Below are positions 1-64,000 of a stretch of DNA of 64,000 nt, in pieces. Positions within the stretch are counted from its first letter, which is position 1. Each line of letters opens with the position of its first letter. The notes beneath the pieces are model-generated. The model worked only from the letters and a program-made list of their open reading frames with translations, was not told where the DNA came from and searched no databases. The DNA comes from Thiorhodovibrio frisius. GTDB lineage: Bacteria; Pseudomonadota; Gammaproteobacteria; Chromatiales; Chromatiaceae. The stretch is taken from positions 1,730,501 to 1,794,500 of the forward strand of contig NZ_CP121471.1 of NCBI RefSeq assembly GCF_033954835.1, written 5' to 3'. Both the position numbers and the translations under genes were made by a program.

Positions 1-122
1 GAGGAGGGGGCAGTTCGAGTATCGACAGGGCTCACAGAAGGCGTTTCCTAATGCCTCTTTCTTCCACAATGATCCTGCAGATAGAAAGCCGACGGGCGAC
101 ACAGTCGGGTTGCGATCTCGTC

Positions 123-196
123 CCAGCCAGATTGACCAGCCAGATTGACCAGCCAGATTGACCAGATAGGTCAAACGCAAACGCAAACGCAAACGC
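123..196. repeat. Two adjacent short tandem repeat tracts
   Basis: A 13-bp unit (CCAGCCAGATTGA) occurs three times at 123-161 and a fourth copy starts before degrading. It is followed at 173-196 by four copies of the hexamer AAACGC. Both tracts lie downstream of the broken sulfatase, next to a hairpin. No coding role is apparent; the rest of 1-252 holds no gene I can support. Confidence 0.85.
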
Positions 197-224
197 GGGC
201 CGCTCCCTTCCAGGAGTGGCCCGC
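195..224 (-). terminator. Terminator-like hairpin downstream of the sulfatase
   Basis: GCGGGCCGCTCC (195-206) pairs with GGAGTGGCCCGC (213-224) across a 6-nt loop with a single G-T mismatch. On the minus strand it lies about 29 nt past the sulfatase stop codon. No run of T follows on that strand, so classical intrinsic termination is uncertain. Confidence 0.45.
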
Positions 225-252
225 GCGTTCCACGATCGGTTTCGCTAGTCGC

Positions 253-472
253 TTATTCGCGACCGGCTTCCACCTGCTTCAAACCTTCCTCCAGCTTCTT
301 GATCTCCTCCGGCGAAAGCACCGGCCGATCAACCTTGATCGTCAGCTTGTCCAACTCCGCGGTGAGAGGGAAGGGCGGCAGGTAGTCCGCGTCGTTGACG
401 CCCGTGATGGTGTCAGAGCCGATGTCGAAGCTCTCGTCCCATTGCAGGATGATCGGGATGGTCTTCTCCATC
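253..472 (-). pseudogene. 3' fragment of the IS-split arylsulfatase gene
   Basis: This piece encodes the last roughly 70 residues of the sulfatase whose body lies at 2229-4645. The translation begins MEKTIPIILQWDESF and contains the motif DIGSDT and an ADY motif typical of the C-terminal beta domain of large bacterial arylsulfatases. The sequence directly abuts the left end of the insertion sequence and shares its 9-bp target duplication. Joining 4645-2229 to 463-253 gives one continuous frame of 876 codons, so this is a severed tail and not a separate gene. It has no ribosome-binding site of its own. Confidence 0.9.
464..472. repeat. Left copy of the 9-bp target site duplication
   Basis: TTCTCCATC immediately precedes the left terminal inverted repeat of the insertion sequence and is repeated exactly at 2229-2237. 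A 9-bp duplication fits the ISKra4 subgroup as I know it. Confidence 0.92.
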
Positions 473-503
473 GGGTGCGGCTCCTTTAGAACGACGCTCA
501 GCG
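473..503 (+). repeat. Left terminal inverted repeat of the ISKra4-type element
   Basis: Begins GGGTGCGGCTCCTTTAGAAC and matches the reverse complement of 2198-2228 at about 27 of 31 positions. Confidence 0.9.
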
Positions 504-621
504 ACTAGAAAACAACAGCTTAACCAGCTAGAAACCTGAGGACAGGGAAGACAGGGCCTCCACTCGGGTGCGAAACTGAAGGGACGAAACTTTTGTCACG
601 GACCCTGAGGAGACCCTGTCG

Positions 622-2136
622 ATGCCATGCTACACGATTTCTTTGCCAAGCCTCGATTGCTACGAGGGGGCGATCGCGCAGTTCGTCCAACTGCTTGAGA
701 CGCTGAGCGGGGAGCAAGCCCAACATGCCACGCACGGGGAAATCGAAGCGCTGGTGCAACAGGGCGGCATGAAGCTGCTGTGTGAGATGGTCCAGTCGCA
801 CCTGGAACAAAGAGCGCGAGAGGAACCGCGGTATGCGTCCGTGATTGGCGCCGATGGTTATCCCCGGACCCATCATCGCGCCGGCTGTACCCGACTTCTG
901 GAGACCCGCTTTGGGGAAGTGACCGTCACGCGCCGGGGCTACGGTGCGCGGGGACTCCAGAGCGTCTTCCCCTTGGATGCTGAGCTGAATCTGCCCCCGG
1001 GCAGGTATTCCCATGGCCTGTGCGAGGTGCTGGCCGGTGAGGTCGTGAACAACTCCTTCGACGCCGCGCTTGCGGCACTCGAACAAGCCGGCGGCGGGAC
1101 GCTGGCCAAGCGCCAAGCCGAGGAGGTGGCCGTGCATCTGAGCCAGGACTTCGACGCCTTCTACGCCCAACCCTTTGTCCCCCAGGAGCCGAATGAAGCG
1201 AGCGAACGCCTCCTGATCATCAGTGCTGACGGCAAGGGCATCGTGATGCGCCCCAGCGATTTGCGCGAGGCCACCCGCAAGGCGCGCGAGCGCCAAGCGC
1301 ACAAGCAACAGACCCGGCTGAGTCCTGGGGAGAAAAAGCAGCGCAAACGCATGGCCACCGTCGCCTCGGTCTATGAGGTCGAGCCCTACCCACGCACCCC
1401 AGAGCAGATCCTTGATCCCAAACAAGCCCCCGCGGGCAAACGTCCCGAAGTCCAGAACAAACGCACCTGGGCACGCGTGGAGGCCGATCAGCGCACCGTC
1501 ATCGAGCAGGCGTTTGAGGAGGCCATGCGCCGCGACCCGGATCAGCACCGCCGCTGGGTGGTGCTCTGTGACGGTCAGGAAGATCTGCTGCGCCAAGTCA
1601 CAGCCGCGGCCGAGCGCTACAAGGTCGAGGTGGTGGTGATCCAGGACTTCATCCATGTGCTGGAATATCTGTGGAAAGCCGCGCATGCGCTCTTTCCCGA
1701 GACCCCCGCGGAGCGCGAGCAGTGGGTGATGGAGCGCGCCATGGCCATCCTCGAAGGTCGCGCCCACGACGTGGCCGTGGGACTGCGCCGCGCGGCAACG
1801 CGCAAGCAACTCGGCGAGACGGCGCGCAAACCCATCGATAAGGCGGCCGACTATATCGACAACAACCGCGAGCGCCTCGAATACGACCAAGCGCTTGCGC
1901 TGGGGCTGCCAATCGCCACTGGTGTGATCGAAGGCGCCTGTCGCCATCTCGTCAAAGATCGCATGGATCTCACCGGGGCGCGTTGGGGGCTGGCCCGCGC
2001 CGAGGCGATCCTGAAACTGCGCTCACTAAAGATCAGTGGGGACTTGCCGGCCTATCTTGCGTTTCACTTCGACGCTGAGCACCGACGCCACTATCCAGGA
2101 CCACCGATCCCGCTGGACTTGCCCGTGGCGGCATGA
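622..2136 (+). CDS. ISKra4-family transposase
   Basis: A 504-residue transposase that would catalyse movement of the surrounding element. The N-terminal part carries the family-typical stretch with GADGYPRTHHRAGC, then LDAELNLPPG and a KRQAEE motif. A DDE-type catalytic core is expected around the acidic residues of SADGKG (about residue 200), VLCDGQED (about 315) and the C-terminal GVIEGACRHLVKDR segment (about 435-450). The DDE assignment is from family knowledge. A ribosome-binding site (GAGGAG) lies upstream of the ATG. The gene fills nearly the whole element, and length and frame look intact, so it is probably functional. It runs opposite to the disrupted sulfatase. Confidence 0.93.
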   Translation: MPCYTISLPSLDCYEGAIAQFVQLLETLSGEQAQHATHGEIEALVQQGGMKLLCEMVQSHLEQRAREEPRYASVIGADGYPRTHHRAGCTRLLETRFGEVTVTRRGYGARGLQSVFPLDAELNLPPGRYSHGLCEVLAGEVVNNSFDAALAALEQAGGGTLAKRQAEEVAVHLSQDFDAFYAQPFVPQEPNEASERLLIISADGKGIVMRPSDLREATRKARERQAHKQQTRLSPGEKKQRKRMATVASVYEVEPYPRTPEQILDPKQAPAGKRPEVQNKRTWARVEADQRTVIEQAFEEAMRRDPDQHRRWVVLCDGQEDLLRQVTAAAERYKVEVVVIQDFIHVLEYLWKAAHALFPETPAEREQWVMERAMAILEGRAHDVAVGLRRAATRKQLGETARKPIDKAADYIDNNRERLEYDQALALGLPIATGVIEGACRHLVKDRMDLTGARWGLARAEAILKLRSLKISGDLPAYLAFHFDAEHRRHYPGPPIPLDLPVAA

Positions 2137-2197
2137 TGTCTCACTTGCGCCATCACCATCGACCGGAAACGTCGCCCGCAACCGCTGGATTCTGCGG

Positions 2198-2228
2198 CGC
2201 TTGGCGTCGTTCCAAAAGAGCCGCACCC
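2198..2228 (-). repeat. Right terminal inverted repeat of the ISKra4-type element
   Basis: Reverse complement begins GGGTGCGGCTCTTTTGGAAC, mirroring 473-503. The transposase stop lies about 60 bp inside. Confidence 0.9.
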
Positions 2229-2237
2229 TTCTCCATC
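2229..2237. repeat. Right copy of the 9-bp target site duplication
   Basis: TTCTCCATC, identical to 464-472. On the minus strand it encodes part of the MEK tripeptide of the sulfatase, which is why both gene pieces appear to contain MEK. Confidence 0.92.
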
Positions 2238-4645
2238 TTGATGGTCTGGACTTCCTTGCCATCGACCTTCAGCGTGCCAGTGCCCGAGCGTCCGATGCCG
2301 CTGAAGTTGTTGAAGGCCATGGTTTCCGCGCCGAGGCCGTCGTAGGAGAAGGCAAACTCGATGCTGTGCTCGCCGGCCGCGAGGGCCTCCGGTCCTTCCC
2401 ACTTGATGCGCTCCAGATCAAGCAGGTTCCATAGGAAGACCGGCTTGCCTTCGAGCAGGTAGAAGCCGAATCCAGCGAAACGCCCGCCCGAGGTCACGAT
2501 CATGCCCTCAGCTCCACCCTCGGGAACGGCAATGTCCGCGGTGATGCTGTAGGAGGTATTGAGCAGATAGGGCGCGTCACCCTGCGGCAAGCCGGTCATC
2601 GGTGAGGTGTAGACATACTCGTTGCGACCGGCGGTGAGGCTCGGACGCGGGGCCGCCACGCGGGCACCGACCGAGGCATCCAGCGGGAAGACTTGGTACT
2701 TCTTGGCTTCCGCAACGAACATCTTGCGCATCTCCTCCACCTTCTCCGGATGCTGTGCGGCGATGTCTTCGGACTGGTTCCAGCTGGTGGTTAGGTCGTA
2801 GAGCTGGAACACCTGGTTGTTCAGCGGATCAGGATTGGCTGAGGAAAAGGCATCCCAGGGCGCGCGGTCCACCTTGGTGCTCAAGAGCCAGCCGTCATGG
2901 TAGATCGCCCACTGGCCCATCATCTCGAAATACTGGGTGGTATGACGGGACGGTGCCTTGGCATTTTCGGCGTCGAAGGTGTAGGCGTAGCTGGTGCCTT
3001 CGATGGGTCTCTGCTTGATGCCATCCACGACCTCGGGGGCCGCGATGCCGGTGACTTCCAGGATGGTCGGCACGTGATCGATGACATGCATGAACTGCTC
3101 GCGCAGTGCGCCTTTGTCTTTGATGCGCGCCGGCCAGGTGATGACCATGTTCTGATTGATGCCGCCGAGTCGCGAGGCGTTCTGCTTGAACCAGTCGAAC
3201 GGCGTGTCGAAGGCCCAGGACCAGCCGGCCGACATGTGGTTGTAGGCAAGTTCGGTGCCCCATGCCTCGAAGAACTTCATCTGCACGTCCACCGGCGGCT
3301 TGACGCCATTGAAGAACGCGACCTCGCTGAAGGTGCCTTCCGGCCCGCCCTCGGCGCTGGTGCCGTTGTCGCCGTTCTGGTAGATGACGAGCGTGTTGTC
3401 GAGTCTGCCGAGGTCCTCGAAATGCTGGATCACGCGTCCAATTTCATGGTCGCTGTAGGCGACGAAGGCGGCAAACACCTCGGCCTGGCGGATAAAGAGC
3501 TTCTTCGCATCGTCCGAGAGCTCGTCCCAGGGCGTCAGGATGTCCTTCGGCCAGGGGGTCAGTTCCTGATCCGGCGGAATCACGCCGAGTTTCTTTTGAT
3601 TCTCGAAGATCCGTTCGCGGAGCTTCTCGTAACCGTCGTCGAAGAGGTGCATCGCGCTGATCTTGTCCACCCACTCTTTGGTCGGATGGTGCGGCGCGTG
3701 CGAGGCGCCGGGGCAGTAGTGGAGGAAGATCGGCTGTGTGGGGTCGGTCTGGTGAATCCGGTCCATCCAGGCGATGGCGTCGTCGGCCATCGCGGTGATC
3801 AGGTTCCAGCTTGGCTCTTCGCCGGTGACTGGCCAGATCGCCGCCTTCGGATCGGACCGATCCATCTTCAGGGTGCCCTCGTGACCAATCCAGGGATAGA
3901 TCTGCGTGGTGTTGCGGAAGAGATTCGGCCCCCATTGGTTGGCATCGCCGCCGACGAAGCCGTAGAAGTAGTCGAAGCCCATGCCGGTCGGCCACTGGTT
4001 GAACGGCCCGGCCTGGCTGGCCTCGTAGGTTGGCGTGTTGTGATCCTTGCCGAACCACGACGTCGCATAGCCGTTGTCGCGCAGGATGCGCCCGATGGTC
4101 GCGTTGTCGGCGCCGATGACGCTGTTGTAACCGGGGAATCCGGTTGCCTGCTCGGCGATGACGCCGAAGCCGACCGAGTGGTGGTTGCGCCCGGTGATGA
4201 GCGCGGCGCGGGTCGGTGAGCAAAGCGATGTGGAGAAAATACGGTTGTAGCGCAGTCCGTTCTCGGCGATCCGGTCCATCGACGGCGTTGGGATGACGCC
4301 GCCGAAGGTGCTGGGCACGCCGAAGCCGGCGTCGTCGGTCAGGATGAGCAGGATGTTCGGCGCATCCTTGGGCGGCACGATGCGCGGTGCCCACCATTGC
4401 TTGGATTGCAGCGCGTCGTCCTTGATCACTCCGCCAAAGGCAGGCTGGGGCGCGGGCAATTGGTTACCCGAGATAGTGGTGGTCGCGCTGGGTGAACCCA
4501 GGGTGCCGGTGATCTGGGGCGCTGGACCGTCCGCCCCAGTGTTGGCGGCCTGGCCCGCGCCGGAGGCAAGGCTAAGCGATGCCAACAATAAAACAAAACG
4601 ATGCCGCCAGTTAGCTGGTGGCCGTTTGAAAAACGCGATTTGCAT
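2229..4645 (-). pseudogene. Arylsulfatase, main part, interrupted by the IS
   Basis: Encodes about 805 residues of a secreted type I sulfatase, which hydrolyses sulfate esters in the periplasm. The chosen ATG at 4645 has a GAGGAG ribosome-binding site and opens a signal peptide (KRPPANWRHRFVLLLASLSLASG). NILLILTDDAGFG is the metal-binding start of the alkaline-phosphatase fold. C142-S-P-T-R146, in SLCSPTRAALITGR, is the formylglycine maturation site. Translation of the broken gene would read 24 IS-encoded codons and stop at 2153, losing the last 70 or so residues. Restored length would be 875 residues, normal for this large family. The truncated product could still fold, but I treat it as inactivated. 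Confidence 0.92.
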
Positions 4646-4747
4646 CTCGAACGCTCCTCTATAGGGTGGGCTTGAACCGGCGATTGTGCCGGTTCCATCC
4701 CGTCGCGCCTTGTCATTTTGCGACAAGCCGCCCGCTGCGATGCAAAA

Positions 4748-5393
4748 TTATCGCAACGGCAAGGATGCGCGCCAGGCGCCCGGCGAGACGCCCGACCAGC
4801 GCTTGAAGGCGCGCGTGAAGGCGGAGGCGTCGGCGTAGTCGAGTGACGCGGCGATGTCGGCGATGGGCAGGCTGGTGTCGCGCAGTAACTGTCGGGCAAC
4901 ATCGTAACGGGCTTCCTCGATCAAGATCTTGAAGCTCGTGCCATGCGCTTTTAGCCGTCGATTCAGCGTGCGCCGGTGCAGCGCGAACAAGCGTGCGACA
5001 TGAGCCAGGGAGGTGTCGCCAGGCGCGGCGCCCAGAATCAAGACTTGCCGCAGCACGCGGCGCAGGTGTGCGACCAGGTCTCCGGCCCACTGCGATCAGC
5101 CCAAGCACCTCGAGGTCGACCTGTTCCCCGAGCAGGTGCCCAAACCATGGGCAAGCGCTGCGTTCGGCGCAGAGAGCCAGCAATCGGCCGATGGCGGCGA
5201 ACGGAACCCGATGCTCAGGATCATCGAACCAGACCGGGTCGAATCCCGCCTCAATGAGAATCGGCGCTGGATCCAAGCCAAATCCGGTGAGCAGGCTCGG
5301 GACGGGCAGCATGGGCGCCATGCGCAGCGATCCTTCCCGCACCAACGGCGGATCAGTCGATGTAAAGGAGATCGGAACCTGTGCTTTTGGCAT
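4748..5393 (-). pseudogene. AraC-family regulator with an internal deletion and frameshift
   Basis: The first part (from ATG at 5393, MPKAQVPISF) encodes roughly 100 residues of the Arabinose_bd/OruR-type ligand domain, up to LEVLGLIAV near 5095. The reading frame then shifts. The downstream frame gives the end of the linker (AGDLVAHLRRVLRQV) and a complete two-helix-turn-helix AraC domain (FALHRRTLNRRL, then YADASAFTRAFKRWSG) ending at 4748. Full members are about 340 residues, so some 130 residues are missing at the junction. The gene sits just upstream of and parallel to the broken sulfatase, so it may once have regulated it. An internal start near 5056 could yield a free HTH domain, but I have no evidence for that. 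Confidence 0.82.
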
Positions 5394-5720
5394 GAGGAGA
5401 GCGCCCAGCGGGTGGCGTGATTTGCGCCAATTCTGACATGGCGGCGGTGGGGGCAATCCGGTATAGGGGGCAAAGATTATTCGGATAAATCTGGGTGAGA
5501 TAGAGTAAGCGATAACAGCACCTACCTGGAGCATTCGAATTGTGAAACATGCTTCACGATTGATGGCAACTCCCGGAGTTCCAGATGCACGCGCCCCAAG
5601 CTGTCCGCTTGGCGCGAAATGGTTAGTCGTAACTCCTGGTGATACGGCACTATTCGAACGTCATTTCCCGAATTCCCGGATCCACGAGAGGAGCCGGGTC
5701 GGGTAAGGGGGTCGGTAAGT

Positions 5721-6521
5721 TTGAGCGAGTTCAAAATGAAAGTGGCTAAGCGGGATACCGACGAGGGCAACCTACTTGTGCTGGCTGTGCTGGCAAGTCT
5801 GATCGGCCTTGGTGCGGGGCTGATTGGCGGCCTGTTTCGGCTGTCATTGCAATGGGCAGATGCGGAACGGAACGCGCTGATCGGATGGGCCCATGGGCAC
5901 TCGTGGCTCGGGTTCGCGGCCATTGTCGGAGGGGCTGCGTCAGCCACCTGTATTGCGGCATTTCTGGTGCGACGGCTTGTGCCGACCGCAGCGGGCAGCG
6001 GGATCCCGCATATCGAGGGCGTACTCAAGGGCGGGCTCACGCCTGCGCCGTTGCTCCTTGTCCCGATCAAATTCGTCGGCGGCGTGCTTGCAATCGGGTC
6101 CGGCCTGGCTCTTGGGCGAGAAGGCCCGAGCGTTCAGATGGCGGTCAGCCTGGCGCATTGGGTTGGACAGACCTTCCGGCGCACCCAGGCTGATTGCCGG
6201 GTATTGATGGCCGGTGCGGGCGGTGCCGGCTTGGCAACCGCGTTCAATGCGCCACTGGCCGGGGCGATCTTCGTGCTCGAGGAATTGGTCGGACGCTTCG
6301 ATCCCAGAATCGCTGTGGTCGCCTTGGGCGCCTCTGCCAGCGCCATCAGCGTTGCGCGTTTGCTGCTCGGGGACGCAACTGACTTTGTGTTGCCTGATGT
6401 GACCGCCGGCGGCATCGTGATCAAGCCGTTCTACATCCTTCTCGGCCTTTTCACCGGGGGATTGGCCGTTTTTTACAACCGCAGCATGTCCGGCGGGTGG
6501 CGTGGACGGCCCCGATTGTGA
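5721..6521 (+). pseudogene. ClC-type chloride channel/antiporter, 3'-truncated
   Basis: ClC proteins move Cl- across the inner membrane, often in exchange for H+. About 250 recognisable residues are present. They include the AAGSGIPHIEG motif (Cl- binding), GREGPSVQ with the gating glutamate, and FNAPLAGAIFVLEEL. Several hydrophobic helices are visible from residue 18 onward. Bacterial members have 400-470 residues. Here the frame leaves the family after VFYNRSM and runs into unrelated sequence, so the C-terminal helices, including the second Cl--binding region, are missing. The start may be the TTG at 5721 or the ATG at 5736. A stable channel is unlikely. Confidence 0.8.
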
Positions 6522-6640
6522 AATAGAGCCGGGGCTCTGGATTGATATTGATGCCCGCCTTATCCCGTGCGAGCCGCTCTAGGGTATCGGGTTGCTTGGC
6601 GGTGGCATCGTCGCCTGCTGAGCGAGAGGACCCCTCAGGA

Positions 6641-7000
6641 TCAGGCTCGATGATCCCGATTTCTCCCGTTGTTCTGATCAGTTAGCGGAAACTCCTCGAT
6701 CGGCGCAGGGCGGCCGAAGAGGTAGCCCTGGAAATGCTCGCAGCCGTGGTTGAGCAAAAAGGCGCGTTGTTCCAGGGTTTCGACGCCTTCCGCAATCACA
6801 TTCAGTCCCAGCGACTGACTCATGGCCAGTACCGCGCGCACGATGGCGGCGTCGTTTTGATCGTGCGCGAGGTCGCGCACAAACGATTGGTCGATCTTCA
6901 CCTGATCGAGCGGCAGCCGCTTGAGATAGGACAGCGAGGAGTAGTCGGTCCCGAAGTCATCGAGCGAGAAGCCGAGGCCGAGCTCCTTCAGGTTGCGCAT
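6641..7000 (-). pseudogene. Remnant of an EAL-domain phosphodiesterase gene
   Basis: Encodes only the C-terminal half of an EAL domain: [20 protein letters not shown], then [21 protein letters not shown] and an [14 protein letters not shown] end. The EAL motif itself and the first catalytic acidic residues are absent, and no start codon fits. The stretch resembles but does not duplicate the EAL domain of the next gene (DDFGTD here, DDFGTG there), so it derives from a different gene. It cannot encode a working c-di-GMP phosphodiesterase. Confidence 0.85.
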
Positions 7001-7244
7001 GCAAGGCCGGGACCATTTCATTGATGTTGCTGCTCTTGGTGTAGGCGTGCAGCTCAATCCAGACGCTATCCAGGCCATAGTTGGCCGGACCCAGACAGGT
7101 CTTCTCCATGACCAGCAAACTCTGAGCGCCGATGAGTGCCTTGGTCTCCTCAATGTCCTGGACCAGGTCGTCGCTGCCTTTGATCGGCTGTGTTGGCGAG
7201 CCAGCAAGCAAGGAAAACCGGGAGCGAGAGCAGGTGATAAGAAG
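7001..7244 (-). other. Short unassigned stretch with residual coding character
   Basis: A minus-strand frame from about 7211 gives a plausible peptide ([19 protein letters not shown], later [12 protein letters not shown]) that I cannot assign. It runs out of frame into the EAL remnant. It may be the tail of another deleted gene, fused by the same rearrangement. Confidence 0.35.
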
Positions 7245-9809
7245 TCATTTGTTGAGATCGTGCGTGACTTGCGCAGCAGACAAGACCGTCGCCACCATCT
7301 GCTGCAAGCGGCTGAGTCGATCAAGAATCTGGCCCTTGAGTGCCAGCAATTCATCGCACGCCCCACTCAGAGACTCGGACTCGCCGCCGTCGCTCAGGCG
7401 AATGATTTCGGTGCCGACCTCATGAATACGCCGGTGGATGGCGTCGATCTCCTGGTATTCGGGTAAGTGACCGTAGCGCTTTTTTCCCTCTCCCGCGTAC
7501 CAGACACCAAAACGGCAAAGGCCAGGGTTCTCAAGCTCTTCTCGTGACATGTCAATGTCTGCGCCCTTGGCTGAACCGATGACCCGCTGGACCCATTTGA
7601 TATGTTCATACTGGGCCAGCAGGAGCGGCATATCGATGCCGTCCCATTCATTCCGGGCCAAGTGATCCCATTTCCAGTCCGGTGTGAAGGCTCGCGTCCA
7701 GCCCGCCACCTCGGCTGCCGGCATGGGGTAACTGATCCCATAACCCTGGGCGCAATCGCAACCAAAGTGCATCAGGAGCACCCCGTGTTCCGCCGTCTCA
7801 ACACCCTCGGCGATCACCCGCTTATTGAAGGCACTGGCTAGCCCGATGACGCCTTCAATAATGGCCAGATCTTCCTGATCGTCGAGCATGTCGCGGACGA
7901 ACGACTGATCGATCTTCAGTGTTTCGGCTGGCAACTGTTTGAGATAACTGAGTGACGAATAGCCGGTGCCGAAATCGTCAAGCGCGAAGGTGACGCCCAT
8001 GGCCTGACAGGCGGCCATCACTTCGCGCATCATGTCGACATCCTCCAGAGCGGTGCTTTCGAGGATTTCGAGTTCCAGCAGATGCGCGGGCACATCCGGG
8101 TGCTCGTCCAGGATCGCCCGCAGACGCGCCACAAAATCGATGTGCTGAAATTGACGCGCGGCGATATTGACACTGACGGCCATCGGGTGGCCGTTGAGCG
8201 CCCACTGTTCCATCTGTCCCAACGCCTCATGCAAGACCCACTCGCCGATATCCACGATCATCTGGGATTTCTCCACGAGCGGCAAAAACTCCATCGGCCC
8301 TAGGAGCCCCCGCTCGGGGTGCTGCCAGCGGATCAGGGCCTCCATGCCCACGACCTCACCGGTGCGCATATTCACCTTGGGTTGATAATAAAGCCGGAAT
8401 TCGCCGTGCTGCAGGGCTTCGCGGATGCGATCAAGCTCACGGTGCTGATCGCGAAGCTCCCTGGCCGCGTCCTGATCGAACAGATGATAGCGATTACGGC
8501 CCTGCTGCTTGGCGAGATACATGGCTTGGTCGGCATGTCGCAGCAGAGTGTCCGGGTCGGAATCGTCGAATGGATACAGGGTGACGCCAATGCTGGCCGA
8601 GACACCCAGGTCGATGCCGTTGGTCCGGAAGGGCTTGGCCACGGCATCGAAGACCCGCTGGAGGATCATCTCTACCTCTTCGGCATTATCGAGTTCGGCA
8701 AGCAGGAGCACGAATTCGTCGCCCCCTAGGCGCGCGACCGTATCGCCGCCGCGCAGGGTCCCCCGCAGGCGATTGGCGATCTCGATCAGGAGCCGGTCGC
8801 CGATCTCATGGCCGTGCCGGTCATTGACGAGCTTGAAACCGTCGAGATCGAGAAAGCAGATAGCGACCAGCCGCTCGAAGCGCTTGGCGTTGGATAGTGT
8901 CTGATGGAGACGCTCGGCTAGGAGCACCCGGTTGGGCAGATCGGTCAAGGCATCGTAATGGGCTAGCGCCTCCAGGCGCTGCTGCGTATTTTTAAGGTCT
9001 GTGATGTCGATGAACATGCCGACATAGTGCGTGACCTCGCGAGCCCTGTTCGTGACCGCGTTGATATGGAGAATTTCCGGATAGACTTCACCGGATTTCT
9101 TGCGGTTCCATATCTCCCCCTGCCACTGACCGGTTTCATGTAGTCGACTCCACAGATCCTGATAAAAGGACGCCTCTTGCAGACCCGATTTGAGCAGGGC
9201 GGGCGTCTGTCCCAGCGCTTCCTCGCGCGAGTAGCCCGTCACCCTGGTAAAGGAGGCGTTGACATCGAGAATGCTGGCCTTGGGATCCGTGATGACAATT
9301 CCTTCCTGCGAATGCTCAAAGACGCTGGCAACTAACCGGAGTTTTCGATCTGCGAGCTTGCTTTCGGTCATGTCGCGCAGGGTTTCAACGGCGCCAATGA
9401 CCCGGCCCGTCTCGTCCCGAATCAGCCCGGCGTCGATCGACAGGTAGAGTTCGCTGCCAAGCAGCGGCATGACGCACCAGTTCTCGGCATGGGCGGCGAA
9501 TGCCTGACCCGGACGGGCCTCATGGCTGTCATAGAAATGACCGATTTCACCGGCACGTTCCTGGACGATCAGGTCGACCAGACAGGGGCGCGGCTCGCCG
9601 TAGAAGGCGCGCCAATGTTCCCGCGTGCCCAGGACTTCCTCAGCGGCCATGCCCGTCAGGCGTTCGCACGCCTCGTTCCAGACGATGACATTGCACTCGG
9701 CGTCGAGAACGAAGGTCGGGATCACCAACTGCTGGACCAACTTGACAGCAAACCCCTGTCCTTCTGACGATTTTTCCCTCTGGAAATCAGATGATTTAGT
9801 CTTGGACAT
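7245..9809 (-). CDS. PAS-PAS-GGDEF-EAL-CZB signalling protein
   Basis: An 854-residue protein predicted to make and/or break cyclic di-GMP. Domain order: PAS at about 22-150, a second PAS at about 155-280, GGDEF with the intact motif at 362-366 ([11 protein letters not shown]), and EAL with E490-A-L ([10 protein letters not shown]) plus the downstream catalytic signatures [20 protein letters not shown] and IAEGVET. The last 125 residues look like a CZB zinc-binding domain ([10 protein letters not shown], then CRFGVWY, then two histidines in [10 protein letters not shown]). There are no membrane segments, so it should be cytoplasmic. Both enzymatic motifs are intact. CZB domains in other proteins sense zinc or hypochlorous acid; that role is inference here. 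Confidence 0.92.
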
Positions 9810-10155
9810 GCGGACGCTTGCTCTGTGGTCTCGGATTGGTGAACGGATGGTCAGGATGCTGCGGACGCAATCATTCCCCTCTTAGGGGCATCTTAACCGC
9901 CAGACCGGAATCAAACGAATGGGTTTCACGGCAGTTTATACGGCTGACGGGTATGACGCCCCGAGATTATAATGATTGCCCAGCCTGAAGCTCCGCCATT
10001 TGGCGCAAAGTGGTCAGACCGAGGCGATCAAACCTGGCAACATCCAAGCGCAATCGCATCGTGCCGATTAACGTCCGGGTCAGCCCTAAGAAGCCACTCC
10101 AAGATTCGCCGGGGTCAGGCCAGTAATTAGAACCATTTGGAAAGAGATAAATACA
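9810..10155. other. Intergenic region between divergent genes
   Basis: 346 bp separating the minus-strand c-di-GMP gene from the plus-strand LysM gene. It must contain promoters for both. I see no convincing structural RNA, repeat or additional gene in it. Confidence 0.5.
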
Positions 10156-10539
10156 ATGAACACGAAAAAGCTCGCACTGTCCGCAGTCCTCATCTTCGGC
10201 ACTGCCCACGCCGCCACCGACAGCGTTGTCGCCTATACCCTGACTGAGGGAGAGGACATCCAGACTGTCGCTGGAAACTATGACCTGACCGTGGAGCAAA
10301 TCCTGGTAACTAACGGAATGGAGACCGACGAGATCACGGTTGGCACAGTGATTTATATCCCACCGCTGCATGCGACTGGCTATTTCAACCCTGAGACCGG
10401 GGTCTATACCGTCGCAGCCGGCGATGATCTGTACGAAATTGCGCGTCGATTCGGGACAACAGTCGCTGCCCTGGAAGCGGTCAACGAACTCAGCGGTGAC
10501 ACGATCGCTGCCGGTCAGACCCTGCAAATCCCGGATTAA
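10156..10539 (+). CDS. Secreted protein with two LysM domains
   Basis: A 127-residue protein with a short signal peptide (MNTKKLALSAVLIFGTAHA) followed by two LysM modules. The first (about 26-70) contains YTLTEGEDIQTVAGNYDLTV and ends in VIYIPP. The second (about 83-126) contains YTVAAGDDLYEIARRFGTTV and ends TLQIPD. LysM modules bind N-acetylglucosamine polymers, so the protein probably attaches to peptidoglycan in the periplasm. It has no catalytic domain. The ATG follows an AAAGAGAT ribosome-binding site. The beta-lactamase gene lies just downstream on the same strand, so the two could be co-transcribed. Confidence 0.88.
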   Translation: MNTKKLALSAVLIFGTAHAATDSVVAYTLTEGEDIQTVAGNYDLTVEQILVTNGMETDEITVGTVIYIPPLHATGYFNPETGVYTVAAGDDLYEIARRFGTTVAALEAVNELSGDTIAAGQTLQIPD

Positions 10540-10650
10540 CTGATTAACCGCCCGGGCACGCTGGCCGAAAAGTCCAATTCCCACAAGGCGACGCATAGAC
10601 ACCGAGTGGTTCGGGTCTATGCGCTTGCCCTGCTGAGTGCGTTTGAAGTC

Positions 10651-11430
10651 ATGAGCAAGTGTTTGGTTTGTGCGCTTTTCGTCCTTTTTGCAGGCCAACT
10701 GATGGCGGATGACGCGGCGCTCGCCGAGGTCTTTGCCCGCGGCGGCGTCGAAGGAACGACGGTGATTTCATCGCTGAGCGGCGAGCAGACCTTTATCTAT
10801 AACGAATCCCGAGCACGCCAAAGGTTCTCGCCGGCGTCGACATTCAAGATACCGAATACGCTGATCTCCCTCGAAGAGCAGGGCATTTCCGGCAAGGATG
10901 CAGTGTTCAAATGGGATGGGCGAGTTCACGAGATTTCCGCTTGGAATCATGATCAGACGCTGGAGAGTGCCTTTAAGGTCTCCTGTGTCTGGTGTTATCA
11001 GCAACTCGCGAGTCAGGTCGGTGCGGAGCCTTATCGCGCTTATCTGCAAGCGCTTGATTACGGCGAGCTGAGTGAGCCATTTTCTGAAACCACCTTTTGG
11101 CTCGACGGGGCGCTCACCATCAGCGCGATAGAGCAGGTTGCGTTTCTTAAAAAGCTGTATCAGCGTTCGCTGCCTTTCAGCGCATCATCCTACGAGACGC
11201 TGCGAGCCATCATGCTGGAAGAGAAGACGCCAGAGTATTCGATTCGGGCCAAGACAGGGTGGGCAACGCGCGTCACATCGAAAGTCGGTTGGTATGTCGG
11301 CTATGTCGAGACCCAGACTGATCAATGGTTTTTTGCGACCAACATCATGGCTGAACACGAAGCCGATCTGCCGCTACGCCAAGGGCTCACGCGAGAGGCG
11401 TTGCAGGCGGTCGGGGCTCTCGACGATTAG
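10651..11430 (+). CDS. Class D (OXA-type) beta-lactamase
   Basis: A 259-residue serine beta-lactamase that would hydrolyse beta-lactams in the periplasm. The chosen ATG at 10651 gives a clean signal peptide (MSKCLVCALFVLFAGQLMA). Class D signatures are present: S63-T-F-K66 with the nucleophile and the lysine that is normally carboxylated, S111-C-V113, and K201-T-G203-W. The usual Y-G-N motif reads Y137-G-E139. WLDGALTISAIEQ is also typical of the class. A GTG at 10606 would add 15 residues before the signal. No integron, cassette or IS context is visible, so this looks like a resident chromosomal gene. Substrate range cannot be judged from sequence alone. Confidence 0.92.
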   Translation: MSKCLVCALFVLFAGQLMADDAALAEVFARGGVEGTTVISSLSGEQTFIYNESRARQRFSPASTFKIPNTLISLEEQGISGKDAVFKWDGRVHEISAWNHDQTLESAFKVSCVWCYQQLASQVGAEPYRAYLQALDYGELSEPFSETTFWLDGALTISAIEQVAFLKKLYQRSLPFSASSYETLRAIMLEEKTPEYSIRAKTGWATRVTSKVGWYVGYVETQTDQWFFATNIMAEHEADLPLRQGLTREALQAVGALDD

Positions 11431-11509
11431 CGGACCGCCACCGAAGGACCCGGAGATGCGGGCGAAGAAGGTGCCGCCAACGGACTGAGACGTTCAGTTG
11501 GGCGGGTGA

Positions 11510-12652
11510 TCAGTTGATGGCGCCTGCCAGTTGCGTTGCGCGATGCTCCATGTGCTGGAACAGGGATTTGTAGAGTTCACAATAGGGATCTTTCTCAAAC
11601 AGGCTCTGGTGCATGCTGTAGGTGCGCACCGGGCAGCCGCCGTGACACATGGATAGATAGTCGCACTGGAGACAATCCCCTTGCATCAGCTTTACCGGGC
11701 GCGCGTTGAAATCCTCGCGGGCCGGGCTGTGGCGGAGCAGGTCGGACAGGCTGTCGCACTCGAGGATGTTGCCGAATCGATACTCCGGATAGCTGGTTAC
11801 CCAGCAGTCGCACTGGGCGACATGGCCGCGGGCGTCGATGGCGATGAAATTGTCGGCGCAATTTGGCCCCCAGATGCAGGGCAGGCAGGCATCGCGATGG
11901 CTGAAGTAGTCGAGCAGTTGATCAAAGGGGCCGATGCGTACGCCGTCGCGATAACCGCGCTCCAGCCAGAGATCGGCCAGCTCGCAGTGGAATCGGGCTA
12001 ATGCATTTACATCAAGGTTCACATCCGGGGACAACTGCTGCTTGACGGCATTTGCTTCACCGCCGGGAAATGGGGTGTTGATCTGAAAGTCGGTGATACC
12101 GAGCCTATCGACGAGTTGGGTGTAGAAGGACTCCGCACCCATCTCCAGCGTGCCTTGGTTGATCAAGGAAATCGCCTTCACATCAATGCCGGCGTCCCGC
12201 GCCATGCGGACTTTGCGGCACCAGAGGTCATCGTAGTGTTGGGGATCGCGTCCGGGCTGCTTGCGATGCCGGTTCGGGTAGTCCAACGAGGTGCTGAGAC
12301 TGTTGCCGAACATCGCGGTGATGATGTCGTTCCAGTCCGAGCTGTAGGCCAGCATGTTTGTCTGCAAACCATGCTCGACGTGCTTGTCGCGCGTTGCGGC
12401 GGCCTCGCCGATCAAGGCGAATGCCTTTTCATACCAGCTTGGAGGCAGCAACATGGCTTCGCCGCCCTGCCAGTGGATGCTGAGCGCGCCGATCTGGTGG
12501 CTGTCCATGTGATCCAGCACCTTGTTGACGATCAGCTGGAGGCGTTCGAGACTCAGGCGATCGTCGGTGAGGTGCTCAAAGCAGTAGTCGCAAGCGGCGT
12601 TGCATTGGTTGGTCGACAGCAGGATCAGTGAAAAATGATTGCCGTTGATCAC
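11510..12652 (-). CDS. Radical SAM/SPASM RiPP maturase
   Basis: A 380-residue radical SAM enzyme, probably the modifying enzyme for the glycine-rich precursor upstream. The cluster-binding C-x3-C-x2-C motif is in NQCNAACDYCFEH near residue 20. A SPASM-type C-terminus follows: CLPCIWGPNC, CDCW, and GDCLQCDYLSMCHGGCPVR. These would carry auxiliary Fe-S clusters. The architecture resembles maturases of the GRRM and XYE systems, which form three-residue cyclophanes (triceptides); that match is from memory of the families. The start is a GTG at 12652 overlapping the stop of the preceding gene (GTGA), which indicates translational coupling. It is the last gene of a four-gene operon. Confidence 0.85.
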   Translation of the reverse strand: MINGNHFSLILLSTNQCNAACDYCFEHLTDDRLSLERLQLIVNKVLDHMDSHQIGALSIHWQGGEAMLLPPSWYEKAFALIGEAAATRDKHVEHGLQTNMLAYSSDWNDIITAMFGNSLSTSLDYPNRHRKQPGRDPQHYDDLWCRKVRMARDAGIDVKAISLINQGTLEMGAESFYTQLVDRLGITDFQINTPFPGGEANAVKQQLSPDVNLDVNALARFHCELADLWLERGYRDGVRIGPFDQLLDYFSHRDACLPCIWGPNCADNFIAIDARGHVAQCDCWVTSYPEYRFGNILECDSLSDLLRHSPAREDFNARPVKLMQGDCLQCDYLSMCHGGCPVRTYSMHQSLFEKDPYCELYKSLFQHMEHRATQLAGAIN

Positions 12653-13497
12653 GGGCCGGCTCCTGCGCCCGGAGATGCGGCAGCGAGGTCCTGCCGGAGT
12701 TCGTCTCCCGCTTGCTTGAGGGTGTCGAACAGGGCCTTGACGCCCGTGCAGTCGTAGTCGCGCTCTGGCCATTTGAAATAGCCTTGGCAGGCGGACAAGA
12801 ACGGGCAGTCGGCGCACTCGGCATTTTCAGCCAATAACCGGTTGCTCCAAGTCGCGACAAAGTCCTCGAAGATCAGGCCTTGGTCGGTCTCAGCACCGGT
12901 TTCGGCATTGGTCTCGGCTAGCCGACCGGGTAGGTGCTCCTGGCCTTGGTCGTCGATGTGGCGGATGAGCTTCGGGTCTTCTTCCTGAATCGCCCACAGG
13001 CTGACGGGCTGAGCATGGCAGAAGCCGAGCAGCAGGCTATGGAAAGGCTCGATTGGCTGTGTCACCCTGGGCCTGTGCAGATAGTCTTCCAGCAAGTGCG
13101 CCAGCGCGTCGATGCGTGCTGGTTGCGGTTGCCCGAGCAGAAGTCTGATCTGGAAGTGTAGTGACGAGGCCAGTTTGACGGCATTCTCGAAACCGGCCTC
13201 GACGGGCAGCGACACCCGCACCGGATGGTTGTTGAGTAGCTTGGCATAGCGGTAGAGGCTGGTGAAGTCTCGCGCTGGATGCCTCATCGGCAGATCGATT
13301 GGGATGGCTTCGGCCCAGTGCATCAGGGCGTCGATGTCACCCGGCAGCTCGCACAACTGAATGTAGGCGAGGTTGGCGAAATCTTCATCGCGCACTTGGG
13401 CGACCAAGTGGTTTGGGAGCGCACTGCGCACGATCAGATCACGACCGCGAAACGCCTCCAGCTGCGCGAGCGGGATCTGGTAGAGGAGGGAGGTCAT
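12649..13497 (-). CDS. rSAM-like partner protein with SPASM-type cysteines but no radical SAM motif
   Basis: A 282-residue protein I cannot name. The middle contains alternating strand-like and helical segments (IPIDLPMRHPA, HPVRVSLPVEAGF, FQIRLLLGQP) reminiscent of a radical SAM barrel. There is no C-x3-C-x2-C motif. The C-terminus does have C-x2-C-P-x4-C (CADCPFLSACQGYFKWP) followed by DYDC, as in the auxiliary-cluster region of SPASM proteins. It may be a catalytically dead rSAM-fold partner that binds precursor or supplies a cluster. It lies between the precursor gene and the maturase gene and overlaps the latter. The start has a weak ribosome-binding site. Confidence 0.7.
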   Translation of the reverse strand: MTSLLYQIPLAQLEAFRGRDLIVRSALPNHLVAQVRDEDFANLAYIQLCELPGDIDALMHWAEAIPIDLPMRHPARDFTSLYRYAKLLNNHPVRVSLPVEAGFENAVKLASSLHFQIRLLLGQPQPARIDALAHLLEDYLHRPRVTQPIEPFHSLLLGFCHAQPVSLWAIQEEDPKLIRHIDDQGQEHLPGRLAETNAETGAETDQGLIFEDFVATWSNRLLAENAECADCPFLSACQGYFKWPERDYDCTGVKALFDTLKQAGDELRQDLAAASPGAGAGP

Positions 13498-13565
13498 CGA
13501 AAGAACCGTGGCCGAACCCGCCGGCCGGGTTGGTCGGCAGGCTCAACCAGGATTGACGGCGCCGC

Positions 13566-13892
13566 TTAGCGTCTGTTGACCCAGCTGCCGCCATAGCCGC
13601 CGCCCCGACGGTTGGCCCAACTGCCGCCGCCAGAGCCGCCGCGCCCATCGATCCAGCCGCCTCCGCGGACAACACCACCACCGCGGCGGTTGATCCAGGC
13701 TGCGGCCTGTGCGGACTGCTCAGGCATTAGCGTGCCACCAGCCACAGCGCCGACAATCACAGCGCTGGACCACTTGCCGAGGCCCAGAAGAAAGCCTCGA
13801 CGGCTCTGGAGCTGCTGCTCTTCGGAAAGCTCAGTGTGAGGGTTGGCGTCGGCATCGCGCGCAACGGCGTCAAATTCATGCTGGTCTGTCAT
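13566..13892 (-). CDS. Glycine-rich RiPP precursor with Tat-like leader and four W-x-N/D core motifs
   Basis: A 108-residue precursor. Residues 1-63 form a leader with a twin-arginine signal (S30-R-R-G-F-L35, then a hydrophobic stretch to about 57) and an AQA cleavage site at 61-63. The core is Gly/Arg-rich with four evenly spaced motifs: W66-I-N68, W80-I-D82, W92-A-N94 and W104-V-N106, three of them followed by Arg-Arg. Aromatic-X-Asn/Asp is the substrate pattern of radical SAM enzymes that join the aromatic ring to the beta-carbon of the third residue. The gene has a good ribosome-binding site (AGAGGAC) and lies 12 nt after the SnoaL-like gene and 68 nt before the rSAM-like partner. Function of the product is unknown. 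Confidence 0.85.
   Translation of the reverse strand: MTDQHEFDAVARDADANPHTELSEEQQLQSRRGFLLGLGKWSSAVIVGAVAGGTLMPEQSAQAAAWINRRGGGVVRGGGWIDGRGGSGGGSWANRRGGGYGGSWVNRR
13569..13697 (-). repeat. Core-peptide repeats of the RiPP precursor
   Basis: Encodes residues 66-108, where a degenerate unit W-(I/A/V)-(N/D)-(R/G)-R-G-G occurs four times, separated by glycine-rich spacers (VVRGGG, SGGGS, YGGS). Spacing between tryptophans is 14, 12 and 12 residues. Confidence 0.85.
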
Positions 13893-13904
13893 GGGAAATG
13901 TCCT

Positions 13905-14408
13905 CTATTTTGGTGCAGCCTGTGACGCGGGTTCCTCGCAGCCGATCAACTGCGAAAAATGCATGCTGTGGAAGCGCCAGGCATCGTCCTGCTTAACCAG
14001 GACGGCGGAGATGTTGGTCACGAATTCGCGTGACTGATCTGCCTTTTTATCGGTAAAACTGCACACACCGGTAAGCCAGGTTACATCGTCCTGCGCGCTG
14101 CCGGCACCGTCGCTGCACTTGACCGCCATGGTGTTGGCGTCGAATCCTGCCACGAAGTGTTCATAAGCGTCTTTGACCTCGGCAGGGCCGACCCAATGCT
14201 CGCCGGGACCGGTGCCCATGAGCATGATGTCGTCGCTGTCTGCATAGGTGGCCATGACACCATCGATATCGTGCGCGTCAAGTGCCTTGTGCTGCTGTTC
14301 CCACAGCGCCTTGACGGACTCGACTGTCGTTTGCTCGGTCTCGGCCAGCGCCGTCCCAGCGCTGATACTCATTGCCAATGCCAGAGCTGTGGTCGCCAAT
14401 TTACTCAT
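13905..14408 (-). CDS. Secreted SnoaL-like (NTF2-fold) protein
   Basis: A 167-residue protein with a Sec signal peptide (MSKLATTALALAMSISAGTALA) and a SnoaL/DUF4440-type cone-shaped NTF2 fold, visible in VKALWEQQHKALDAHDIDGV, the D-DIMLMGTGPGEHW loop and the closing AWRFHSMHFSQ strand. Such proteins bind or isomerise small molecules in a deep pocket; no catalytic set can be assigned here. The ATG has a strong GGAGG site. It is the first gene of the RiPP operon, 12 nt upstream of the precursor, and would meet the exported peptide in the periplasm. A binding or processing role for the peptide is inference. Confidence 0.78.
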   Translation of the reverse strand: MSKLATTALALAMSISAGTALAETEQTTVESVKALWEQQHKALDAHDIDGVMATYADSDDIMLMGTGPGEHWVGPAEVKDAYEHFVAGFDANTMAVKCSDGAGSAQDDVTWLTGVCSFTDKKADQSREFVTNISAVLVKQDDAWRFHSMHFSQLIGCEEPASQAAPK

Positions 14409-14757
14409 CAGTACCTCCGCGAGAAATCCCGCCTGTGGGGCGGGACAAGGATAGAGGCAGCGACAGCTCCCATCTTCAGGCGGGGTCGTTGCCCTGGAAA
14501 ATAATGTGCTAATCGGTTATACACGTCTTTCGCCAAAGCTACCAGCTTCTTGGGGCAGGAGATCGAACCTTCGGTTAGCTTTCACTTCAGTGTTTTGTAT
14601 CCATGAAATCCCGCGCTCCTTTCCACCCTAGGGCGCGCCTGTTGATATCAGGGCTTAATGTCAAATCCTACTTGGGAAACATGAACTGGACTTGCGCGCG
14701 AATCTGTCAGTCGGCACCGAAATCCGGGGGGGTGACATCGGGATCGAAATCCTGTGT
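14409..14757. other. Intergenic region upstream of the RiPP operon
   Basis: About 350 bp that should hold the promoter of the minus-strand RiPP operon and the 3' end of the minus-strand barrel gene. I see no gene, clear hairpin terminator or repeat in it. Confidence 0.45.
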
Positions 14758-15603
14758 CTACCAGCGGAAGGTCACTCCCAAAGCAGGACCGGTCATGCGC
14801 AGATCCGCGTCACGCTTGTCGTTGAAATCGTAGGAGAGACTGCGGATGGAAAGATTGACCTCCCCCCAGTCGAAGGCATAGCCCAGGCCGACCAGCGCTT
14901 GCCAGGTCCAGTTCGATGAGCCGGTGCCGACATCCAGGTAGTAGGGCATGGTCCAGTGTCCGTCGCCGAAACGAATCTGGCCCTTGACCCCGATAATGCC
15001 GTCCCACTCGGTCAAAGCGCGCGGTTTGTCTCGGCTGGTGTCAAGCAGGCCCCTTGTGCTCAGAGTGTCGAACTTTAGTTCGGATTCGATCCCTGCATAA
15101 CGAAAGCCGGCCAACAGATCCAGGTTCCCATTGGAATTGTGGATCAGAGTGCGGGCACCCCCCAGAGTCCAGAGGGTTGCTGAAAGGCTGGTGTTGGCCT
15201 TCACGCTGATGTTGGTCAGAGGCAGGCCATCCGGCCCCGTGATGTCGCGTGCGCGCGAGTTCTGCCTGCCGAAATCGATATAAATGATGTCGGTGAAGGC
15301 CGACCACTCGCCCTTGCGCACCTCGCCGGTGGCCATGGCGCCGAACTTGAGGTTTTGCAGATAGTCGTTTGGACCGATCTCGGTTTTGATGTTGAAATCG
15401 GAGAGGTTGAGATTGGCTCCCGGCGCCTTTCCGTTGAGGGTGCCGTTCAGGTTAGGCAGCCAGAGATAGGGCGTCAGGGTGAAGTGCCAGTCACCGTCGA
15501 AGGGATCGACCGCATCGGCTGCAGTGGCGGTGATCGAGGACGCCAATAAACCAAAAACTGCCAGGGAGGTTAGCGTCCGATATAGGGGGGCGGGCATGGG
15601 CAT
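14758..15603 (-). CDS. Outer-membrane beta-barrel protein, function unknown
   Basis: A protein of about 281 residues with a signal peptide (YRTLTSLAVFGLLASSITATAADA) and a repeating pattern of amphipathic strands ending in the classical outer-membrane terminus GPALGVTFRW. Recognisable strands include WHFTLTPYLWLPNLNGTLNG, TIYIDFG-like segments and QALVGLGYAFDWGEVNLS. The opening resembles uncharacterised periplasmic/outer-membrane proteins annotated only as hypothetical. The start could be the ATG at 15603 or the one at 15597; neither has a strong ribosome-binding site. No neighbour gives a functional clue; the Pqi operon upstream on the same strand is separated by about 290 bp. Confidence 0.78.
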   Translation of the reverse strand: MPMPAPLYRTLTSLAVFGLLASSITATAADAVDPFDGDWHFTLTPYLWLPNLNGTLNGKAPGANLNLSDFNIKTEIGPNDYLQNLKFGAMATGEVRKGEWSAFTDIIYIDFGRQNSRARDITGPDGLPLTNISVKANTSLSATLWTLGGARTLIHNSNGNLDLLAGFRYAGIESELKFDTLSTRGLLDTSRDKPRALTEWDGIIGVKGQIRFGDGHWTMPYYLDVGTGSSNWTWQALVGLGYAFDWGEVNLSIRSLSYDFNDKRDADLRMTGPALGVTFRW

Positions 15604-15895
15604 GGCTTCGCAATGAGTTAGCTGGTGGAATGATGAAACCGCGTCGAGCCTTTGATGCTTGTCGATTCGGCTTGCTGCGGCGATGGGAATTTTTTGCAAT
15701 CACCCGTGTGGATAAGCTTGCTTCCGAGAGCATAAATGGCTTGAACGTCTCGGTCTTACCATTTCACGCCAACTTCTGCGATCGCTGCCCGACCCAGCAT
15801 CCAAAACTCACTTCAAACGGGTCTCGATAAGCGATGGCGTCGACCAAGAACAAAAGTGCCGAGAGAGAGAAGTCGGGCAAGAATGGGTGGGATAT

Positions 15896-16489
15896 TTATT
15901 TGGTGGTGGGTGCTTGTACCGCGTCTGCGATGTCCTGGCTCAGCCGCGCCAGCGCGCGACTGTGGGCGGCGGCGAGTTCGTCGTAGCCCGGTTGGTTAAC
16001 AGGCTCCCGCGTGCTGGTCCGCCCGGTCTTTGACTGGCCGTCCTTGATGCGACGCAGGGTCCAGACCGCATCCAGTGTGGCGGCTTCGCCAGGCGTGGAA
16101 TCGAACCGCTGGACCTCGATCGAGACACGATAATCTGCTTCAGCGCTCGACGACCCTGGAAATTGTGTGACATGTGGGGTTCGTAAGAGGGCAACCAGAT
16201 TTTCTGCAACGGTGCGCGAGATCTCGTCCTTCAGCGGCGAGGCCCAGCGGTCGAATTCCTGCAGGCTCACCTGATTCGGACCCAGGGTGACGACCATCTG
16301 CGGGCGGTCGACCGCCGCCGGCACGCTCACCGGACCGACGGAGAGCGACAGACTGGAGGCGGGCGCGACAGTGCTAGTTGTTGCGCTGAGGGTGTAGAAG
16401 CGCGCTGTTGGCGAAGCGCAGCCGGCTAGCACGGCCGCAGCAGTGCCGATGACCAGAATGCAAATAACCGGGGCGATCTGTCGAGCCAT
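15896..16489 (-). CDS. pqiC: PqiC-like outer-membrane lipoprotein of the Pqi lipid-transport system
   Basis: A 197-residue lipoprotein with a lipobox (AAAVLAGC) at the end of its signal peptide and the ABC-type transport auxiliary lipoprotein fold, seen in ARFYTLSA, VGPVSVPAAVDRPQMV, QEFDRWASPLKDEISRTVAENL. In the Pqi system this protein sits in the outer membrane and docks the PqiB needle. The ATG overlaps the stop of pqiB by one base (TGATG), so the genes are translationally coupled. Confidence 0.9.
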   Translation of the reverse strand: MARQIAPVICILVIGTAAAVLAGCASPTARFYTLSATTSTVAPASSLSLSVGPVSVPAAVDRPQMVVTLGPNQVSLQEFDRWASPLKDEISRTVAENLVALLRTPHVTQFPGSSSAEADYRVSIEVQRFDSTPGEAATLDAVWTLRRIKDGQSKTGRTSTREPVNQPGYDELAAAHSRALARLSQDIADAVQAPTTK

Positions 16490-18162
16490 CAGGGTTTCTC
16501 TCCATCTTTGCCGCGAATCAGGGATGACGGATTCCGTTCGAGATAGTCGGTGAGCACGCGCAACGAGCGCGCCGCACGACTCACCTCCTGCAAGGCGTCG
16601 CGCAGTTCGAGCTGTCCGGGGGCATCCTGGCCAAGCAAGGTCTCGTCAGTGTTCTTGATCACCTTGTTGGCAGTCACCATCGCACGGCGGAACGCGGCGA
16701 TCGCTAACTTTAGCTCCGGGGTGACGTCCGCGTCGATATTGTTTACGGCCTTGTCGATGCCCTCGATCGCTTGGTTCAAGGTGAGCAAGGTCTGTGCGAG
16801 TTCGGTCCCGATGGTTTCAAAGGGGATTTTGTCCACCTTCGCGAGAATGCTTGAAACCTTGTCTTCCAGGTTTGTCAGCGTACTCGGGACGGTCGGGATG
16901 ACAGGCATCTTCGGACTCCAGTCGACTTCCGCCTCGGGCGCGTCGGGAAAGAAGTCGAAAGCCACTAACAACTGACCAGTCAGCAGGCTGCCGCTGCGCA
17001 GTTGGGCGCGCAGTCCCCGGTCCATCACCAAGCGCTGAAAGAACGCATGGCTTTGCTCGGGGCTCTGCACCATAGCCTGCGCACTGGCCGATTGCACTGT
17101 ATGTATATCAGACACGATGCGCTCCGGATAGGCGACAATCTCCACCCGGCCCCGCAGCTTGGTTGTCGCCGAATCGATATCGATGCCCACGTCGGTGACC
17201 TCGCCCGCCGGAAGTCCGAACAGGGTCACCGGGGCTCCCACAGTCAACCCGCGCAATGATTCCGCGAAGTAAAGCACGTAATGACGCGAGATGGTTTCCG
17301 GCTGCTTCATTGCGGTGGCGCGATCACCATAGAGCACGAAGGTGGTATCGGCCGCAGCGGGCGCGGACTCGACGGCGGAGCTTGGCGTCTCAAAGGCAAT
17401 GCCGCCGACGAGCAGCGACACCAGCGACTGGGTGCGCACATCCAAACCGCTCTCGCCCAATGAGACATCAAGGCCGCTGGCGTTCCAGAAGCGCGTCTCC
17501 GGGCTGACAAAGTGATCGAAGGGGGTATTAACGAAGACGCGGATCGAGACGGAGTTGCCGTCTGGGTCGAGTTGGTAGGCCATGACCTGACCGACCTGAA
17601 GGCGACGAAAATACAGCGGCGAGCCGACGCTGACCGAGCCCAGGTCGGAGGCGGACAGCTCAAACTCGCGGCCTGGCTGGTCGATGGGGATGACGGGCGC
17701 CACCTTCAGGCCGGTGAAATGGCGCTGAGGCTTCGAGGACTTGCCCATCTCGAAGCCGATGTAGTTGCCGGACAAGAGCGTACTCAGCCCGGAGACGCCG
17801 CTCAGGGTGACTTGCGGCTGCACCACCCAGAACTTGGCGTCCTCGACCATCAGCCCCTCGGCGTGCTTGTCTATTTTTGCGGTGACCCTGACCATGGAGT
17901 AGTTCTGGTGCAGCTCCACCGCCGTCACCTGGCCGATCTTGACATCCTTGTATTTGATGATGGTCTTGCCGGCCTCGACACCCTCGGCGGATTGAAACAG
18001 GATGGAGATGGTCGGGCCTTCATTCAGGATACGGTTGACTGCGATGCCGATGGCGACCGCGGCGGCGAGCAACGGAATCAGCCAGATGGCGGAGACCCGC
18101 GAACGTCTGGGAGGTGTCAGTGTCGCTTGGGGCAGGGTGCTGCTGTCGAGAGCGTCAGCCAA
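16489..18162 (-). CDS. pqiB: PqiB-like MCE-domain protein
   Basis: A 557-residue intermembrane transport protein with one N-terminal membrane helix (about 23-45, AIWLIPLLAAAVAIGIAV) and three consecutive MCE/MlaD domains, starting near residues 46 (GPTISILFQSAEGVEAGKT), 160 and 285. The C-terminal third is helical (VDKIPFETIGTELAQTLLTL, then a repeated AI/AIDKAVNNID pattern), as in the PqiB needle tip. MCE rings stack into a tube that carries lipids across the periplasm. The start is a TTG one base after the pqiA2 stop, with AGGAG upstream. Length matches E. coli PqiB (about 546 residues). Confidence 0.92.
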   Translation of the reverse strand: MADALDSSTLPQATLTPPRRSRVSAIWLIPLLAAAVAIGIAVNRILNEGPTISILFQSAEGVEAGKTIIKYKDVKIGQVTAVELHQNYSMVRVTAKIDKHAEGLMVEDAKFWVVQPQVTLSGVSGLSTLLSGNYIGFEMGKSSKPQRHFTGLKVAPVIPIDQPGREFELSASDLGSVSVGSPLYFRRLQVGQVMAYQLDPDGNSVSIRVFVNTPFDHFVSPETRFWNASGLDVSLGESGLDVRTQSLVSLLVGGIAFETPSSAVESAPAAADTTFVLYGDRATAMKQPETISRHYVLYFAESLRGLTVGAPVTLFGLPAGEVTDVGIDIDSATTKLRGRVEIVAYPERIVSDIHTVQSASAQAMVQSPEQSHAFFQRLVMDRGLRAQLRSGSLLTGQLLVAFDFFPDAPEAEVDWSPKMPVIPTVPSTLTNLEDKVSSILAKVDKIPFETIGTELAQTLLTLNQAIEGIDKAVNNIDADVTPELKLAIAAFRRAMVTANKVIKNTDETLLGQDAPGQLELRDALQEVSRAARSLRVLTDYLERNPSSLIRGKDGEKP

Positions 18163-18163
18163 T

Positions 18164-18793
18164 TCAGGACTCCTGTTCGCCGCCCGCGTCCCAGATCAGG
18201 CGGGGGTCGAAGGTGGTGGCCGCGATCATGGTCAGCACGACCACGGCGGCGAAGAACATGACTCCGGCACCGGGGCGCACCGCCATCAGCGGCGAGAGCT
18301 GCACCAGGGCAACGGTGAAGGTGTCGACGAAGACATCCAGCATCGACCAGCGTCCGATAAATTCGACCATGCGGTAGAGTCGGGTCCGCTCTCGATTGCT
18401 GCTCGACGAGCGCCGCTGCACGGAGATGAGCAAATAACCGAGCGCGATCAGCTTGCCGAGGGGCACCATCACGCTCGCGATCAGCACGATCAGCGCCAGC
18501 GGCCAAGAGCCGGAAGTGTAGAGGAAAACCACGCCGCCCATGATGGTGTCGTACTCGGTGGAACCGAGCGTGGTGGTTCCGAGCACCGGCAGCAAGTTGG
18601 CGGGGATATAGCAGATTGCCGCTGCGATCACCAGCGCCCAGGTGCGCTCAATGGACTGCCGCCGACGCGACTCAAGCGCGCTGCCGCAACGCGGGCAATG
18701 GCCCGGCTCGTCGGCACTTGCGGCCCGCACCAGCAAACCGCAGTGCTCGCAGCCGATCAGACCGGCTTGCGCGGCGGTCAGCGCGGCGGCCAT
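18164..18793 (-). CDS. PqiA-domain membrane protein, second half
   Basis: A 209-residue integral membrane protein with an N-terminal double zinc-knuckle (CEHCGLLV and CPRCGSALES) and four hydrophobic segments, including WALVIAAAICYIPANLLPVL and MFFAAVVVLTMIAATTFDPRLIWD. It corresponds to the C-terminal PqiA domain, which in E. coli is fused to the N-terminal one in a single protein. The ATG overlaps the stop of the upstream gene (TAATG). It likely forms the inner-membrane lipid-handling part of the Pqi system together with the adjacent gene product. Confidence 0.88.
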   Translation of the reverse strand: MAAALTAAQAGLIGCEHCGLLVRAASADEPGHCPRCGSALESRRRQSIERTWALVIAAAICYIPANLLPVLGTTTLGSTEYDTIMGGVVFLYTSGSWPLALIVLIASVMVPLGKLIALGYLLISVQRRSSSSNRERTRLYRMVEFIGRWSMLDVFVDTFTVALVQLSPLMAVRPGAGVMFFAAVVVLTMIAATTFDPRLIWDAGGEQES

Positions 18794-19473
18794 TAGGAAG
18801 ACGCCTCGGGCGCCGAGTCCCCGGCGATGGGGGGTGATGTTTTCGGCTTGACCCAAGCGACCCGCTGCCAGATCGCATGGGGATCGAAACTTACCTCGAT
18901 GGCGGGGATCAGCAGCATCAGAACACCTACGGCAAACATACCGAAGCCGGGCTCCACCTTCGCCAGGGCTGCGATCTTAATCAAGGCCACCAGGATGCCG
19001 AGCATCATGACCTCGACCATGGACCAGGGCCGCATGCGCTCGGCCCAGCGCAGCATTTCCCCAACCCAGCCCGGCACCGGCGTCCGCCCGGCGCCAAGCA
19101 GCACCATTAGCATGAACAGGATATAGCCCGCCGGCGCGACCACCGCGCAGAAGCCGACGATGACCGCCGTCGCCTGCTCGCCCTCAATCCACATCTGATA
19201 GGCGCCGCCGATGATGGTCGTGCTCGCGTGGCGACCCACAGCAGACAGCCCCATCAGCGGGTCGAAATTGGCAATGATCAACAACAGCAGAGCGGCGATA
19301 GTCAGCGCCAGCGGTCGGCTGATCGGGTCGGCGGTGCCGGTTGCCAGCACATGGCCGCAGCGCCCACAGCTTGCCTTGCCCCCAGGCGGGAGATCCGGGA
19401 CGCTTTGTAGCAGATCACAATCGGGACATGCCAGGGTTTGCATGCAGGTCGGGGGCAAGCGTTCAGGGGCCAA
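18793..19473 (-). CDS. PqiA-domain membrane protein, first half
   Basis: A 216-226-residue membrane protein with an N-terminal zinc-binding pair (CPDCDLLQ and CGRCGHVL) and four hydrophobic helices; ANFDPLMGLSAVG and EVSFDPHAIWQRV are typical of the PqiA family. It is the first gene of the pqi operon. Start is uncertain: TTG at 19473 or ATG at 19443 (MQTLACPDCD), which fits the family start better. With the next gene it equals one full-length PqiA split into two polypeptides. Confidence 0.88.
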   Translation of the reverse strand: MAPERLPPTCMQTLACPDCDLLQSVPDLPPGGKASCGRCGHVLATGTADPISRPLALTIAALLLLIIANFDPLMGLSAVGRHASTTIIGGAYQMWIEGEQATAVIVGFCAVVAPAGYILFMLMVLLGAGRTPVPGWVGEMLRWAERMRPWSMVEVMMLGILVALIKIAALAKVEPGFGMFAVGVLMLLIPAIEVSFDPHAIWQRVAWVKPKTSPPIAGDSAPEASS

Positions 19474-19769
19474 TGCGTTGCTTCAATAGGGCCAAGCGCC
19501 ACCCTGTTGCGATGAATCAAGGTCCGAGCGACCTCGGCGCCATGGCGCTCTGGCTATTGCTCGGAGACTGCTTGGCCGAGTTTTGATAGCGACAGTGTCT
19601 CACCACTCAAAGTTAAAACCAAGCGTTGGCACCGTCCTGCGCAGGTTGCAGTCGTCGTTTCGGTGATCGGTAAGCGCAGGCAGGGCAAAGGCCAGGTCAC
19701 CCGAATGCGCATGGTCCTGGCTGCCGCAGAGGATAAAACGGATGCTTCAGGGGAATCGAAGCCTTGTTC
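19474..19769. other. Intergenic region without recognisable gene
   Basis: About 300 bp between the pqi operon start and the ndvB-like remnant. I see no supported coding frame or structural element; a pqi promoter is expected here but not recognisable. Confidence 0.4.
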
Positions 19770-20165
19770 TCAAAACCCGGTTCGCACAAGACTGACCTCG
19801 ACTGCATGAGACCGGCGGTCGTCGCTCAAGGGGATGGTCAAGCCGTCTTGCGGGACTCCGTCCAGGGTCACCTGTGGTGCGCTATTCGCCTCGGATGCCT
19901 GGTTGACCTCGATTGTGTAGAGCGTCTCGCGATAGCGGTAGCTGAGCTTGAAGCCATTCCAGTCCGCCGGCAGGCAGGGCGTGATGCGCAGGGTGTTTCC
20001 CTCCAGGTGCAGTCCGAGTAGGGATTTGAGGATGAGGCGATACATCCAGCCGGCTGAGCCGGTGTACCAGGTCCAGCCGCCGCGCCCGATATGGGGCGCG
20101 ACGCCATAGACATCGGCGGCAATCACATAGGGCTCGACCTTGTAGGTGGCGATGTCCTCGGCGGT
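19770..20165 (-). pseudogene. Detached 3' end of a cyclic beta-glucan synthase gene
   Basis: Encodes about 130 residues equal to the end of an NdvB/ChvB protein. The first 80 residues (IAADVYGVAPHIGRGGWTWY to the YRYRET motif) are virtually identical to the intact gene at 21266-30091. The last 50 (after YRYRET) differ clearly: here LYTIEVNQASEANSAPQV, there TYQIEVKQVRALEGAANG. The frame has no upstream coding sequence; it is cut at 20165. It is therefore either a remnant of a tandem paralogue or an alternative 3' end. Confidence 0.88.
19924..20165 (+). repeat. 242-bp direct repeat, copy 1
   Basis: Matches 21450-21691 in the same orientation over 242 bp; the one difference I found is T in GGGATTTGAGG here against C in the other copy. 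Sequences outside both ends are unrelated or only distantly similar. Confidence 0.9.
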
Positions 20166-20584
20166 TCAGCTTCTCGATCTGCTTCCTGCCAGAGGGCACG
20201 GATACGAGTAATGTTCTCCTTCTTCCTTCCTTAGAGCATTCTTGGGCGGTTTTCGGCTAGCGCCGTGCTTGATGCTAGGAAGTCGGAGACTTGGATCAAC
20301 ACTGCTCCTCTTCTTGGAAAAGAGGAACGGTGGGCCATGATGGCTGGAGCTTGGAGACAGGGTACTTTGAGGACCGGCACTGCACCGATCTGCGTTCATT
20401 ATACACCACCTCTCCGGGATGATGGGCTTGGCGCTCCTCATCGAATATGCCAGCAAGGCTGCCTCAAAGAACCTCCGGCTGGCCATAGGAAATTACAGGT
20501 GCGCTTGGTATCCAAGATAGTTAGCCCACCGACCAAAATTGGGCTAACCTTGGGATTTTGGAGTTACGATCAGGAGAGCACCCC
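20166..20584. other. Intergenic region upstream of the toxin-antitoxin pair
   Basis: About 420 bp between the repeat and the antitoxin gene, with no coding frame I can support. It carries the presumed antitoxin promoter; AGGAGAG, a good ribosome-binding site, lies just before the antitoxin ATG. Confidence 0.4.
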
Positions 20585-20809
20585 ATGGCGAGCATCGCGG
20601 ATCTGATCCAAGAGGAAGCGAAAACACTACCCGAGCACCTTGGCGAGGAAGTCCTCGATTTCATTGGGTATCTTCGCACCCGTCACCCCGTATCCTTCGA
20701 GTCGGGTGACCAAGCGGCACGCCTGATCGAGTTGGAGGCCTTCTTTTCGCACTACCCACGAATCCCAAAGAATTTCAAGTTCAAGCGGGATGAGGCCAAT
20801 GAGCGCTAA
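20585..20809 (+). CDS. Small antitoxin-like protein (DUF2281/VapB-like)
   Basis: A 74-residue protein with the segment TLPEHLGEEVLDFIGYLRTRH, typical of the DUF2281 proteins that accompany PIN toxins. It precedes and overlaps the PIN gene by 11 bp, which is the usual antitoxin-toxin order. It would bind and neutralise the toxin and probably repress the operon. A DNA-binding domain is not obvious. Confidence 0.78.
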   Translation: MASIADLIQEEAKTLPEHLGEEVLDFIGYLRTRHPVSFESGDQAARLIELEAFFSHYPRIPKNFKFKRDEANER

Positions 20810-21197
20810 ATTCATCGACACCAATGTCGCGTTATACAGCATGAGCGAAGATCAGGCGAAACGCCGCCAAGCGCTTTCCATCTTGACCTGTCACCCAACC
20901 CTATCCTTGCAGGTGCTCAACGAAGCTGCGAATGTCATGAGGCGCAAGCTCGGGTTCGATGTCCGGGTGATCAGCGATGTGCTAAAGCGCTGGCTGCACG
21001 AGAGCCAGCTCCATCCTTTATCACCGTCCACTCTGTTGTCTGCACTTGAGATAGGAGATCGGTATGGCTTTTCACATTATGACAGCCTAATCATCGCGGC
21101 CGCGCTCGAGTCCCGTTGTACTACCTTATACTCGGAAGACTTACAGGACGGTCAGGTGATTAATAATCGTTTGACGGTGGTGAATCCCTTCAAATGA
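20799..21197 (+). CDS. PIN-domain toxin (VapC-like ribonuclease)
   Basis: A 132-residue PIN protein with the expected acidic residues: D in FIDTNVALY near the start, E in LQVLNEAANV, and the two aspartates around FSHYDSLIIAAAL and YSEDLQDGQ. VapC toxins cleave RNA, often initiator tRNA or rRNA, when free of antitoxin. I chose the ATG at 20799, which has GATGAGG upstream; an in-frame ATG at 20790 would add three residues. The pair lies between two direct copies of the end of the glucan synthase gene. Confidence 0.88.
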   Translation: MSAKFIDTNVALYSMSEDQAKRRQALSILTCHPTLSLQVLNEAANVMRRKLGFDVRVISDVLKRWLHESQLHPLSPSTLLSALEIGDRYGFSHYDSLIIAAALESRCTTLYSEDLQDGQVINNRLTVVNPFK

Positions 21198-21265
21198 CCA
21201 GCCCAGTTTGGTTGCGACGGAATGTGTCGCCGTCACTGTGGCAAGTTTTCCTCTGCAACTGTGGG

Positions 21266-24200
21266 TCAGTCATTGTTGCGAATCATGGTTTTTCCAAACA
21301 CAGTCATCTGAACACGATGCTTCTGTCGATCATCAATCAGCCGAATCACTGACTCTTCCAGCTCAACGCCATCCAGCCTTAACTGCTGCGTCACTCCATT
21401 CGCAGCCCCCTCCAAGGCACGGACTTGCTTGACCTCAATCTGATAGGTGGTCTCGCGATAGCGGTAGCTGAGCTTGAAGCCATTCCAGTCCGCCGGCAGG
21501 CAGGGCGTGATGCGCAGGGTGTTTCCCTCCAGGTGCAGTCCGAGTAGGGATTCGAGGATGAGGCGATACATCCAGCCGGCTGAGCCGGTGTACCAGGTCC
21601 AGCCGCCGCGCCCGATATGGGGCGCGACGCCATAGACATCGGCGGCAATCACATAGGGCTCGACCTTGTAGGTGGCGATGTCCTCGGCGGTGCGCCCGTG
21701 CAGGATTGGATTGATCATGTCGAACAGCTCCCAGGCGCGCGCCCGGTCGCCCAAGCGAGCGAAGGCCATGGTGGCCCAGATGGCGGCATGGGTGTATTGC
21801 CCGCCGTTCTCGCGCACACCGGGGACATAGCCCTTGATGTAGCCGGGTTCGAGTGGTGACTGATCGAAGGGCGGATCGAGCAGTTGGATCAGTCCGGCAT
21901 CGCGGCGTACCAAGTGCTGATCCAGCGCCGCCATGGCCTGGCGTGCGCGCTCGGGATCGGCAACCCCGGACAGCACTGACCAGCTCTGGGCGATGGAGTC
22001 GATGCGGCACTCGGTACTGGTCGCAGAGCCGAGCGGGGTGCCATCATCAAAGTAGGCGCGCCGGTACCAACTGCCATCCCAGCCATGCAGCTCAAGGTTT
22101 TCGCACAGGCACTGTGACTCAGACTCACAGCGCTCGACCAAGGTTGCATCGTCGCGCGCCCGTGCCAGCTCGGCGAACTCTGTCAGCACCTGATGCAGGA
22201 AGAAGCCGAGCCAGATGCTCTCGCCGCGACCTTTAATGCCGACCAGATTCATGCCATCGTTCCAGTCGCCCGAGCCGATCAGCGGCAGGCCATGCTCGCC
22301 CATGCGCAGGCCGTGGAGAATGGCGCGCACGCAATGGTCATAGAGGCTGGCCGACTCGTCGCTCTGGCCGGGCAGGTCGTAGTAACCATCGTCTTCGCCG
22401 CTGACCAGGCGGCCATCGAGGAAGGAGACGGTCTCGTCGAGCACGCTGGTGTCGCCGGTGGTGCGAACATAGCGGCAGGTTGCCAACGGTAACCACAGGT
22501 AGTCGTCCGAGCAGCGCGTGCGTACGCCGCGACCTGAGGGCGGATGCCACCAGTGCTGGACATCGCCTTCGCGGAACTGACGCCCCGCACAGCGCAGCAG
22601 ATGGTCGCGCACCAGCTTAGGCTCGGCATGGATGAGCGCCATGCTGTCCTGTAATTGGTCGCGGAAACCGAAGGCACCGCCCGACTGATAATCGCCGCTG
22701 CGCGCCCAGAACCGGCAGGCCAGCGTCTGGTAAAGCAGCCAACCGTTGGCGAGTAGGTCAAGCGCCGGGTCGGGCGTCTCGACCTGCACCGCGCCGAGCC
22801 GGTGCGTCCAATCGGCTTGCACTGCCGCCAGCGCTGCGCGGGCGGCGGTTGAGCCGCGCTGAGGTTGCGCCAGCAGGGTGGCATCATCGGCGTCGCGCCG
22901 GCCGACCACGCCGAGCCGGAAGACGATCTCGTGGTCTTGTCCAGGGCCGAGGTCGAAATGCGTTTGCAGTGCGCCACAGGCATCGAGTGCCGGGCCGACC
23001 CGACCGGAGAGTCGCGTCCTAGTGAGTGCGGCGGGCTGGCTCAGGGTGCCGTTTCGCCCGAGGAACTCGGTGCGGTCACCGCTTAGGCTGCGGTTTGGGT
23101 CGTCAACATCGAAGAAGGCCAGTCGACCAGCAAACTCGCTGTTGTAGGGATTGCGGGCGAAGAGCGCACCGCTATTCGGGTCGACCTCGGTGACCAGATG
23201 CAGCGCCGACTTGGGCCGCAGGTCGCCAAGCACCCATTCGACATAACCGGTCGCGGACAGCCGACGCGGATGCTTGGAGCCATTGTGCAGCTTGAGCACC
23301 ATGTATTTTACTGGTGCATCCAGGGCGACATAGACCCAGAGTTCTGAGTCAATGCCGGCCTCGCGATGCTCGAAGACGCTGTAGCCAAAGCCGTGCCGAC
23401 TGACATAAGGCGTGGTGCCGCTGGCGGGCAGGGGGGTTGGCGACCACACCTGGCCGCTCGCTTCATCGCGCAGATAGAAAGCCTCGCCGTGGACATCGCT
23501 GACCGGGTCGTTATGCCAGGGGGTGAGTCGAAACTCATGGGCGTTGTCGCTCCAAGTGTAGGCGCCGCCACTGGCGGAGACCACGGTGCCAAAATGTTCA
23601 TTGGCCAGCACATTCACCCAGGGCGCCGGCGTGGTCTGACCGCCGGGCTCGGTGGTGATGACGTATTCCCGCCCGTGCGCTGAAAAGCCGCCGGTGCCGT
23701 TGTCGAACCGGAGCGCTGGGAGGGGGGGAGCCGGCTGTGACCAGTCGCGCGCGCGGCTGCCGGTGGGCTTGAAGGCTGGCGTGCGATTCTGCCGCGGGTC
23801 GCGGCGGTTGAGCTGCTCGGCCAGGGTGCCGCGCTCATCGCTCAAAATGGCGCGCGCCACAGTCTGGAACAGTACCCGATCCTCGTCCGAGATCTGATCG
23901 GCCGGGCGGATAAATATGCCGCCGGGATGATCGACCACATGCGCCTCGACCCCGGCGGCGATCAGCCCAAGAATCTGCTCCTGGAGTTGCTGGCGATAGC
24001 CGGCGTGATCCTCGTTCCAGATCACCAGATCGACAGTCAGTCCCTTCAGTCGCCAGTACGCATGCGCCTGCACCAGTTGATGCACTAGGGCGATATTGGC
24101 CTGGTCGGCAATCTGGCAGAGCACAATGGGCACATCACCAGAGACCGCGTGACTCCAGAGGCCAGACTGTCCCCGGCGGTTCTGCGCCAGTACGCCGGGC

Positions 24201-27200
24201 GCGGCGCGCAATGCGGCGTTGGTATAGAGGATGGAGCTGGCCAGCCTGCCATAAAGCTGGGCGTCGGCCGGGGTCGCATTGAGTTGGCGCAGTACAACCT
24301 GGCTGTGCGTCCAGGCCAGATCGAAAACGCGATTGGCCAGGCGCCCGTCCTGGTATTTTTCCACCAGTCCTACCGCCTGCTCGCGGGTCTCGCCGATGCC
24401 GCAGATCAGGTCCAGGGTGGCGGTCTGCTCGGCCTCCAGGACGATGCACTGGCGGATGGCAACCATGGGATCGAGCACCGAGCCGGCGCTGCCGGACAGA
24501 GCGCCGGATTGATCCATGGCCAGCGGAGCCGCCAGGCTGCGATCCCGTCCGAGAAAGCGCATACGGTCGGTCTCGGCGGATGGCGCCAGCGCGGCATCGC
24601 TCGCCACCTCAGATGCCAAGCTGCCGCGCACCACCAGCGCATGGAACAGCCAGGGCGAGGTCTCTTGCTGCGAGCGTGGCCGGCGGTGGCAGAGAATCGC
24701 CGAGCCGGAAGGGAGGATCTCGGTCTGCATGAACAGATTGCTGAAGGCCGGATGCAGGGCATCGGCCGCGGGCGGGGCGAGTACCACCTCGCTGTAGCTG
24801 GTGACCTCGATCACCCGGCGATTGCGCGAGTGGTTGGTCAGGCGCAGCCGGCGCAGTTCGAGATCGTCCTCCGGGGAGACGACGATCTCGGTGTAGGTCT
24901 CGATCTCGTGATCGTGGCGGCGGAACTCGGCACGGCCCTCGGAGAAGATCGCCTCGAAGCGATCCGGTGTGGTCAGAGTCGGCTGGTAGGCGCTCGACCA
25001 GAGTGCGCCGCTGTCGAGATCGCGCAGATAGCAGAAGCTGCCCCAGTTGTCGCGCGTGCTGTCCTCGCGCCAGCGGGTGACGGCCAGATCCTGCCAGCGG
25101 CTGTAGCCACCGCCGGCGTTGGTCACCATGACGTGGTAACGCCCGTTCGATAGCAACTGCACCTCGGGATGCGGGGTGTTGGGGCTGGTGAGGACGCGGA
25201 TTGGTGACTCCAGTGTGCCGTCGCTGGCGCGTTCGCTGGTGATCTCGCCATGGGTGTCGGAATAGAAGGCCGTGGTCTTGGGGATGCGCTCTTGTAGCAG
25301 CAGCGCGGTGGCCTGGAAGGACGGCACAGCGGCAAAGCGGCGCTGCATTGGCTGATCAAGCAGCAGCGCGGCCAGAGACAGCAAGGTCATACCCTGATGA
25401 TGGGCCATGAAGGAGCGCACCACGGCGCTCGCCTGGCCACGCGGCAGCCGCGATGGCGTGTAGTCGATGGCCTCATAGAAGCCGAACGGCCCTGACAGCC
25501 CAGCGGCTGCGAGCCGCTGGAGATTCTGGCAGGCGGCCTCGGGTGCCACCATGAGCGCGAGTGCCGAGGCGTAGGGCGCGATGACCAGATCTTCAGCCAG
25601 CCAGCGCTTGAGCCCCAGCCCAGGGACGCCAAAGGCGCGGTACTGATAATTGAGCTGGGCATCGACGCCGTTATAGCCGGATTCCGACACGCCCCAGGGC
25701 ACGCCACGCTCCCGGCCATAGGCGATCTGGCGCGCGACGGCGGTGTGATAGGTCTGGTCGAGCAGGGTGTTAGCGTAGCTCGGCATCACCAGCAGCGGCA
25801 TCAGGTACTCGAACATTGAGCCGCTCCAGGACAAGAGCGTGGTGCTGCCGGAGGCGCGGGTGAGCAGACGGCCAAGGGCAAACCAGCTCTCCTGCGGCAA
25901 CTGGCCCTGGGCGATGGCGACGAAACAACCCAGCCGCGCCTCGGAGGCGAGCAGGTCGTAGTAGCTCTCGTCGCGGCGGCGCTCGGCGACCCGGTAGCCG
26001 ATGGACAGCAGGGACTGCGCTTCGTCAAACAGAAAGTCGTAGTCGAGGCGGGACAGCTCGCTCGTGGTATAGGCCAGTTGCTCAATGTCACTGATGCGCT
26101 GGCTGGCCAGCTGAGCGGATTCCTCTGTATTCAGCTCAAGCTCGGCCAATTGGCGCAGCGTGATGGCCAGGTCGTCGCTCTGCGAGCTCTTGTCGTTGTC
26201 GTCTTTGTTGTCCTGATCGTCTTTGAAGCACCAAGGCGCCAACAATACCAAGTCATCCAGCAACCCACGGCAATGCCGCGCCAAAGCTTGCGTCCAAACC
26301 GTCACCGCATCCTCTGCCTTCGCATTCGTTTCCAGCGCAGCCGCTTGCGCCTGCGTTGTCAGCTGATCAAGACAGCTGCATGCCTCACTCAGCCCAGTCG
26401 GTGGCGCCAGAGTGGCGGCCTTCAGCCTGTCCTGGAAGGGACGAAGCTCGCTCGGCAGTGTGCGTCCAAGGCTGAATCCGGGAGCCTCCGCAACGGCATC
26501 CGTCAGCACCTGCCAGGTATCCTGGATGCCTTCCAGCCAGCGCGGATTCAGGATGGGGGCGTCAATCAGCGCCAGCAGCCCCGGTTGCAAGGTCGAGAGA
26601 TGACCGGCCAGGTTGCCGCTATCGACTGATGAGATGTAGCGGGGTTCGAGCGGCTCCAGGGATTGGGTGTCGTACCAGTTGAAGAAATGGCCGTGATGGC
26701 GCGGCAGCGCGGCCATGGTGCGCAGTGCCTCACCGGTGCGCGCGATGAGTTCGCCTGCGGGCAGGTAGCCGAAGTCATAAGCAGCCAGATTTGCCAACAG
26801 CGACACCCCCATGTTGGTCGGCGAGGTGCGATGCGCCACCACTGCCAGCGGGTGCTCCTGCACATTGTCAGGCGGCAGCCAGTGGTCGTCCGCGCCGACA
26901 AAGGTCTCGAAGAAGGCCCAGGTCTTGCGCGTGTTCTTGTGCAGGAATCCGATCTGCTCGGCGCTTAGATGCGCCGCGTGGTGCGCAAGCGGGCGGCTCA
27001 TCCACCAGGCAAGCAGGGGTGCGACCAGCCAGGCCAGCAGGAGAGGTGCGACGGCCAGTCCGAGCATGGGCGCCCGCCACGCCAGCACGGCCCCGGTGAA
27101 CAATGCCAGGGCCGGGGCGATCCACATGGTGCGATAATGGGTACCCAACGCTTTGCCGGTGCTATCCAAGTCCCCCGATGAGGTCCATTCGAGCAGACCA

Positions 27201-30091
27201 CGCCGGCTGATGCCCAGTCGCCATAGGGTGCGGATCACGGCATCCAGACTGAAGTAGGCCTCGTAGGGCAGACAGGCCAGGTTAAAGAGCGCCTGCGTCA
27301 AACGCTGGCCGACGGCGCGCACCGCAGCGGCCAGATGCGCGGACCAGCGCAGATCACCAGGCTTGCGCAGCGCGCTCAGCATGGCGGTCAGCAGTGCCGG
27401 AATGAGCAGGATACTCAGCACCGCCAGAGTCCAGATGCCAGGCTGATCCAGCAGTACCAGCCCCAGCACCAGCAGCGCGGTCAGTGCCGCCGGCACCAGA
27501 CTGCGGCGCAGGTTGTCGGCCAGCTTCCAGCGCGATAGGGCGGAGATTGGGTTGACGCGCAGGTTGCCGTTACGACCTGGCACGCGCGGCAGCAACCACT
27601 GGGCAATCTGCCAGTCGCCGCGAATCCAACGGTGGCGGCGGCTCACATCAGCGCTGTAGCAGGCTGGATAGTCCTCGTAGAGTTGCACATCGGACAGAAG
27701 ACCGGAGCGGGCGTAGCAGCCTTCGAGTAGGTCGTGACTGAGGATGCGATTCTCGGGGAAGTGATCATCGAGCGCGTCCTCAAAGGCATCGACATGGTAG
27801 ATCCCCTTGCCGATGAAGGAGCCTTCTTGAAACCAATCCTGGTACAGATCCGACACCGCCTGGGTGTAGGGATCAATGCCGGCATCCTGCCCATGCAGGC
27901 GTGCAAAGCGCGAGCGATTGGCGCCGGGCAGACTCACGGCCACGCGCGGCTGAAGGATGCCGTAGCCTTCGGCGACACGGCCCAGTGCGGGGTCGAAGCG
28001 CGGCTGATTGAGCGGGTGTTCCATGGCCGCAACCAGTTCCCGAGCGGCATCGCGCGGGAGCTGGGTGTCGGTGTCCAGGGTGATGACATAGCGGATGTTT
28101 GGCAGGATGAGCCGGTCGCCGACGATCAGCGAGAAACGCGCGTCCAATGCTGGGGCCTGTCCGTCGTCGGCTGGTTGATCGACCGGGGTGGCGCGCAGCC
28201 CGGCATCATTGTCGTCACGCAGCAAGGCGTTCAGATCCATCAGTTTGCCGCGCTTGCGCTCGTAGCCCATCCAGACCCCGGCGCGCGGGTTCCAGCGCCG
28301 TGGGCGATGGAAGAGTAAAAAGTGATCGCCGTTGGTGCACGGATATTTGGCATTGAGCGCCGCGATGCCGCGCGCCGCCTGGTCAATTAGCGCCTGATCA
28401 CCCGGGAGAGTCTCGCTCGGCGCATCGCGCAGATCGGTGAGCAGACCGAAATGCAAATGGATACCCCGATTGGCCAGAAAACGCACCTCCAGCGCATCGA
28501 GCAGGGCCTCGACCTCTTGCTTGCTGCTGAGCAGGGTCGGCGTTACCACCAGGGTGCGCGCGTCCGGTGGGATGCTCACCGAGAAGTCCAGACGCGGAAG
28601 CGGGTAGGGGGTGGCGAGCAGACTCCCCAGCCAGTTCATCAGCGCCACCGCCAGTTGACTGGTGCCGAGCACGGCCAGCGCTGCCAATATGGGCAGCAGC
28701 CAGTTCGGCGCCCCCTCGGCCTGGGTCAGTAACCCCCAAGAAAAGCCGGTTGTCAGCAACAGGATGCCGGCCAGATAGAGCGCCAGGGCAGCGCCGCCTT
28801 CTGGTTTGCGCAGTGATGCCAAACCCGAGCGACGCAATCCTGCACGCTCTTCGAGTTGGGGCAATCCGCGACCGATCAGGTAGTCGCCAACATGCGCGGC
28901 GCACGCATCCGACGAGCCTTGGGCCGGAGTGCTTGCGGCGTTGCTCGCTGCAACCGAGGTCGCCCCGGTCTGCGCCAGATCAATGGCCGCGCGTGCCACC
29001 TCGGTCTCGGACAGCCGCCCGCGCTTGGCGATTCGCTCCACCACATGCCGGTAGCGATCTCGCGTGGTGAAATCCATCCGCCCGTATATGCCGACGGGAT
29101 CCTCGCGCAGGGTCCGCTCCACCAGGCTCATGGTCTCGACCAGCTCGGGCCAGTCCATCGCCCCGAGGGAGCGCAGACTGCCGATGCTGTTGCCAATGGA
29201 GACCTGATCGGCGGCCTGCTGCTGGTTCTCCGCGCGCACCAGTTGTTCTATCGTCAACTGGGATTCACCGAGCTGCTGCTCGATCCATGTCAGCGGCAGT
29301 GCCAGCGAAGCGCTGCGCCCTTGCAACCGGCGCGCCAGCTCAGCGACGAACGCGCCGGACATGGGTGGGTTCGAGCGCGCCATGTCGGCGATTACCAGGA
29401 TCAGATTCTTCGGGTCTGTGCCGGCCATCGCCAGCATCCGATCGGCCCAGCCATCGGCCAGGTTCTGATCGGTGCGACTGACGGCGACCCTTGCCGCGAC
29501 CCGACGCAGATTCTCGATCAACGCAAGGCGCAGCATGATGGGAATGGCCCACAGCTCGCCTAAGCGCAGCACGGTGACGCTCTGATAGGCAGCAATGAAG
29601 CGGCTGAGATTTTCTGAGTCCACGCGCCCATCACCGTGCGCGATGACCTCCAGCGCCAGATCATAGACCCTGGGTCGGCCCGCCGAGGGACCCCGCCGCA
29701 GACGCGGCAACTCGCGACTATAGCCCTTGGGTAAATGCCGCTTGGCCGTGCGAATCTGTTCCTCGATCAGATAGAAGTTATCGAGCAGCCATTCGCCAGC
29801 CGGTGCGATGCGGCGGTTTTCGGTAACCGCCACCATCAACAATCGACAGACTTCCACCAGCACGGTGCCATTCTCGGTCAGGCGCCTTAGCAACAGATCG
29901 GGCGGATGGCCTGGCATTAGCCGATGCACCCCAGCCAGCACCTTGCCATGCTGTTCCATCTGCGCTGCGCTGAACAATTCTCCGCGCAGCGGCGGCTCCT
30001 CGCTGATGTCTGGATCGGTAAGGCCGGTGGGACGCCTCCACTTTTGCAGCATCAAGGAGACCTCGCGCATCGCTTGATTCAGTGTATTCAT
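21266..30091 (-). CDS. ndvB: Cyclic beta-1,2-glucan synthase (NdvB/ChvB family)
   Basis: A giant 2941-residue inner-membrane enzyme that polymerises glucose from UDP-glucose, sets chain length by phosphorolysis and closes the ring to give periplasmic cyclic glucan used in osmoadaptation. Order: helical N-terminal domain, membrane helices near 430-480, GT84 glycosyltransferase with DTDTQLPRD near 674, further helices near 870-1030, a glucoamylase-like domain near 1300-1500 (GYNGVDAQLNYQYRAFG), two carbohydrate-binding GT36-type domains, and a C-terminal GH94 phosphorylase with GSGDWNDGMN near 2610. Agrobacterium ChvB has about 2830 residues, so it is full length. The ATG has GGAGAC upstream. 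Its 3' end is part of a 242-bp repeat. Confidence 0.95.
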   Translation of the reverse strand: MNTLNQAMREVSLMLQKWRRPTGLTDPDISEEPPLRGELFSAAQMEQHGKVLAGVHRLMPGHPPDLLLRRLTENGTVLVEVCRLLMVAVTENRRIAPAGEWLLDNFYLIEEQIRTAKRHLPKGYSRELPRLRRGPSAGRPRVYDLALEVIAHGDGRVDSENLSRFIAAYQSVTVLRLGELWAIPIMLRLALIENLRRVAARVAVSRTDQNLADGWADRMLAMAGTDPKNLILVIADMARSNPPMSGAFVAELARRLQGRSASLALPLTWIEQQLGESQLTIEQLVRAENQQQAADQVSIGNSIGSLRSLGAMDWPELVETMSLVERTLREDPVGIYGRMDFTTRDRYRHVVERIAKRGRLSETEVARAAIDLAQTGATSVAASNAASTPAQGSSDACAAHVGDYLIGRGLPQLEERAGLRRSGLASLRKPEGGAALALYLAGILLLTTGFSWGLLTQAEGAPNWLLPILAALAVLGTSQLAVALMNWLGSLLATPYPLPRLDFSVSIPPDARTLVVTPTLLSSKQEVEALLDALEVRFLANRGIHLHFGLLTDLRDAPSETLPGDQALIDQAARGIAALNAKYPCTNGDHFLLFHRPRRWNPRAGVWMGYERKRGKLMDLNALLRDDNDAGLRATPVDQPADDGQAPALDARFSLIVGDRLILPNIRYVITLDTDTQLPRDAARELVAAMEHPLNQPRFDPALGRVAEGYGILQPRVAVSLPGANRSRFARLHGQDAGIDPYTQAVSDLYQDWFQEGSFIGKGIYHVDAFEDALDDHFPENRILSHDLLEGCYARSGLLSDVQLYEDYPACYSADVSRRHRWIRGDWQIAQWLLPRVPGRNGNLRVNPISALSRWKLADNLRRSLVPAALTALLVLGLVLLDQPGIWTLAVLSILLIPALLTAMLSALRKPGDLRWSAHLAAAVRAVGQRLTQALFNLACLPYEAYFSLDAVIRTLWRLGISRRGLLEWTSSGDLDSTGKALGTHYRTMWIAPALALFTGAVLAWRAPMLGLAVAPLLLAWLVAPLLAWWMSRPLAHHAAHLSAEQIGFLHKNTRKTWAFFETFVGADDHWLPPDNVQEHPLAVVAHRTSPTNMGVSLLANLAAYDFGYLPAGELIARTGEALRTMAALPRHHGHFFNWYDTQSLEPLEPRYISSVDSGNLAGHLSTLQPGLLALIDAPILNPRWLEGIQDTWQVLTDAVAEAPGFSLGRTLPSELRPFQDRLKAATLAPPTGLSEACSCLDQLTTQAQAAALETNAKAEDAVTVWTQALARHCRGLLDDLVLLAPWCFKDDQDNKDDNDKSSQSDDLAITLRQLAELELNTEESAQLASQRISDIEQLAYTTSELSRLDYDFLFDEAQSLLSIGYRVAERRRDESYYDLLASEARLGCFVAIAQGQLPQESWFALGRLLTRASGSTTLLSWSGSMFEYLMPLLVMPSYANTLLDQTYHTAVARQIAYGRERGVPWGVSESGYNGVDAQLNYQYRAFGVPGLGLKRWLAEDLVIAPYASALALMVAPEAACQNLQRLAAAGLSGPFGFYEAIDYTPSRLPRGQASAVVRSFMAHHQGMTLLSLAALLLDQPMQRRFAAVPSFQATALLLQERIPKTTAFYSDTHGEITSERASDGTLESPIRVLTSPNTPHPEVQLLSNGRYHVMVTNAGGGYSRWQDLAVTRWREDSTRDNWGSFCYLRDLDSGALWSSAYQPTLTTPDRFEAIFSEGRAEFRRHDHEIETYTEIVVSPEDDLELRRLRLTNHSRNRRVIEVTSYSEVVLAPPAADALHPAFSNLFMQTEILPSGSAILCHRRPRSQQETSPWLFHALVVRGSLASEVASDAALAPSAETDRMRFLGRDRSLAAPLAMDQSGALSGSAGSVLDPMVAIRQCIVLEAEQTATLDLICGIGETREQAVGLVEKYQDGRLANRVFDLAWTHSQVVLRQLNATPADAQLYGRLASSILYTNAALRAAPGVLAQNRRGQSGLWSHAVSGDVPIVLCQIADQANIALVHQLVQAHAYWRLKGLTVDLVIWNEDHAGYRQQLQEQILGLIAAGVEAHVVDHPGGIFIRPADQISDEDRVLFQTVARAILSDERGTLAEQLNRRDPRQNRTPAFKPTGSRARDWSQPAPPLPALRFDNGTGGFSAHGREYVITTEPGGQTTPAPWVNVLANEHFGTVVSASGGAYTWSDNAHEFRLTPWHNDPVSDVHGEAFYLRDEASGQVWSPTPLPASGTTPYVSRHGFGYSVFEHREAGIDSELWVYVALDAPVKYMVLKLHNGSKHPRRLSATGYVEWVLGDLRPKSALHLVTEVDPNSGALFARNPYNSEFAGRLAFFDVDDPNRSLSGDRTEFLGRNGTLSQPAALTRTRLSGRVGPALDACGALQTHFDLGPGQDHEIVFRLGVVGRRDADDATLLAQPQRGSTAARAALAAVQADWTHRLGAVQVETPDPALDLLANGWLLYQTLACRFWARSGDYQSGGAFGFRDQLQDSMALIHAEPKLVRDHLLRCAGRQFREGDVQHWWHPPSGRGVRTRCSDDYLWLPLATCRYVRTTGDTSVLDETVSFLDGRLVSGEDDGYYDLPGQSDESASLYDHCVRAILHGLRMGEHGLPLIGSGDWNDGMNLVGIKGRGESIWLGFFLHQVLTEFAELARARDDATLVERCESESQCLCENLELHGWDGSWYRRAYFDDGTPLGSATSTECRIDSIAQSWSVLSGVADPERARQAMAALDQHLVRRDAGLIQLLDPPFDQSPLEPGYIKGYVPGVRENGGQYTHAAIWATMAFARLGDRARAWELFDMINPILHGRTAEDIATYKVEPYVIAADVYGVAPHIGRGGWTWYTGSAGWMYRLILESLLGLHLEGNTLRITPCLPADWNGFKLSYRYRETTYQIEVKQVRALEGAANGVTQQLRLDGVELEESVIRLIDDRQKHRVQMTVFGKTMIRNND
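21450..21691 (+). repeat. 242-bp direct repeat, copy 2 (inside ndvB)
   Basis: Lies within the coding sequence of the intact glucan synthase, about 185 bp before its stop. Matches 19924-20165 with one difference seen. The two copies flank the PIN toxin-antitoxin pair. Confidence 0.9.
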
Positions 30092-30122
30092 GTGCGCGGT
30101 CTCCTGGGTTGATGGTTAGTGG

Positions 30123-30746
30123 TTATTCATCTTGAGTGGGCGCTTCATCGTCCCAATAAAAATCCATTTGAGATCGGCCGATATTGTCGAGGTTAACCGT
30201 TTTACTCTGAGTTTCGTTGTGGCCTCTGTTGCCAGTGGGCGTGACTTCCACCTTGTACTGGCCTGGCGGCAATTGCGCGAAGAGCCATGGGCCGTTTGAT
30301 ACTGCCGTTAGAACTGGACTATTGGTGGTATCTAAGACTCTCACCTGTACCGCCGAGAGGTACTTGCCGCTGCCTTTGGTTGCGAACATTAAATGCAGGT
30401 TAAAGGCACCGCCCATGGTATTGAGTTCATTGCGCTCATTGTCGCCGATGCCACCCGAGACGTAGCGAATCCCGTTATCGGTTTTGACTTCCGAGTGCAT
30501 GGTGTCCATTGCCGGCACGCGGGCGCCCATCTCTGCTTGCGTATCTGGCTGCTGCATTGCCGGATTCGCCCCTTCGGCTGGACGTATGGCCCAGCTTGAC
30601 TCGGGCTCGGCCACATGTCCCATGTCGCCTGCGAGGATCACTCGCGGCGGATCCCCACACATCGGCTGGACTCCGATTGGCATGAGCAGGAAAAAGCCCA
30701 CTAGAAGCCCCATCCGTTTGATCATTGCGCGATTGAAAATGGCCAT
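30123..30746 (-). CDS. Exported protein with a carboxypeptidase-regulatory-like domain
   Basis: A 207-residue protein, starting at the ATG at 30746 (GAGGG ribosome-binding site), with a hydrophobic signal (MGLLVGFFLLMPIGVQPMCG). The C-terminal 100 residues form an Ig-like CarboxypepD_reg domain: VQVRVLDTTNSPVLTAVSNGPW, then LPPGQYKVEVTPTGNRG. A central segment (RYVSGGIGDNERNELNTM) resembles small periplasmic proteins of unknown role. It may bind cell-wall or envelope components; no catalytic residues are seen. It lies just upstream of ndvB on the same strand, with a 30-bp gap before the ndvB start region. Confidence 0.75.
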   Translation of the reverse strand: MAIFNRAMIKRMGLLVGFFLLMPIGVQPMCGDPPRVILAGDMGHVAEPESSWAIRPAEGANPAMQQPDTQAEMGARVPAMDTMHSEVKTDNGIRYVSGGIGDNERNELNTMGGAFNLHLMFATKGSGKYLSAVQVRVLDTTNSPVLTAVSNGPWLFAQLPPGQYKVEVTPTGNRGHNETQSKTVNLDNIGRSQMDFYWDDEAPTQDE

Positions 30747-30901
30747 TTCTATTCCCTCTTCGTGTATCACTTTGATTAACGGATGAAGCCTTTGTTGGAT
30801 GTCACCCTTGTGCCGTTTTGTAACAGCTTGCGCAGAATGGTGATGGCGGCATGCTTGTTCCTCAAGGCTGCGATGGGGCACTAAGAACGACAGTACAGGA
30901 G

Positions 30902-31120
30902 CTAGCCACTTTTTGGCACAGCGAGTAGCAAGGCACCAACGGCAATCGCCGCCACGCCCGCCCATACCGGGATGCTGAACCAATGGCGTTCATTCATTGT
31001 TAGCTCAATAGCCCCCAGGTTGGCCTGGCTGGAGTCTCCAATGTAACTAAAACCGCCAAAGGTCAGGCCCAATCCGCCGACAATGATTAAAGCAATTGCG
31101 GCTATCTTGATTGCATTCAT
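30902..31120 (-). CDS. Small two-helix membrane protein
   Basis: A 72-residue protein with two transmembrane helices (AIKIAAIALIIVGGLGLTFGG and VWAGVAAIAVGALLLAV) joined by a polar segment with LGAIELTMNE. It resembles a widespread family of short uncharacterised proteobacterial membrane proteins. The ATG at 31120 has an AGAGA site. It follows a second tiny membrane protein gene by about 40 bp. Confidence 0.78.
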   Translation of the reverse strand: MNAIKIAAIALIIVGGLGLTFGGFSYIGDSSQANLGAIELTMNERHWFSIPVWAGVAAIAVGALLLAVPKSG

Positions 31121-31163
31121 GCTGAGTCTCTTTGTCATTTGCAGGTTGATCTGTGCCGATTGA

Positions 31164-31352
31164 CTAACCAATTCGCATCCCCGACATTGAAGGGAGGAGT
31201 CCAAAGACTTGCAGCAGCCAGAGAATCACGATAATGACAACAACCACATTCAAGATTTTCTTGATTTTTCCATCCATGGGTAGATAGGTGTTAATGGCCC
31301 ATAGAATCAGGCCAACGACAGCAAGGGTGACGATCAGTGTAATCAGAGGCAT
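31164..31352 (-). CDS. Thivi_2564-type small membrane protein
   Basis: A 62-residue protein with two hydrophobic helices (ITLIVTLAVVGLILWAINTY and ILNVVVVIIVILWLLQVFG) separated by a short KIKK loop, matching my recollection of the Thivi_2564 family named from Thiocystis violascens. Function unknown. GGGAGAAAG upstream of the ATG is a strong ribosome-binding site, so it is probably well expressed. Confidence 0.82.
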   Translation of the reverse strand: MPLITLIVTLAVVGLILWAINTYLPMDGKIKKILNVVVVIIVILWLLQVFGLLPSMSGMRIG

Positions 31353-31596
31353 GGACTTTCTCCCGTCAGATGGTTTTGCGAACGGAGAAAAGAATATATC
31401 CCGCCACGCTTATCTTCTGTTCGCTGGCGCACAGAGTGATGATAAAGGTGACCTGCCTGATAGAGGCTTGGGTGTTTCCCTGATACTTGCGAAAGGAGTC
31501 ACCCGGATGTCTGTCGGTGACTTGCTTGTGCGATACATGAGTTGTGAAAGGTTGTTTCCGCTTGTGCGGCGGATTCTCAGAATCAGGAGTCGACTC

Positions 31597-32316
31597 ATGA
31601 TGGCCACCGCACCCAGGCACGTCTGCCCGAAGCAGAATCATTTGCTCGATGCCCTTCCCCAAGAGGACTTCAAGCGCTTGGCTGCCCAGCTGGAATTAGT
31701 GCCGCTGCCGCTCGGCATGTCCCTGTACGAGTCGGGTGAAGGGTTGAGCCACGTCTATTTCCCCACTGATGCCATCGTCTCCCAGCTCTACGTAATGGAG
31801 AATGGTGCTTCCGCTGAAATCGCAGTCGTCGGCAATGAGGGCATTGTCGGTCTCGCCGCCTTCATGGGCGGGGAAACCGTGCCCAATCGCGGGGTGGTGC
31901 AGAGTGCGGGTTATGCTTACCGGCTGGAGGGTTCAGTGGTGAAACGCGAGTTCGAACGCGGCGGCAGTCTGCGACCCCTCCTGCTGCGCTACACCATGGC
32001 GCTGCTGACCCAGACGGCCCAGACTGCGGTGTGCAACAGGCATCATAGCGTCGACAAGCAGCTTTGCCGCTGGTTGCTGCTTAGCCTTGATCGCCTCCCC
32101 GCGAACGAACTGCGCATGACCCAGGAATTGATCGCCAACATGCTCGGCGTGCGTCGCGAGGGCGTGACCGAAGCGGCAGGGCACTTGCAGAGCGCCGGGC
32201 TAATTCGCTACAGCCGGGGGTGCATCACTGTCCTCGATCGGCCGGGACTGGAAGCCCGGGTGTGCGAGTGCTACGGGGTGGTGCGGCGAGAATTTCAGCG
32301 CCTGCTGGCGGGGTGA
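31597..32316 (+). CDS. Crp/Fnr-family transcriptional regulator
   Basis: A 239-residue regulator with an N-terminal cyclic-nucleotide-binding-type beta roll (about 20-140, containing LPLGMSLYESGEGLSHVYFP and AEIAVVGNEGIVGLAAFMGG) and a C-terminal winged helix-turn-helix (TQELIANMLGVRREGVTEAAGHLQSAGLI). There is no cysteine set for an Fe-S cluster, and the ligand pocket cannot be judged. AGGAG lies seven bases before the chosen ATG at 31597; the frame is open further upstream but without a better start. It is convergent with the iron ABC operon, so a link is not implied. Confidence 0.88.
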   Translation: MMATAPRHVCPKQNHLLDALPQEDFKRLAAQLELVPLPLGMSLYESGEGLSHVYFPTDAIVSQLYVMENGASAEIAVVGNEGIVGLAAFMGGETVPNRGVVQSAGYAYRLEGSVVKREFERGGSLRPLLLRYTMALLTQTAQTAVCNRHHSVDKQLCRWLLLSLDRLPANELRMTQELIANMLGVRREGVTEAAGHLQSAGLIRYSRGCITVLDRPGLEARVCECYGVVRREFQRLLAG

Positions 32317-32380
32317 AGGCGGGCGGGGCGACGGAGAGGTCCATCAGCGGTGGCGACAGCAGCCGAGCAGTGGTATCAGG

Positions 32381-33160
32381 CTAATCCGCGCAAGGCACCA
32401 TGACCGCATGCCCGCCAACCTGGCCCCTGATCACCTCGATGCCATAGGCCGCGCGGATATCCGCCGAACCGAGCGCATCCATCTGGCCGCTGCTCACCGC
32501 CGCCGGGCCCAGTAACAAGAAGCGGTCGGCGAAGCGCAGTGCGAGGTTCAAGTCATGCAACACGACCAAGGTAATGAGTGCGCGTTCCCGGGCGAGTTGT
32601 TGGATGCTCCGCAGCACGGCGATCTGGTTGCGCAGATCGAGATGGTTCACCGGCTCATCGAGCAGCAGCAGTCTTGGCTCCTGAACCAGCGCGCGCGCGA
32701 TCACGACCTTCTGCAGTTCACCGCCGCTGAGCCGACCAACTCGCCGGGCGCTCAGCGGTGCCAGCCCGAGATCGCAAATCATCGCATCGACGACCTCAAG
32801 GTCGCGTTCGCTCGGCTGTAGACCGAGATGCGGCAGACGGCCGAGCAGCACCGCTTCGAACACCGTCACCTGCGCGGTCTCGGTGATCTGCGGCAGATAG
32901 GCGATCCGCCGCGCGCGTTCGCGCCGGCTCAGCGAGTCCAAATCGGTGGCATCGACGCGAATCCGTCCTTGCTTGCAAGGCAAGAGCCCGGCGATCAGTT
33001 TGAGCAGGGTCGACTTGCCGGCGCCATTCGGCCCCAGCACGGCCAGCAGTTCACCTGGCGCCGATGACAGGCTCAACTGATCCAGCAGCAGCGCACGCGC
33101 ACTGCCGTTTACAGCGGCGGAGCCTGGATAGGCGAAGGATACCCGATCGATCTCGAGCAT
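32381..33160 (-). CDS. ABC transporter ATP-binding protein (iron-complex/B12 type)
   Basis: A 259-residue ATPase of the FepC/BtuD/HmuV group. Walker A GPNGAGKST near residue 45, Q-loop in YLPQITE, signature LSGGELQKV near 145 and Walker B RLLLLDEPVNHLDL near 168 are all intact, followed by the switch histidine (VVLHDLN). It powers the permease encoded directly upstream (5-bp gap). With the binding protein the three genes form a complete importer for an iron chelate, haem or cobamide. Confidence 0.93.
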   Translation of the reverse strand: MLEIDRVSFAYPGSAAVNGSARALLLDQLSLSSAPGELLAVLGPNGAGKSTLLKLIAGLLPCKQGRIRVDATDLDSLSRRERARRIAYLPQITETAQVTVFEAVLLGRLPHLGLQPSERDLEVVDAMICDLGLAPLSARRVGRLSGGELQKVVIARALVQEPRLLLLDEPVNHLDLRNQIAVLRSIQQLARERALITLVVLHDLNLALRFADRFLLLGPAAVSSGQMDALGSADIRAAYGIEVIRGQVGGHAVMVPCAD

Positions 33161-33165
33161 CGCGG

Positions 33166-34263
33166 TCAGCGCCGCTGGCGCAGCAGCAACACCAGCAACA
33201 GCGGTGCGCCGAGTAGTGCGGTCACCGCTCCGACCGGCAACATGACTGGCGCGATCAACACCCGTGCCAAGGTATCGGCGCCGAGCAGGATGAGCGCGCC
33301 GGCGAGGGCGGAGAATGGCAGCAGAAAGCGCTGATCGCCGCCGATCAGCAGGCGGATCGCATGCGGCGCGATCAGCCCGATGAAACCGATCACACCCAGA
33401 AAGGCGGTGGTGATCGCCGCCAGTGCGGCGGCCGCAGCGGTGCCGATCAACCGCTGTCTGGCGACCGAGACGCCGAGCCCGCTGGCGAGATCATCACCCC
33501 AAGCGAGCGCGTTATAGCGCCAGGCCGCCCGCAACGGCCAGGGCGCGATCGCGACCAGCGCAGCCGCTAGCCAGGCGACCTCGGACCAGCCGGCACGGCC
33601 GAGATCGCCGAAGGTCCAGAATAGGGTCGCCGCGGCCTGGCTGTCGGAGGCAAAGTACTGAACGATCATCGTCGCGGCGCTGGCGAAGGCGCCGAGCGCA
33701 ATGCCGGCCAAGACCACCGCCTCGGGCGTCAGGCCGCGGAGTGTGCCAATGAGTAGGATCAGCGATGCCGCGCCGAGGCCACCAGTCAGCGCCAAGCCGA
33801 CCACGCTCATCGGCGCTTGCAGGGTCATGGCCTCGGTGCCCACCGCATGCAAGGCACCGGCATCGAAGAGCACGATGGCACAGGTCGCCCCGAGGGCTGC
33901 GCCTTGCGAGATGCCGAGTGTGAAAGGCGATGCCAGCGGATTGCGCAGTAGCCCCTGCAGCACCGCGCCAGCCAGGCCCAAGGAGGCGCCGGCCAGCAGC
34001 GCCGCGATCACCCGCGGAAGCCGCAACCCCCAGATGACCTGTGCGGCAACCAGCTGTTCGCGATCCGCCGGCGAGGGCCCGGCGAACAACGCCGCCGCGA
34101 CTGCGCCAGGACCGAGCTGGTAGGAGCCACTGCCAAGCGCAATCAGCAGCAGCACCGCGAGCGCAATGACCATCATCAGCCCGAGTAGCAAGCGTTGGCG
34201 GAGCAGGCGCAGGTAACATTGGATGGGGGCGCCCCGACCCTCAGGCGGGATATCAGCCGTCAT
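33166..34263 (-). CDS. FecCD-family ABC permease
   Basis: A 365-residue membrane protein of the FecCD/BtuC group with about ten helices (for example LLLGLMMVIALAVLLLIALG). The family signatures RLPRVIAALLAGASLGLAGAV and GLIAPHAIRLLIGGDQRFLLP are present. I chose the ATG at 34263 (MTADIPPEGRG), which overlaps the end of the binding-protein gene by 11 bp; longer alternatives lie within that gene. It would work as a homodimer with the adjacent ATPase. Confidence 0.92.
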   Translation of the reverse strand: MTADIPPEGRGAPIQCYLRLLRQRLLLGLMMVIALAVLLLIALGSGSYQLGPGAVAAALFAGPSPADREQLVAAQVIWGLRLPRVIAALLAGASLGLAGAVLQGLLRNPLASPFTLGISQGAALGATCAIVLFDAGALHAVGTEAMTLQAPMSVVGLALTGGLGAASLILLIGTLRGLTPEAVVLAGIALGAFASAATMIVQYFASDSQAAATLFWTFGDLGRAGWSEVAWLAAALVAIAPWPLRAAWRYNALAWGDDLASGLGVSVARQRLIGTAAAAALAAITTAFLGVIGFIGLIAPHAIRLLIGGDQRFLLPFSALAGALILLGADTLARVLIAPVMLPVGAVTALLGAPLLLVLLLRQRR

Positions 34264-35374
34264 CAGTCGGCAGCGGGTAAACCTCGCCAGCCAGGAGATC
34301 AACACGCGCGAACCCAGGCTGCCCCACCTGCCCCTCCGCGCGCAGACGCGCATACATCGGCTTGCCGTAGAAATCTCGGTAGATCGCGTCGGCCTTGGCG
34401 ATGGGATCAAACTCCGGGAACTGCTCCGGATAGAGCCTTGAGGCGATGAACCAGGCGTTAATCAACGCATGCTCAACGTTGGTGTTGTAGGAGTTGAACG
34501 GCAAGGTCGCGAAGACCTGTCCGCGTTGCACCGCGTCAAGTGCGGCGAACAGCCCTGGATTGACCGCGACCTCCTTCAGCACCGCGGGCAGGCCGCCACC
34601 GTCGATGAACAGGACTGGCGGATTCCAAGCCAGTAGCTGCTCCGGATCAATAAAGCGATGACCGGACTCGGCGATGCGATCGGCCAGGTTGTCGGCACCC
34701 GCCCAGCGCATCGGCAGATGGCCAGCCTGAGTGCTGGCGAGCCCTTGCTGCCCCTTGAGGCTGATGCCGCCAATGTAGGCGCTGACCGGCTCGACGCCAA
34801 CCACAGGTGCCGACAGTTCGGCAAGCGAGGTATCGATGGCGCCGAGCAGCGTCTCGGCACGGTCTTGGCGCCCGAGCGGTTCCGCCAACCGGCGCAGTGA
34901 TTCGGCAAATACCGGCAGTTGGAGCTCGCCGATATCGCCGTAGCTGAGCAGCAGCACCGGGATGCCGGCGCGCTGCTCAAGCATCCGCACCTGCTGCTCG
35001 TCGAGGGTGACGGCCACCGCCAGGTCTGGCTCGACCATTAACAGCCGTTCGAGATCTGGAAGGCGCCCGACACCGCCTGGGCCGATCACCGGCAGCTGCT
35101 CGTTCAGATCACCGAGCATGAAGGTATAGGGACGACCGTTCGGGCCGCGCTGCTCCATCGCCTCGATTGCGCAGAGCCCGTCGGTCGCGTTCAGATAGAC
35201 CAGCAGACGTAAAGCGCCCGGACCCAGCGCGACCATTTTCGGTAACGGCTGCTTCGTCGATGACGAAGCCACGGCAGCCGTCGCATCGGGCCTAGAACCG
35301 GCACTGGCCGCAAGCGGTATTGCAGGCCACAACGAACCGAGCGCGGCCGCGCGCAGCAACTTACGCCTACGCAT
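34253..35374 (-). CDS. ABC substrate-binding protein, iron-complex type
   Basis: A 373-residue periplasmic protein with an arginine-rich signal (MRRRKLLRAAALGSLWPAIPL) and a BtuF/FepB-type two-lobe fold. It belongs to the subgroup with an NSYNTNVEHALINAWFI segment and a FYGKPMY end, usually annotated as iron or oxyanion binding; the true ligand is unclear. GGGGAG precedes the ATG. It is the first structural gene of the operon, preceded by a possible 13-codon leader that overlaps its start. Confidence 0.88.
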   Translation of the reverse strand: MRRRKLLRAAALGSLWPAIPLAASAGSRPDATAAVASSSTKQPLPKMVALGPGALRLLVYLNATDGLCAIEAMEQRGPNGRPYTFMLGDLNEQLPVIGPGGVGRLPDLERLLMVEPDLAVAVTLDEQQVRMLEQRAGIPVLLLSYGDIGELQLPVFAESLRRLAEPLGRQDRAETLLGAIDTSLAELSAPVVGVEPVSAYIGGISLKGQQGLASTQAGHLPMRWAGADNLADRIAESGHRFIDPEQLLAWNPPVLFIDGGGLPAVLKEVAVNPGLFAALDAVQRGQVFATLPFNSYNTNVEHALINAWFIASRLYPEQFPEFDPIAKADAIYRDFYGKPMYARLRAEGQVGQPGFARVDLLAGEVYPLPTDDG

Positions 35375-35408
35375 GACGTCGGTCTCCCCGAGTCCAGGCT
35401 CGCCTCAT
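35367..35408 (-). CDS. Possible 13-residue leader peptide overlapping the binding-protein start
   Basis: ATG at 35408, preceded by GGGAGAAGATC, opens MRRAWTRGDRRHA and stops at a TAG that overlaps the first codons of the binding-protein gene. Its ribosome-binding site is at least as good as that of the structural gene. It could couple or tune translation of the operon. Chance cannot be excluded for so short a frame. Confidence 0.35.
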   Translation of the reverse strand: MRRAWTRGDRRHA

Positions 35409-35452
35409 GATCTTCTCCCGTTGATTGTAACCATCCACTGCAAGCGCTCGAT

Positions 35453-35480
35453 ATTATAAAATCAAAAAAGCGTATGACCA
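35453..35480 (-). promoter_or_regulatory. Candidate promoter of the iron ABC operon
   Basis: On the minus strand TGGTCA (35480-35475) and TATAAT (35458-35453) are separated by 16 bp in an AT-rich patch unusual for this region, some 80 bp upstream of the binding-protein start. No Fur box was recognised. Confidence 0.4.
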
Positions 35481-35503
35481 GATGGAATGACGAGTTGGTC
35501 AGC

Positions 35504-35731
35504 TCAGCGCGGACTCCGCGACGCCGGCAAGCCCGAGCCGGCGACGCCGCGTGCCAGATATAGCCCAGGGCGATCACTGATCGCTAGGCTTGGCATCCCC
35601 GCTCGCTCAAACAGGCCCCGCATCTCGGTCTCCGCAGGGAGCAGATCACGCGCGACGGCATGATGCCGGCCGTGATGCTCTCGCAACTCGTCGCGGCTCA
35701 TCAGATGTGCAACCAGGATCTCACCCCCGCG
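35504..35731 (-). pseudogene. C-terminal remnant of a SAM-dependent methyltransferase
   Basis: About 75 residues (GGEILVAHLMSRDELREHHG, then AVARDLLPAETEMRGLFERAG and RPGLYLARGV) match the end of class I methyltransferases that I have seen beside such ABC importers. No start, no SAM-binding motif and no intact upstream frame remain. It sits just upstream of the ABC operon on the same strand. Confidence 0.5.
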
Positions 35732-36115
35732 ACGCGGATGCGAAATGCGCCTAGATTTGCGTAGCGTGGCGGTGGTGGTGGCGGCGGATCGATGACATAT
35801 CAACAAATCGGTTCGGCGGAGATCGCCGCCTTCAGAGGTGCCACGACCGTCGAGAAGCTCGGCGCGCGTTGGCAAGGTCTTGGCCAAATAAAAGATGGGC
35901 AACAGATTCGCGGCCAACGCGCTGGGTTCGATCAGAACAGCATCCCAACACCTGAGCAAGAACAGATAACGGAGCTAGTGCAAATCACGATGTAGCCACT
36001 CGCGTGAAATCCAAAATTGTCGTCCAGCCCTTTAGTGGCAAGGGATTTTGGCCGATCCGCCGGGGAAAATCGGCCAAGAATCGCGATAGCGCAAATCTCT
36101 CTTTTCCGTCTCCCC
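35732..36115. other. Intergenic region, no supported gene
   Basis: About 380 bp between the methyltransferase remnant and the GbsR-like promoter. Fragments of open frame occur on both strands but none resembles a protein family or has a ribosome-binding site. Confidence 0.4.
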
Positions 36116-36144
36116 TTGACAGACGGGGAATTGTTCACTAATTT
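36116..36144 (+). promoter_or_regulatory. Candidate sigma-70 promoter of the GbsR-like gene
   Basis: A perfect TTGACA (36116-36121) and TAATTT (36139-36144) are 17 bp apart, about 35 bp before the ATG. The -10 element overlaps the first arm of the palindrome at 36142-36159, which fits repression by a factor bound there. Confidence 0.65.
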
Positions 36145-36159
36145 CTGTCTATACAGAAA
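36142..36159. promoter_or_regulatory. Palindromic operator upstream of the GbsR-like gene
   Basis: TTTCTGT-CTAT-ACAGAAA is a perfect 7-bp inverted repeat with a 4-bp spacer, overlapping the promoter -10 region. A closely similar element (36977-36994) precedes the next operon, suggesting that both are sites for the GbsR-like regulator. Confidence 0.65.
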
Positions 36160-36176
36160 ATCCAGGCAAGAAAGAT

Positions 36177-36701
36177 ATGAAGCTGACACCGACCACAGAG
36201 AAATTCATCCTCCACTGGGGTGAAATGGGTTCACGCTGGGGGGTTAACCGCACCGTGGCGCAGATTCATGCCCTGCTCTACCTGGCCGAGAAGTCGCTCA
36301 ACGCCGAGCAGATCAGCGAAACCCTCGGGGTGGCCCGCTCCAATGTTAGTACCAGCCTGAAGGAGCTGCAGTCGTGGGGGCTGGTCAAGGTGATCCACCG
36401 GATGGGCGATCGGCGCGACTATTTCGAATCGCAAAAGGATGTCTGGGACATTTTTTTTGTCATCAGCGAGGAGCGGAAGCGGCGCGAACTCGATCCAACC
36501 CTAACCCTGTTGCGCGAGTGCGTTCTGGAGGGGGAGGCGGATAAGAAGACCAGTCCAGTGGTAAAAGAGCGCATCCAAGAGACGCTGCTGTTTCTCGAGC
36601 AGATCACCGGCTGGTATGAGCAGATCCGGAAACTCGACCCCAAGACCCTGAGTAGGCTGATGAAACTGGGGAGCAAGATCAAGAACCTGCTCAGCAATTA
36701 G
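36177..36701 (+). CDS. GbsR/MarR-type transcriptional regulator
   Basis: A 174-residue regulator with an N-terminal winged helix-turn-helix (about 20-80: AEQISETLGVARSNVSTSLKELQSWGLVKV) and a helical C-terminal dimerisation region. This layout matches the GbsR family of choline/osmotic repressors and related proteins. The promoter carries a palindrome shared with the downstream SDR/DoxX-like operon, so autoregulation and control of that operon are likely. AAGAAAG lies before the ATG. Ligand unknown; no glycine betaine genes are nearby. Confidence 0.88.
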   Translation: MKLTPTTEKFILHWGEMGSRWGVNRTVAQIHALLYLAEKSLNAEQISETLGVARSNVSTSLKELQSWGLVKVIHRMGDRRDYFESQKDVWDIFFVISEERKRRELDPTLTLLRECVLEGEADKKTSPVVKERIQETLLFLEQITGWYEQIRKLDPKTLSRLMKLGSKIKNLLSN

Positions 36702-36880
36702 CAGGTAATGGATATGGCCACGAAACATACAGAACACACGGAAAGCAGTTAATGGCTTGACTGCTTATCTTGCAGGTGAGTATCAGCCTTGCGGAGGGTG
36801 CGTTTTACCCAGCGACAAGCATTTTGAGCGAGCATTTCACCAGCATGCGTGACCCAATCGACATACAAACGAAGTGTCTG

Positions 36881-36948
36881 GTGTGGCGCTGAAATTGTGT
36901 ATTAGTCGTCTAATTTCCAAATAAACGACTAACACCTTACAGCCACAC
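36881..36948. repeat. Nested inverted repeats in the intergenic region
   Basis: An outer pair GTGTGGC (36881-36887) / GCCACAC (36942-36948) encloses an inner pair TTAGTCGT (36902-36909) / ACGACTAA (36925-36932). It could be a folded RNA element, a binding site for two factors, or the convergent terminator/leader of the neighbouring genes. Confidence 0.6.
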
Positions 36949-36976
36949 ACTAGGAACATCTTAATCTGCTACGAAA

Positions 36977-36994
36977 TTTCTGTTTTTACTGAAA
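36977..36994. promoter_or_regulatory. Second copy of the palindromic operator
   Basis: TTTCTGT-TTTT-ACTGAAA, 23 bp upstream of the SDR gene ATG, matches the operator at 36142-36159 at 13 of the 14 arm positions. Position and similarity suggest co-regulation by the GbsR-like protein. Confidence 0.65.
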
Positions 36995-37016
36995 GTTCCA
37001 ACAAAAGGGGAAAAGC

Positions 37017-38300
37017 ATGAATATCCTCCTCACAGGTGCCGGTGGCTTTATCGGTTCCCACCTGCTGCGTGCCCTGACACGCGAGGGGCATTGGGTGGTG
37101 GCCTGCGTGCGCAATCTCCAGGGGGCCAAGAGGTCCGTCGTCGTCGCCGACTATATTGCCTGCGACTTTGCCCGTGACCTTGGTGAAGAGGCATGGCTGC
37201 CTCGGCTGACAAATATCGATGTGATTATCAATGCGGTCGGCATCATTCGCGAGAGCTGCGGCCAGCGCTTTGCCGCCCTTCACACTGATACCCCGATAGC
37301 CCTCTTTCGCGCCGCGGCAAAAGCCGGGGTTAGAAAGGTTATCCAAATCTCCGCCCTCGGTGCCGATGCGGGGGCACGGAGCCAATATCACCTGAGCAAG
37401 CGGGCGGCGGATGAGGCGCTGGCTGGTCTCGATATCGACTGGACCATCTTGTGCCCCTCCATCGTCTACGGTGCCGGGGCGAAGAGCACCGCCCTTTTCC
37501 GCGCATTGGCATCACTGCCGTTCACGCCACTTGTTGGCGACGGGAACCAACGGATACAGCCGCTCCATATCGACGACTTGGTCCGGGCAGTGGTGCAGGC
37601 AGTGGAAGATAACTCAACCAACCGGCAACACATTGAGCTGGTCGGCCCGCATGCCATCACCATGCGTGAGCTGCTGGCGAAACAGCGACAGTGGCTCGAT
37701 GGGGGGGAGCTACGCCCACTCGCCATCCCCTATCCGCTCGCACTAAGGCTGGCGCAACTGGGCGGTTTTCTCGGCGCGACACCTATCGACAGGGGGAGTG
37801 TGGAGATGCTGCAACGCGGCAACTGCGCCGATGTTACGCCGCTTATTGCGGCGTTTAACTTCCGACCGCAATCACTTGATGCGATGTTGCAGAAGACACC
37901 CGCCAGTGATGCCGACCGTTGGCACGCCCGGCTCTACTTTCTCGCCCCGCTGCTGCGCTACTCCCTGGCGCTGCTGTGGATTTTCACTGCGATAACTTCT
38001 GCCTTCCTCTATCCGCAGGAAAAGAGCTATGCACTCCTAGAAGAGGTGGGCATTGATGAGATCGCCCAGCCGTTTTTCCTCTATGGTGCGGCGCTGCTCG
38101 ACCTCCTGCTCGGCACCGCCCTGCTGTTGCGCCGCCATGTCACCGCAGTGGCACTGCTGCAGATCGCCACTATCCTCGCCTACAGCCTAATCATCACCAT
38201 TACCCTGCCGGAGTTCTGGCTCCACCCCTACGGCCCTATTAGCAAGAACATTCCTCTGCTGGTGGCTACTTTGATAATGCTGCAACTGGAGAGAAAGTGA
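37017..38300 (+). CDS. SDR/NAD(P)-binding epimerase-like protein fused to a DoxX-like membrane domain
   Basis: A 427-residue protein. Residues 1-290 are an extended SDR: TGAGGFIGSHLL (nucleotide-binding glycines), VINAVGIIRES, SALGA and a Y-x3-K pair in QYHLSKRAAD. The last 120 residues hold four hydrophobic helices (LLRYSLALLWIFTAITSAFL, FFLYGAALLDLLLGTALLL) like a DoxX-type domain. Fusions of this type are known as uncharacterised oxidoreductases. GGGG lies before the ATG. It is the first gene after the shared operator and is coupled to the next gene by a TGATG overlap. Confidence 0.85.
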   Translation: MNILLTGAGGFIGSHLLRALTREGHWVVACVRNLQGAKRSVVVADYIACDFARDLGEEAWLPRLTNIDVIINAVGIIRESCGQRFAALHTDTPIALFRAAAKAGVRKVIQISALGADAGARSQYHLSKRAADEALAGLDIDWTILCPSIVYGAGAKSTALFRALASLPFTPLVGDGNQRIQPLHIDDLVRAVVQAVEDNSTNRQHIELVGPHAITMRELLAKQRQWLDGGELRPLAIPYPLALRLAQLGGFLGATPIDRGSVEMLQRGNCADVTPLIAAFNFRPQSLDAMLQKTPASDADRWHARLYFLAPLLRYSLALLWIFTAITSAFLYPQEKSYALLEEVGIDEIAQPFFLYGAALLDLLLGTALLLRRHVTAVALLQIATILAYSLIITITLPEFWLHPYGPISKNIPLLVATLIMLQLERK

Positions 38301-38767
38301 TGGACTACCTAACGTTAAAGAGCATTCATATCCTCAGCTCCATCCTGCTGTTCGGCACTGGACTGGGCAGCGCCTTCTACAAATACTTCGCTGATCGCAG
38401 TGGCAATGTCGCCGCAATCGCCATCACCAACCGGCTGGTGGTGTGGGCCGATTGGCTCTTTACCACCCCGACGATGCTTATCCAACCATTGAGCGGTTTC
38501 TTGCTGCTGCACATTCTCGGCTTCGATTGGGGTGCCCCCTGGGTGGTGACTACCCTAGTGCTCTATACGCTTGCTGGCGGCTGTTGGCTGCCAGTGGTGT
38601 GGCTACAGATCCGTATGCGGGAGATCAGCAACCGTGCGGTCGAGCATGGCGAGCCGCTGGCCCCGATCTATCACCGCTACCGGCGCATCTGGTTCTGGCT
38701 CGGCGTCCCCGCCTTCGTTGCCATGGTGGCTATTGTTCTGTTGATGGTGTTCAAACCCACACTATAG
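38300..38767 (+). CDS. DUF2269-family integral membrane protein
   Basis: A 155-residue membrane protein with four helices and the conserved opening LTLKSIHILSSILLFGTGLGSAFYKYF characteristic of DUF2269, a family of unknown function usually linked to the SDR-DoxX fusion. The ATG overlaps the stop of the preceding gene by one base. The two proteins probably form a membrane redox unit; that is inference. The gene is convergent with the phosphatase gene and overlaps its end by 17 bp. Confidence 0.85.
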   Translation: MDYLTLKSIHILSSILLFGTGLGSAFYKYFADRSGNVAAIAITNRLVVWADWLFTTPTMLIQPLSGFLLLHILGFDWGAPWVVTTLVLYTLAGGCWLPVVWLQIRMREISNRAVEHGEPLAPIYHRYRRIWFWLGVPAFVAMVAIVLLMVFKPTL

Positions 38768-40211
38768 GGCGCAGCGACCAAAAAGATCCCGATATCGATG
38801 CCGGATATATGGGCTGCAAGACGGCGACCCGATCATCTTTGCCTCTGACAGCGGCACCCAGCTTGCCGCCACCGCATCGGGCTGGCTGACCGAAGACCAT
38901 ATCGCCGCTGCCTAGAAAAAGGTTCTTCAAAAACCCGAGAAGAGTATGAACATCAGAATACAGACCGACCAGAGGGTCCAAAAAAGGCCCCGGTTCGGGC
39001 TGCCCGGCTTTCGATTGGTCATCAGACGCCTGCGCCGGATCGGAGCCAGGGCGGCAGGCCGCACCCTCGATGACCGCCATTCCCGCCAGACGCTCGGGAT
39101 GGAGGACGCGGTCGTCGACGACATCGCGGATCCAGATCGCCTCGATCTGCCGTGGGAATCGCTGGCGAATCGCGCGGTATATCTCCGGATCCTGCTCACC
39201 GGAGTCACCGACGAGGATAAAGCGGCGCGCGGGGAACTGGCCGATGATCGCGCCTATCTGTGCGAGCTTCTGCACCCGCGTCGCCTCGCCGCCCGCTAGG
39301 CGCGCAATATCCTGCCACGCGCCCGCCGTGAGCAGGTTCTTGCGCACACTCTTCATGTGGAAGGAGCCCGCGGGATAGCCGGCCGCCGTGATGAATTCCG
39401 CGAGTGGGCGATAGAGTCCCCAAGGGCTGCCGGAGACATAGTGAAACGCCGTCGCAGCGCCGAGTGTCCGGTAGCGTTGCGCCATCCCGGGCGCGGCGAC
39501 GAAGGGACGGAAGAAAGTGTTCTCCAGCACCACCTCCTGCCCGGCGGGGATCCCAGTGATCTTGATGGTGTCGTCGATATCGGAAATCACGGAGCGTCCC
39601 TGGGATGCCAGCAGACGGACCCTGCCATTCCCCTGGTGCCCCGGTGAGCGCGCGCGCAGGCGCAGCCAGCCCTGCGTGGATCGCTGGGCGCGCAGCAGCT
39701 CCTCGGACCGTTCGACATCCAGCCGCAAGGTGCCCTCGATCAGACCGTTGAGGTCGCTCGATAGCGGTCTGCCCTGCGCATCCAGCAGTTGGTAGGCTAT
39801 CTGACGCGGGTCCTCGTCGAAACCCAAAGCGACCTGCTCACCGGACTCGTCGTCCGCGACCAAGTCGGACAAGCGGTGGTGAGCCCGCGCGATCTCGTCC
39901 GTCGAGTGCCGCTCGGGCCGCGCCACCAGGTGGGTGATTAGGTTGTTGGTGAGTGACCGGGGCTCATGGACCCAGAGGCGCAGCGGGATCGCCCACTGCG
40001 CCCCGGCCCGATAGCCGTAACTGGGGTAGATAGTGACGGTCTTGACGTCCTCGGCCCGCAGCGGCACAACCCCGCCGAGCAGGAGCAGTAGGGCCATGAT
40101 CGCCACTGCCAGGCGCCGAATCATACGACCGGGCGCGGTCGCGCGCGCTGGCGTTACCGCGCTAGAGTACCCGGCTCGACGGGTCCGGAATCGGGGCGTC
40201 CGCTTACTCAT
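38751..40211 (-). CDS. Exported APP1-like phosphatase (HAD superfamily)
   Basis: About 486 residues including a signal segment (RRLAVAIMALLLLLGGVVPLRAED) and the APP1 (DUF2183) catalytic domain with D211-I-D213-D-T in VISDIDDTIKITG, the FHYVSGSPW loop and VGDSGEQDPEIY. Eukaryotic App1 is a phosphatidate phosphatase; bacterial members are uncharacterised. The N-terminal half is a beta-rich domain (TIYPSYGYRAGAQWAIPLRL). Start is unclear: ATG at 40211 (MSKRTPRF) or ATG at 40124 at the signal peptide itself; neither has a strong ribosome-binding site. The last 40 or so residues (after LKNLFLGSG) do not look like the family and may be read-through of a damaged end. Confidence 0.78.
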   Translation of the reverse strand: MSKRTPRFRTRRAGYSSAVTPARATAPGRMIRRLAVAIMALLLLLGGVVPLRAEDVKTVTIYPSYGYRAGAQWAIPLRLWVHEPRSLTNNLITHLVARPERHSTDEIARAHHRLSDLVADDESGEQVALGFDEDPRQIAYQLLDAQGRPLSSDLNGLIEGTLRLDVERSEELLRAQRSTQGWLRLRARSPGHQGNGRVRLLASQGRSVISDIDDTIKITGIPAGQEVVLENTFFRPFVAAPGMAQRYRTLGAATAFHYVSGSPWGLYRPLAEFITAAGYPAGSFHMKSVRKNLLTAGAWQDIARLAGGEATRVQKLAQIGAIIGQFPARRFILVGDSGEQDPEIYRAIRQRFPRQIEAIWIRDVVDDRVLHPERLAGMAVIEGAACRPGSDPAQASDDQSKAGQPEPGPFLDPLVGLYSDVHTLLGFLKNLFLGSGDMVFGQPARCGGGKLGAAVRGKDDRVAVLQPIYPASISGSFWSLRPIVWV

Positions 40212-40471
40212 TATCGTCGCTTCGGCAAGAGCTTGATGAACCATTGGCCCCATTTCTGCCTGAAGGTAATGGTCTGACTCCAGTCGCTCGAAATGCGGCG
40301 GATGCCGTGGCCTTCTTTCCCTCGATTCGAACGTCGACCATAGACTCACCCAAAACGAGTGAAGAGCTGACCGACCCGCCAAGCAGCCAGATGATGCGCG
40401 GCGCCATCGGGAGCATGAGAGCAAATCCCGGCTCCTCGGGCAGGCGCCGCTGAGCTTGATGTGGCGATATC

Positions 40472-41035
40472 TCAGACGGCCCCAAAACCCTCGCGCTTGG
40501 CGTTGGTCTTGGTGGCCAGCACCTCTTCGAGGGTCTTGACCGGGAATTTCGGCTGGTACTCCTTACCTGCCTCATAGAGCTTCAGCACCTTATCCTCGCT
40601 CGACAGTCCCTTCAGATCGTGCTTGTCGATGTAATAGAACTCAGACACCTCGTTCCAGACCGCGCCCTCGCGATATTGGATTAGCACGTAGCGGTTTCCT
40701 TCAGCATCGATCTGACAGCTCTCGGCGAGATTTTCGATGAAAATGACCGGAACGCACGAGGGATCCAAATCGTCTTTGAAAAGCGAGATGAACTCGGGAA
40801 GCTCATCGACACTCTCGAAGCTGCCGGCGACCATCAGGAGCTTATCGGCAGTCGCGAGCAGAACCGCCTGCTTGAGGAGTGCGCGCGGAGGCGTGCGTTT
40901 ACCGGCGACCGCGTTCAGCTCGCCTTCTAGGACGGTGAACTCACCACGAAACGCCTGCAGATCGGACTTGGTCGTGGCTCCAAACAGGGTCGTCATCCAA
41001 AAGCGTTCTTGTTGTTGATAGTTCTCGAGCAGCAT
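40472..41035 (-). CDS. Uncharacterised cytoplasmic protein
   Basis: A 187-residue protein I do not recognise. It has no signal peptide or membrane helix. The first half is helical (NYQQQERFWMTTLFGATTKS to ALLKQAVLLATADKL); the second alternates strands and helices (VPVIFIENLAESCQIDAEGN, YVLIQYREGAVWNEVSEFYY). The ATG at 41035 has GGAGA upstream. It sits alone among toxin-antitoxin and defence genes, so a role there is possible but unsupported. Confidence 0.7.
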   Translation of the reverse strand: MLLENYQQQERFWMTTLFGATTKSDLQAFRGEFTVLEGELNAVAGKRTPPRALLKQAVLLATADKLLMVAGSFESVDELPEFISLFKDDLDPSCVPVIFIENLAESCQIDAEGNRYVLIQYREGAVWNEVSEFYYIDKHDLKGLSSEDKVLKLYEAGKEYQPKFPVKTLEEVLATKTNAKREGFGAV

Positions 41036-41267
41036 CGCGGAAAATTCTCCAAATAATGAGTATGGGTATGCACACCATGTTAACAGCCGCACCATCATGG
41101 TTGATCGGGTGTCGCAAAATCAAGTCGTCTGTTGCTTTTGCCACAAAGGAAAAAAATCGTCGTCGACGTGGCCATGAAGCACTTTACCGTTGACAACAAC
41201 TGAACGCCTATAGGGTCTTAAGTAAACAGGGCCAGCATCAGGGGCTTGCGAACAACGAATTGGGGGA

Positions 41268-41528
41268 CTAGGTCACAGGTGCACAGCTGTGCATAGCAAT
41301 TCCTGTACCACTGCAAATCGTCACCTCAAAGCCGGGACCCTGGTATAAGCTTTTCCGGAAATTGCGGAAATGCGGCACCGCTAACACGCGGAACAACTGC
41401 GCCGAATCCGCGAAGCTCAAGTGATAATCAGCCTCGGGGAGCGTCTTGCCGGCATCGACCTGCCGCGCGATTGCCAAGGACTGTGGCTGTAGGCTATCCC
41501 AGGATTCAGTGCTGATGATCGCTTTCAT
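41268..41528 (-). pseudogene. Truncated antitoxin partner of the TumE-like toxin
   Basis: About 45 residues from the ATG at 41528 (MKAIISTESWDSLQPQ to YHLSFADSAQLFRVL) match the start of the antitoxins encoded after TumE-type toxins. After FRVL the frame loses family resemblance (VPHFRNFRKSLYQG) and ends early, and the expected C-terminal helix-turn-helix is missing. GGAG lies before the start. The gene overlaps the toxin gene by 23 bp. Confidence 0.6.
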
Positions 41529-41802
41529 CGGTGGTCTCCAGCGCCTGTGCAACATCCGCCGCGAAATCTGCGAGCGACTGCGTCAGCGAGACGAATCGAT
41601 AGGGCGCCTCGTTCGCGCCAATGTGTTCGTGGTCGCCTTTGCCTCGCTCATTCTCGTAGCGCACCAAACAGCGCCCTGAATGGCCGCAATAGCGCCGGTA
41701 CTTCAACCCATGCGGATGGTCAGGCGTTGGGTGGAGACAGTCATGAACCTGGACAACTCTGTCGCGAGACAGATCAGCCTCCACCAGCGAGACTGTGGTC
41801 AA
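41506..41802 (-). CDS. TumE-type toxin (DUF6516)
   Basis: A 98-residue protein with the family core HPHGLKYRRYCGHSGRCLVRYENERGKGDHEH, then EAPYRFVSLTQSLADFAADV. TumE proteins are toxins that inhibit growth and are paired with a downstream TumA-like antitoxin. Here the antitoxin gene looks damaged, so either the toxin is also inactive or is controlled otherwise. The likely start is TTG at 41802 or GTG at 41784. Confidence 0.75.
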   Translation of the reverse strand: MTTVSLVEADLSRDRVVQVHDCLHPTPDHPHGLKYRRYCGHSGRCLVRYENERGKGDHEHIGANEAPYRFVSLTQSLADFAADVAQALETTDESDHQH

Positions 41803-42126
41803 TCCAGCCGATGGAATTGGTCACGTACGCGACCGGGTTTTCAGGCTTTATAGTGGACAGAAACATCCAGGTCCTTCTAGCCGAACTGCAATTTCATGCC
41901 GACTCCAGCCCTTCAGCTGAGACTCACCAGCGCAACGCAGCCGAAGGACCGGTCCCGACCCAGAGCGGCCAATCGGCCTCTCGCGTTCAATGACCGGTTA
42001 CCATCCATCACAAGACGCTCAACCGGGCATGCTCGCCTCGAGTAGTCCAAGAACACTCGGACATTGCGGAAACTGATGGCATGTTCTAGAGTTGGAACAA
42101 TGTAGGATATCCCACAAAGGTAACCC
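41803..42126. other. Intergenic region upstream of the Phd/PIN pair
   Basis: About 320 bp without a supported gene. The promoter of the plus-strand toxin-antitoxin pair is expected here; AAAGGTAA just before the antitoxin ATG is its ribosome-binding site. Confidence 0.4.
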
Positions 42127-42417
42127 ATGCACGAAATCGTCTCCATCCGGGAAGCCAATCAGCATCTTTCGCGTTACCTGGAGCGCGTCGAGAAGGGTGC
42201 CGAGATTATCATCACACGCCGCGGCAAGGCTATCGCCCGCGTGCTGCCGATCGAGGCCCGGCCGCAGCTGTCCGATGCCCAGCGCGCCGCTCGGGAGCGT
42301 ATGCGGGAACGGATGAGTCGTGGCTATGCGCTCGGCGGGACGTACGTCGATCGAGAGACCCTCCATGAGCGCGATCAGTGCCAAGAGCCTGATCGATGCC
42401 AAGAACGTGATCGATGA
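42127..42417 (+). CDS. Phd/YefM-type antitoxin
   Basis: A 96-residue protein with the Phd/YefM DNA-binding fold: MHEIVSIREANQHLSRYLERVEKG, then IIITRRGKAIARVLPI. The acidic and charged C-terminus would wrap the toxin. It overlaps the PIN gene by 4 bp (ATGA), the standard arrangement for a translationally coupled antitoxin-toxin pair. Confidence 0.88.
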   Translation: MHEIVSIREANQHLSRYLERVEKGAEIIITRRGKAIARVLPIEARPQLSDAQRAARERMRERMSRGYALGGTYVDRETLHERDQCQEPDRCQERDR

Positions 42418-42854
42418 GAGCGCAGCGCTTCAGCGTCGACACGAACATCCTGATCTACAGCATCGACACGGACGCGGGCGCGCGCCACGAGCAGGCGCAG
42501 GCCGTGATGGACAGACTGCCCGACGCGGATTGCGTGCTGACCCTCCAGGCACTCGCCGAGTTTTTCCATGCCGTGACGCGCAAGGACAAGATGCCAGCGG
42601 AAGAGGCCGCGGCGATGGTGCATGACTGGATGGAGCTCTTTCCGGTCGCCGTCGCCGATGGTCGCACCCTGACCGGAGCCGTTCGCTTGAAAGAGGCGCA
42701 AAGCTTTGCCTTCTGGGATGCCATGCTGGTCGAGGTGGCCAGAACCTCTGGGGTCACACGTCTCCTTTCGGAAGACATGCAGGACGGCCGCATGATTGGT
42801 GCGCTCCGCATCGAAAACCCGTTCAAGAAGGGCTTTGATCTGGGGCTGGATTAA
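42414..42854 (+). CDS. PIN-domain toxin (VapC-like)
   Basis: A 146-residue PIN ribonuclease with the catalytic acidic residues in FSVDTNILIYSID, LQALAEFFHAV, FAFWDAMLVEVA and LLSEDMQDGR. It is paired with the upstream Phd-type antitoxin. The defence-like gene begins one base after its stop codon, which suggests a three-gene transcript. Confidence 0.9.
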   Translation: MRAQRFSVDTNILIYSIDTDAGARHEQAQAVMDRLPDADCVLTLQALAEFFHAVTRKDKMPAEEAAAMVHDWMELFPVAVADGRTLTGAVRLKEAQSFAFWDAMLVEVARTSGVTRLLSEDMQDGRMIGALRIENPFKKGFDLGLD

Positions 42855-42855
42855 T

Positions 42856-45800
42856 ATGGGTTGGTCGAGCCCCATTGCATCCATGCCCCAGCACCCCCTC
42901 TTCGACATCACGCCCGAGCACATCCGCGCACTCGACGACGAGGGCCTGCGCATTCTGATCGCCAGGCTCTGCAAGGCCGATCTGCGGCGCCGGGGTCTCC
43001 CGGTCAGCGGGGTCCTCTATGGCGGCAATCAGATCGCCGCCGATGGCGGGATCGATGTCCGCGTCGAGCTTCCGCCGGGTACGGAGATCTCCGGCTTCAT
43101 CCCGCGACCGGCAACCGGATTCCAGGCCAAGGCCGATGACATGCCGGCCAGCAAAATTGCGGAGGAAATGCGCCCCCGAAAGACCAAGCAGGTCAAGGGT
43201 ACCAACGCACCTCTTCGTGCGAGCATTCGTGCGCTGGCTGCGGCGGGCGGGGCCTATGTGATCGTCAGCTCCAAGGGCTCCACCACCGACTCGAGGCTGA
43301 CCGAGCGACGCAACGCCATGCGTGCCGCTGTCGCGGACCTCGACGGCAGCGATGCACTGCACCTCGATTTCTATGACTGCACGCGGATGGCCGATTGGGT
43401 CGGCGACTATCCCGGCGAGGTCCTTTGGGTTAGGGAACGGATCGGTCAGGCCGTCCGAGGCTGGCATTCGTTTGGCAACTGGTCCCGGGCACCGGAGCCT
43501 GTCGACGGCGACTACCTGAGCGACGACACCGCCCGACTCTGGGACCAGCGTAACGCGCAGGACGGCCCGCTCACGGTCGGCGATGGTCTCGCACGGCTGC
43601 AATCGATACTGTCCCAGGCCGGAGGCATCGTCCGGCTCACCGGTCTTTCCGGGACCGGCAAGACTCGGCTGCTGGAGGCGCTGTTCGATCCGCGGATCGG
43701 GGACAAGGCCCTGGACCCCGCCTTGGCCGTCTATGCGGACATTGGCGCCGAGACCTCGCAACCGAGCGTCGGCCAACTCGCCAGTCAACTGATCGCCGAG
43801 GGCAAACGCGCTGTTCTGCTCTTGGACAATTGCCCGCGGGAGACCCACGACGCCATCGCCCCGGTCTGTAAGTCCGCCGGCAGTCCCATTAGCCTGATCA
43901 CGGTCGACCTGGACATCCGCGACGAAAGACCGGAGCACACGGATGTCTTTCGTCTTCAGAGCGCCTCCGCGGCGGTCATCGAGTCCCTGCTCGAACGCCG
44001 CTATCCGGCGCTGTCCCACGAGATCCGCTCGCGTATCGCGGAATTCTCCGACGGCAACGCGCGCATCGCAATCCTAAGCGCCGGGCATGTGCATCCTGGG
44101 ACCAACCTCGCCGATTTGGGTGACGAGGGGCTTTTCGAGCGGCTGTTCCACCAGCGCAGGCAGGCCGACGACCCCTTGCTGCGAGCGGCGGAGGCACTCG
44201 CTCTGGTGTACTCGTTTGACGGCGAGGCCTCGACCGGCGACGTGGCGGAGCTACCGTTTCTGGCGCGCCTGGTCGGGCTCGAGGTACAAGCGCTGCAGCG
44301 CGCGGCAGGGGAGCTGCAGCGGCGCGACATCCTGCAGTCGCGTGGCTGCTGGCGGGCCATCTTGCCGCAGCCCCTTGCCAATTGGCTCGCCAAACGGGCA
44401 CTCCAATGCCTGTCACCAATCAACGTCGCGAACGCCTTTTGGCGCTGCGGCAACCCGCGGCTGCTCAAGTCCTTTACCCATCGGCTGAGCTATTTGCACG
44501 ACTCGGTGGATGCCCAGCGCATCGCGGCGTCATGGACCGCCCCCGAGGGTCCACTGGGGGATCTGAGCGTGATGGCTCACAGTTCGGCCGACCTGCGCAT
44601 AGACTTGGTTCTGCACCTGGCACCGGTGGCCCCGAACGCTGTCCTCGAGCTTGTCGAGCGGTGCGTGATGGGCAGCACGCCGGGCCAGCTCGACGCAGCG
44701 ACGAAGGCCAATCGCCAAATCTTGATATCCCTATTGCGCAAGCTCGCCTGGTTCCCGCGGCACTTCCGCCGCGCCGCGCTGTGCTTGAGCCGCTTCGCCG
44801 AGGCCGAGTTGGGCAAGGGAGAAACTACCCACACGGGCTACCTGGAGGAACTGTTCTGGCCATGGCTATCGGGCGCCCAGGCCGGTCCGCATGAACGCCT
44901 TGCCGTGGTGCAGGACTTGCTGGTACTCCCGGGGGGCTTTTCGCGGGACGTCGGCATGATTGCGCTTCGAGGGATGCTGACCGCCGGTCACTTCACCAGC
45001 TCGCATGACTTCTCGTTCGGCGGCCATGCCATCGACTTCGGCTGGCGTCCGACGACGCTCGCCGATTATCGGGACTGGTACGGTGGCTCGCTGGTCATCG
45101 CCACGCGGCTTGCACTATCGGACTCACCCCAGCGCGGGACGGCGCGTCACGCTATTGCAGAGCACTTCCGCAGCCTCTGGTGCTTTGGGCATGTGTTCGA
45201 TCAGCTGGAGGAGGCCGTCCTGACTATCGGAACCCAAGAGCATTGGCCGCAGGGTTGGCTCGCCGTGCGGGAAACCCTAGCCTTCGATCGCGAACGCATG
45301 GAGCCGGGACTCATTGCACGTCTGGAGTCGATGAAAGAACGGCTCGCGCCGGCTGGCTTGCGCGACCGTCTCCGCAGCTATGTCTTGACTGAAGCGTACA
45401 AGATCGCAGACACCGCACATTGGGAGACCGATGGGCAGTATGTGCAGGCGCACGAGGCCGTGATCGAAGAAGCTCGGCGACTCGGGCGGGAGGCCGGAAG
45501 GTGCCTGGACCAGTTCGACGGTGACTGGCCCGAGCTGTTCGGCCCAGAAGCCTATCAGGCAGGCTGGTTTGGCGAAGGTCTCGCCGAGACTGCGGCCGAT
45601 CTGGCGACAACCTGGGCTGAACTTCTGGAGCGTTACCGCGCAACGGACGCGGAGCGGCGCAACGCCTCCCTGCTTGGCGGTTTTCTTCGCACGGCCGCGT
45701 CGAAAGACGCAGCCAAGGTCAATGATCTGTTGGACGCCGCGGTTAGCGACCGCTTTCTCGGTCCTGTCTTCCCTTACCTGCAGGCGTCTGTGGGGGGCGA

Positions 45801-46728
45801 TGAAGGTGGGACTCGTCGGCTTATCGCCTCGGTAGAAACCGGCCTGGCGCCAGCCCGCGCCTATGGGAATCTGGCGCTCGGCCGAACAACGGAGGCCATG
45901 TCTTCAGCGGCCCTCAGCCGCATTGTATTGGGCATTGCCAGCCTGCCGGACGGCCAGGGCGTCGCGGTGGAGATTCTAAGCATGCACTTCCATGGTGGAC
46001 GGGGCGAGCAATCGGCATGGGATCCGCTGCTGATCGACTGCGGCCGTCGTCTGCTCGCAAGCTATCCCCTTGATCAAGACCACCACAACCGAGCTTACGA
46101 GCTTGCGGAGATCGCGAAGGTCTGTCTCTCCGACACTGAGTCCGCGACGGAGGCCGAGCACCTTTGCTGTCGCATCTCTGACGCGAGCGCGAATGGGCGG
46201 GCCTCATGGCTGAACCTTAATGAGTTGATCGAGACACTGTTTTCATTACACCCATTCGTCGCGTTGGATTGCTGGTTTGCTGGTGGGCAAGACGAATGGC
46301 GGCACTCCTATATGCATTTCCGCAACGGCATGGACAACCGCAATCCGTTGAAGCGGGTGCCCCTGCCGCTCCTTCTGCAATGGGCGAATGGGGATCCAGA
46401 AACGCGATTTTCGAGGCTCGCTGGCACAATTCCGGCGTTTGACCAGCAGGATGGTGCCACACAGTGGAGCGAGGGTGCTCTGGCCCTGTTGGGCGCCGGA
46501 CCGGACCGCGCAACCGTGCTCCAGGGCCTGGCAAGTCAAATTCACCCGAGGGGTTGGGCTGGATCTCTCGCGGATATCCTGGAGCGACGTCGCCCCCTGT
46601 TTCAGGCATTTCTCGACGACGACGACCCTGCGCTCCGCCAGGTCGCACGAGAGACCGACGACGGGCTGCAGCGGGAGATTGTGTTAAGGCGCTCGCATGA
46701 GGCCGAGCGTGACGAGCGCTTCGAATAG
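42856..46728 (+). CDS. Large nuclease-STAND NTPase protein, candidate Avs-like anti-phage gene
   Basis: A 1290-residue protein. Residues about 20-200 look like an Mrr-like restriction endonuclease fold: ADGGIDVRVE with D67 and FQAKA with Q90-A-K92 form the D-x(n)-QxK active-site pattern, followed by a strand-turn AYVIVSSKGS. A P-loop NTPase domain follows with Walker A GLSGTGKT at 263-270 and Walker B RAVLLLDNC near 319-326. The remaining 800 residues are helical and rich in Leu and Ala, as in sensor domains of STAND proteins. Avs proteins bind a phage protein and trigger the N-terminal effector. No paired sensor domain is recognised here, so the trigger is unknown. The start (ATG at 42856) is one base after the PIN stop. 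Confidence 0.75.
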   Translation: MGWSSPIASMPQHPLFDITPEHIRALDDEGLRILIARLCKADLRRRGLPVSGVLYGGNQIAADGGIDVRVELPPGTEISGFIPRPATGFQAKADDMPASKIAEEMRPRKTKQVKGTNAPLRASIRALAAAGGAYVIVSSKGSTTDSRLTERRNAMRAAVADLDGSDALHLDFYDCTRMADWVGDYPGEVLWVRERIGQAVRGWHSFGNWSRAPEPVDGDYLSDDTARLWDQRNAQDGPLTVGDGLARLQSILSQAGGIVRLTGLSGTGKTRLLEALFDPRIGDKALDPALAVYADIGAETSQPSVGQLASQLIAEGKRAVLLLDNCPRETHDAIAPVCKSAGSPISLITVDLDIRDERPEHTDVFRLQSASAAVIESLLERRYPALSHEIRSRIAEFSDGNARIAILSAGHVHPGTNLADLGDEGLFERLFHQRRQADDPLLRAAEALALVYSFDGEASTGDVAELPFLARLVGLEVQALQRAAGELQRRDILQSRGCWRAILPQPLANWLAKRALQCLSPINVANAFWRCGNPRLLKSFTHRLSYLHDSVDAQRIAASWTAPEGPLGDLSVMAHSSADLRIDLVLHLAPVAPNAVLELVERCVMGSTPGQLDAATKANRQILISLLRKLAWFPRHFRRAALCLSRFAEAELGKGETTHTGYLEELFWPWLSGAQAGPHERLAVVQDLLVLPGGFSRDVGMIALRGMLTAGHFTSSHDFSFGGHAIDFGWRPTTLADYRDWYGGSLVIATRLALSDSPQRGTARHAIAEHFRSLWCFGHVFDQLEEAVLTIGTQEHWPQGWLAVRETLAFDRERMEPGLIARLESMKERLAPAGLRDRLRSYVLTEAYKIADTAHWETDGQYVQAHEAVIEEARRLGREAGRCLDQFDGDWPELFGPEAYQAGWFGEGLAETAADLATTWAELLERYRATDAERRNASLLGGFLRTAASKDAAKVNDLLDAAVSDRFLGPVFPYLQASVGGDEGGTRRLIASVETGLAPARAYGNLALGRTTEAMSSAALSRIVLGIASLPDGQGVAVEILSMHFHGGRGEQSAWDPLLIDCGRRLLASYPLDQDHHNRAYELAEIAKVCLSDTESATEAEHLCCRISDASANGRASWLNLNELIETLFSLHPFVALDCWFAGGQDEWRHSYMHFRNGMDNRNPLKRVPLPLLLQWANGDPETRFSRLAGTIPAFDQQDGATQWSEGALALLGAGPDRATVLQGLASQIHPRGWAGSLADILERRRPLFQAFLDDDDPALRQVARETDDGLQREIVLRRSHEAERDERFE

Positions 46729-47338
46729 CGAGTCCAAAAGACCGGAAGGCGGCCGCAGTTCGGCTTGCGTCCAGAACGAAAGCCAATCAAAAAAACCAGC
46801 CAGGGAGAACTTCAGGAGCGTGAGTCAAGGCCGAATGTCAGTAATCGAGCGCAGTTCCGCCTTTGGAGCGGTGTAGTTACTCGCCCGCTTTTGGCCGATA
46901 CCCGCCTTCTGATTTGATCCGGATCATCGTCTCCGACCATCAGAGACGCTTGGGCAGTTAAAGACCAGCTTCTTGGTGTTGAGTAGTTGCCATTCTATTG
47001 TTGAAATTGCCTAATTCCCTGAAACAATTAGGTCGGGGCTGCTAACGGGGTCGCCGTAGTCCAGCGTTGGAACAGCAAGGAGTGGGCGATAGGAGACTTC
47101 TCGGGCGGCGAAGCCTCGTCTTGATTGGTAAAGGTTTCCCATCCCGTTTGCGCTCAGCCTTTTCGTGCCCGAATATCGGCGCATCATTCGAGCAGCGCTC
47201 CAGCTCATGATAAAATTTCAGTCGTTGGTCACTCTGCACAAGACGCTCCCAGAAGGCCGACAGGCAAAGGTTTTAGCCACCCGTCTCAGGGGAGCAAATC
47301 AGAATTCCAAGTAACATGCCGCGCAGGGGTTTATTCGA
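46729..47338. other. Gene-poor interval after the STAND gene
   Basis: About 610 bp without a supported coding frame. Some segments look like degraded coding sequence on the minus strand, but no family resemblance is strong enough to name. No tRNA, inverted repeat end or attachment site was found here. Confidence 0.4.
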
Positions 47339-47974
47339 TTGACGCATCCTAGAGTCCGAAAAATCGTCGCCGCTTTTGATTTCGACGGAACCATTTCCAC
47401 TCGCGATACCTTCCTTCCCTTTTTGTTCCGCGTCTTTGGCTGGAGTCGGGTGCTGCGTGTCCTGATCCCGCTGACAGGCGATGGCTTGCGGGTTCTTCTC
47501 GGGCGCGCCAGTCGCGATGCCTTCAAGGCGCGGCTGATTGAGCGACTCTTTACCGGCGCGCCCGTCAGCACGATCACTCCCCATGGCCTACGCCATGCCG
47601 AGGCGGTCCGGCGGATACTGCGGCCTCAGGCGCTTGAACGCATCGAATGGCATCGCGCGCAAGGGCATCGGCTGGTGATGGTCAGCGCTTCGTTGGAGCT
47701 TTATCTTTGCTATGTTGCCGCGTATCTGAGGTTCGATGACCTTCTCTGCACGCAACTGGGGGAGGAGGGCGCTTGTTTCGACGGGCGCATGGCAGGCGGC
47801 AATTGTCGCGGTCCGGAGAAAGTCAAACGTTTAGAAGGGCTGCTTGGCGACTTATCCGAACTGGAAATTTACGCTTACGGCGATTCGGACGGCGACCGGG
47901 AGATGCTGGACATCGCTCAACACCCGTTCTATCAGCCTTTTCGCGACAAGCAAACAGGTACGGCAGGTTCCTGA
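47339..47974 (+). CDS. HAD-IB family hydrolase (phosphatase)
   Basis: A 211-residue HAD phosphatase with all motifs: AAFDFDGTIS (nucleophile), VMVSASLEL (motif II) and YGDSDGDREM (motif IV). It resembles phosphoserine-phosphatase-like or PGP-type HAD-IB enzymes; the substrate cannot be inferred. The start is a TTG at 47339 with AGGGG upstream; no better ATG exists in frame before the first motif. It is convergent with the next gene. Confidence 0.85.
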   Translation: MTHPRVRKIVAAFDFDGTISTRDTFLPFLFRVFGWSRVLRVLIPLTGDGLRVLLGRASRDAFKARLIERLFTGAPVSTITPHGLRHAEAVRRILRPQALERIEWHRAQGHRLVMVSASLELYLCYVAAYLRFDDLLCTQLGEEGACFDGRMAGGNCRGPEKVKRLEGLLGDLSELEIYAYGDSDGDREMLDIAQHPFYQPFRDKQTGTAGS

Positions 47975-47983
47975 CAACATTTC

Positions 47984-48550
47984 CTAGACCCAGAGCGTGG
48001 CGAGTCTCAGCTCCAATTCGCTGAAGGGCGGCGCATGAACGACCGCATCGGCAGCGGCCTTGAGCAGCAAGCGCCAGCGGCCCTGCTCTAGTCCATAGGC
48101 CTCTAGGGTGCGGCGTTTCGGATCCACCAACCAAACATAGGCAACGCCGTAATGGGCATAGAGCGGCAGCTTGATCTCGCGGTCCTTGCTGGCGGTGGAC
48201 GGTGAGAGAATCTCGCAAATCCAGTCCGGCACCACCCCGAAACGATGGCCGTTCGGAATCTTGGGCATTCGCTCGCGCCGCCAACCGGCCAGGTCCGGCA
48301 CCGCAACCTCTTGGTCGCGGACGAAGTGGATCTCCGGTTCAATCAAAATCCACCAACCGCCGGAGCCATCACGCCCACCTCGACCGTAGGCTGGGATCAG
48401 ATCGCCGGCCAGCATGCTTTCAGTGTAGGCGTGCGGTCCAGAGGGCCTGGGCTGAGTATGCAACTGCCCATTGAGAATCTCGCCGGCTAAGCCTTCTGGT
48501 AAGACCTCCAGTTGTTCGTAGAGCGTTAGTTGGTAAGCCAAGGAAGGCAT
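47984..48550 (-). CDS. Uma2-family (DUF820) endonuclease-like protein
   Basis: A 188-residue protein of the Uma2 family, PD-(D/E)xK-type proteins common in cyanobacteria and purple sulfur bacteria. Typical segments are EIHFVRDQEVAVPDLAGWRRER, PDWICEILSPSTASKDREIK and YGVAYVWLVDPKRRTLEAYG, containing the catalytic-type E-x-K pair. The first ATG giving a family-like start (MPSLAYQLTLYEQLE) is at 48550. Function unknown; many genomes carry dozens of copies. Confidence 0.88.
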   Translation of the reverse strand: MPSLAYQLTLYEQLEVLPEGLAGEILNGQLHTQPRPSGPHAYTESMLAGDLIPAYGRGGRDGSGGWWILIEPEIHFVRDQEVAVPDLAGWRRERMPKIPNGHRFGVVPDWICEILSPSTASKDREIKLPLYAHYGVAYVWLVDPKRRTLEAYGLEQGRWRLLLKAAADAVVHAPPFSELELRLATLWV

Positions 48551-48599
48551 GAGATCAGCTGTCAGCGACTTGGGCGTTATCGAGAAGTCGGGCAGATGA

Positions 48600-49472
48600 C
48601 TAACCCAGCTCCAGCTCCGCGCGGGCGACGATCTGCCGCGCCCAGCGCCGATGGGTGGCGGGTTCGCACATGGAGCCCTGGTGTTTAAATACGGCGCGGT
48701 CATCGACCAGGATCTTGCGCGCAGCTGTGATGTCGTTTGTCGAGACCTGGAAGGCGGCGTTGATGGACTCAAGCTGGTTGGGATGAATTGCTGTCTTGCC
48801 GCAGAGTCCATGCGCGATGTCGTCGGCCAGTTCCTCCCGCAGCAATTCCGGGCAATCCAGATGCTCGAACACCGGCGCCGTGAGCTGGAAACCGAACGGC
48901 TTGAAGACATTGACCAGATTGGCGATGGTGAGTCCTAGGGGCGTGCGGTAAATGGTCCGGTTGCGCGGACGGCGAATGCCGAGCAGCGCGAGCAGATCGT
49001 TGCCGCCGATACGCAGTGCGAGGATGCGCTCCTGATGGCCGGCCTCGATCAGATGATCGCGCAGTTCGCTCATGCGCGCGACATCGAAAACATCGCGGGT
49101 CTCCAGGGTCGGCATGCAGCGAAACCGGGTGCCGGCGAGGGGCCCAAAGTAGGCGTCGAGGTTGCTCTGGTCCAGCTTGGGCAACACAAAGCCGTCGAGC
49201 TTGCCGACTCCGGGCAGGGCCAGCAGCCAGTCGAGAATCTCGGGGTTGCGCACCCGCACGAAGCGCATCAGGGTGCTGTGCTCGTCCATGCAATCCAGGC
49301 AGTGGCGCAGGTTATCGAGCGCCGTTGGGAGCGCCTGTTCGGCCACGGCATCTTCGGTACAGAAGATGACCGAGCGCAGGCCGGACCAGCGACTGCCGTT
49401 GGCGATGGGCAAGCAGTCCTTGTGTGTCAGCGGGACATAGAGCGAGCCACCGAGTCGATACGCGTCAAGCAT
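48600..49472 (-). CDS. HpcH/HpaI (CitE-like) lyase of the ter biosynthetic module
   Basis: A 290-residue TIM-barrel lyase/aldolase. Family features are PKLDQSNLDAYF, LPTLETRDVF (metal-binding glutamate), LRIGGNDLLALLG (aspartate) and CGKTAIHPNQL. Such lyases split or join C-C bonds using oxaloacetate- or acetyl-type substrates. In ter islands this enzyme accompanies PRTases and HAD proteins in a proposed pathway to a nucleotide-like metabolite (established by comparative genomics). It is the last gene of the minus-strand operon and overlaps the stiP-like gene by 8 bp. Confidence 0.88.
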   Translation of the reverse strand: MLDAYRLGGSLYVPLTHKDCLPIANGSRWSGLRSVIFCTEDAVAEQALPTALDNLRHCLDCMDEHSTLMRFVRVRNPEILDWLLALPGVGKLDGFVLPKLDQSNLDAYFGPLAGTRFRCMPTLETRDVFDVARMSELRDHLIEAGHQERILALRIGGNDLLALLGIRRPRNRTIYRTPLGLTIANLVNVFKPFGFQLTAPVFEHLDCPELLREELADDIAHGLCGKTAIHPNQLESINAAFQVSTNDITAARKILVDDRAVFKHQGSMCEPATHRRWARQIVARAELELG

Positions 49473-50625
49473 CGGACAACCCCTTGATGAGCGAGATGGC
49501 CTGGTAGGGTGAATCGGGATCGACCTCGCAAGGCACCTGCTTTTCGGTCGCTAACTGCACCAGGTGAGCGACTTCGGGAAGATCGGGATCGCGCAGGATG
49601 AGCCGCTCGGGCACCCGCCGCAACAGCACGCGCGTGGCCTCGCCAATCCCGGGTTTGATGAAGTTCTCGTTGGTGATGCCAAAGCGGGTGCGGATGTCCG
49701 CCAGCATGCGGGCGGAGCGATCACGCGCGGCGCTCGAATCGACCGGCTGCGCGACCGGCTGGTAGCCAGCATCCAGTTGCGCGCGGATCGCCTCGCGCAA
49801 CGTCTCGACAAACCACCGCGAGAGATCCTGTGGCTCGAATGGCTCGTAATACAGGCAACCATGGAAGTCGTCGGGACCGATCTGGTCGTTCAGGATCGAG
49901 CGACTGACCAGCCCGGACATGGTCGCACCCATAATGCTTGAGGGGATCAGATAGTCCGCATCCGAGGGCGCCACGCCAACCCCGGCCAGATCCGTCAGGG
50001 CATAGAGGCGGGTGTCGAGAGTGACGCCTTGGCGAGCATTGAAGTCCGCGAGCGCCGTTTTGAGTTCGCGCGCGATCACCCCCTTGCCGGTCCAGCCATC
50101 GACAAAGACCAGTCCCGCCGGATCGCGGTGGCAGTCTTCCAGAATAAAGCGCAGGGCGCGCTGATCGATGCCGCGATCACGGATAATGGAGATCGAGTAG
50201 TGCCAGGTCGGACGCGCGAAGACATCTTCCAGCGTGTGTTTGAGAATCACCCCGACCGGCGTGCCGGCGCGCGCGAGCGAGACCAAGGTGATTTCCCCGG
50301 TGCGCTCGGCGGCAATAATCGCCGCCAGGTCGAGCAACGCACGCGCCATGCGATCGCGGGTCATCGCAAGCGCCTGATGAAAGACCTCCAGGTAGCGCGC
50401 CGAGGGCAGACATTCGGGGCTCAACATCTCGCTGTAATGCCGCTTCCCGCTCTGAATCAGCCGCTCCTTCTCGGCCACCGGGGTGAAGTCGATGGGGATG
50501 GGTTTGAGCAGAAAACAGACATCCTCGGGGCGATAGCTGCCCGAGAAGCAAGCAGAGAAGCCAGCAGGGAAATCGACCGAGCCCCTAACGACATCCGTAT
50601 CTGCGGTGGTTGCCCGAGACGTCAT
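49465..50625 (-). CDS. stiP: StiP-like protein (PRTase_1 and PELOTA-type region)
   Basis: A 386-residue protein of the family annotated as tellurite-like stress resistance cysteine protease StiP and by others as PRTase_1. The N-terminal region shows TPVGVILKHTLED and the PRPP-loop-like LVFVDGWTGKGVIAREL; the C-terminal 100 residues resemble the PELOTA-type domain (IRTRFGITNENFIKPGIGEA). Whether it is a protease or a phosphoribosyltransferase is unsettled; the VDGWTGKG loop favours a PRTase fold. It sits between the HAD and the lyase genes of the operon. Confidence 0.85.
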   Translation of the reverse strand: MTSRATTADTDVVRGSVDFPAGFSACFSGSYRPEDVCFLLKPIPIDFTPVAEKERLIQSGKRHYSEMLSPECLPSARYLEVFHQALAMTRDRMARALLDLAAIIAAERTGEITLVSLARAGTPVGVILKHTLEDVFARPTWHYSISIIRDRGIDQRALRFILEDCHRDPAGLVFVDGWTGKGVIARELKTALADFNARQGVTLDTRLYALTDLAGVGVAPSDADYLIPSSIMGATMSGLVSRSILNDQIGPDDFHGCLYYEPFEPQDLSRWFVETLREAIRAQLDAGYQPVAQPVDSSAARDRSARMLADIRTRFGITNENFIKPGIGEATRVLLRRVPERLILRDPDLPEVAHLVQLATEKQVPCEVDPDSPYQAISLIKGLSDA

Positions 50626-50643
50626 CAGGCGGCAACCTGCTGT

Positions 50644-51441
50644 CTAGGGAGCGGGCGAAAAGGTCGCGAGGGTGGACGCGGACAACTGGGTTCCGTTCGG
50701 GATGATGGCATAGTCACATTCCGCCATAAAGGGCGCGTCGATCAGGCTGTCGCCAACGCCGATGGTGAAGATGTCACCCCATTCTCCCCTGAGGTGCTCG
50801 ATCAGATAACGTACCGCAAACTCCTTGCCCAGATGCGCAGGGATCACGGCCAGGTTGTTCTCATTGCGATGCAGCCGCTGCGCGCCAGCCTCGACCCAGG
50901 GCGTGATGAGTTCGCGCTGCAAGCGGTCGAGATCGGCCTCCTGGCCGTCGCGATATTTGGCGACCAGATAGAGCGGCAGCCCGAAATCCTCAATAATACG
51001 GACGCGAATGGCCAGTCGCTCGCGCGCGATCAGTGCCTCGGCCTGGTCGAGCAGCTCTCGCAGCGAGTCGATGCAGCCCTGCGCGCCTGCCGCCGTGCGT
51101 GCGATCCATTCAGGCTCGGGCACCCCGTCGGCATCCAGGATGATGCCGCCATAATCCAGGATGCGCCAGCTGGTGAAGGGCAGGTCTATCCGCTCAAAGG
51201 CGCCTTGATTGCGCGCCGTTGTCGGAATCAGCGTCGCCTGCCCGCCCAACAGCGCCCACAAGGAGCGCTGCCGGGCGGTCATGAACGAATGCGCGCTGCC
51301 ATCGGCCAGAAAGGCCGCCGGTTGCAGATTCGGCTCCTTCGGGCACTTGCGCCGGGTCTGGAACAGGGTGTCATCCAGATCGACGAAGACGAATCGGCGC
51401 AGACTCTTAGCTCCCACGCAGCTATCCCGCTCAGCCGCCAA
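50644..51441 (-). CDS. HAD hydrolase of the ter biosynthetic module
   Basis: A 265-residue HAD phosphatase with FVFVDLDDTLFQTR (motif I), a Thr-containing motif II in LIPTTARNQ, and FTIGVGDSLIDAPFM (motif IV). It should dephosphorylate the pathway intermediate or product. Start is uncertain: TTG at 51441 or GTG at 51417. It begins 8 bp after the terB stop and ends 18 bp before the stiP-like start. Confidence 0.88.
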   Translation of the reverse strand: MAAERDSCVGAKSLRRFVFVDLDDTLFQTRRKCPKEPNLQPAAFLADGSAHSFMTARQRSLWALLGGQATLIPTTARNQGAFERIDLPFTSWRILDYGGIILDADGVPEPEWIARTAAGAQGCIDSLRELLDQAEALIARERLAIRVRIIEDFGLPLYLVAKYRDGQEADLDRLQRELITPWVEAGAQRLHRNENNLAVIPAHLGKEFAVRYLIEHLRGEWGDIFTIGVGDSLIDAPFMAECDYAIIPNGTQLSASTLATFSPAP

Positions 51442-51449
51442 TGAGTCGC

Positions 51450-51905
51450 TCAGCCTAGCTCGAACTCCGCCGGGTCGATATTCAGCTCTGTGGCAATCCG
51501 ACGGGCCACATGCTTCTCGTCATCGTCGAAGTTGCCATCCGCGCCAGCGATGGCGATAGTCAGGCGCATAATCAGCCGGGAGGCTTCATCCTTGCCCTTC
51601 ATCTTGCGAATGGCGTCATAGGCTTTTGCCTCGCCCAAGTCCTTGTCGAACTCCATTTGGGTCATGATGTTTTGGAAGGACTCGATAATATCCTTGCCAG
51701 AGAAAACCGACAGGGCTTCATAGTTCTCCATGAAGCGCATCATCTTCTGCTTTTCCTCAGAGGAGACGCTGCCATCGGCCATCGACATGAGCACCGAGCC
51801 GCCCACAGCTGCGTTCAGAAAGTCCTTATTCTTGAACTTCATCACCTCAGTTTTCAGCTCGGATGTCTTTTGCTTCAGGTTGTTGAGTAGGTCTTGGAAC
51901 GCCAT
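51450..51905 (-). CDS. terB: Tellurite resistance protein TerB
   Basis: A 151-residue helical protein with the TerB acidic pattern repeated twice (SMADGSVSSEEKQKM and AGADGNFDDDEKHVA), which binds metal ions. Length equals E. coli TerB. TerB is thought to link membrane TerC to the cytoplasmic TerD-fold proteins. AGAGG lies before the ATG. It follows terA and precedes the HAD gene in the operon. Confidence 0.95.
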   Translation of the reverse strand: MAFQDLLNNLKQKTSELKTEVMKFKNKDFLNAAVGGSVLMSMADGSVSSEEKQKMMRFMENYEALSVFSGKDIIESFQNIMTQMEFDKDLGEAKAYDAIRKMKGKDEASRLIMRLTIAIAGADGNFDDDEKHVARRIATELNIDPAEFELG

Positions 51906-51956
51906 GCTATGCCTCTGTTTTTGGTGGTGAATGATTGAGGATCGGGCGGCCTGGAA

Positions 51957-53180
51957 TCAATCCTTGCGGCCGCGGACCCAGTCCAGGCCCCAACGGTGGG
52001 CCTCGTCCATATCCTTGTGCCCGCGAAAATACTCGACTAGCTTGGTGATCTTGACCGCGCCGCCCTGATTTTCTAGCAGCGCAATGGCGCACATGGGCCG
52101 GTCGTTGCGATGCGAATCGAGCCGCACTTCAATCTCGGGTTGGTCCGGTGTTTGGAGACGAATCACCGCATCCGCTTCGGCCCAGTTAGGGGCGCCTTCG
52201 TAGATAAAGGCATAGATAAGCACGCGCCGAATCTGATCCCAATGCTGGCCATTGATGCGCAGGTTCTCGCCATCAGTGCTGGTGCCGGTGCGATCATCGG
52301 CATCGAGCTGAATAAACGGCGGCTGATGGTAGTTGCCGAGCGTGCCACCGAGCGCCTGCACCGCGCTTTTCGCACCGTTGTTCAGTTCGAACAGACAGCC
52401 AACGTCAAGGTCCGTCTTACCGCTGCCCATCAGGTTGCCGAAAAAGCCTTTCTTTGCTCCTGCTGCGACCGGTCGCCACTTAAGATTGATGAGGATCTCG
52501 CCAAAGGCGGCATTGCCCTTCTTTTCCAGCGAGATCGAGCTGCCGGATTTCTCCAGGGTGATTTTGCTGAGATTGACGGGCGGGCTGGCCGGCGGCGCGC
52601 TCGGTTGCTTGGATGATTGGGGCGGTGGCTCAGGAGCCTTGGGCGGCGAGGCATCTGCCGCCACGCTGCCGCCAAAATGCTCGACCAGAGCCGCGAGTCC
52701 ACCATTGAAGCCCTGTCCCAGGGCGCTGGTACGCCAGATGCCGTCCTTGCGGTAAAGCTCCAGCAGCATGAGCGCGCGCTCAGCGGAAAAATCCGCTCCG
52801 CTGAAGGCGAAGCGCGCCAGTTCCCGGTCGCCGTCCATAAAGCGCACATGACCGCGACCGATCCCGGACATGGACCCACTGCCATCGAGCGCCGCTGTCA
52901 GCGTCAGGCGCTCGATGCTGGCCGGGAGCCGGTCGAGCGTGATCGCGAAGCTGGCGTCGTCGCCACTTGGGGTTGCCAGCGCCACGCCACCACAGGGCGA
53001 ACTCGGCTGATTGAAGAACACCATGTAGCGCTCATCGGAGAGTTTGCCTGCGGCATCCAGCCCGAAGCAGGCGAAGTCGATGGTCATCCCGGGTGCCTCA
53101 ATGGCGACACCCAGGGTAAAGCGCTGCCCGTTCGGGACCAGGTCGGCGACCTTGGCCCGTTGGCCTAGTTTGAGATCCAT
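51957..53180 (-). CDS. terA: TerA-family protein (TerD-like domain plus C-terminal TerA domain)
   Basis: A 407-residue protein. Residues 1-170 carry a TerD-type domain (PGMTIDFACFGLDAAGKLSD) lacking some usual acidic residues, then a Pro/Ser-rich linker (about 175-205), then a second stretch with ISLEKKGNAAFGEILINLKW and LDVGCLFELNNGAKSAVQAL and a C-terminal WAEADAVIRLQTPDQPEIEV segment as in TerA. E. coli TerA has 385 residues. Translation is probably coupled to terD, whose stop lies 8 bp upstream, as no strong ribosome-binding site is seen. Confidence 0.92.
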   Translation of the reverse strand: MDLKLGQRAKVADLVPNGQRFTLGVAIEAPGMTIDFACFGLDAAGKLSDERYMVFFNQPSSPCGGVALATPSGDDASFAITLDRLPASIERLTLTAALDGSGSMSGIGRGHVRFMDGDRELARFAFSGADFSAERALMLLELYRKDGIWRTSALGQGFNGGLAALVEHFGGSVAADASPPKAPEPPPQSSKQPSAPPASPPVNLSKITLEKSGSSISLEKKGNAAFGEILINLKWRPVAAGAKKGFFGNLMGSGKTDLDVGCLFELNNGAKSAVQALGGTLGNYHQPPFIQLDADDRTGTSTDGENLRINGQHWDQIRRVLIYAFIYEGAPNWAEADAVIRLQTPDQPEIEVRLDSHRNDRPMCAIALLENQGGAVKITKLVEYFRGHKDMDEAHRWGLDWVRGRKD

Positions 53181-53188
53181 GGGCGGGC

Positions 53189-53767
53189 TCAGCCGACGTT
53201 GACGCCGTGCTGACGCGCGAGCGCCGCCAGGCCCCCGGCATAGCCCTGACCGACGGCCTTGAACTTCCAGTCGCCGCTGTGGCGGTAGATTTCACCAAAA
53301 GCCATCGCGGTTTCGGTCGAGTAATCTTCGGACAGATCGAAGCGGACCACTTCTTGGTTGTTGTCTCGATTGACCAGTCGCACAAAGGCATTGCTGACTT
53401 GGCCAAAACTCTGCCGGCGCGCGTCGGCGTCGTGAATGGTCACGACAATAATGAGCCGCTGAATCTCGGGTGGCACCTTCGAGAGGGTGACATGCACGGA
53501 CTCATCATCGCCCTCACCCTCGCCGGTGAGGTTATCACCGGTGTGCTCGACCGAGCCATCGGGCGACTTTAGCTGGTTGTAGAAGATGAAGTGGCTGTCA
53601 CCGGGTACCTTGCCGTCTTCTTTCACCATGAAAATACTGGCGTCCAGGTCAAAGTCCTGACCATCGGTTGCGCGCGCGTCCCAGCCCAGTCCTACCAGGA
53701 CATTTTCCAGGTTGGGTGCTTCCTTGCTCAGATTGACATTACCGCCCTTATTCAAGCTGATCGCCAT
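53189..53767 (-). CDS. terD: TerD, Ca2+-binding stress protein
   Basis: A 192-residue TerD-domain protein: [21 protein letters not shown] and [16 protein letters not shown] carry the Asp/Glu Ca2+ ligands. It matches E. coli TerD rather than TerE at [21 protein letters not shown]. TerD-fold proteins gather at the membrane upon stress. GGAGGATC precedes the ATG. It lies 76 bp after the PRTase-TRSP gene and just before terA. Confidence 0.95.
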
Positions 53768-53843
53768 AGGATCCTCCAGTTGTGATTGATCAAGTTTGGG
53801 ATTGGATTTATCCCCCAGCGCCGGCCCGTCCGCTCGTCGTCGA

Positions 53844-54995
53844 TCATGCCGGGAGCGGGTCGGGGTGCCGGTAGGTCATGCAAGCTGGCCCCAAGTTATG
53901 CACCAGATCGGACAAATCATCAATCGGGGTTTCGTGACAAAGAATGATGCGGTCAAAGGCCGCTGGGTCGACATTGTAGAGATAGTTCGCAATACCTTCG
54001 CCATAATTGTCCTGAAAAACAAGCCGGCGCTGGATATCGGCGCCAAGCCGGATCGGCGAGCGGGTGGTGGCCTGGACTTGGGTCTCCAACCCCCGCGCTT
54101 CCAGCTCCAGGCCAATCCGGTAGGCCAGGTGCATATATTCTCCGGTGCCCAGCATCAGCACCTTGGCACCCGGCGCCAAATCCCGCGCCAAATCTTGGAT
54201 ATCGGCCTCGGGAAGCGCCAGACGGGTGTCAACCCCAAGACGCCCACTGCTGTGATTTGCGAGCTGCTCCGGCTGGCGTCGGTTATCTCCGACCGCCGAG
54301 GGTGGCAGTTGGGTCGCAATGCTTGCTGCGGGCGTGAATGTCAGTTCGGCTTCAAGCGCCGAGAGGGTGCTGACCGGTAGGCCAAGCTGTCGCGACCAGG
54401 CCGGCGCGGATTCAGCCCCGCTGAAAACGGTGATAGCAACAAAATGCACCCGTTCGAGATTCGGGTTAAGGCGCTGGTAAGCGGCGGCAAGATTGCAGAA
54501 GGTGGAGCCGGTGCTGATTTCATCATCGATCAGGATGAGTTCGCGAGCGGTGCGAAAACGCTCGCGCAGATGTGGATCGAACGGTTCGTAAAGCAATTGC
54601 TGCGGCGCATGGCAATGGGGCTCTTGGAACTCCAGGCGCGGCCAGTCCGGGAGATGATACCGGGTGGAATGCACAAAGAGCGCATCTGCATCTGGCTTGT
54701 GCTCCAGTAGCGCTTCGAAAACGCCTTGTCCCAGACCGGTCGCGGTTTCTGCCATGGCGATGCAGAGCCAGGGACCGGGGCCGAGTTCGAGTCGCCGGGC
54801 CAGGTGCGCATGAATCTCGCGCATCCGGCTGGGCGTCACCGGCCAATGCTTGCCCAGCACCTTGCTGACGAAGAGAAAACCGCGCTTGGGATTGTCGCGG
54901 GCCGCGAAACCGCAGAGGTCGTCGAGCGGAAACCGGGCCTTGCGGACTTGCAGCCGCAGCACCCCGGTGTCCAGCTCGATGTGATGCTCGGTCAT
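53844..54995 (-). CDS. Phosphoribosyltransferase with C-terminal TRSP domain
   Basis: A 383-residue protein of the PRTase_2-TRSP type. The N-terminal two thirds is a PRTase with a PRPP-binding loop [17 protein letters not shown] (about residues 155-170). The C-terminal TRSP domain has the naming motif in [13 protein letters not shown], plus [15 protein letters not shown] and a YRHPDP end. It likely attaches ribose phosphate in the proposed ter metabolite pathway. The ATG at 54995 lacks a strong ribosome-binding site. It follows the terZ gene by 26 bp in the same operon. Confidence 0.9.
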
Positions 54996-55021
54996 CCGGC
55001 GTCGAGTCCGAGAGTTAACAC

Positions 55022-55612
55022 TCAAAGATGAGGCTTGATCTGCGGGAGTAGTTCCTCGAAGGTGCGACCCTTGCCTGTTTCGCCAATGGCGTGCATTTTC
55101 CATTCGTTGTTGTGGCGATACAGTTTGGCCATGACCATGGCGTTATGCGAGCCTTGGCAACTGAGATCGTAGCGTGCAATTTCACTGTCGTTGGCGCCAT
55201 TGACAATGCGGCAGAAGGCATTGGCCACCTTGGAGAAATCCTGTCCGGTGTAGTTATTGACGGTAAACACCAGGCTTTTGACATTGGCCGGGACCGCCGA
55301 GAGGTCGACCTTGATCTGTTCGTCGTCGCCCTCGCCCTCGCCGGTGAGATTGTCGCCGGTATGCTGGATGCTCCCGTCGCGGCTGCGCAGTTGGCGGAAC
55401 CAGACCGCATCGGTCTGATTGCCCTGTTCGTCGAACATCAGGCAGGATGCGTCGAGGTCGATGTTGCCGCCACCACCGCCGAAGAGTCCACCGAGCATGC
55501 CGGTTTTCCCGGTCGCGGCATCCCAGCCCACCCCCATCACAATGTGGCTGAGCCCGCCGCCCGCTTCTTTGTCGAGTGAGATTTTTTGCCCTTTCTGCAA
55601 GTTGATACCCAT
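55022..55612 (-). CDS. terZ: TerZ-like TerD-domain protein
   Basis: A 196-residue TerD-fold protein. It resembles TerZ: a glycine-rich insertion (GMLGGLFGGGGGNIDLDASC), then VWFRQLRSRDGSIQHTGDNL with the acidic GEGEGDDEQ, and a C-terminal FEELLPQIKPHL tail. CAGGAGAG precedes the chosen ATG at 55612, six codons inside the longest frame. Confidence 0.93.
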   Translation of the reverse strand: MGINLQKGQKISLDKEAGGGLSHIVMGVGWDAATGKTGMLGGLFGGGGGNIDLDASCLMFDEQGNQTDAVWFRQLRSRDGSIQHTGDNLTGEGEGDDEQIKVDLSAVPANVKSLVFTVNNYTGQDFSKVANAFCRIVNGANDSEIARYDLSCQGSHNAMVMAKLYRHNNEWKMHAIGETGKGRTFEELLPQIKPHL

Positions 55613-55728
55613 TGCGCTCTCCTGTTGCACGATGACCGTGCCTGATTGCTGTTAATGACCGCCCTGCGTCAAAAGAGACGGGAAGGCTCGATTGATGCCG
55701 TATGACCCCATCCGGGTCGGAAACCCAT

Positions 55729-56409
55729 TTATTGCCGCGCTTTAAAAATGCTGCGGTTGCGCGAGCAAATCACGACCTTACCCTGCCCTCGGAAGCGAAT
55801 CACCAGTCCTTCTCCGGAGGTGACCGAGTTGACGATATTGCCAAAAAAGCCCCCGCCGGTTTTTGGGGTGCCAACCTCGAATGATAGAGCGGACGACCAG
55901 GCCACAACATGGCTGTTGTCGACCACTGTCTCACGCCCAGGTTCGATGTCGAGCGTGAATACGGAGCCAAAGCCGGACACCGCCAATTTGCCGCGCCCGC
56001 GAGCCTCCATGATGACGAAGCCACCGGTGCCACCAAATAAACCGCCGCCAAGGGTGTTTAAGCGAGGATTGACCTCAACGGTTGATTCCGCAGCCAGAAA
56101 ACTGCCGTCCGACAGCACGAAGTCCGCGCCAGGTGCCACATCAAGCAGCTCGATCGAGCCCGGCAGTGCGGGCGAGAGCAGACAGTCGCCGTCACCGCTC
56201 ACCGCCTCAATTTCCTGTTGAAACAGCGACTCGTCATTGGCCATGCGGCGCACCAGTGCCCGCCCGATACCGCCGCGCAGTTGTCCCTTTACCTGCAGCG
56301 GCTCCTCCATCATGACCATGGCATCGGACTCGCAGAAGATCTTCTCGCCCTTGCGCAGACTGACATGCAGAAAGGGGTCAATCTCGCCGGTAATCGTGAA
56401 GCTCGGCAT
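55729..56409 (-). CDS. AIM24/TIGR00266-family protein
   Basis: A 226-residue beta-rich protein of the AIM24 family, with the typical GGFVIMEARGRGKLAVSGFG and VVDNSHVVAWSSAL motifs and repeated Gly-rich turns (GGGLFGGTGG, GGGFFGNIVNSV). Function is unknown; it is related to yeast mitochondrial Aim24. CTTGGAGG precedes the ATG. Position between terE and terZ suggests a role within the ter operon. Confidence 0.9.
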   Translation of the reverse strand: MPSFTITGEIDPFLHVSLRKGEKIFCESDAMVMMEEPLQVKGQLRGGIGRALVRRMANDESLFQQEIEAVSGDGDCLLSPALPGSIELLDVAPGADFVLSDGSFLAAESTVEVNPRLNTLGGGLFGGTGGFVIMEARGRGKLAVSGFGSVFTLDIEPGRETVVDNSHVVAWSSALSFEVGTPKTGGGFFGNIVNSVTSGEGLVIRFRGQGKVVICSRNRSIFKARQ

Positions 56410-56624
56410 CGGAAACCTCCAAGACGTTCAGGCAGGGTGTTTATGCCGTAACATCTAAGGTGCAACGGCAGTCTTATCGGCCGGGGTGGTCGGAGCCATC
56501 AGCGGTCACCCGGAGTATTCCAGGTGAGCAGAGTCGCACGAACACCAGAGGAGCCAGACGCCTCACTGCGCAATACCAAGACGCGAAGGCTGTCTGGCTA
56601 ACTCAGTCGGCCGTCAATCAGCCA

Positions 56625-57203
56625 TTAGCCAAGGTTGACGCCGTAATCCTTCGCCAGCGCCGCCAAGCCACCCGCGAAGCCTTGTCCGACGGCCTTGAAC
56701 TTCCACTCGCCGGAATGACGGTAAATCTCGCCGAAGACCATGGCCGTCTCGATGGAGTAGTCCTCCGAGAGGTCAAAGCGCGCAATTTCGGTGTTGGTGT
56801 CCTTGTTGAGCACCCGCATGAAGGCGTTGCGTACCATGCCGAAATTCTGATTCCGGCTCTCCGCCTCATGAATGGTGACCGCAAAAACAATGCGCGTGAC
56901 ATCCGGAGTCACCTTCGGCAAGTCGATGGAGACAGACTCGTCATCGCCTTCGCCTTCGCCGGTGAGGTTATCGCCTGAGTGAACCACCGCGCCATCCGGG
57001 GAGGTCTTCTGGTTGTAAAAGACGAAATGCGCATCGGACAGCACCTTGCCAGAATCGCCGGTCAGAAACACACTGGCATCAAGGTCGAAGGCCGCGCCAT
57101 CGGTTGAGCGCGCATCCCACCCCAGACCAACGGTCGCATTGGTCAATCCGGGATCGGTCTTGGTCAGGCTGACATTGCCGCCTTTCTGTAAGCTGATAGC
57201 CAT
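56625..57203 (-). CDS. terE: TerE-like TerD-domain protein, first gene of the ter operon
   Basis: A 192-residue TerD-fold protein with [21 protein letters not shown] and [37 protein letters not shown] and [14 protein letters not shown] match E. coli TerE more closely than TerD. GGAG lies before the ATG. A 390-bp divergent region separates it from the Ca2+ ATPase gene; the 215-bp gap to the AIM24 gene contains no other frame I can support. Confidence 0.94.
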
Positions 57204-57593
57204 CGTTTAGCTCCTGATCTCTTGTTTAGGGTGTGAAGAATATCTAGGTATGAGGAATCGAGTGCCCCGCGACCTTGTAGGTTGGGCATTGACCTGCGGG
57301 TTGCAACATGTCGGAATCGGTTCCGACGCCTGATTGTAAGCCAGTCACGGTCGGATTCGCACCTCCGGGTGATGTCCATTGAGCCAGTCGCTCGCGGATT
57401 GTGCCAGTTTGCCGGCCTGAAATTGCGTGCCGGGATGGCAAGTACCAACAGAATGGCTTAGGCTTCGGACCATTCGGCAGCCTGATCGCTGGCTGCCAGA
57501 TTACGTAAAAATTCAACCCAGAAAGTCCTTGCGGGCCGCACCGAGAAACACCCGTGATCGGTCGCTCAAGGGGCGTTTTAGAGGACTCAAACC
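57204..57593. promoter_or_regulatory. Divergent control region between the ter operon and the Ca2+ ATPase
   Basis: 390 bp between divergently transcribed genes; both promoters must lie here. It contains a perfect inverted repeat at 57310-57327. No gene, RNA structure or mobile element was recognised. Confidence 0.55.
57310..57327. promoter_or_regulatory. Palindrome in the divergent ter/ATPase region
   Basis: GTCGGAA-TCGG-TTCCGAC, 7-bp arms with a 4-bp spacer, 107 bp upstream of terE and 267 bp upstream of the ATPase gene. A partial GTCGGATTCG repeat follows at about 57350. Candidate operator for coordinated control of both operons. Confidence 0.55.
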
Positions 57594-60278
57594 ATGAAAT
57601 TTAATTACCCAGGCCTTGCCGATGCCGAGGTCGAGCGCTCAAGGCGTGACCACGGCTCCAACGCCGTTGCCAGCCAGGAGTCGGAAACCTTCTGGGACAA
57701 GCTGATCGGGAACCTCAAAGACCCGATTATCATCATTCTGATTGTCGCGCTCATGGTAACAGTCGCCCTGACCGTTTTCGGTTACGCCGAATGGTACGAA
57801 AGCGTGGGTATCGCCTTCGCGGTGGTCATCGCCACCTTTGTCGCCACCTGGTCGGAATACAGCAACGAGCAATCCTTTCAGCGCCTGCTCGAAGAAGCCT
57901 CGCTGATTAAGGTCAAGACCTTCCGCAACGGTCATTTAACCGAAATCTCTATCAATGAACTGGTCGTTGGCGACCATGTGCTGTTGCAGCCCGGCGATAC
58001 CGTACCCACCGACGGCCTGTTAATCGCCGGTCATGCCGAGGTCGACGAAGCCGCCCTGACCGGCGAATCCGAACCCGTCAAGAAAACCGCCTTACCCGAT
58101 CCGGCCCCGACCGGCGAGGCCGCCGAGGAACATCAACTCGCCCGCGCCGGCTTGCTGGTCGATGGCGAATGCGTGATGCGCGCGACCGCCGTCGGCGATC
58201 AGACCCGTTACGGGCAGACCATGAAGGAGCTGCTCAGCGCGGAAGATCGGCTTTCGCCCCTGCAACACAAGCTCAGTACGCTTGGCGGTCATATCTCGAC
58301 CTTTGGCTATATCGGAGCGACGCTAATTTTCTTCGCCTTCATGTTCAACACCATTTTCCTGCAAGGCGGTGGCATTGACGTCTACTGGGCCGCGCAGGAT
58401 GGCGGCGCCATCGTGAAGGATGTGGTCACCGCCATGATTCTGGCCATCATTGTGATCGTTGTTGCCGTGCCGGAAGGACTGCCGATGATGATTGCGATGG
58501 TCCTGGCCATCAACATGAAAAAGCTGCTGACCGAGAAGGTGCTGGTGCGCAAGCTGCTCGGGATTGAAACCGCCGGCAGTCTGAACATGCTGTTCACCGA
58601 CAAAACCGGCACCCTGACCCAGGGCAAACTGCAAGTGGGCGCCTTTGTGAATGGCGGCGGCGAGCGCTTCGAGCAGCTTGACGCCATTCCCACCGCTCTG
58701 CGCGACACCATCGGGTTCGCGCTCTGCCACAACACCAGCGCCGTCATCGATGCCAGCGATCCGACCGACCCCAAACTGGTCGGCGCCGACCGCACCGAAC
58801 AAGCCCTGCTGCGCTTCGTCACGCCCTATCTCGCCACGGCGGGCGATGTTGAGATCGTCGACCTGATTCCCTTTAATAGCACGCGTAAATTCTCGGCCAG
58901 CCAGGTCTCCGGCGAGCGAAATCTCACCCTGGTCAAGGGTGCACCCGAGGTGATCCTGAAAAACTGCAAGCGCTGGCTGGATGCCAATGGCGAGGTTCAG
59001 GATCTGTCCAATCCAGACGCCTTGCAGCAAGCGACCGCTGAACTCTCGGGCCGCGCCATGCGCCTGCTGGCCGTCGCCATGACGGACACGCCGATCGACG
59101 GTTCCACCGAGCTGCCGGAATCCCTGACCCTGATTGGCATTTTTGGCATGCGCGATGAATTGCGTCCAACCTCCCACGCCTCGGTCAAGATCGCCAAAGA
59201 CGCCGGCATTCATGTGGTCATGATCACCGGCGACGCCAAGGACACCGCCCAGGCCATCGCCAAGGATGTCGGCCTGCTAGAAGATGATCCTGACGCCATC
59301 GTGCTGACATCGTCTGAACTCGCAGACATGAGCGACGCGGAAGTCAAGAAAGTCCTGCCGCACCTGTATGTGGTGGCGCGCGCCTTCCCGACCGACAAAA
59401 GCCGACTGGTCAAGCTCGCGAAGGAAGAAGGTCTGGTCATCGGCATGACCGGCGATGGCGTGAACGATGCCCCGGCGGTCAAGAACTCCGATGTCGGCTT
59501 TGCCATGGGCAGCGGCACCGAGATGACCAAGGAATCGGGCGACATCGTCATTCTCGACGACAACTTCTCGTCCCTGACCAAGGCGGTGCTTTACGGGCGG
59601 ACCCTGTTTAAGTCCATCCGCAAGTTCCTGATCTTCCAGCTCACCGTCAATGTCTCGGCGATTCTGGTGGTCTTCCTTGGGCAATTCTTTGGCTTCGAGC
59701 TGCCCCTGACCATGACCCAACTGCTCTGGCTGAACATCATCATGGACACCCTGGCCGGTCTTGCCTTCGCAGGCGAAGCGGCACTCGGGCGATACATGCA
59801 CGAACAACCCCTGCGACGGGATGAGCCACTGATCAACAGCGATATGTGGTCCTCTATCCTGATCAATGGCGGCATCATCGCGGCGCTGAGCATTCTGTTC
59901 CTGACCAGCGACATCACCCAGAGCTGGTTCTCGGGAGGCTACGAGATCGGCACGGCAGAAGCCCAGGCCAAGTTCCTCACCGCTTTCTTTGCCTTCTTCG
60001 TCTTCGTGCAGGTGTTCAACACCTTCAACGCCCGCACCCAGGGGCTTGACCTGTTCGAGCATCTGCTCGACAACCGCCTGTTCAGCGTGATCATTCCAGG
60101 CATCATGGTGATTCAGGTCTTTTTCATTACCTTTGGCGGCGAGATTCTGCGCACCGTGGGTCTGTCGATCTCGGAATGGATCATTGTGCTCTTGCTTGCC
60201 ATTCTGATCATTCCCGTCGATTTGGCCCGCAAGCTTGCGCGCAACAAATGGTTCGGTAACCCGGTACAGGAAGGCTGA
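57594..60278 (+). CDS. Calcium-type P-type ATPase (PMCA-like, P2)
   Basis: An 894-residue P-type ATPase. It has membrane helices near 42-60 (IIIILIVALMVTVALTVFG), the A-domain ALTGESEP near 154, the phosphorylation site D335 in LFTDKTGTLTQGKL, the phosphatase motif MTGDGVNDAP near 620, and six C-terminal helices. The PEGL motif in helix M4 (VVAVPEGLPM) marks a Ca2+/cation P2-ATPase. It should pump Ca2+ out of the cytoplasm. Divergent placement next to Ca2+-binding ter genes suggests shared control. Confidence 0.93.
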   Translation: MKFNYPGLADAEVERSRRDHGSNAVASQESETFWDKLIGNLKDPIIIILIVALMVTVALTVFGYAEWYESVGIAFAVVIATFVATWSEYSNEQSFQRLLEEASLIKVKTFRNGHLTEISINELVVGDHVLLQPGDTVPTDGLLIAGHAEVDEAALTGESEPVKKTALPDPAPTGEAAEEHQLARAGLLVDGECVMRATAVGDQTRYGQTMKELLSAEDRLSPLQHKLSTLGGHISTFGYIGATLIFFAFMFNTIFLQGGGIDVYWAAQDGGAIVKDVVTAMILAIIVIVVAVPEGLPMMIAMVLAINMKKLLTEKVLVRKLLGIETAGSLNMLFTDKTGTLTQGKLQVGAFVNGGGERFEQLDAIPTALRDTIGFALCHNTSAVIDASDPTDPKLVGADRTEQALLRFVTPYLATAGDVEIVDLIPFNSTRKFSASQVSGERNLTLVKGAPEVILKNCKRWLDANGEVQDLSNPDALQQATAELSGRAMRLLAVAMTDTPIDGSTELPESLTLIGIFGMRDELRPTSHASVKIAKDAGIHVVMITGDAKDTAQAIAKDVGLLEDDPDAIVLTSSELADMSDAEVKKVLPHLYVVARAFPTDKSRLVKLAKEEGLVIGMTGDGVNDAPAVKNSDVGFAMGSGTEMTKESGDIVILDDNFSSLTKAVLYGRTLFKSIRKFLIFQLTVNVSAILVVFLGQFFGFELPLTMTQLLWLNIIMDTLAGLAFAGEAALGRYMHEQPLRRDEPLINSDMWSSILINGGIIAALSILFLTSDITQSWFSGGYEIGTAEAQAKFLTAFFAFFVFVQVFNTFNARTQGLDLFEHLLDNRLFSVIIPGIMVIQVFFITFGGEILRTVGLSISEWIIVLLLAILIIPVDLARKLARNKWFGNPVQEG

Positions 60279-60349
60279 TTGTTCGTCGCCCGAAAACGGC
60301 GAACGGCGAATGGCAAAGGGCCCGTCAATCAGCGCGAAGTCTGTTCCGT

Positions 60350-60374
60350 CCCTGGCCGCTCACAGCGGCCAGGG
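60350..60374 (+). terminator. Strong hairpin downstream of the ATPase gene
   Basis: CCCTGGCCGCT (60350-60360) and AGCGGCCAGGG (60364-60374) form a perfect 11-bp stem with a 3-nt loop, 71 nt past the ATPase stop. No T-run follows, so it may be an attenuating or RNA-stabilising structure rather than a full terminator; the TerB-like gene begins 68 bp later. Confidence 0.5.
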
Positions 60375-60442
60375 GCGGGCGCTTCGCCACCTGATTTGAC
60401 TGGCCAGCTCACTGATCCTTAAACCTTGGAGGAGTAGTCAGA

Positions 60443-61126
60443 ATGGCAAGTCAATGGCAACAACGGGGCGAGGGATTTATCAATGCCAGCATGGACTTCG
60501 TCGGCGGCGCCGGCAAAGCCTTCAAAGGGCTTGGGTCCCGCATTAAACGTGGAAAATACAACCAGTTCATCGAGACCTTTTGCGCGGTCGCTGGTGATGT
60601 GGCCTCCCGCAATGGCCGTTTCATGCCCGAAGAAATCGCCGGACTCAAGCGTTTTCTGATCGAAAACCATGAGAACGAGGTCTTCAGCGCCTACAACTCC
60701 GCCGAATTGATCGAGAAAATTCAGGACTATGCCATCGCGTCATTCCTCGGCGACGAGGAGAAGACCCTCCGCGCCCTGCGCGGCATCGAATCCGGCAGTG
60801 ACGAAGCGAAACTGGTCATCATCGGCGGCCTCGCCATCGCCTTCAGCGACGGTGAGTGCGATCAGAACGAAGCCGGCGCCATCGTTGACTATGCGCAGCG
60901 CCTCGGCGTCGACCTGAATCAACTCGCAGCCGAATACAGCCTCAAACTTCCGGCCCTGGAACCCAAGCGCATACCAGCGCCCGACGCGCCGCCGCCCAGT
61001 CCCCCAGCGCTTGAAACAACAGCGCAGACCGCGCAACCCCTGTGCAAGCGCTGCTGGTCCTTTTTGCAAGCCGGCAACACCCAGTGCGATTGCGGTCGAG
61101 ATTTTAGCAACGACTATGTGGCCTAG
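60443..61126 (+). CDS. TerB-like protein with C-terminal zinc ribbon
   Basis: A 227-residue protein. The middle (about 40-175) is TerB-like, with the acidic segments SRNGRFMPEEIAGLKRFL and FSDGECDQNEAGAIVDYAQR. A proline-rich linker leads to a C-terminal zinc ribbon, CKRCWSFLQAG and CDCGRDF. GGAGGAG stands before the ATG. It lies between the ATPase and terY, and probably acts with the ter proteins at the membrane. Confidence 0.85.
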   Translation: MASQWQQRGEGFINASMDFVGGAGKAFKGLGSRIKRGKYNQFIETFCAVAGDVASRNGRFMPEEIAGLKRFLIENHENEVFSAYNSAELIEKIQDYAIASFLGDEEKTLRALRGIESGSDEAKLVIIGGLAIAFSDGECDQNEAGAIVDYAQRLGVDLNQLAAEYSLKLPALEPKRIPAPDAPPPSPPALETTAQTAQPLCKRCWSFLQAGNTQCDCGRDFSNDYVA

Positions 61127-61221
61127 CCGGCATCGTCCAGGCGCGTTCGCGCCACCGTCACGCCATCGCCGTCGGGCAAGTTCATAGAGCGGCTAAAACA
61201 CCAGGCTTGAGGAAGACCAGC

Positions 61222-61863
61222 ATGAGTAACAGGCGACTACCCGTCTATATCCTGCTCGACACATCCGGATCAATGCGCGGCGAGCCTATCCATTCCGTCA
61301 ATGTCGGCTTGCAAGCCATGTTCAGCGCCCTGCGCCAGGATCCTTACGCGCTGGAAAGCGTCCATCTCTCCATCATCACCTTCGACATCGAGGCACGCGA
61401 ATATCTGCCGCTCACCCCCTTAGATGAGGTGCGGCTTGAGGAGATACAGACACCACAATCTGGCGCAACCTTTCTCGGCGCCGCACTCGAACTCCTGATC
61501 GAGCAGGTTGATCGCGACATCCGCAAAAGCACCGACGACAAAAAGGGCGACTGGCGCCCCTTGCTCTTTGTGATGACCGACGGCAGCCCCTCGGATCTGC
61601 ACGCCTACCGACAGGCCATCATAAAGCTCAAAAAACGCCACTTCGGCTCCATCGTCGCCTGCGCCGTCGGCCCCAAGGCCAAGCTCGACCTGCTACGCGA
61701 ACTAACCGACCGCGTGGTCCAACTCGACACCCTCGACGCCGCCGCCTTCTCCAGTTTTTTCAAATGGGTCTCAGCCAGTGTCGCGGTCGGCTCAAGCAGC
61801 GCCGGACTGGAGGATCAAGTAACCCTGCCGCCACCGCCAGCCGAGGTGCAGTTGGTTCTCTGA
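61222..61863 (+). CDS. terY: TerY, von Willebrand factor A-domain protein
   Basis: A 213-residue protein that is a vWA domain almost entirely. The metal-ion-dependent adhesion site begins D13-T-S-G-S in YILLDTSGSMRG, and the third MIDAS aspartate is in FVMTDGSPSDL. TerY proteins are proposed to bridge ter proteins with kinases and phosphatases. GAGGAAG precedes the ATG at 61222. It ends the ter-related plus-strand group; the helicase gene starts 131 bp later. Confidence 0.93.
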   Translation: MSNRRLPVYILLDTSGSMRGEPIHSVNVGLQAMFSALRQDPYALESVHLSIITFDIEAREYLPLTPLDEVRLEEIQTPQSGATFLGAALELLIEQVDRDIRKSTDDKKGDWRPLLFVMTDGSPSDLHAYRQAIIKLKKRHFGSIVACAVGPKAKLDLLRELTDRVVQLDTLDAAAFSSFFKWVSASVAVGSSSAGLEDQVTLPPPPAEVQLVL

Positions 61864-61994
61864 CTATCGCCGATACCGATCTGAAAGAACTTCGACGTGG
61901 TGTCTGTGCTGGAAGATAACCATGTCATCGCTCTTTTGGACAGTTCTTGAACTCCCTCGGCACGGACACGCTTTTTGGCGAGGTTTAAGGAATC

Positions 61995-64000
61995 ATGGAA
62001 AGACGAGAAGCTGAAACCTTATTGCGAACGGCCATAGGCGATTCGGCAGGGTGCTTTCGTGACGGCCAGTGGGAGGCCATCGACGCGCTGGTAAACCATC
62101 GGCAACAGCTCATGGTGGTGCAGCGCACGGGCTGGGGGAAAAGTTCTGTCTACTTCATCAGCACTCGGATTCTGCGAGATTCAGGGGCTGGACCCACGGT
62201 GATCGTCTCTCCCTTGCTGGCGCTGATGAGGAACCAGATCGAGGCGGCACAGCGACTTGGAATTCGCGCCGAGACGATCAACTCGACAAATCAGCAGGAA
62301 TGGCCAAAGGTGCAGCGGAAAATCCTGTCGGATCAAGTCGATGCCATCCTGATTTCACCGGAGCGGCTGTCCAACGAATCCTTCGTTGAGGAGGTTCTAC
62401 TCCCGATTGCCGACAGAATCGGCCTGCTGGTCGTAGACGAAGCGCATTGTATCTCGGACTGGGGGCATGATTTTCGGCCAGACTACCGTCGTCTTGTAAA
62501 TATTCTTCAGCAACTACCGCCGAACGTGCCACTGCTTGGAACCACGGCCACTGCGAATAATCGCGTGATCAAGGATGTTCAGTCGCAGCTCGGCGACATC
62601 GAGATTCAACGCGGTACCTTGGTTCGCGAGAGCTTGGTGCTCCAAACCCTGCGCATGAAAGATCAAGCATCGCGTCTCGCTTGGTTGGCTCAGCGCATTC
62701 CTGAGTTACCGGGCACCGGAATCGTTTACGTGCTGACGGTTCGCGATGCGGAGCAGGTCGCAGAATGGCTCCAATCTCAGGGGATAGAGGCGCGGGCATA
62801 CTACGGTAGCGTCGAGCATCCAGACTTTGCGGACAAGCACAAATATCGAGAACATCTCGAGGATCTGCTACTTCACAACAAGATCAAAGCACTGGTTGCG
62901 ACGACGGCACTGGGGATGGGCTACGACAAACCGGATCTCGGTTTCGTTATCCACTATCAGACCCCTGGGTCGATCATCGGCTACTACCAACAGGTCGGTC
63001 GTGCCGGACGAGGGATCGATACGGCGTATGGCGTGCTGCTGTCCGGCAAAGAAGACGAGGATATCCACGAGTTCTTCCGGCGCAGTGCATTTCCGGATGA
63101 GCGGGATGTCAATGCGATACTCGACGTTTTGGCAGCAAGTGACGGTCTTTCATTACCGCAGATTCAGTCCCGGTTGAATCTCAGGCAAGGCCAGATTGAG
63201 AAGGTATTGAAGGTCTTGAGCGTCGAGACGCCAGCACCGCTGATCAAGGAAGGAAGTCGCTGGCTCCGTACCCCTGTCCAATACACAATGGACCACGAGC
63301 GTATTCAGCGCCTTACCGAACAGCGAGAAGGTGAATGGAAGCAGATTATAGACTACGTAGACAGCCAAACGTGCCTGATGGCGTTCCTGAGAAACGCACT
63401 CGATAACCCCGAAGCAACTGAGTGCGGAAGGTGTTCGGCATGTCGGGGCGAGCCGGTCGTCGGGATCGATGTGGATCGAGGGCTGGCCGTCAAGGCTGGG
63501 CAATTTTTACGTCATGCAGAAATGACCTTTAGCCCGAAAAAACAGGTTGATCGCGGTGCATTTGCCACCTACAACTTTTTGTATGGCCCAGGTGGGCGTG
63601 TTCCTCAAAGTTTGTGCGCAGAGAATGGTCGAATCCTGTCGCGCTGGGGTGATGCGGGTTGGGGTGGCTTGGTCACCGACGACAAGCACACGGGGCACTT
63701 TCGCGATGAATTGGTCGGAGCCGTGGCCGACATGATCGACCAGCGGTGGCAACCTGATCCGGCTCCGCGCTGGGTGACCTGCGTGCCTTCCCGAAACCAT
63801 CCCAACCTGGTGCCCGATTTCGCCCGAAGGCTTGCCGCTCGCCTTAATCTGCCTTTCGTCGATGCCATCGACAAGGTTCGCGATAACGAGCAGCAAAAGA
63901 TGCAGCAGAACCGCTTCCATCAATGCCGTAACCTTGACGGAGTCTTCCAAGTGGCGGCGCAGATTCCCTCGGGTCCACTGCTGCTGGTTGACGACATGAT
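61995..64000 (+). CDS. RecQ-like helicase fused to a phosphoribosyltransferase-like domain (runs off the end)
   Basis: At least 668 residues, open at the window end. The helicase core shows VQRTGWGKSSVYF (motif I, GWGKS in place of the usual GGGKS), IVSPLLALMRNQ, VVDEAHCISDWGHDFRPDY (DEAH box), TTATAN and GYYQQVGRAGRG (motif VI). A cysteine-rich zinc segment (CGRCSACRG) follows. The last 120 residues, from WVTCVPSRNHPNLVPDFARR to LLLVDDM, match a ComF-like PRTase. The sequence stops at the PRPP loop. RecQ unwinds DNA 3' to 5'; the fused PRTase hints at nucleotide metabolism linked to the ter island. Confidence 0.88.
   Translation, partial: MERREAETLLRTAIGDSAGCFRDGQWEAIDALVNHRQQLMVVQRTGWGKSSVYFISTRILRDSGAGPTVIVSPLLALMRNQIEAAQRLGIRAETINSTNQQEWPKVQRKILSDQVDAILISPERLSNESFVEEVLLPIADRIGLLVVDEAHCISDWGHDFRPDYRRLVNILQQLPPNVPLLGTTATANNRVIKDVQSQLGDIEIQRGTLVRESLVLQTLRMKDQASRLAWLAQRIPELPGTGIVYVLTVRDAEQVAEWLQSQGIEARAYYGSVEHPDFADKHKYREHLEDLLLHNKIKALVATTALGMGYDKPDLGFVIHYQTPGSIIGYYQQVGRAGRGIDTAYGVLLSGKEDEDIHEFFRRSAFPDERDVNAILDVLAASDGLSLPQIQSRLNLRQGQIEKVLKVLSVETPAPLIKEGSRWLRTPVQYTMDHERIQRLTEQREGEWKQIIDYVDSQTCLMAFLRNALDNPEATECGRCSACRGEPVVGIDVDRGLAVKAGQFLRHAEMTFSPKKQVDRGAFATYNFLYGPGGRVPQSLCAENGRILSRWGDAGWGGLVTDDKHTGHFRDELVGAVADMIDQRWQPDPAPRWVTCVPSRNHPNLVPDFARRLAARLNLPFVDAIDKVRDNEQQKMQQNRFHQCRNLDGVFQVAAQIPSGPLLLVDDM

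Follow-up and report, generated by a model that had tools for sequence, protein, structure and literature searches.

A conserved four-gene operon in Thiorhodovibrio frisius encodes a putative triceptide with a twin-arginine-type leader, a divergent radical SAM maturase and a degenerate radical SAM partner

The window analysed here, a stretch of 64,000 nucleotides from Thiorhodovibrio frisius (NZ_CP121471.1, positions 1,730,501 to 1,794,500), carries on its minus strand a four-gene operon in the order NTF2 protein, precursor, partner and maturase. All four open reading frames proposed in a sequence-only reading of this DNA were confirmed. The features of the operon are as follows, with positions counted from the first letter of the window.

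13905..14408, minus strand: secreted NTF2/SnoaL-fold protein, 167 aa, first gene of the operon, with a signal peptide-like N-terminus
13566..13892, minus strand: Gly/Arg-rich precursor, 108 aa, with a Tat-type signal (SRRGFLLGLGKWSSAVIVGAVAGG...AQA) followed by a core with four W-x-N/D motifs
13704..13802, minus strand: precursor residues 31-63, conserved leader with invariant residues, beginning with the twin Arg and ending at A-x-A
13569..13703, minus strand: precursor residues 64-108, predicted mature core if cut after AQA-63, the presumed cleavage site
12649..13497, minus strand: partner, a pseudo-radical SAM/SPASM protein of 282 aa lacking CxxxCxxC
11510..12652, minus strand: radical SAM/SPASM maturase, 380 aa, with a GTG start overlapping the partner stop

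The NTF2 gene and the precursor gene are separated by 12 nt, the precursor and partner genes by 68 nt. For the maturase, the most probable start codon is the GTG at position 12652; it overlaps the partner stop by 4 nt and yields a protein of 380 aa as compared with 435 aa for the longest open reading frame. No promoter-like site was found.

The four W-x-N/D motifs of the precursor, at residues 66, 80, 92 and 104, were verified from the sequence and lie in a Gly-rich, repetitive core of low complexity. For comparison, 41 precursors were aligned (alignment A4), picked by profile and not by the RR motif, from 46 loci with a precursor match. The alignment does not include L028, L033, L041, L042 and L062, all five of which contain RRxFL. 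L006, L008, L013, L015 and L016 were omitted because their precursors are identical to those of L022, L021, L042, L039 and L062, respectively, whereas L001-L004, L019 and L020 were excluded as entries for the window, for further enzymes from its genome or for fragments. In the 41 precursors, Asn or Asp occupies the +2 position of 281 of 302 core Trp residues and Trp the −2 position of 276 of 286 Asn residues, so that 10 of 286 Asn residues fall outside the motif. Conservation of the motifs in homologues, on which the sequence-only reading had made its proposal depend, thus extends across phyla. The middle residue is variable (among others V, A, Y, I, G, L, F and H). A set of 40 precursors showed Asn or Asp at +2 of 253 out of 274 core Trp residues, as compared with 33 on average and 47 at most when these cores were shuffled 1000 times; three chance frames without RRxF had been removed beforehand, and this count is therefore selected for RRxF. 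A W-x-N motif lies within three residues of the C-terminal end in 47 of 49 precursors. Fewer than four motifs were present in three of 40 precursors, and the arrays reach up to 17 motifs. The GrrA/OscA1 model (TIGR04260) weakly matched 19 of the 41 precursors at E values up to 1 (best 9.8e-6) and the AmcA model two of 41 (best 3.9e-9); neither matched the precursor from the window. As far as sequence can tell, the motif pattern reads as the signature of an i,i+2 crosslink, and a triceptide reading of the operon appears well supported. The bond would connect Trp with Asn or Asp. In the same kind of motif, OscB, according to excerpts of PMC11002830, joins C7 of Trp to Cβ of Asn/Asp at i,i+2.

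Upstream of the core, residues R31, R32, F34, W41 and S42 are invariant in 41/41 precursors within the conserved pattern RRxFLxxLGKWS. The twin-arginine-type signal of the precursor was absent from the sequence-only reading. An RRx[FVLI][FL] motif is present in all of 49 precursors, as are a moderately hydrophobic stretch (mean KD 1.2) and, by a loose pattern, a small-x-small site before the core. Curated Tat models gave weak matches to a few members, namely TIGR01409 to four of 41 (best E 0.053), TIGR02811 to five (best E 0.035) and PF10518 to one (E 0.29); none of the three matched the window precursor. A TatC gene is present in the genome. The leader resembles a Tat signal, and the peptide would accordingly be a Tat substrate. 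Alternatively, the two arginines might serve merely as a recognition element for the maturase or the partner, the peptide being exported by Sec or kept inside the cell. RR is conserved along with W-S, which is not known to be a requirement of Tat signals, and few precursors match the Tat models. Furthermore, excerpts of PMC12452194 describe some RiPPs with Sec signals. The RR-x-F/V-L/F motif, the hydrophobic stretch and the loosely defined small-x-small site common to all 49 precursors speak against this alternative, which we regard as rather unlikely. According to the same excerpts of this 2025 survey, Sec signals are rare among RiPPs, and premature export must somehow be prevented.

The maturase matches Radical_SAM (PF04055) at 9.3e-10, and C17, C21 and C24 together with nine further residues make up 12 invariant cysteines in 30/30 maturases. 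A family search, suggested earlier as a check for membership in a GrrM- or XyeB-type family, did not place it there. It reached 80.9 bits with GrrM (TIGR04261; cut-off 310) and 37, 43, 51 and 64 bits with XyeB, FxsB, YhhB and AmcB, far below the respective cut-offs. The curated cut-offs thus rule out an assignment to GrrM/OscB and, in the case of the top-scoring model for anaerobic sulfatase maturases (TIGR03942; 137.2 bits, cut-off 349), to the anSMEs. The sulfatase model also attracts the XyeB protein of L076, which lies just over the XyeB cut-off (172 bits), and the true GrrM of L065 (162 bits). Of the triceptide proposal as originally put forward, the W-x-N/D motifs with their free middle residue hold across phyla, whereas the maturase lies under the curated cut-offs for cyclophane-forming enzymes. 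In a tree containing 15 of the 30 aligned maturases, these form one clade with a support of 100/100 and a long stem, apart from GrrM and from the XyeB/YhhB-like group; its position in the wider tree is poorly supported (49/20), and lies at a point for which the program cautions that long branches come together. No XyeB references over the cut-off were found in 321 genomes and no DynA references in 377 genomes. A plasmid search returned 152 records, all below 60% identity (24-28% among the 30 listed).

The best-scoring models after the sulfatase model were DynA (130 bits, cut-off 450), DarW (120 bits) and DarE (97 bits), each matched by 30/30 members. Together with the separation of the clade from GrrM and the XyeB/YhhB-like group, these scores are compatible with a RiPP carrying another bond, i.e. 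Trp-N1 to Asn Cβ, an ether or a dynobactin/darobactin-like Trp-Trp link, with W-x-N as the recognition unit. Two observations speak against a bond of this kind: the distances from one motif to the next vary while the i,i+2 spacing is almost constant, pointing to a link inside the motif, and Asn is rare elsewhere in the core. We consider such a bond unlikely. The enzyme might also be an anSME-like oxidase that forms no crosslink and acts on single Asn or Trp residues by oxidation, epimerisation or hydroxylation. The nearest solved structures of the maturase fold are indeed anSME and ChlB (TM about 0.8), and D282, which follows C281, the equivalent of an auxiliary-cluster ligand, is invariant in 30 maturases; we take this Asp to correspond to the anSME base. 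Besides its score under the anSME cut-off, however, the maturase falls in another tree group than the four reference proteins above that cut-off (L066, L071, L119 and L120), the deepest forks of the tree being weak, and single-site chemistry would leave the joint conservation of W and of N at +2 unexplained. The oxidase reading is hence quite improbable, and a Trp-Asn/Asp crosslink remains our preferred interpretation.

We classify the partner as a pseudo-radical SAM/SPASM protein, a degenerate relative of radical SAM enzymes. The sequence-only reading had called it rSAM-like, which agrees with its fold, and had missed its degenerate nature: CxxxCxxC occurs in 0/28 partners. The conserved cysteines C228, C231, C237 and C250 (28 sequences) have a spacing like that of auxiliary-cluster-II ligands. 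The AlphaFold2 model (pLDDT 92.1, pTM 0.89) predicts a TIM-type barrel with a SPASM-like C-terminus. VIA-align gave Z scores of 14.5-10.1 with rSAM/SPASM enzymes, the best being ChlB (Z 14.5, 255 residues, rmsd 3.7), with anSME at 13.6. All 13 structure matches with Z of at least 8.7 are, judged by title or name, rSAM enzymes. A comparison of partner and maturase by hhalign gave 91%. Plain Foldseek of the partner against the PDB returned no match at E ≤0.001, and two PDB sequence matches (E 0.16 and 0.92) are without meaning. In L044, the partner is split over two frames. A literature search on inactive radical SAM proteins gave no match. The NTF2 protein matches SnoaL_3 at 4.6e-14. A homologue is encoded at 32 of 54 loci, with nine invariant residues in 26 sequences, and was not found at the other 22, where some contigs are cut.

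Relatives of the gene set occur in Chromatiaceae, Competibacteraceae and Accumulibacter as well as in deltaproteobacterial, acidobacterial and verrucomicrobial records. Of 146 genomes of the family, 14 encode the partner, and exactly these 14 also encode the maturase. Among 40 of the 44 maturase loci (excluding L028, L040, L042 and L062), the partner was present in 38 of 40 genomes (14/15 and 24/25). In 398 genomes of the phylum, with at most six candidates scored per genome, the partner was found only in the window's own, and the same applies to the maturase in the 47 of these genomes with a GrrM-like match. An apparent lack of the partner in Competibacteraceae was ruled out, as it lies elsewhere in 14 of 15 such genomes, on a separate contig beside a second precursor. 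The partner follows this second precursor in 8/8 Competibacteraceae-type stretches. The second precursors, taken from eight of the 14 genomes with the partner elsewhere, obey the motif rule more loosely (Trp 81/105, Asn 70/90). A Gly-rich, repetitive core of low complexity would also suit an adhesive or structural peptide that is rich in Trp, Asn and Gly and is exported, with the rSAM gene as an unrelated neighbour. Conservation of the gene set over several phyla, the shared occurrence of partner and maturase and the retention of the precursor-partner pair where the set is split make this explanation highly improbable.

We therefore consider it likely that two proteins close the rings in the cytoplasm and that the multiply stapled peptide is then exported by Tat. 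The maturase and the pseudo-rSAM partner would join each Trp ring to the β-carbon of Asn or Asp at +2, giving four rings in the peptide from the window; for residues 64-108, the predicted monoisotopic mass would decrease from 4598.30 to 4590.24. The leader would double as recognition sequence and twin-arginine signal, and export would consequently follow modification. Signal peptidase would cut at A-x-A after export, making a dedicated protease or transporter unnecessary. The most likely role of the partner is recruitment of the leader, electron relay via its one auxiliary cluster, or both. The NTF2-fold protein would be exported separately and, once in the periplasm, probably bind the finished peptide.

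Tat proofreading chaperones hold and shield the signals of redox enzymes. In a similar manner, although this is more doubtful, the partner might hold and shield the twin-Arg leader until all rings are closed, its lone auxiliary cluster passing electrons to or from the maturase. If so, a dead radical SAM enzyme would have been reused as a leader-binding chaperone and electron relay, explaining why a RiPP precursor that carries an export signal does not leave the cytoplasm unmodified. Tat export after modification would in any case be a natural answer to the problem of premature export raised in excerpts of PMC12452194. A radical SAM pseudoenzyme that appears to keep a single auxiliary cluster is also of interest with regard to PapB, for which PMC10470005 proposes electron transfer between molecules.

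The clade adds divergent maturases that reach no NCBIfam family and have a clear predicted substrate rule. Neither the four-gene operon nor a Tat-type triceptide appeared in titles or abstract openings among the matches listed; the clade may already be part of the published triceptide networks (Nguyen 2020, Sugiyama 2022). The layout had been expected to be unlike published triceptide operons, and it does differ from the GrrM locus that was examined (L065): its Tat-type leader and its constant partner, the pseudo-rSAM protein, were not seen there. The operon resembles GrrA/GrrM (OscA1/OscB) in its repeated aromatic-x-Asn precursor with a signal-like N-terminus, in the adjoining rSAM/SPASM maturase and, following excerpts of PMC11002830, in the joining of Trp to Asn/Asp by OscB. 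In contrast, the maturase scores 81 bits against the cut-off of 310 and belongs to another tree group, and L065 has F-x-N repeats without RRxF. The genome of L065 (G173) also lacks the maturase; it is one of the genomes drawn from the phylum, among which the partner was found only in that of the window. XyeB, FxsB, YhhB and AmcB are likewise rSAM/SPASM peptide maturases, cyclophane-forming by their NCBI names, and are set apart by the low scores given above. While anSME and ChlB are the nearest solved folds for the maturase and align well with the partner, the operon neighbour is a repeat peptide and there is no sulfatase gene. In HxsB/HxsC, two rSAM-type proteins serve one repeat peptide, a pairing that recurs here; however, HxsC gave weak matches in only six of 28 partners (best 0.0041), and the partner has no CxxxCxxC. 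Finally, MNIO-modified bufferins, as outlined in excerpts of PMC12452194, share a leader that is an export signal and an enzyme with a partner protein, but differ in enzyme class, in their Cys-based products and in using a Sec instead of a Tat-type signal.

The four-gene operon with its four-motif precursor, as described in the sequence-only reading, is indeed present in the window. Its genes are tightly spaced, all on the minus strand, and are listed here as open reading frames together with a gene downstream:

14408-13905, minus strand: NTF2/SnoaL-fold protein with a signal-like N-terminus
13892-13566, minus strand: precursor, 108 aa
13497-12649, minus strand: partner, 282 aa
end at 11510, minus strand: radical SAM/SPASM maturase
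10606-11430, plus strand: class D beta-lactamase, closest to the OXA-198-like family

For the maturase, the GTG at 12652 is the most plausible start codon, giving a 4-nt overlap with the partner stop. The beta-lactamase gene, downstream of and convergent with the maturase gene, lies outside the system; its product scored 404 bits against the OXA-198-like model (family cut-off 515) and exceeded the general class D cut-off. Also nearby are a small secreted protein with, judged by eye, apparently two LysM repeats (10156-10539, plus strand) and a GGDEF/EAL-type signalling protein (7245-9809, minus strand).

The precursor motifs are W66-I-N, W80-I-D, W92-A-N and W104-V-N. Among 40 precursors, 253 of 274 core Trp residues are followed by Asn or Asp at +2; in 1000 core shuffles, the number of such Trp residues averaged 33 and never exceeded 47. 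Conversely, 248 of 258 Asn residues have Trp at -2. In an alignment of 41 precursors picked by profile, 281/302 Trp and 276/286 Asn obey the respective rules. The residue between them is variable (V, Y, I, A, G, L, F, H, N and others). A crosslink within the motif would be expected to conserve positions i and i+2 jointly and to leave the residue between them free, which is the pattern seen. OscB is reported to bond C7 of Trp to Cβ of an Asn or Asp at the i+2 position (PMC11002830). Since repeat expansion can copy motifs, those within one gene are not independent events; despite such possible copying, the rule holds across phyla. Lack of motif conservation in homologues was named earlier as refuting the triceptide reading of the operon; the conservation observed supports this reading well, with the crosslink chemistry as a prediction. 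In verrucomicrobial cores (L050, L052, L053), W-x-N is kept between Gly-Pro-Arg-Arg-type instead of Gly-rich linkers.

Ahead of the first motif, 49 of 49 precursors carry RRx[FVLI][FL] and, after it, a stretch of moderate hydrophobicity and a small-x-small site, the latter matched by a loose pattern. TatC is present in the window's genome. Because few precursors matched curated Tat models, and those weakly, export of the precursor through Tat is something that we infer, if strongly. The invariance of W41 and S42, which follow the RR box, suggests that the same leader stretch doubles as a recognition element for the enzymes. Sec signals are described as rare among RiPPs, and their presence raises the question of how early export is avoided (PMC12452194).

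A maturase scan of genome contigs returned 44 loci (45-73% identity) from Chromatiaceae, Competibacteraceae, Accumulibacter, Syntrophobacteraceae/Desulfobacteraceae and other deltaproteobacterial records, Pyrinomonadaceae/Acidobacteria and Verrucomicrobiota. Together with nine more from the window's family and the window itself, 54 loci were mapped, with a precursor at 46, a partner adjoining the maturase at 35 and the NTF2 protein at 32. At partner-bearing loci, the genes stand in the sequence (NTF2), precursor, partner, maturase, as far as they are present. Sixteen Competibacteraceae-type loci have no partner next to the maturase, and their precursor, if found, comes after it; three more without an adjoining partner (L047, L058, L059) are cut. 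One Competibacteraceae-type locus stands in a record titled Synechococcaceae cyanobacterium SM1_2_3, probably a misbinned contig. Within the window's genus, one genome (G028; L005, L018, L019, L020) holds two full copies, whose partners show 80% and 44% identity, and fragments of a third; another (G076) has no copy. When the clusters were read by eye, GGDEF-type signalling proteins occurred at varying positions in 13 loci, possibly a mere effect of a large domain family, and two other families recurred next to Competibacteraceae-type loci. No protease or transporter common to the groups was seen by eye in flanks of about 1.3 to 6 kb.

The partner model (AlphaFold2, pLDDT 92.1) gave nothing significant with Foldseek alone. 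With VIA-align, radical SAM/SPASM enzymes lead: ChlB (Z 14.5; 255 residues, 3.7 Å), anSME (13.6), 5wgg (CteB; 12.1), TigE (11.7) and SuiB (10.1). Unrelated barrels score no higher than 8.4. Profile comparison with the maturase gave 91% probability over approximately the C-terminal two thirds. CxxxCxxC occurs in 0/28 partners; the sole conserved cysteines are C228 (27/28), C231, C237 and C250 (28/28 each), spaced much like C327, C330, C336 and C358 of the maturase. The partner is a pseudo-rSAM protein with one predicted cluster. No RRE-type family was among the matches listed for partner or maturase.

Of the family's 146 genomes, 14 contain the partner, and these are also the 14 with the maturase. 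Among 40 maturase-carrying genomes, 38 contain the partner; the other two are those of L038 and L047, the latter contig being cut at the maturase start. Across 398 genomes of the phylum, the partner was found in the window's own only, as was the maturase (at 1e-60) among the 47 with a GrrM-like match. In eight Competibacteraceae-type genomes, the two lie on different contigs, told apart by their lengths, of draft assemblies, so that the true distance between them may be small or large. Here the partner directly follows a second precursor, with no maturase there, in 8/8 stretches read (L093-L100). As the partner stays with a precursor when parted from the maturase, a role in precursor handling is favoured. 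These second precursors, with many W-N-N, W-Y-N and W-Y-D units, follow a looser rule (81/105 Trp, 70/90 Asn).

The NTF2 protein has nine invariant residues. Of 26 aligned relatives, 15 have Cys98 and 15 have Cys116, apparently the same ones, and the pair likely forms a periplasmic disulfide. As no match was found at 22 of the 54 loci, the protein can be regarded as accessory; most likely it would be a periplasmic binder of the product.

In the maturase, the CxxxCxxC cysteines (C17, C21, C24) and nine more are invariant in 30/30 sequences, as is D282. Two sets, C259, C265, C281 and C340 on the one hand and C327, C330, C336 and C358 on the other, match the ligands of the two anSME auxiliary clusters, leaving C283 as an extra. 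The best structural matches of the model are anSME and ChlB, and anSME also tops a profile search of PDB sequences (1.8e-29). In the comparison with NCBIfam families that had been proposed, no family cut-off was reached (bits/cut-off: anSME 137/349, DynA 130/450, GrrM 81/310, AmcB 64/425). In a 45-row tree, 15 members form one clade (support 100/100, stem 2.83), separate from one true GrrM (L065), from a XyeB that scores at its cut-off (L076) and its neighbours, and from the anSME group; its attachment, where long branches meet, has a support of only 49/20. Judged by these comparisons, the triceptide idea is retained as a prediction, with the amendment that the system is a distinct lineage, marked by a leader of the Tat type and by its pseudo-rSAM partner. 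Its W-x-N rule resembles that of GrrA/OscA1; its maturase, however, is remote from GrrM, as indicated by family scores and by their separation in the tree.
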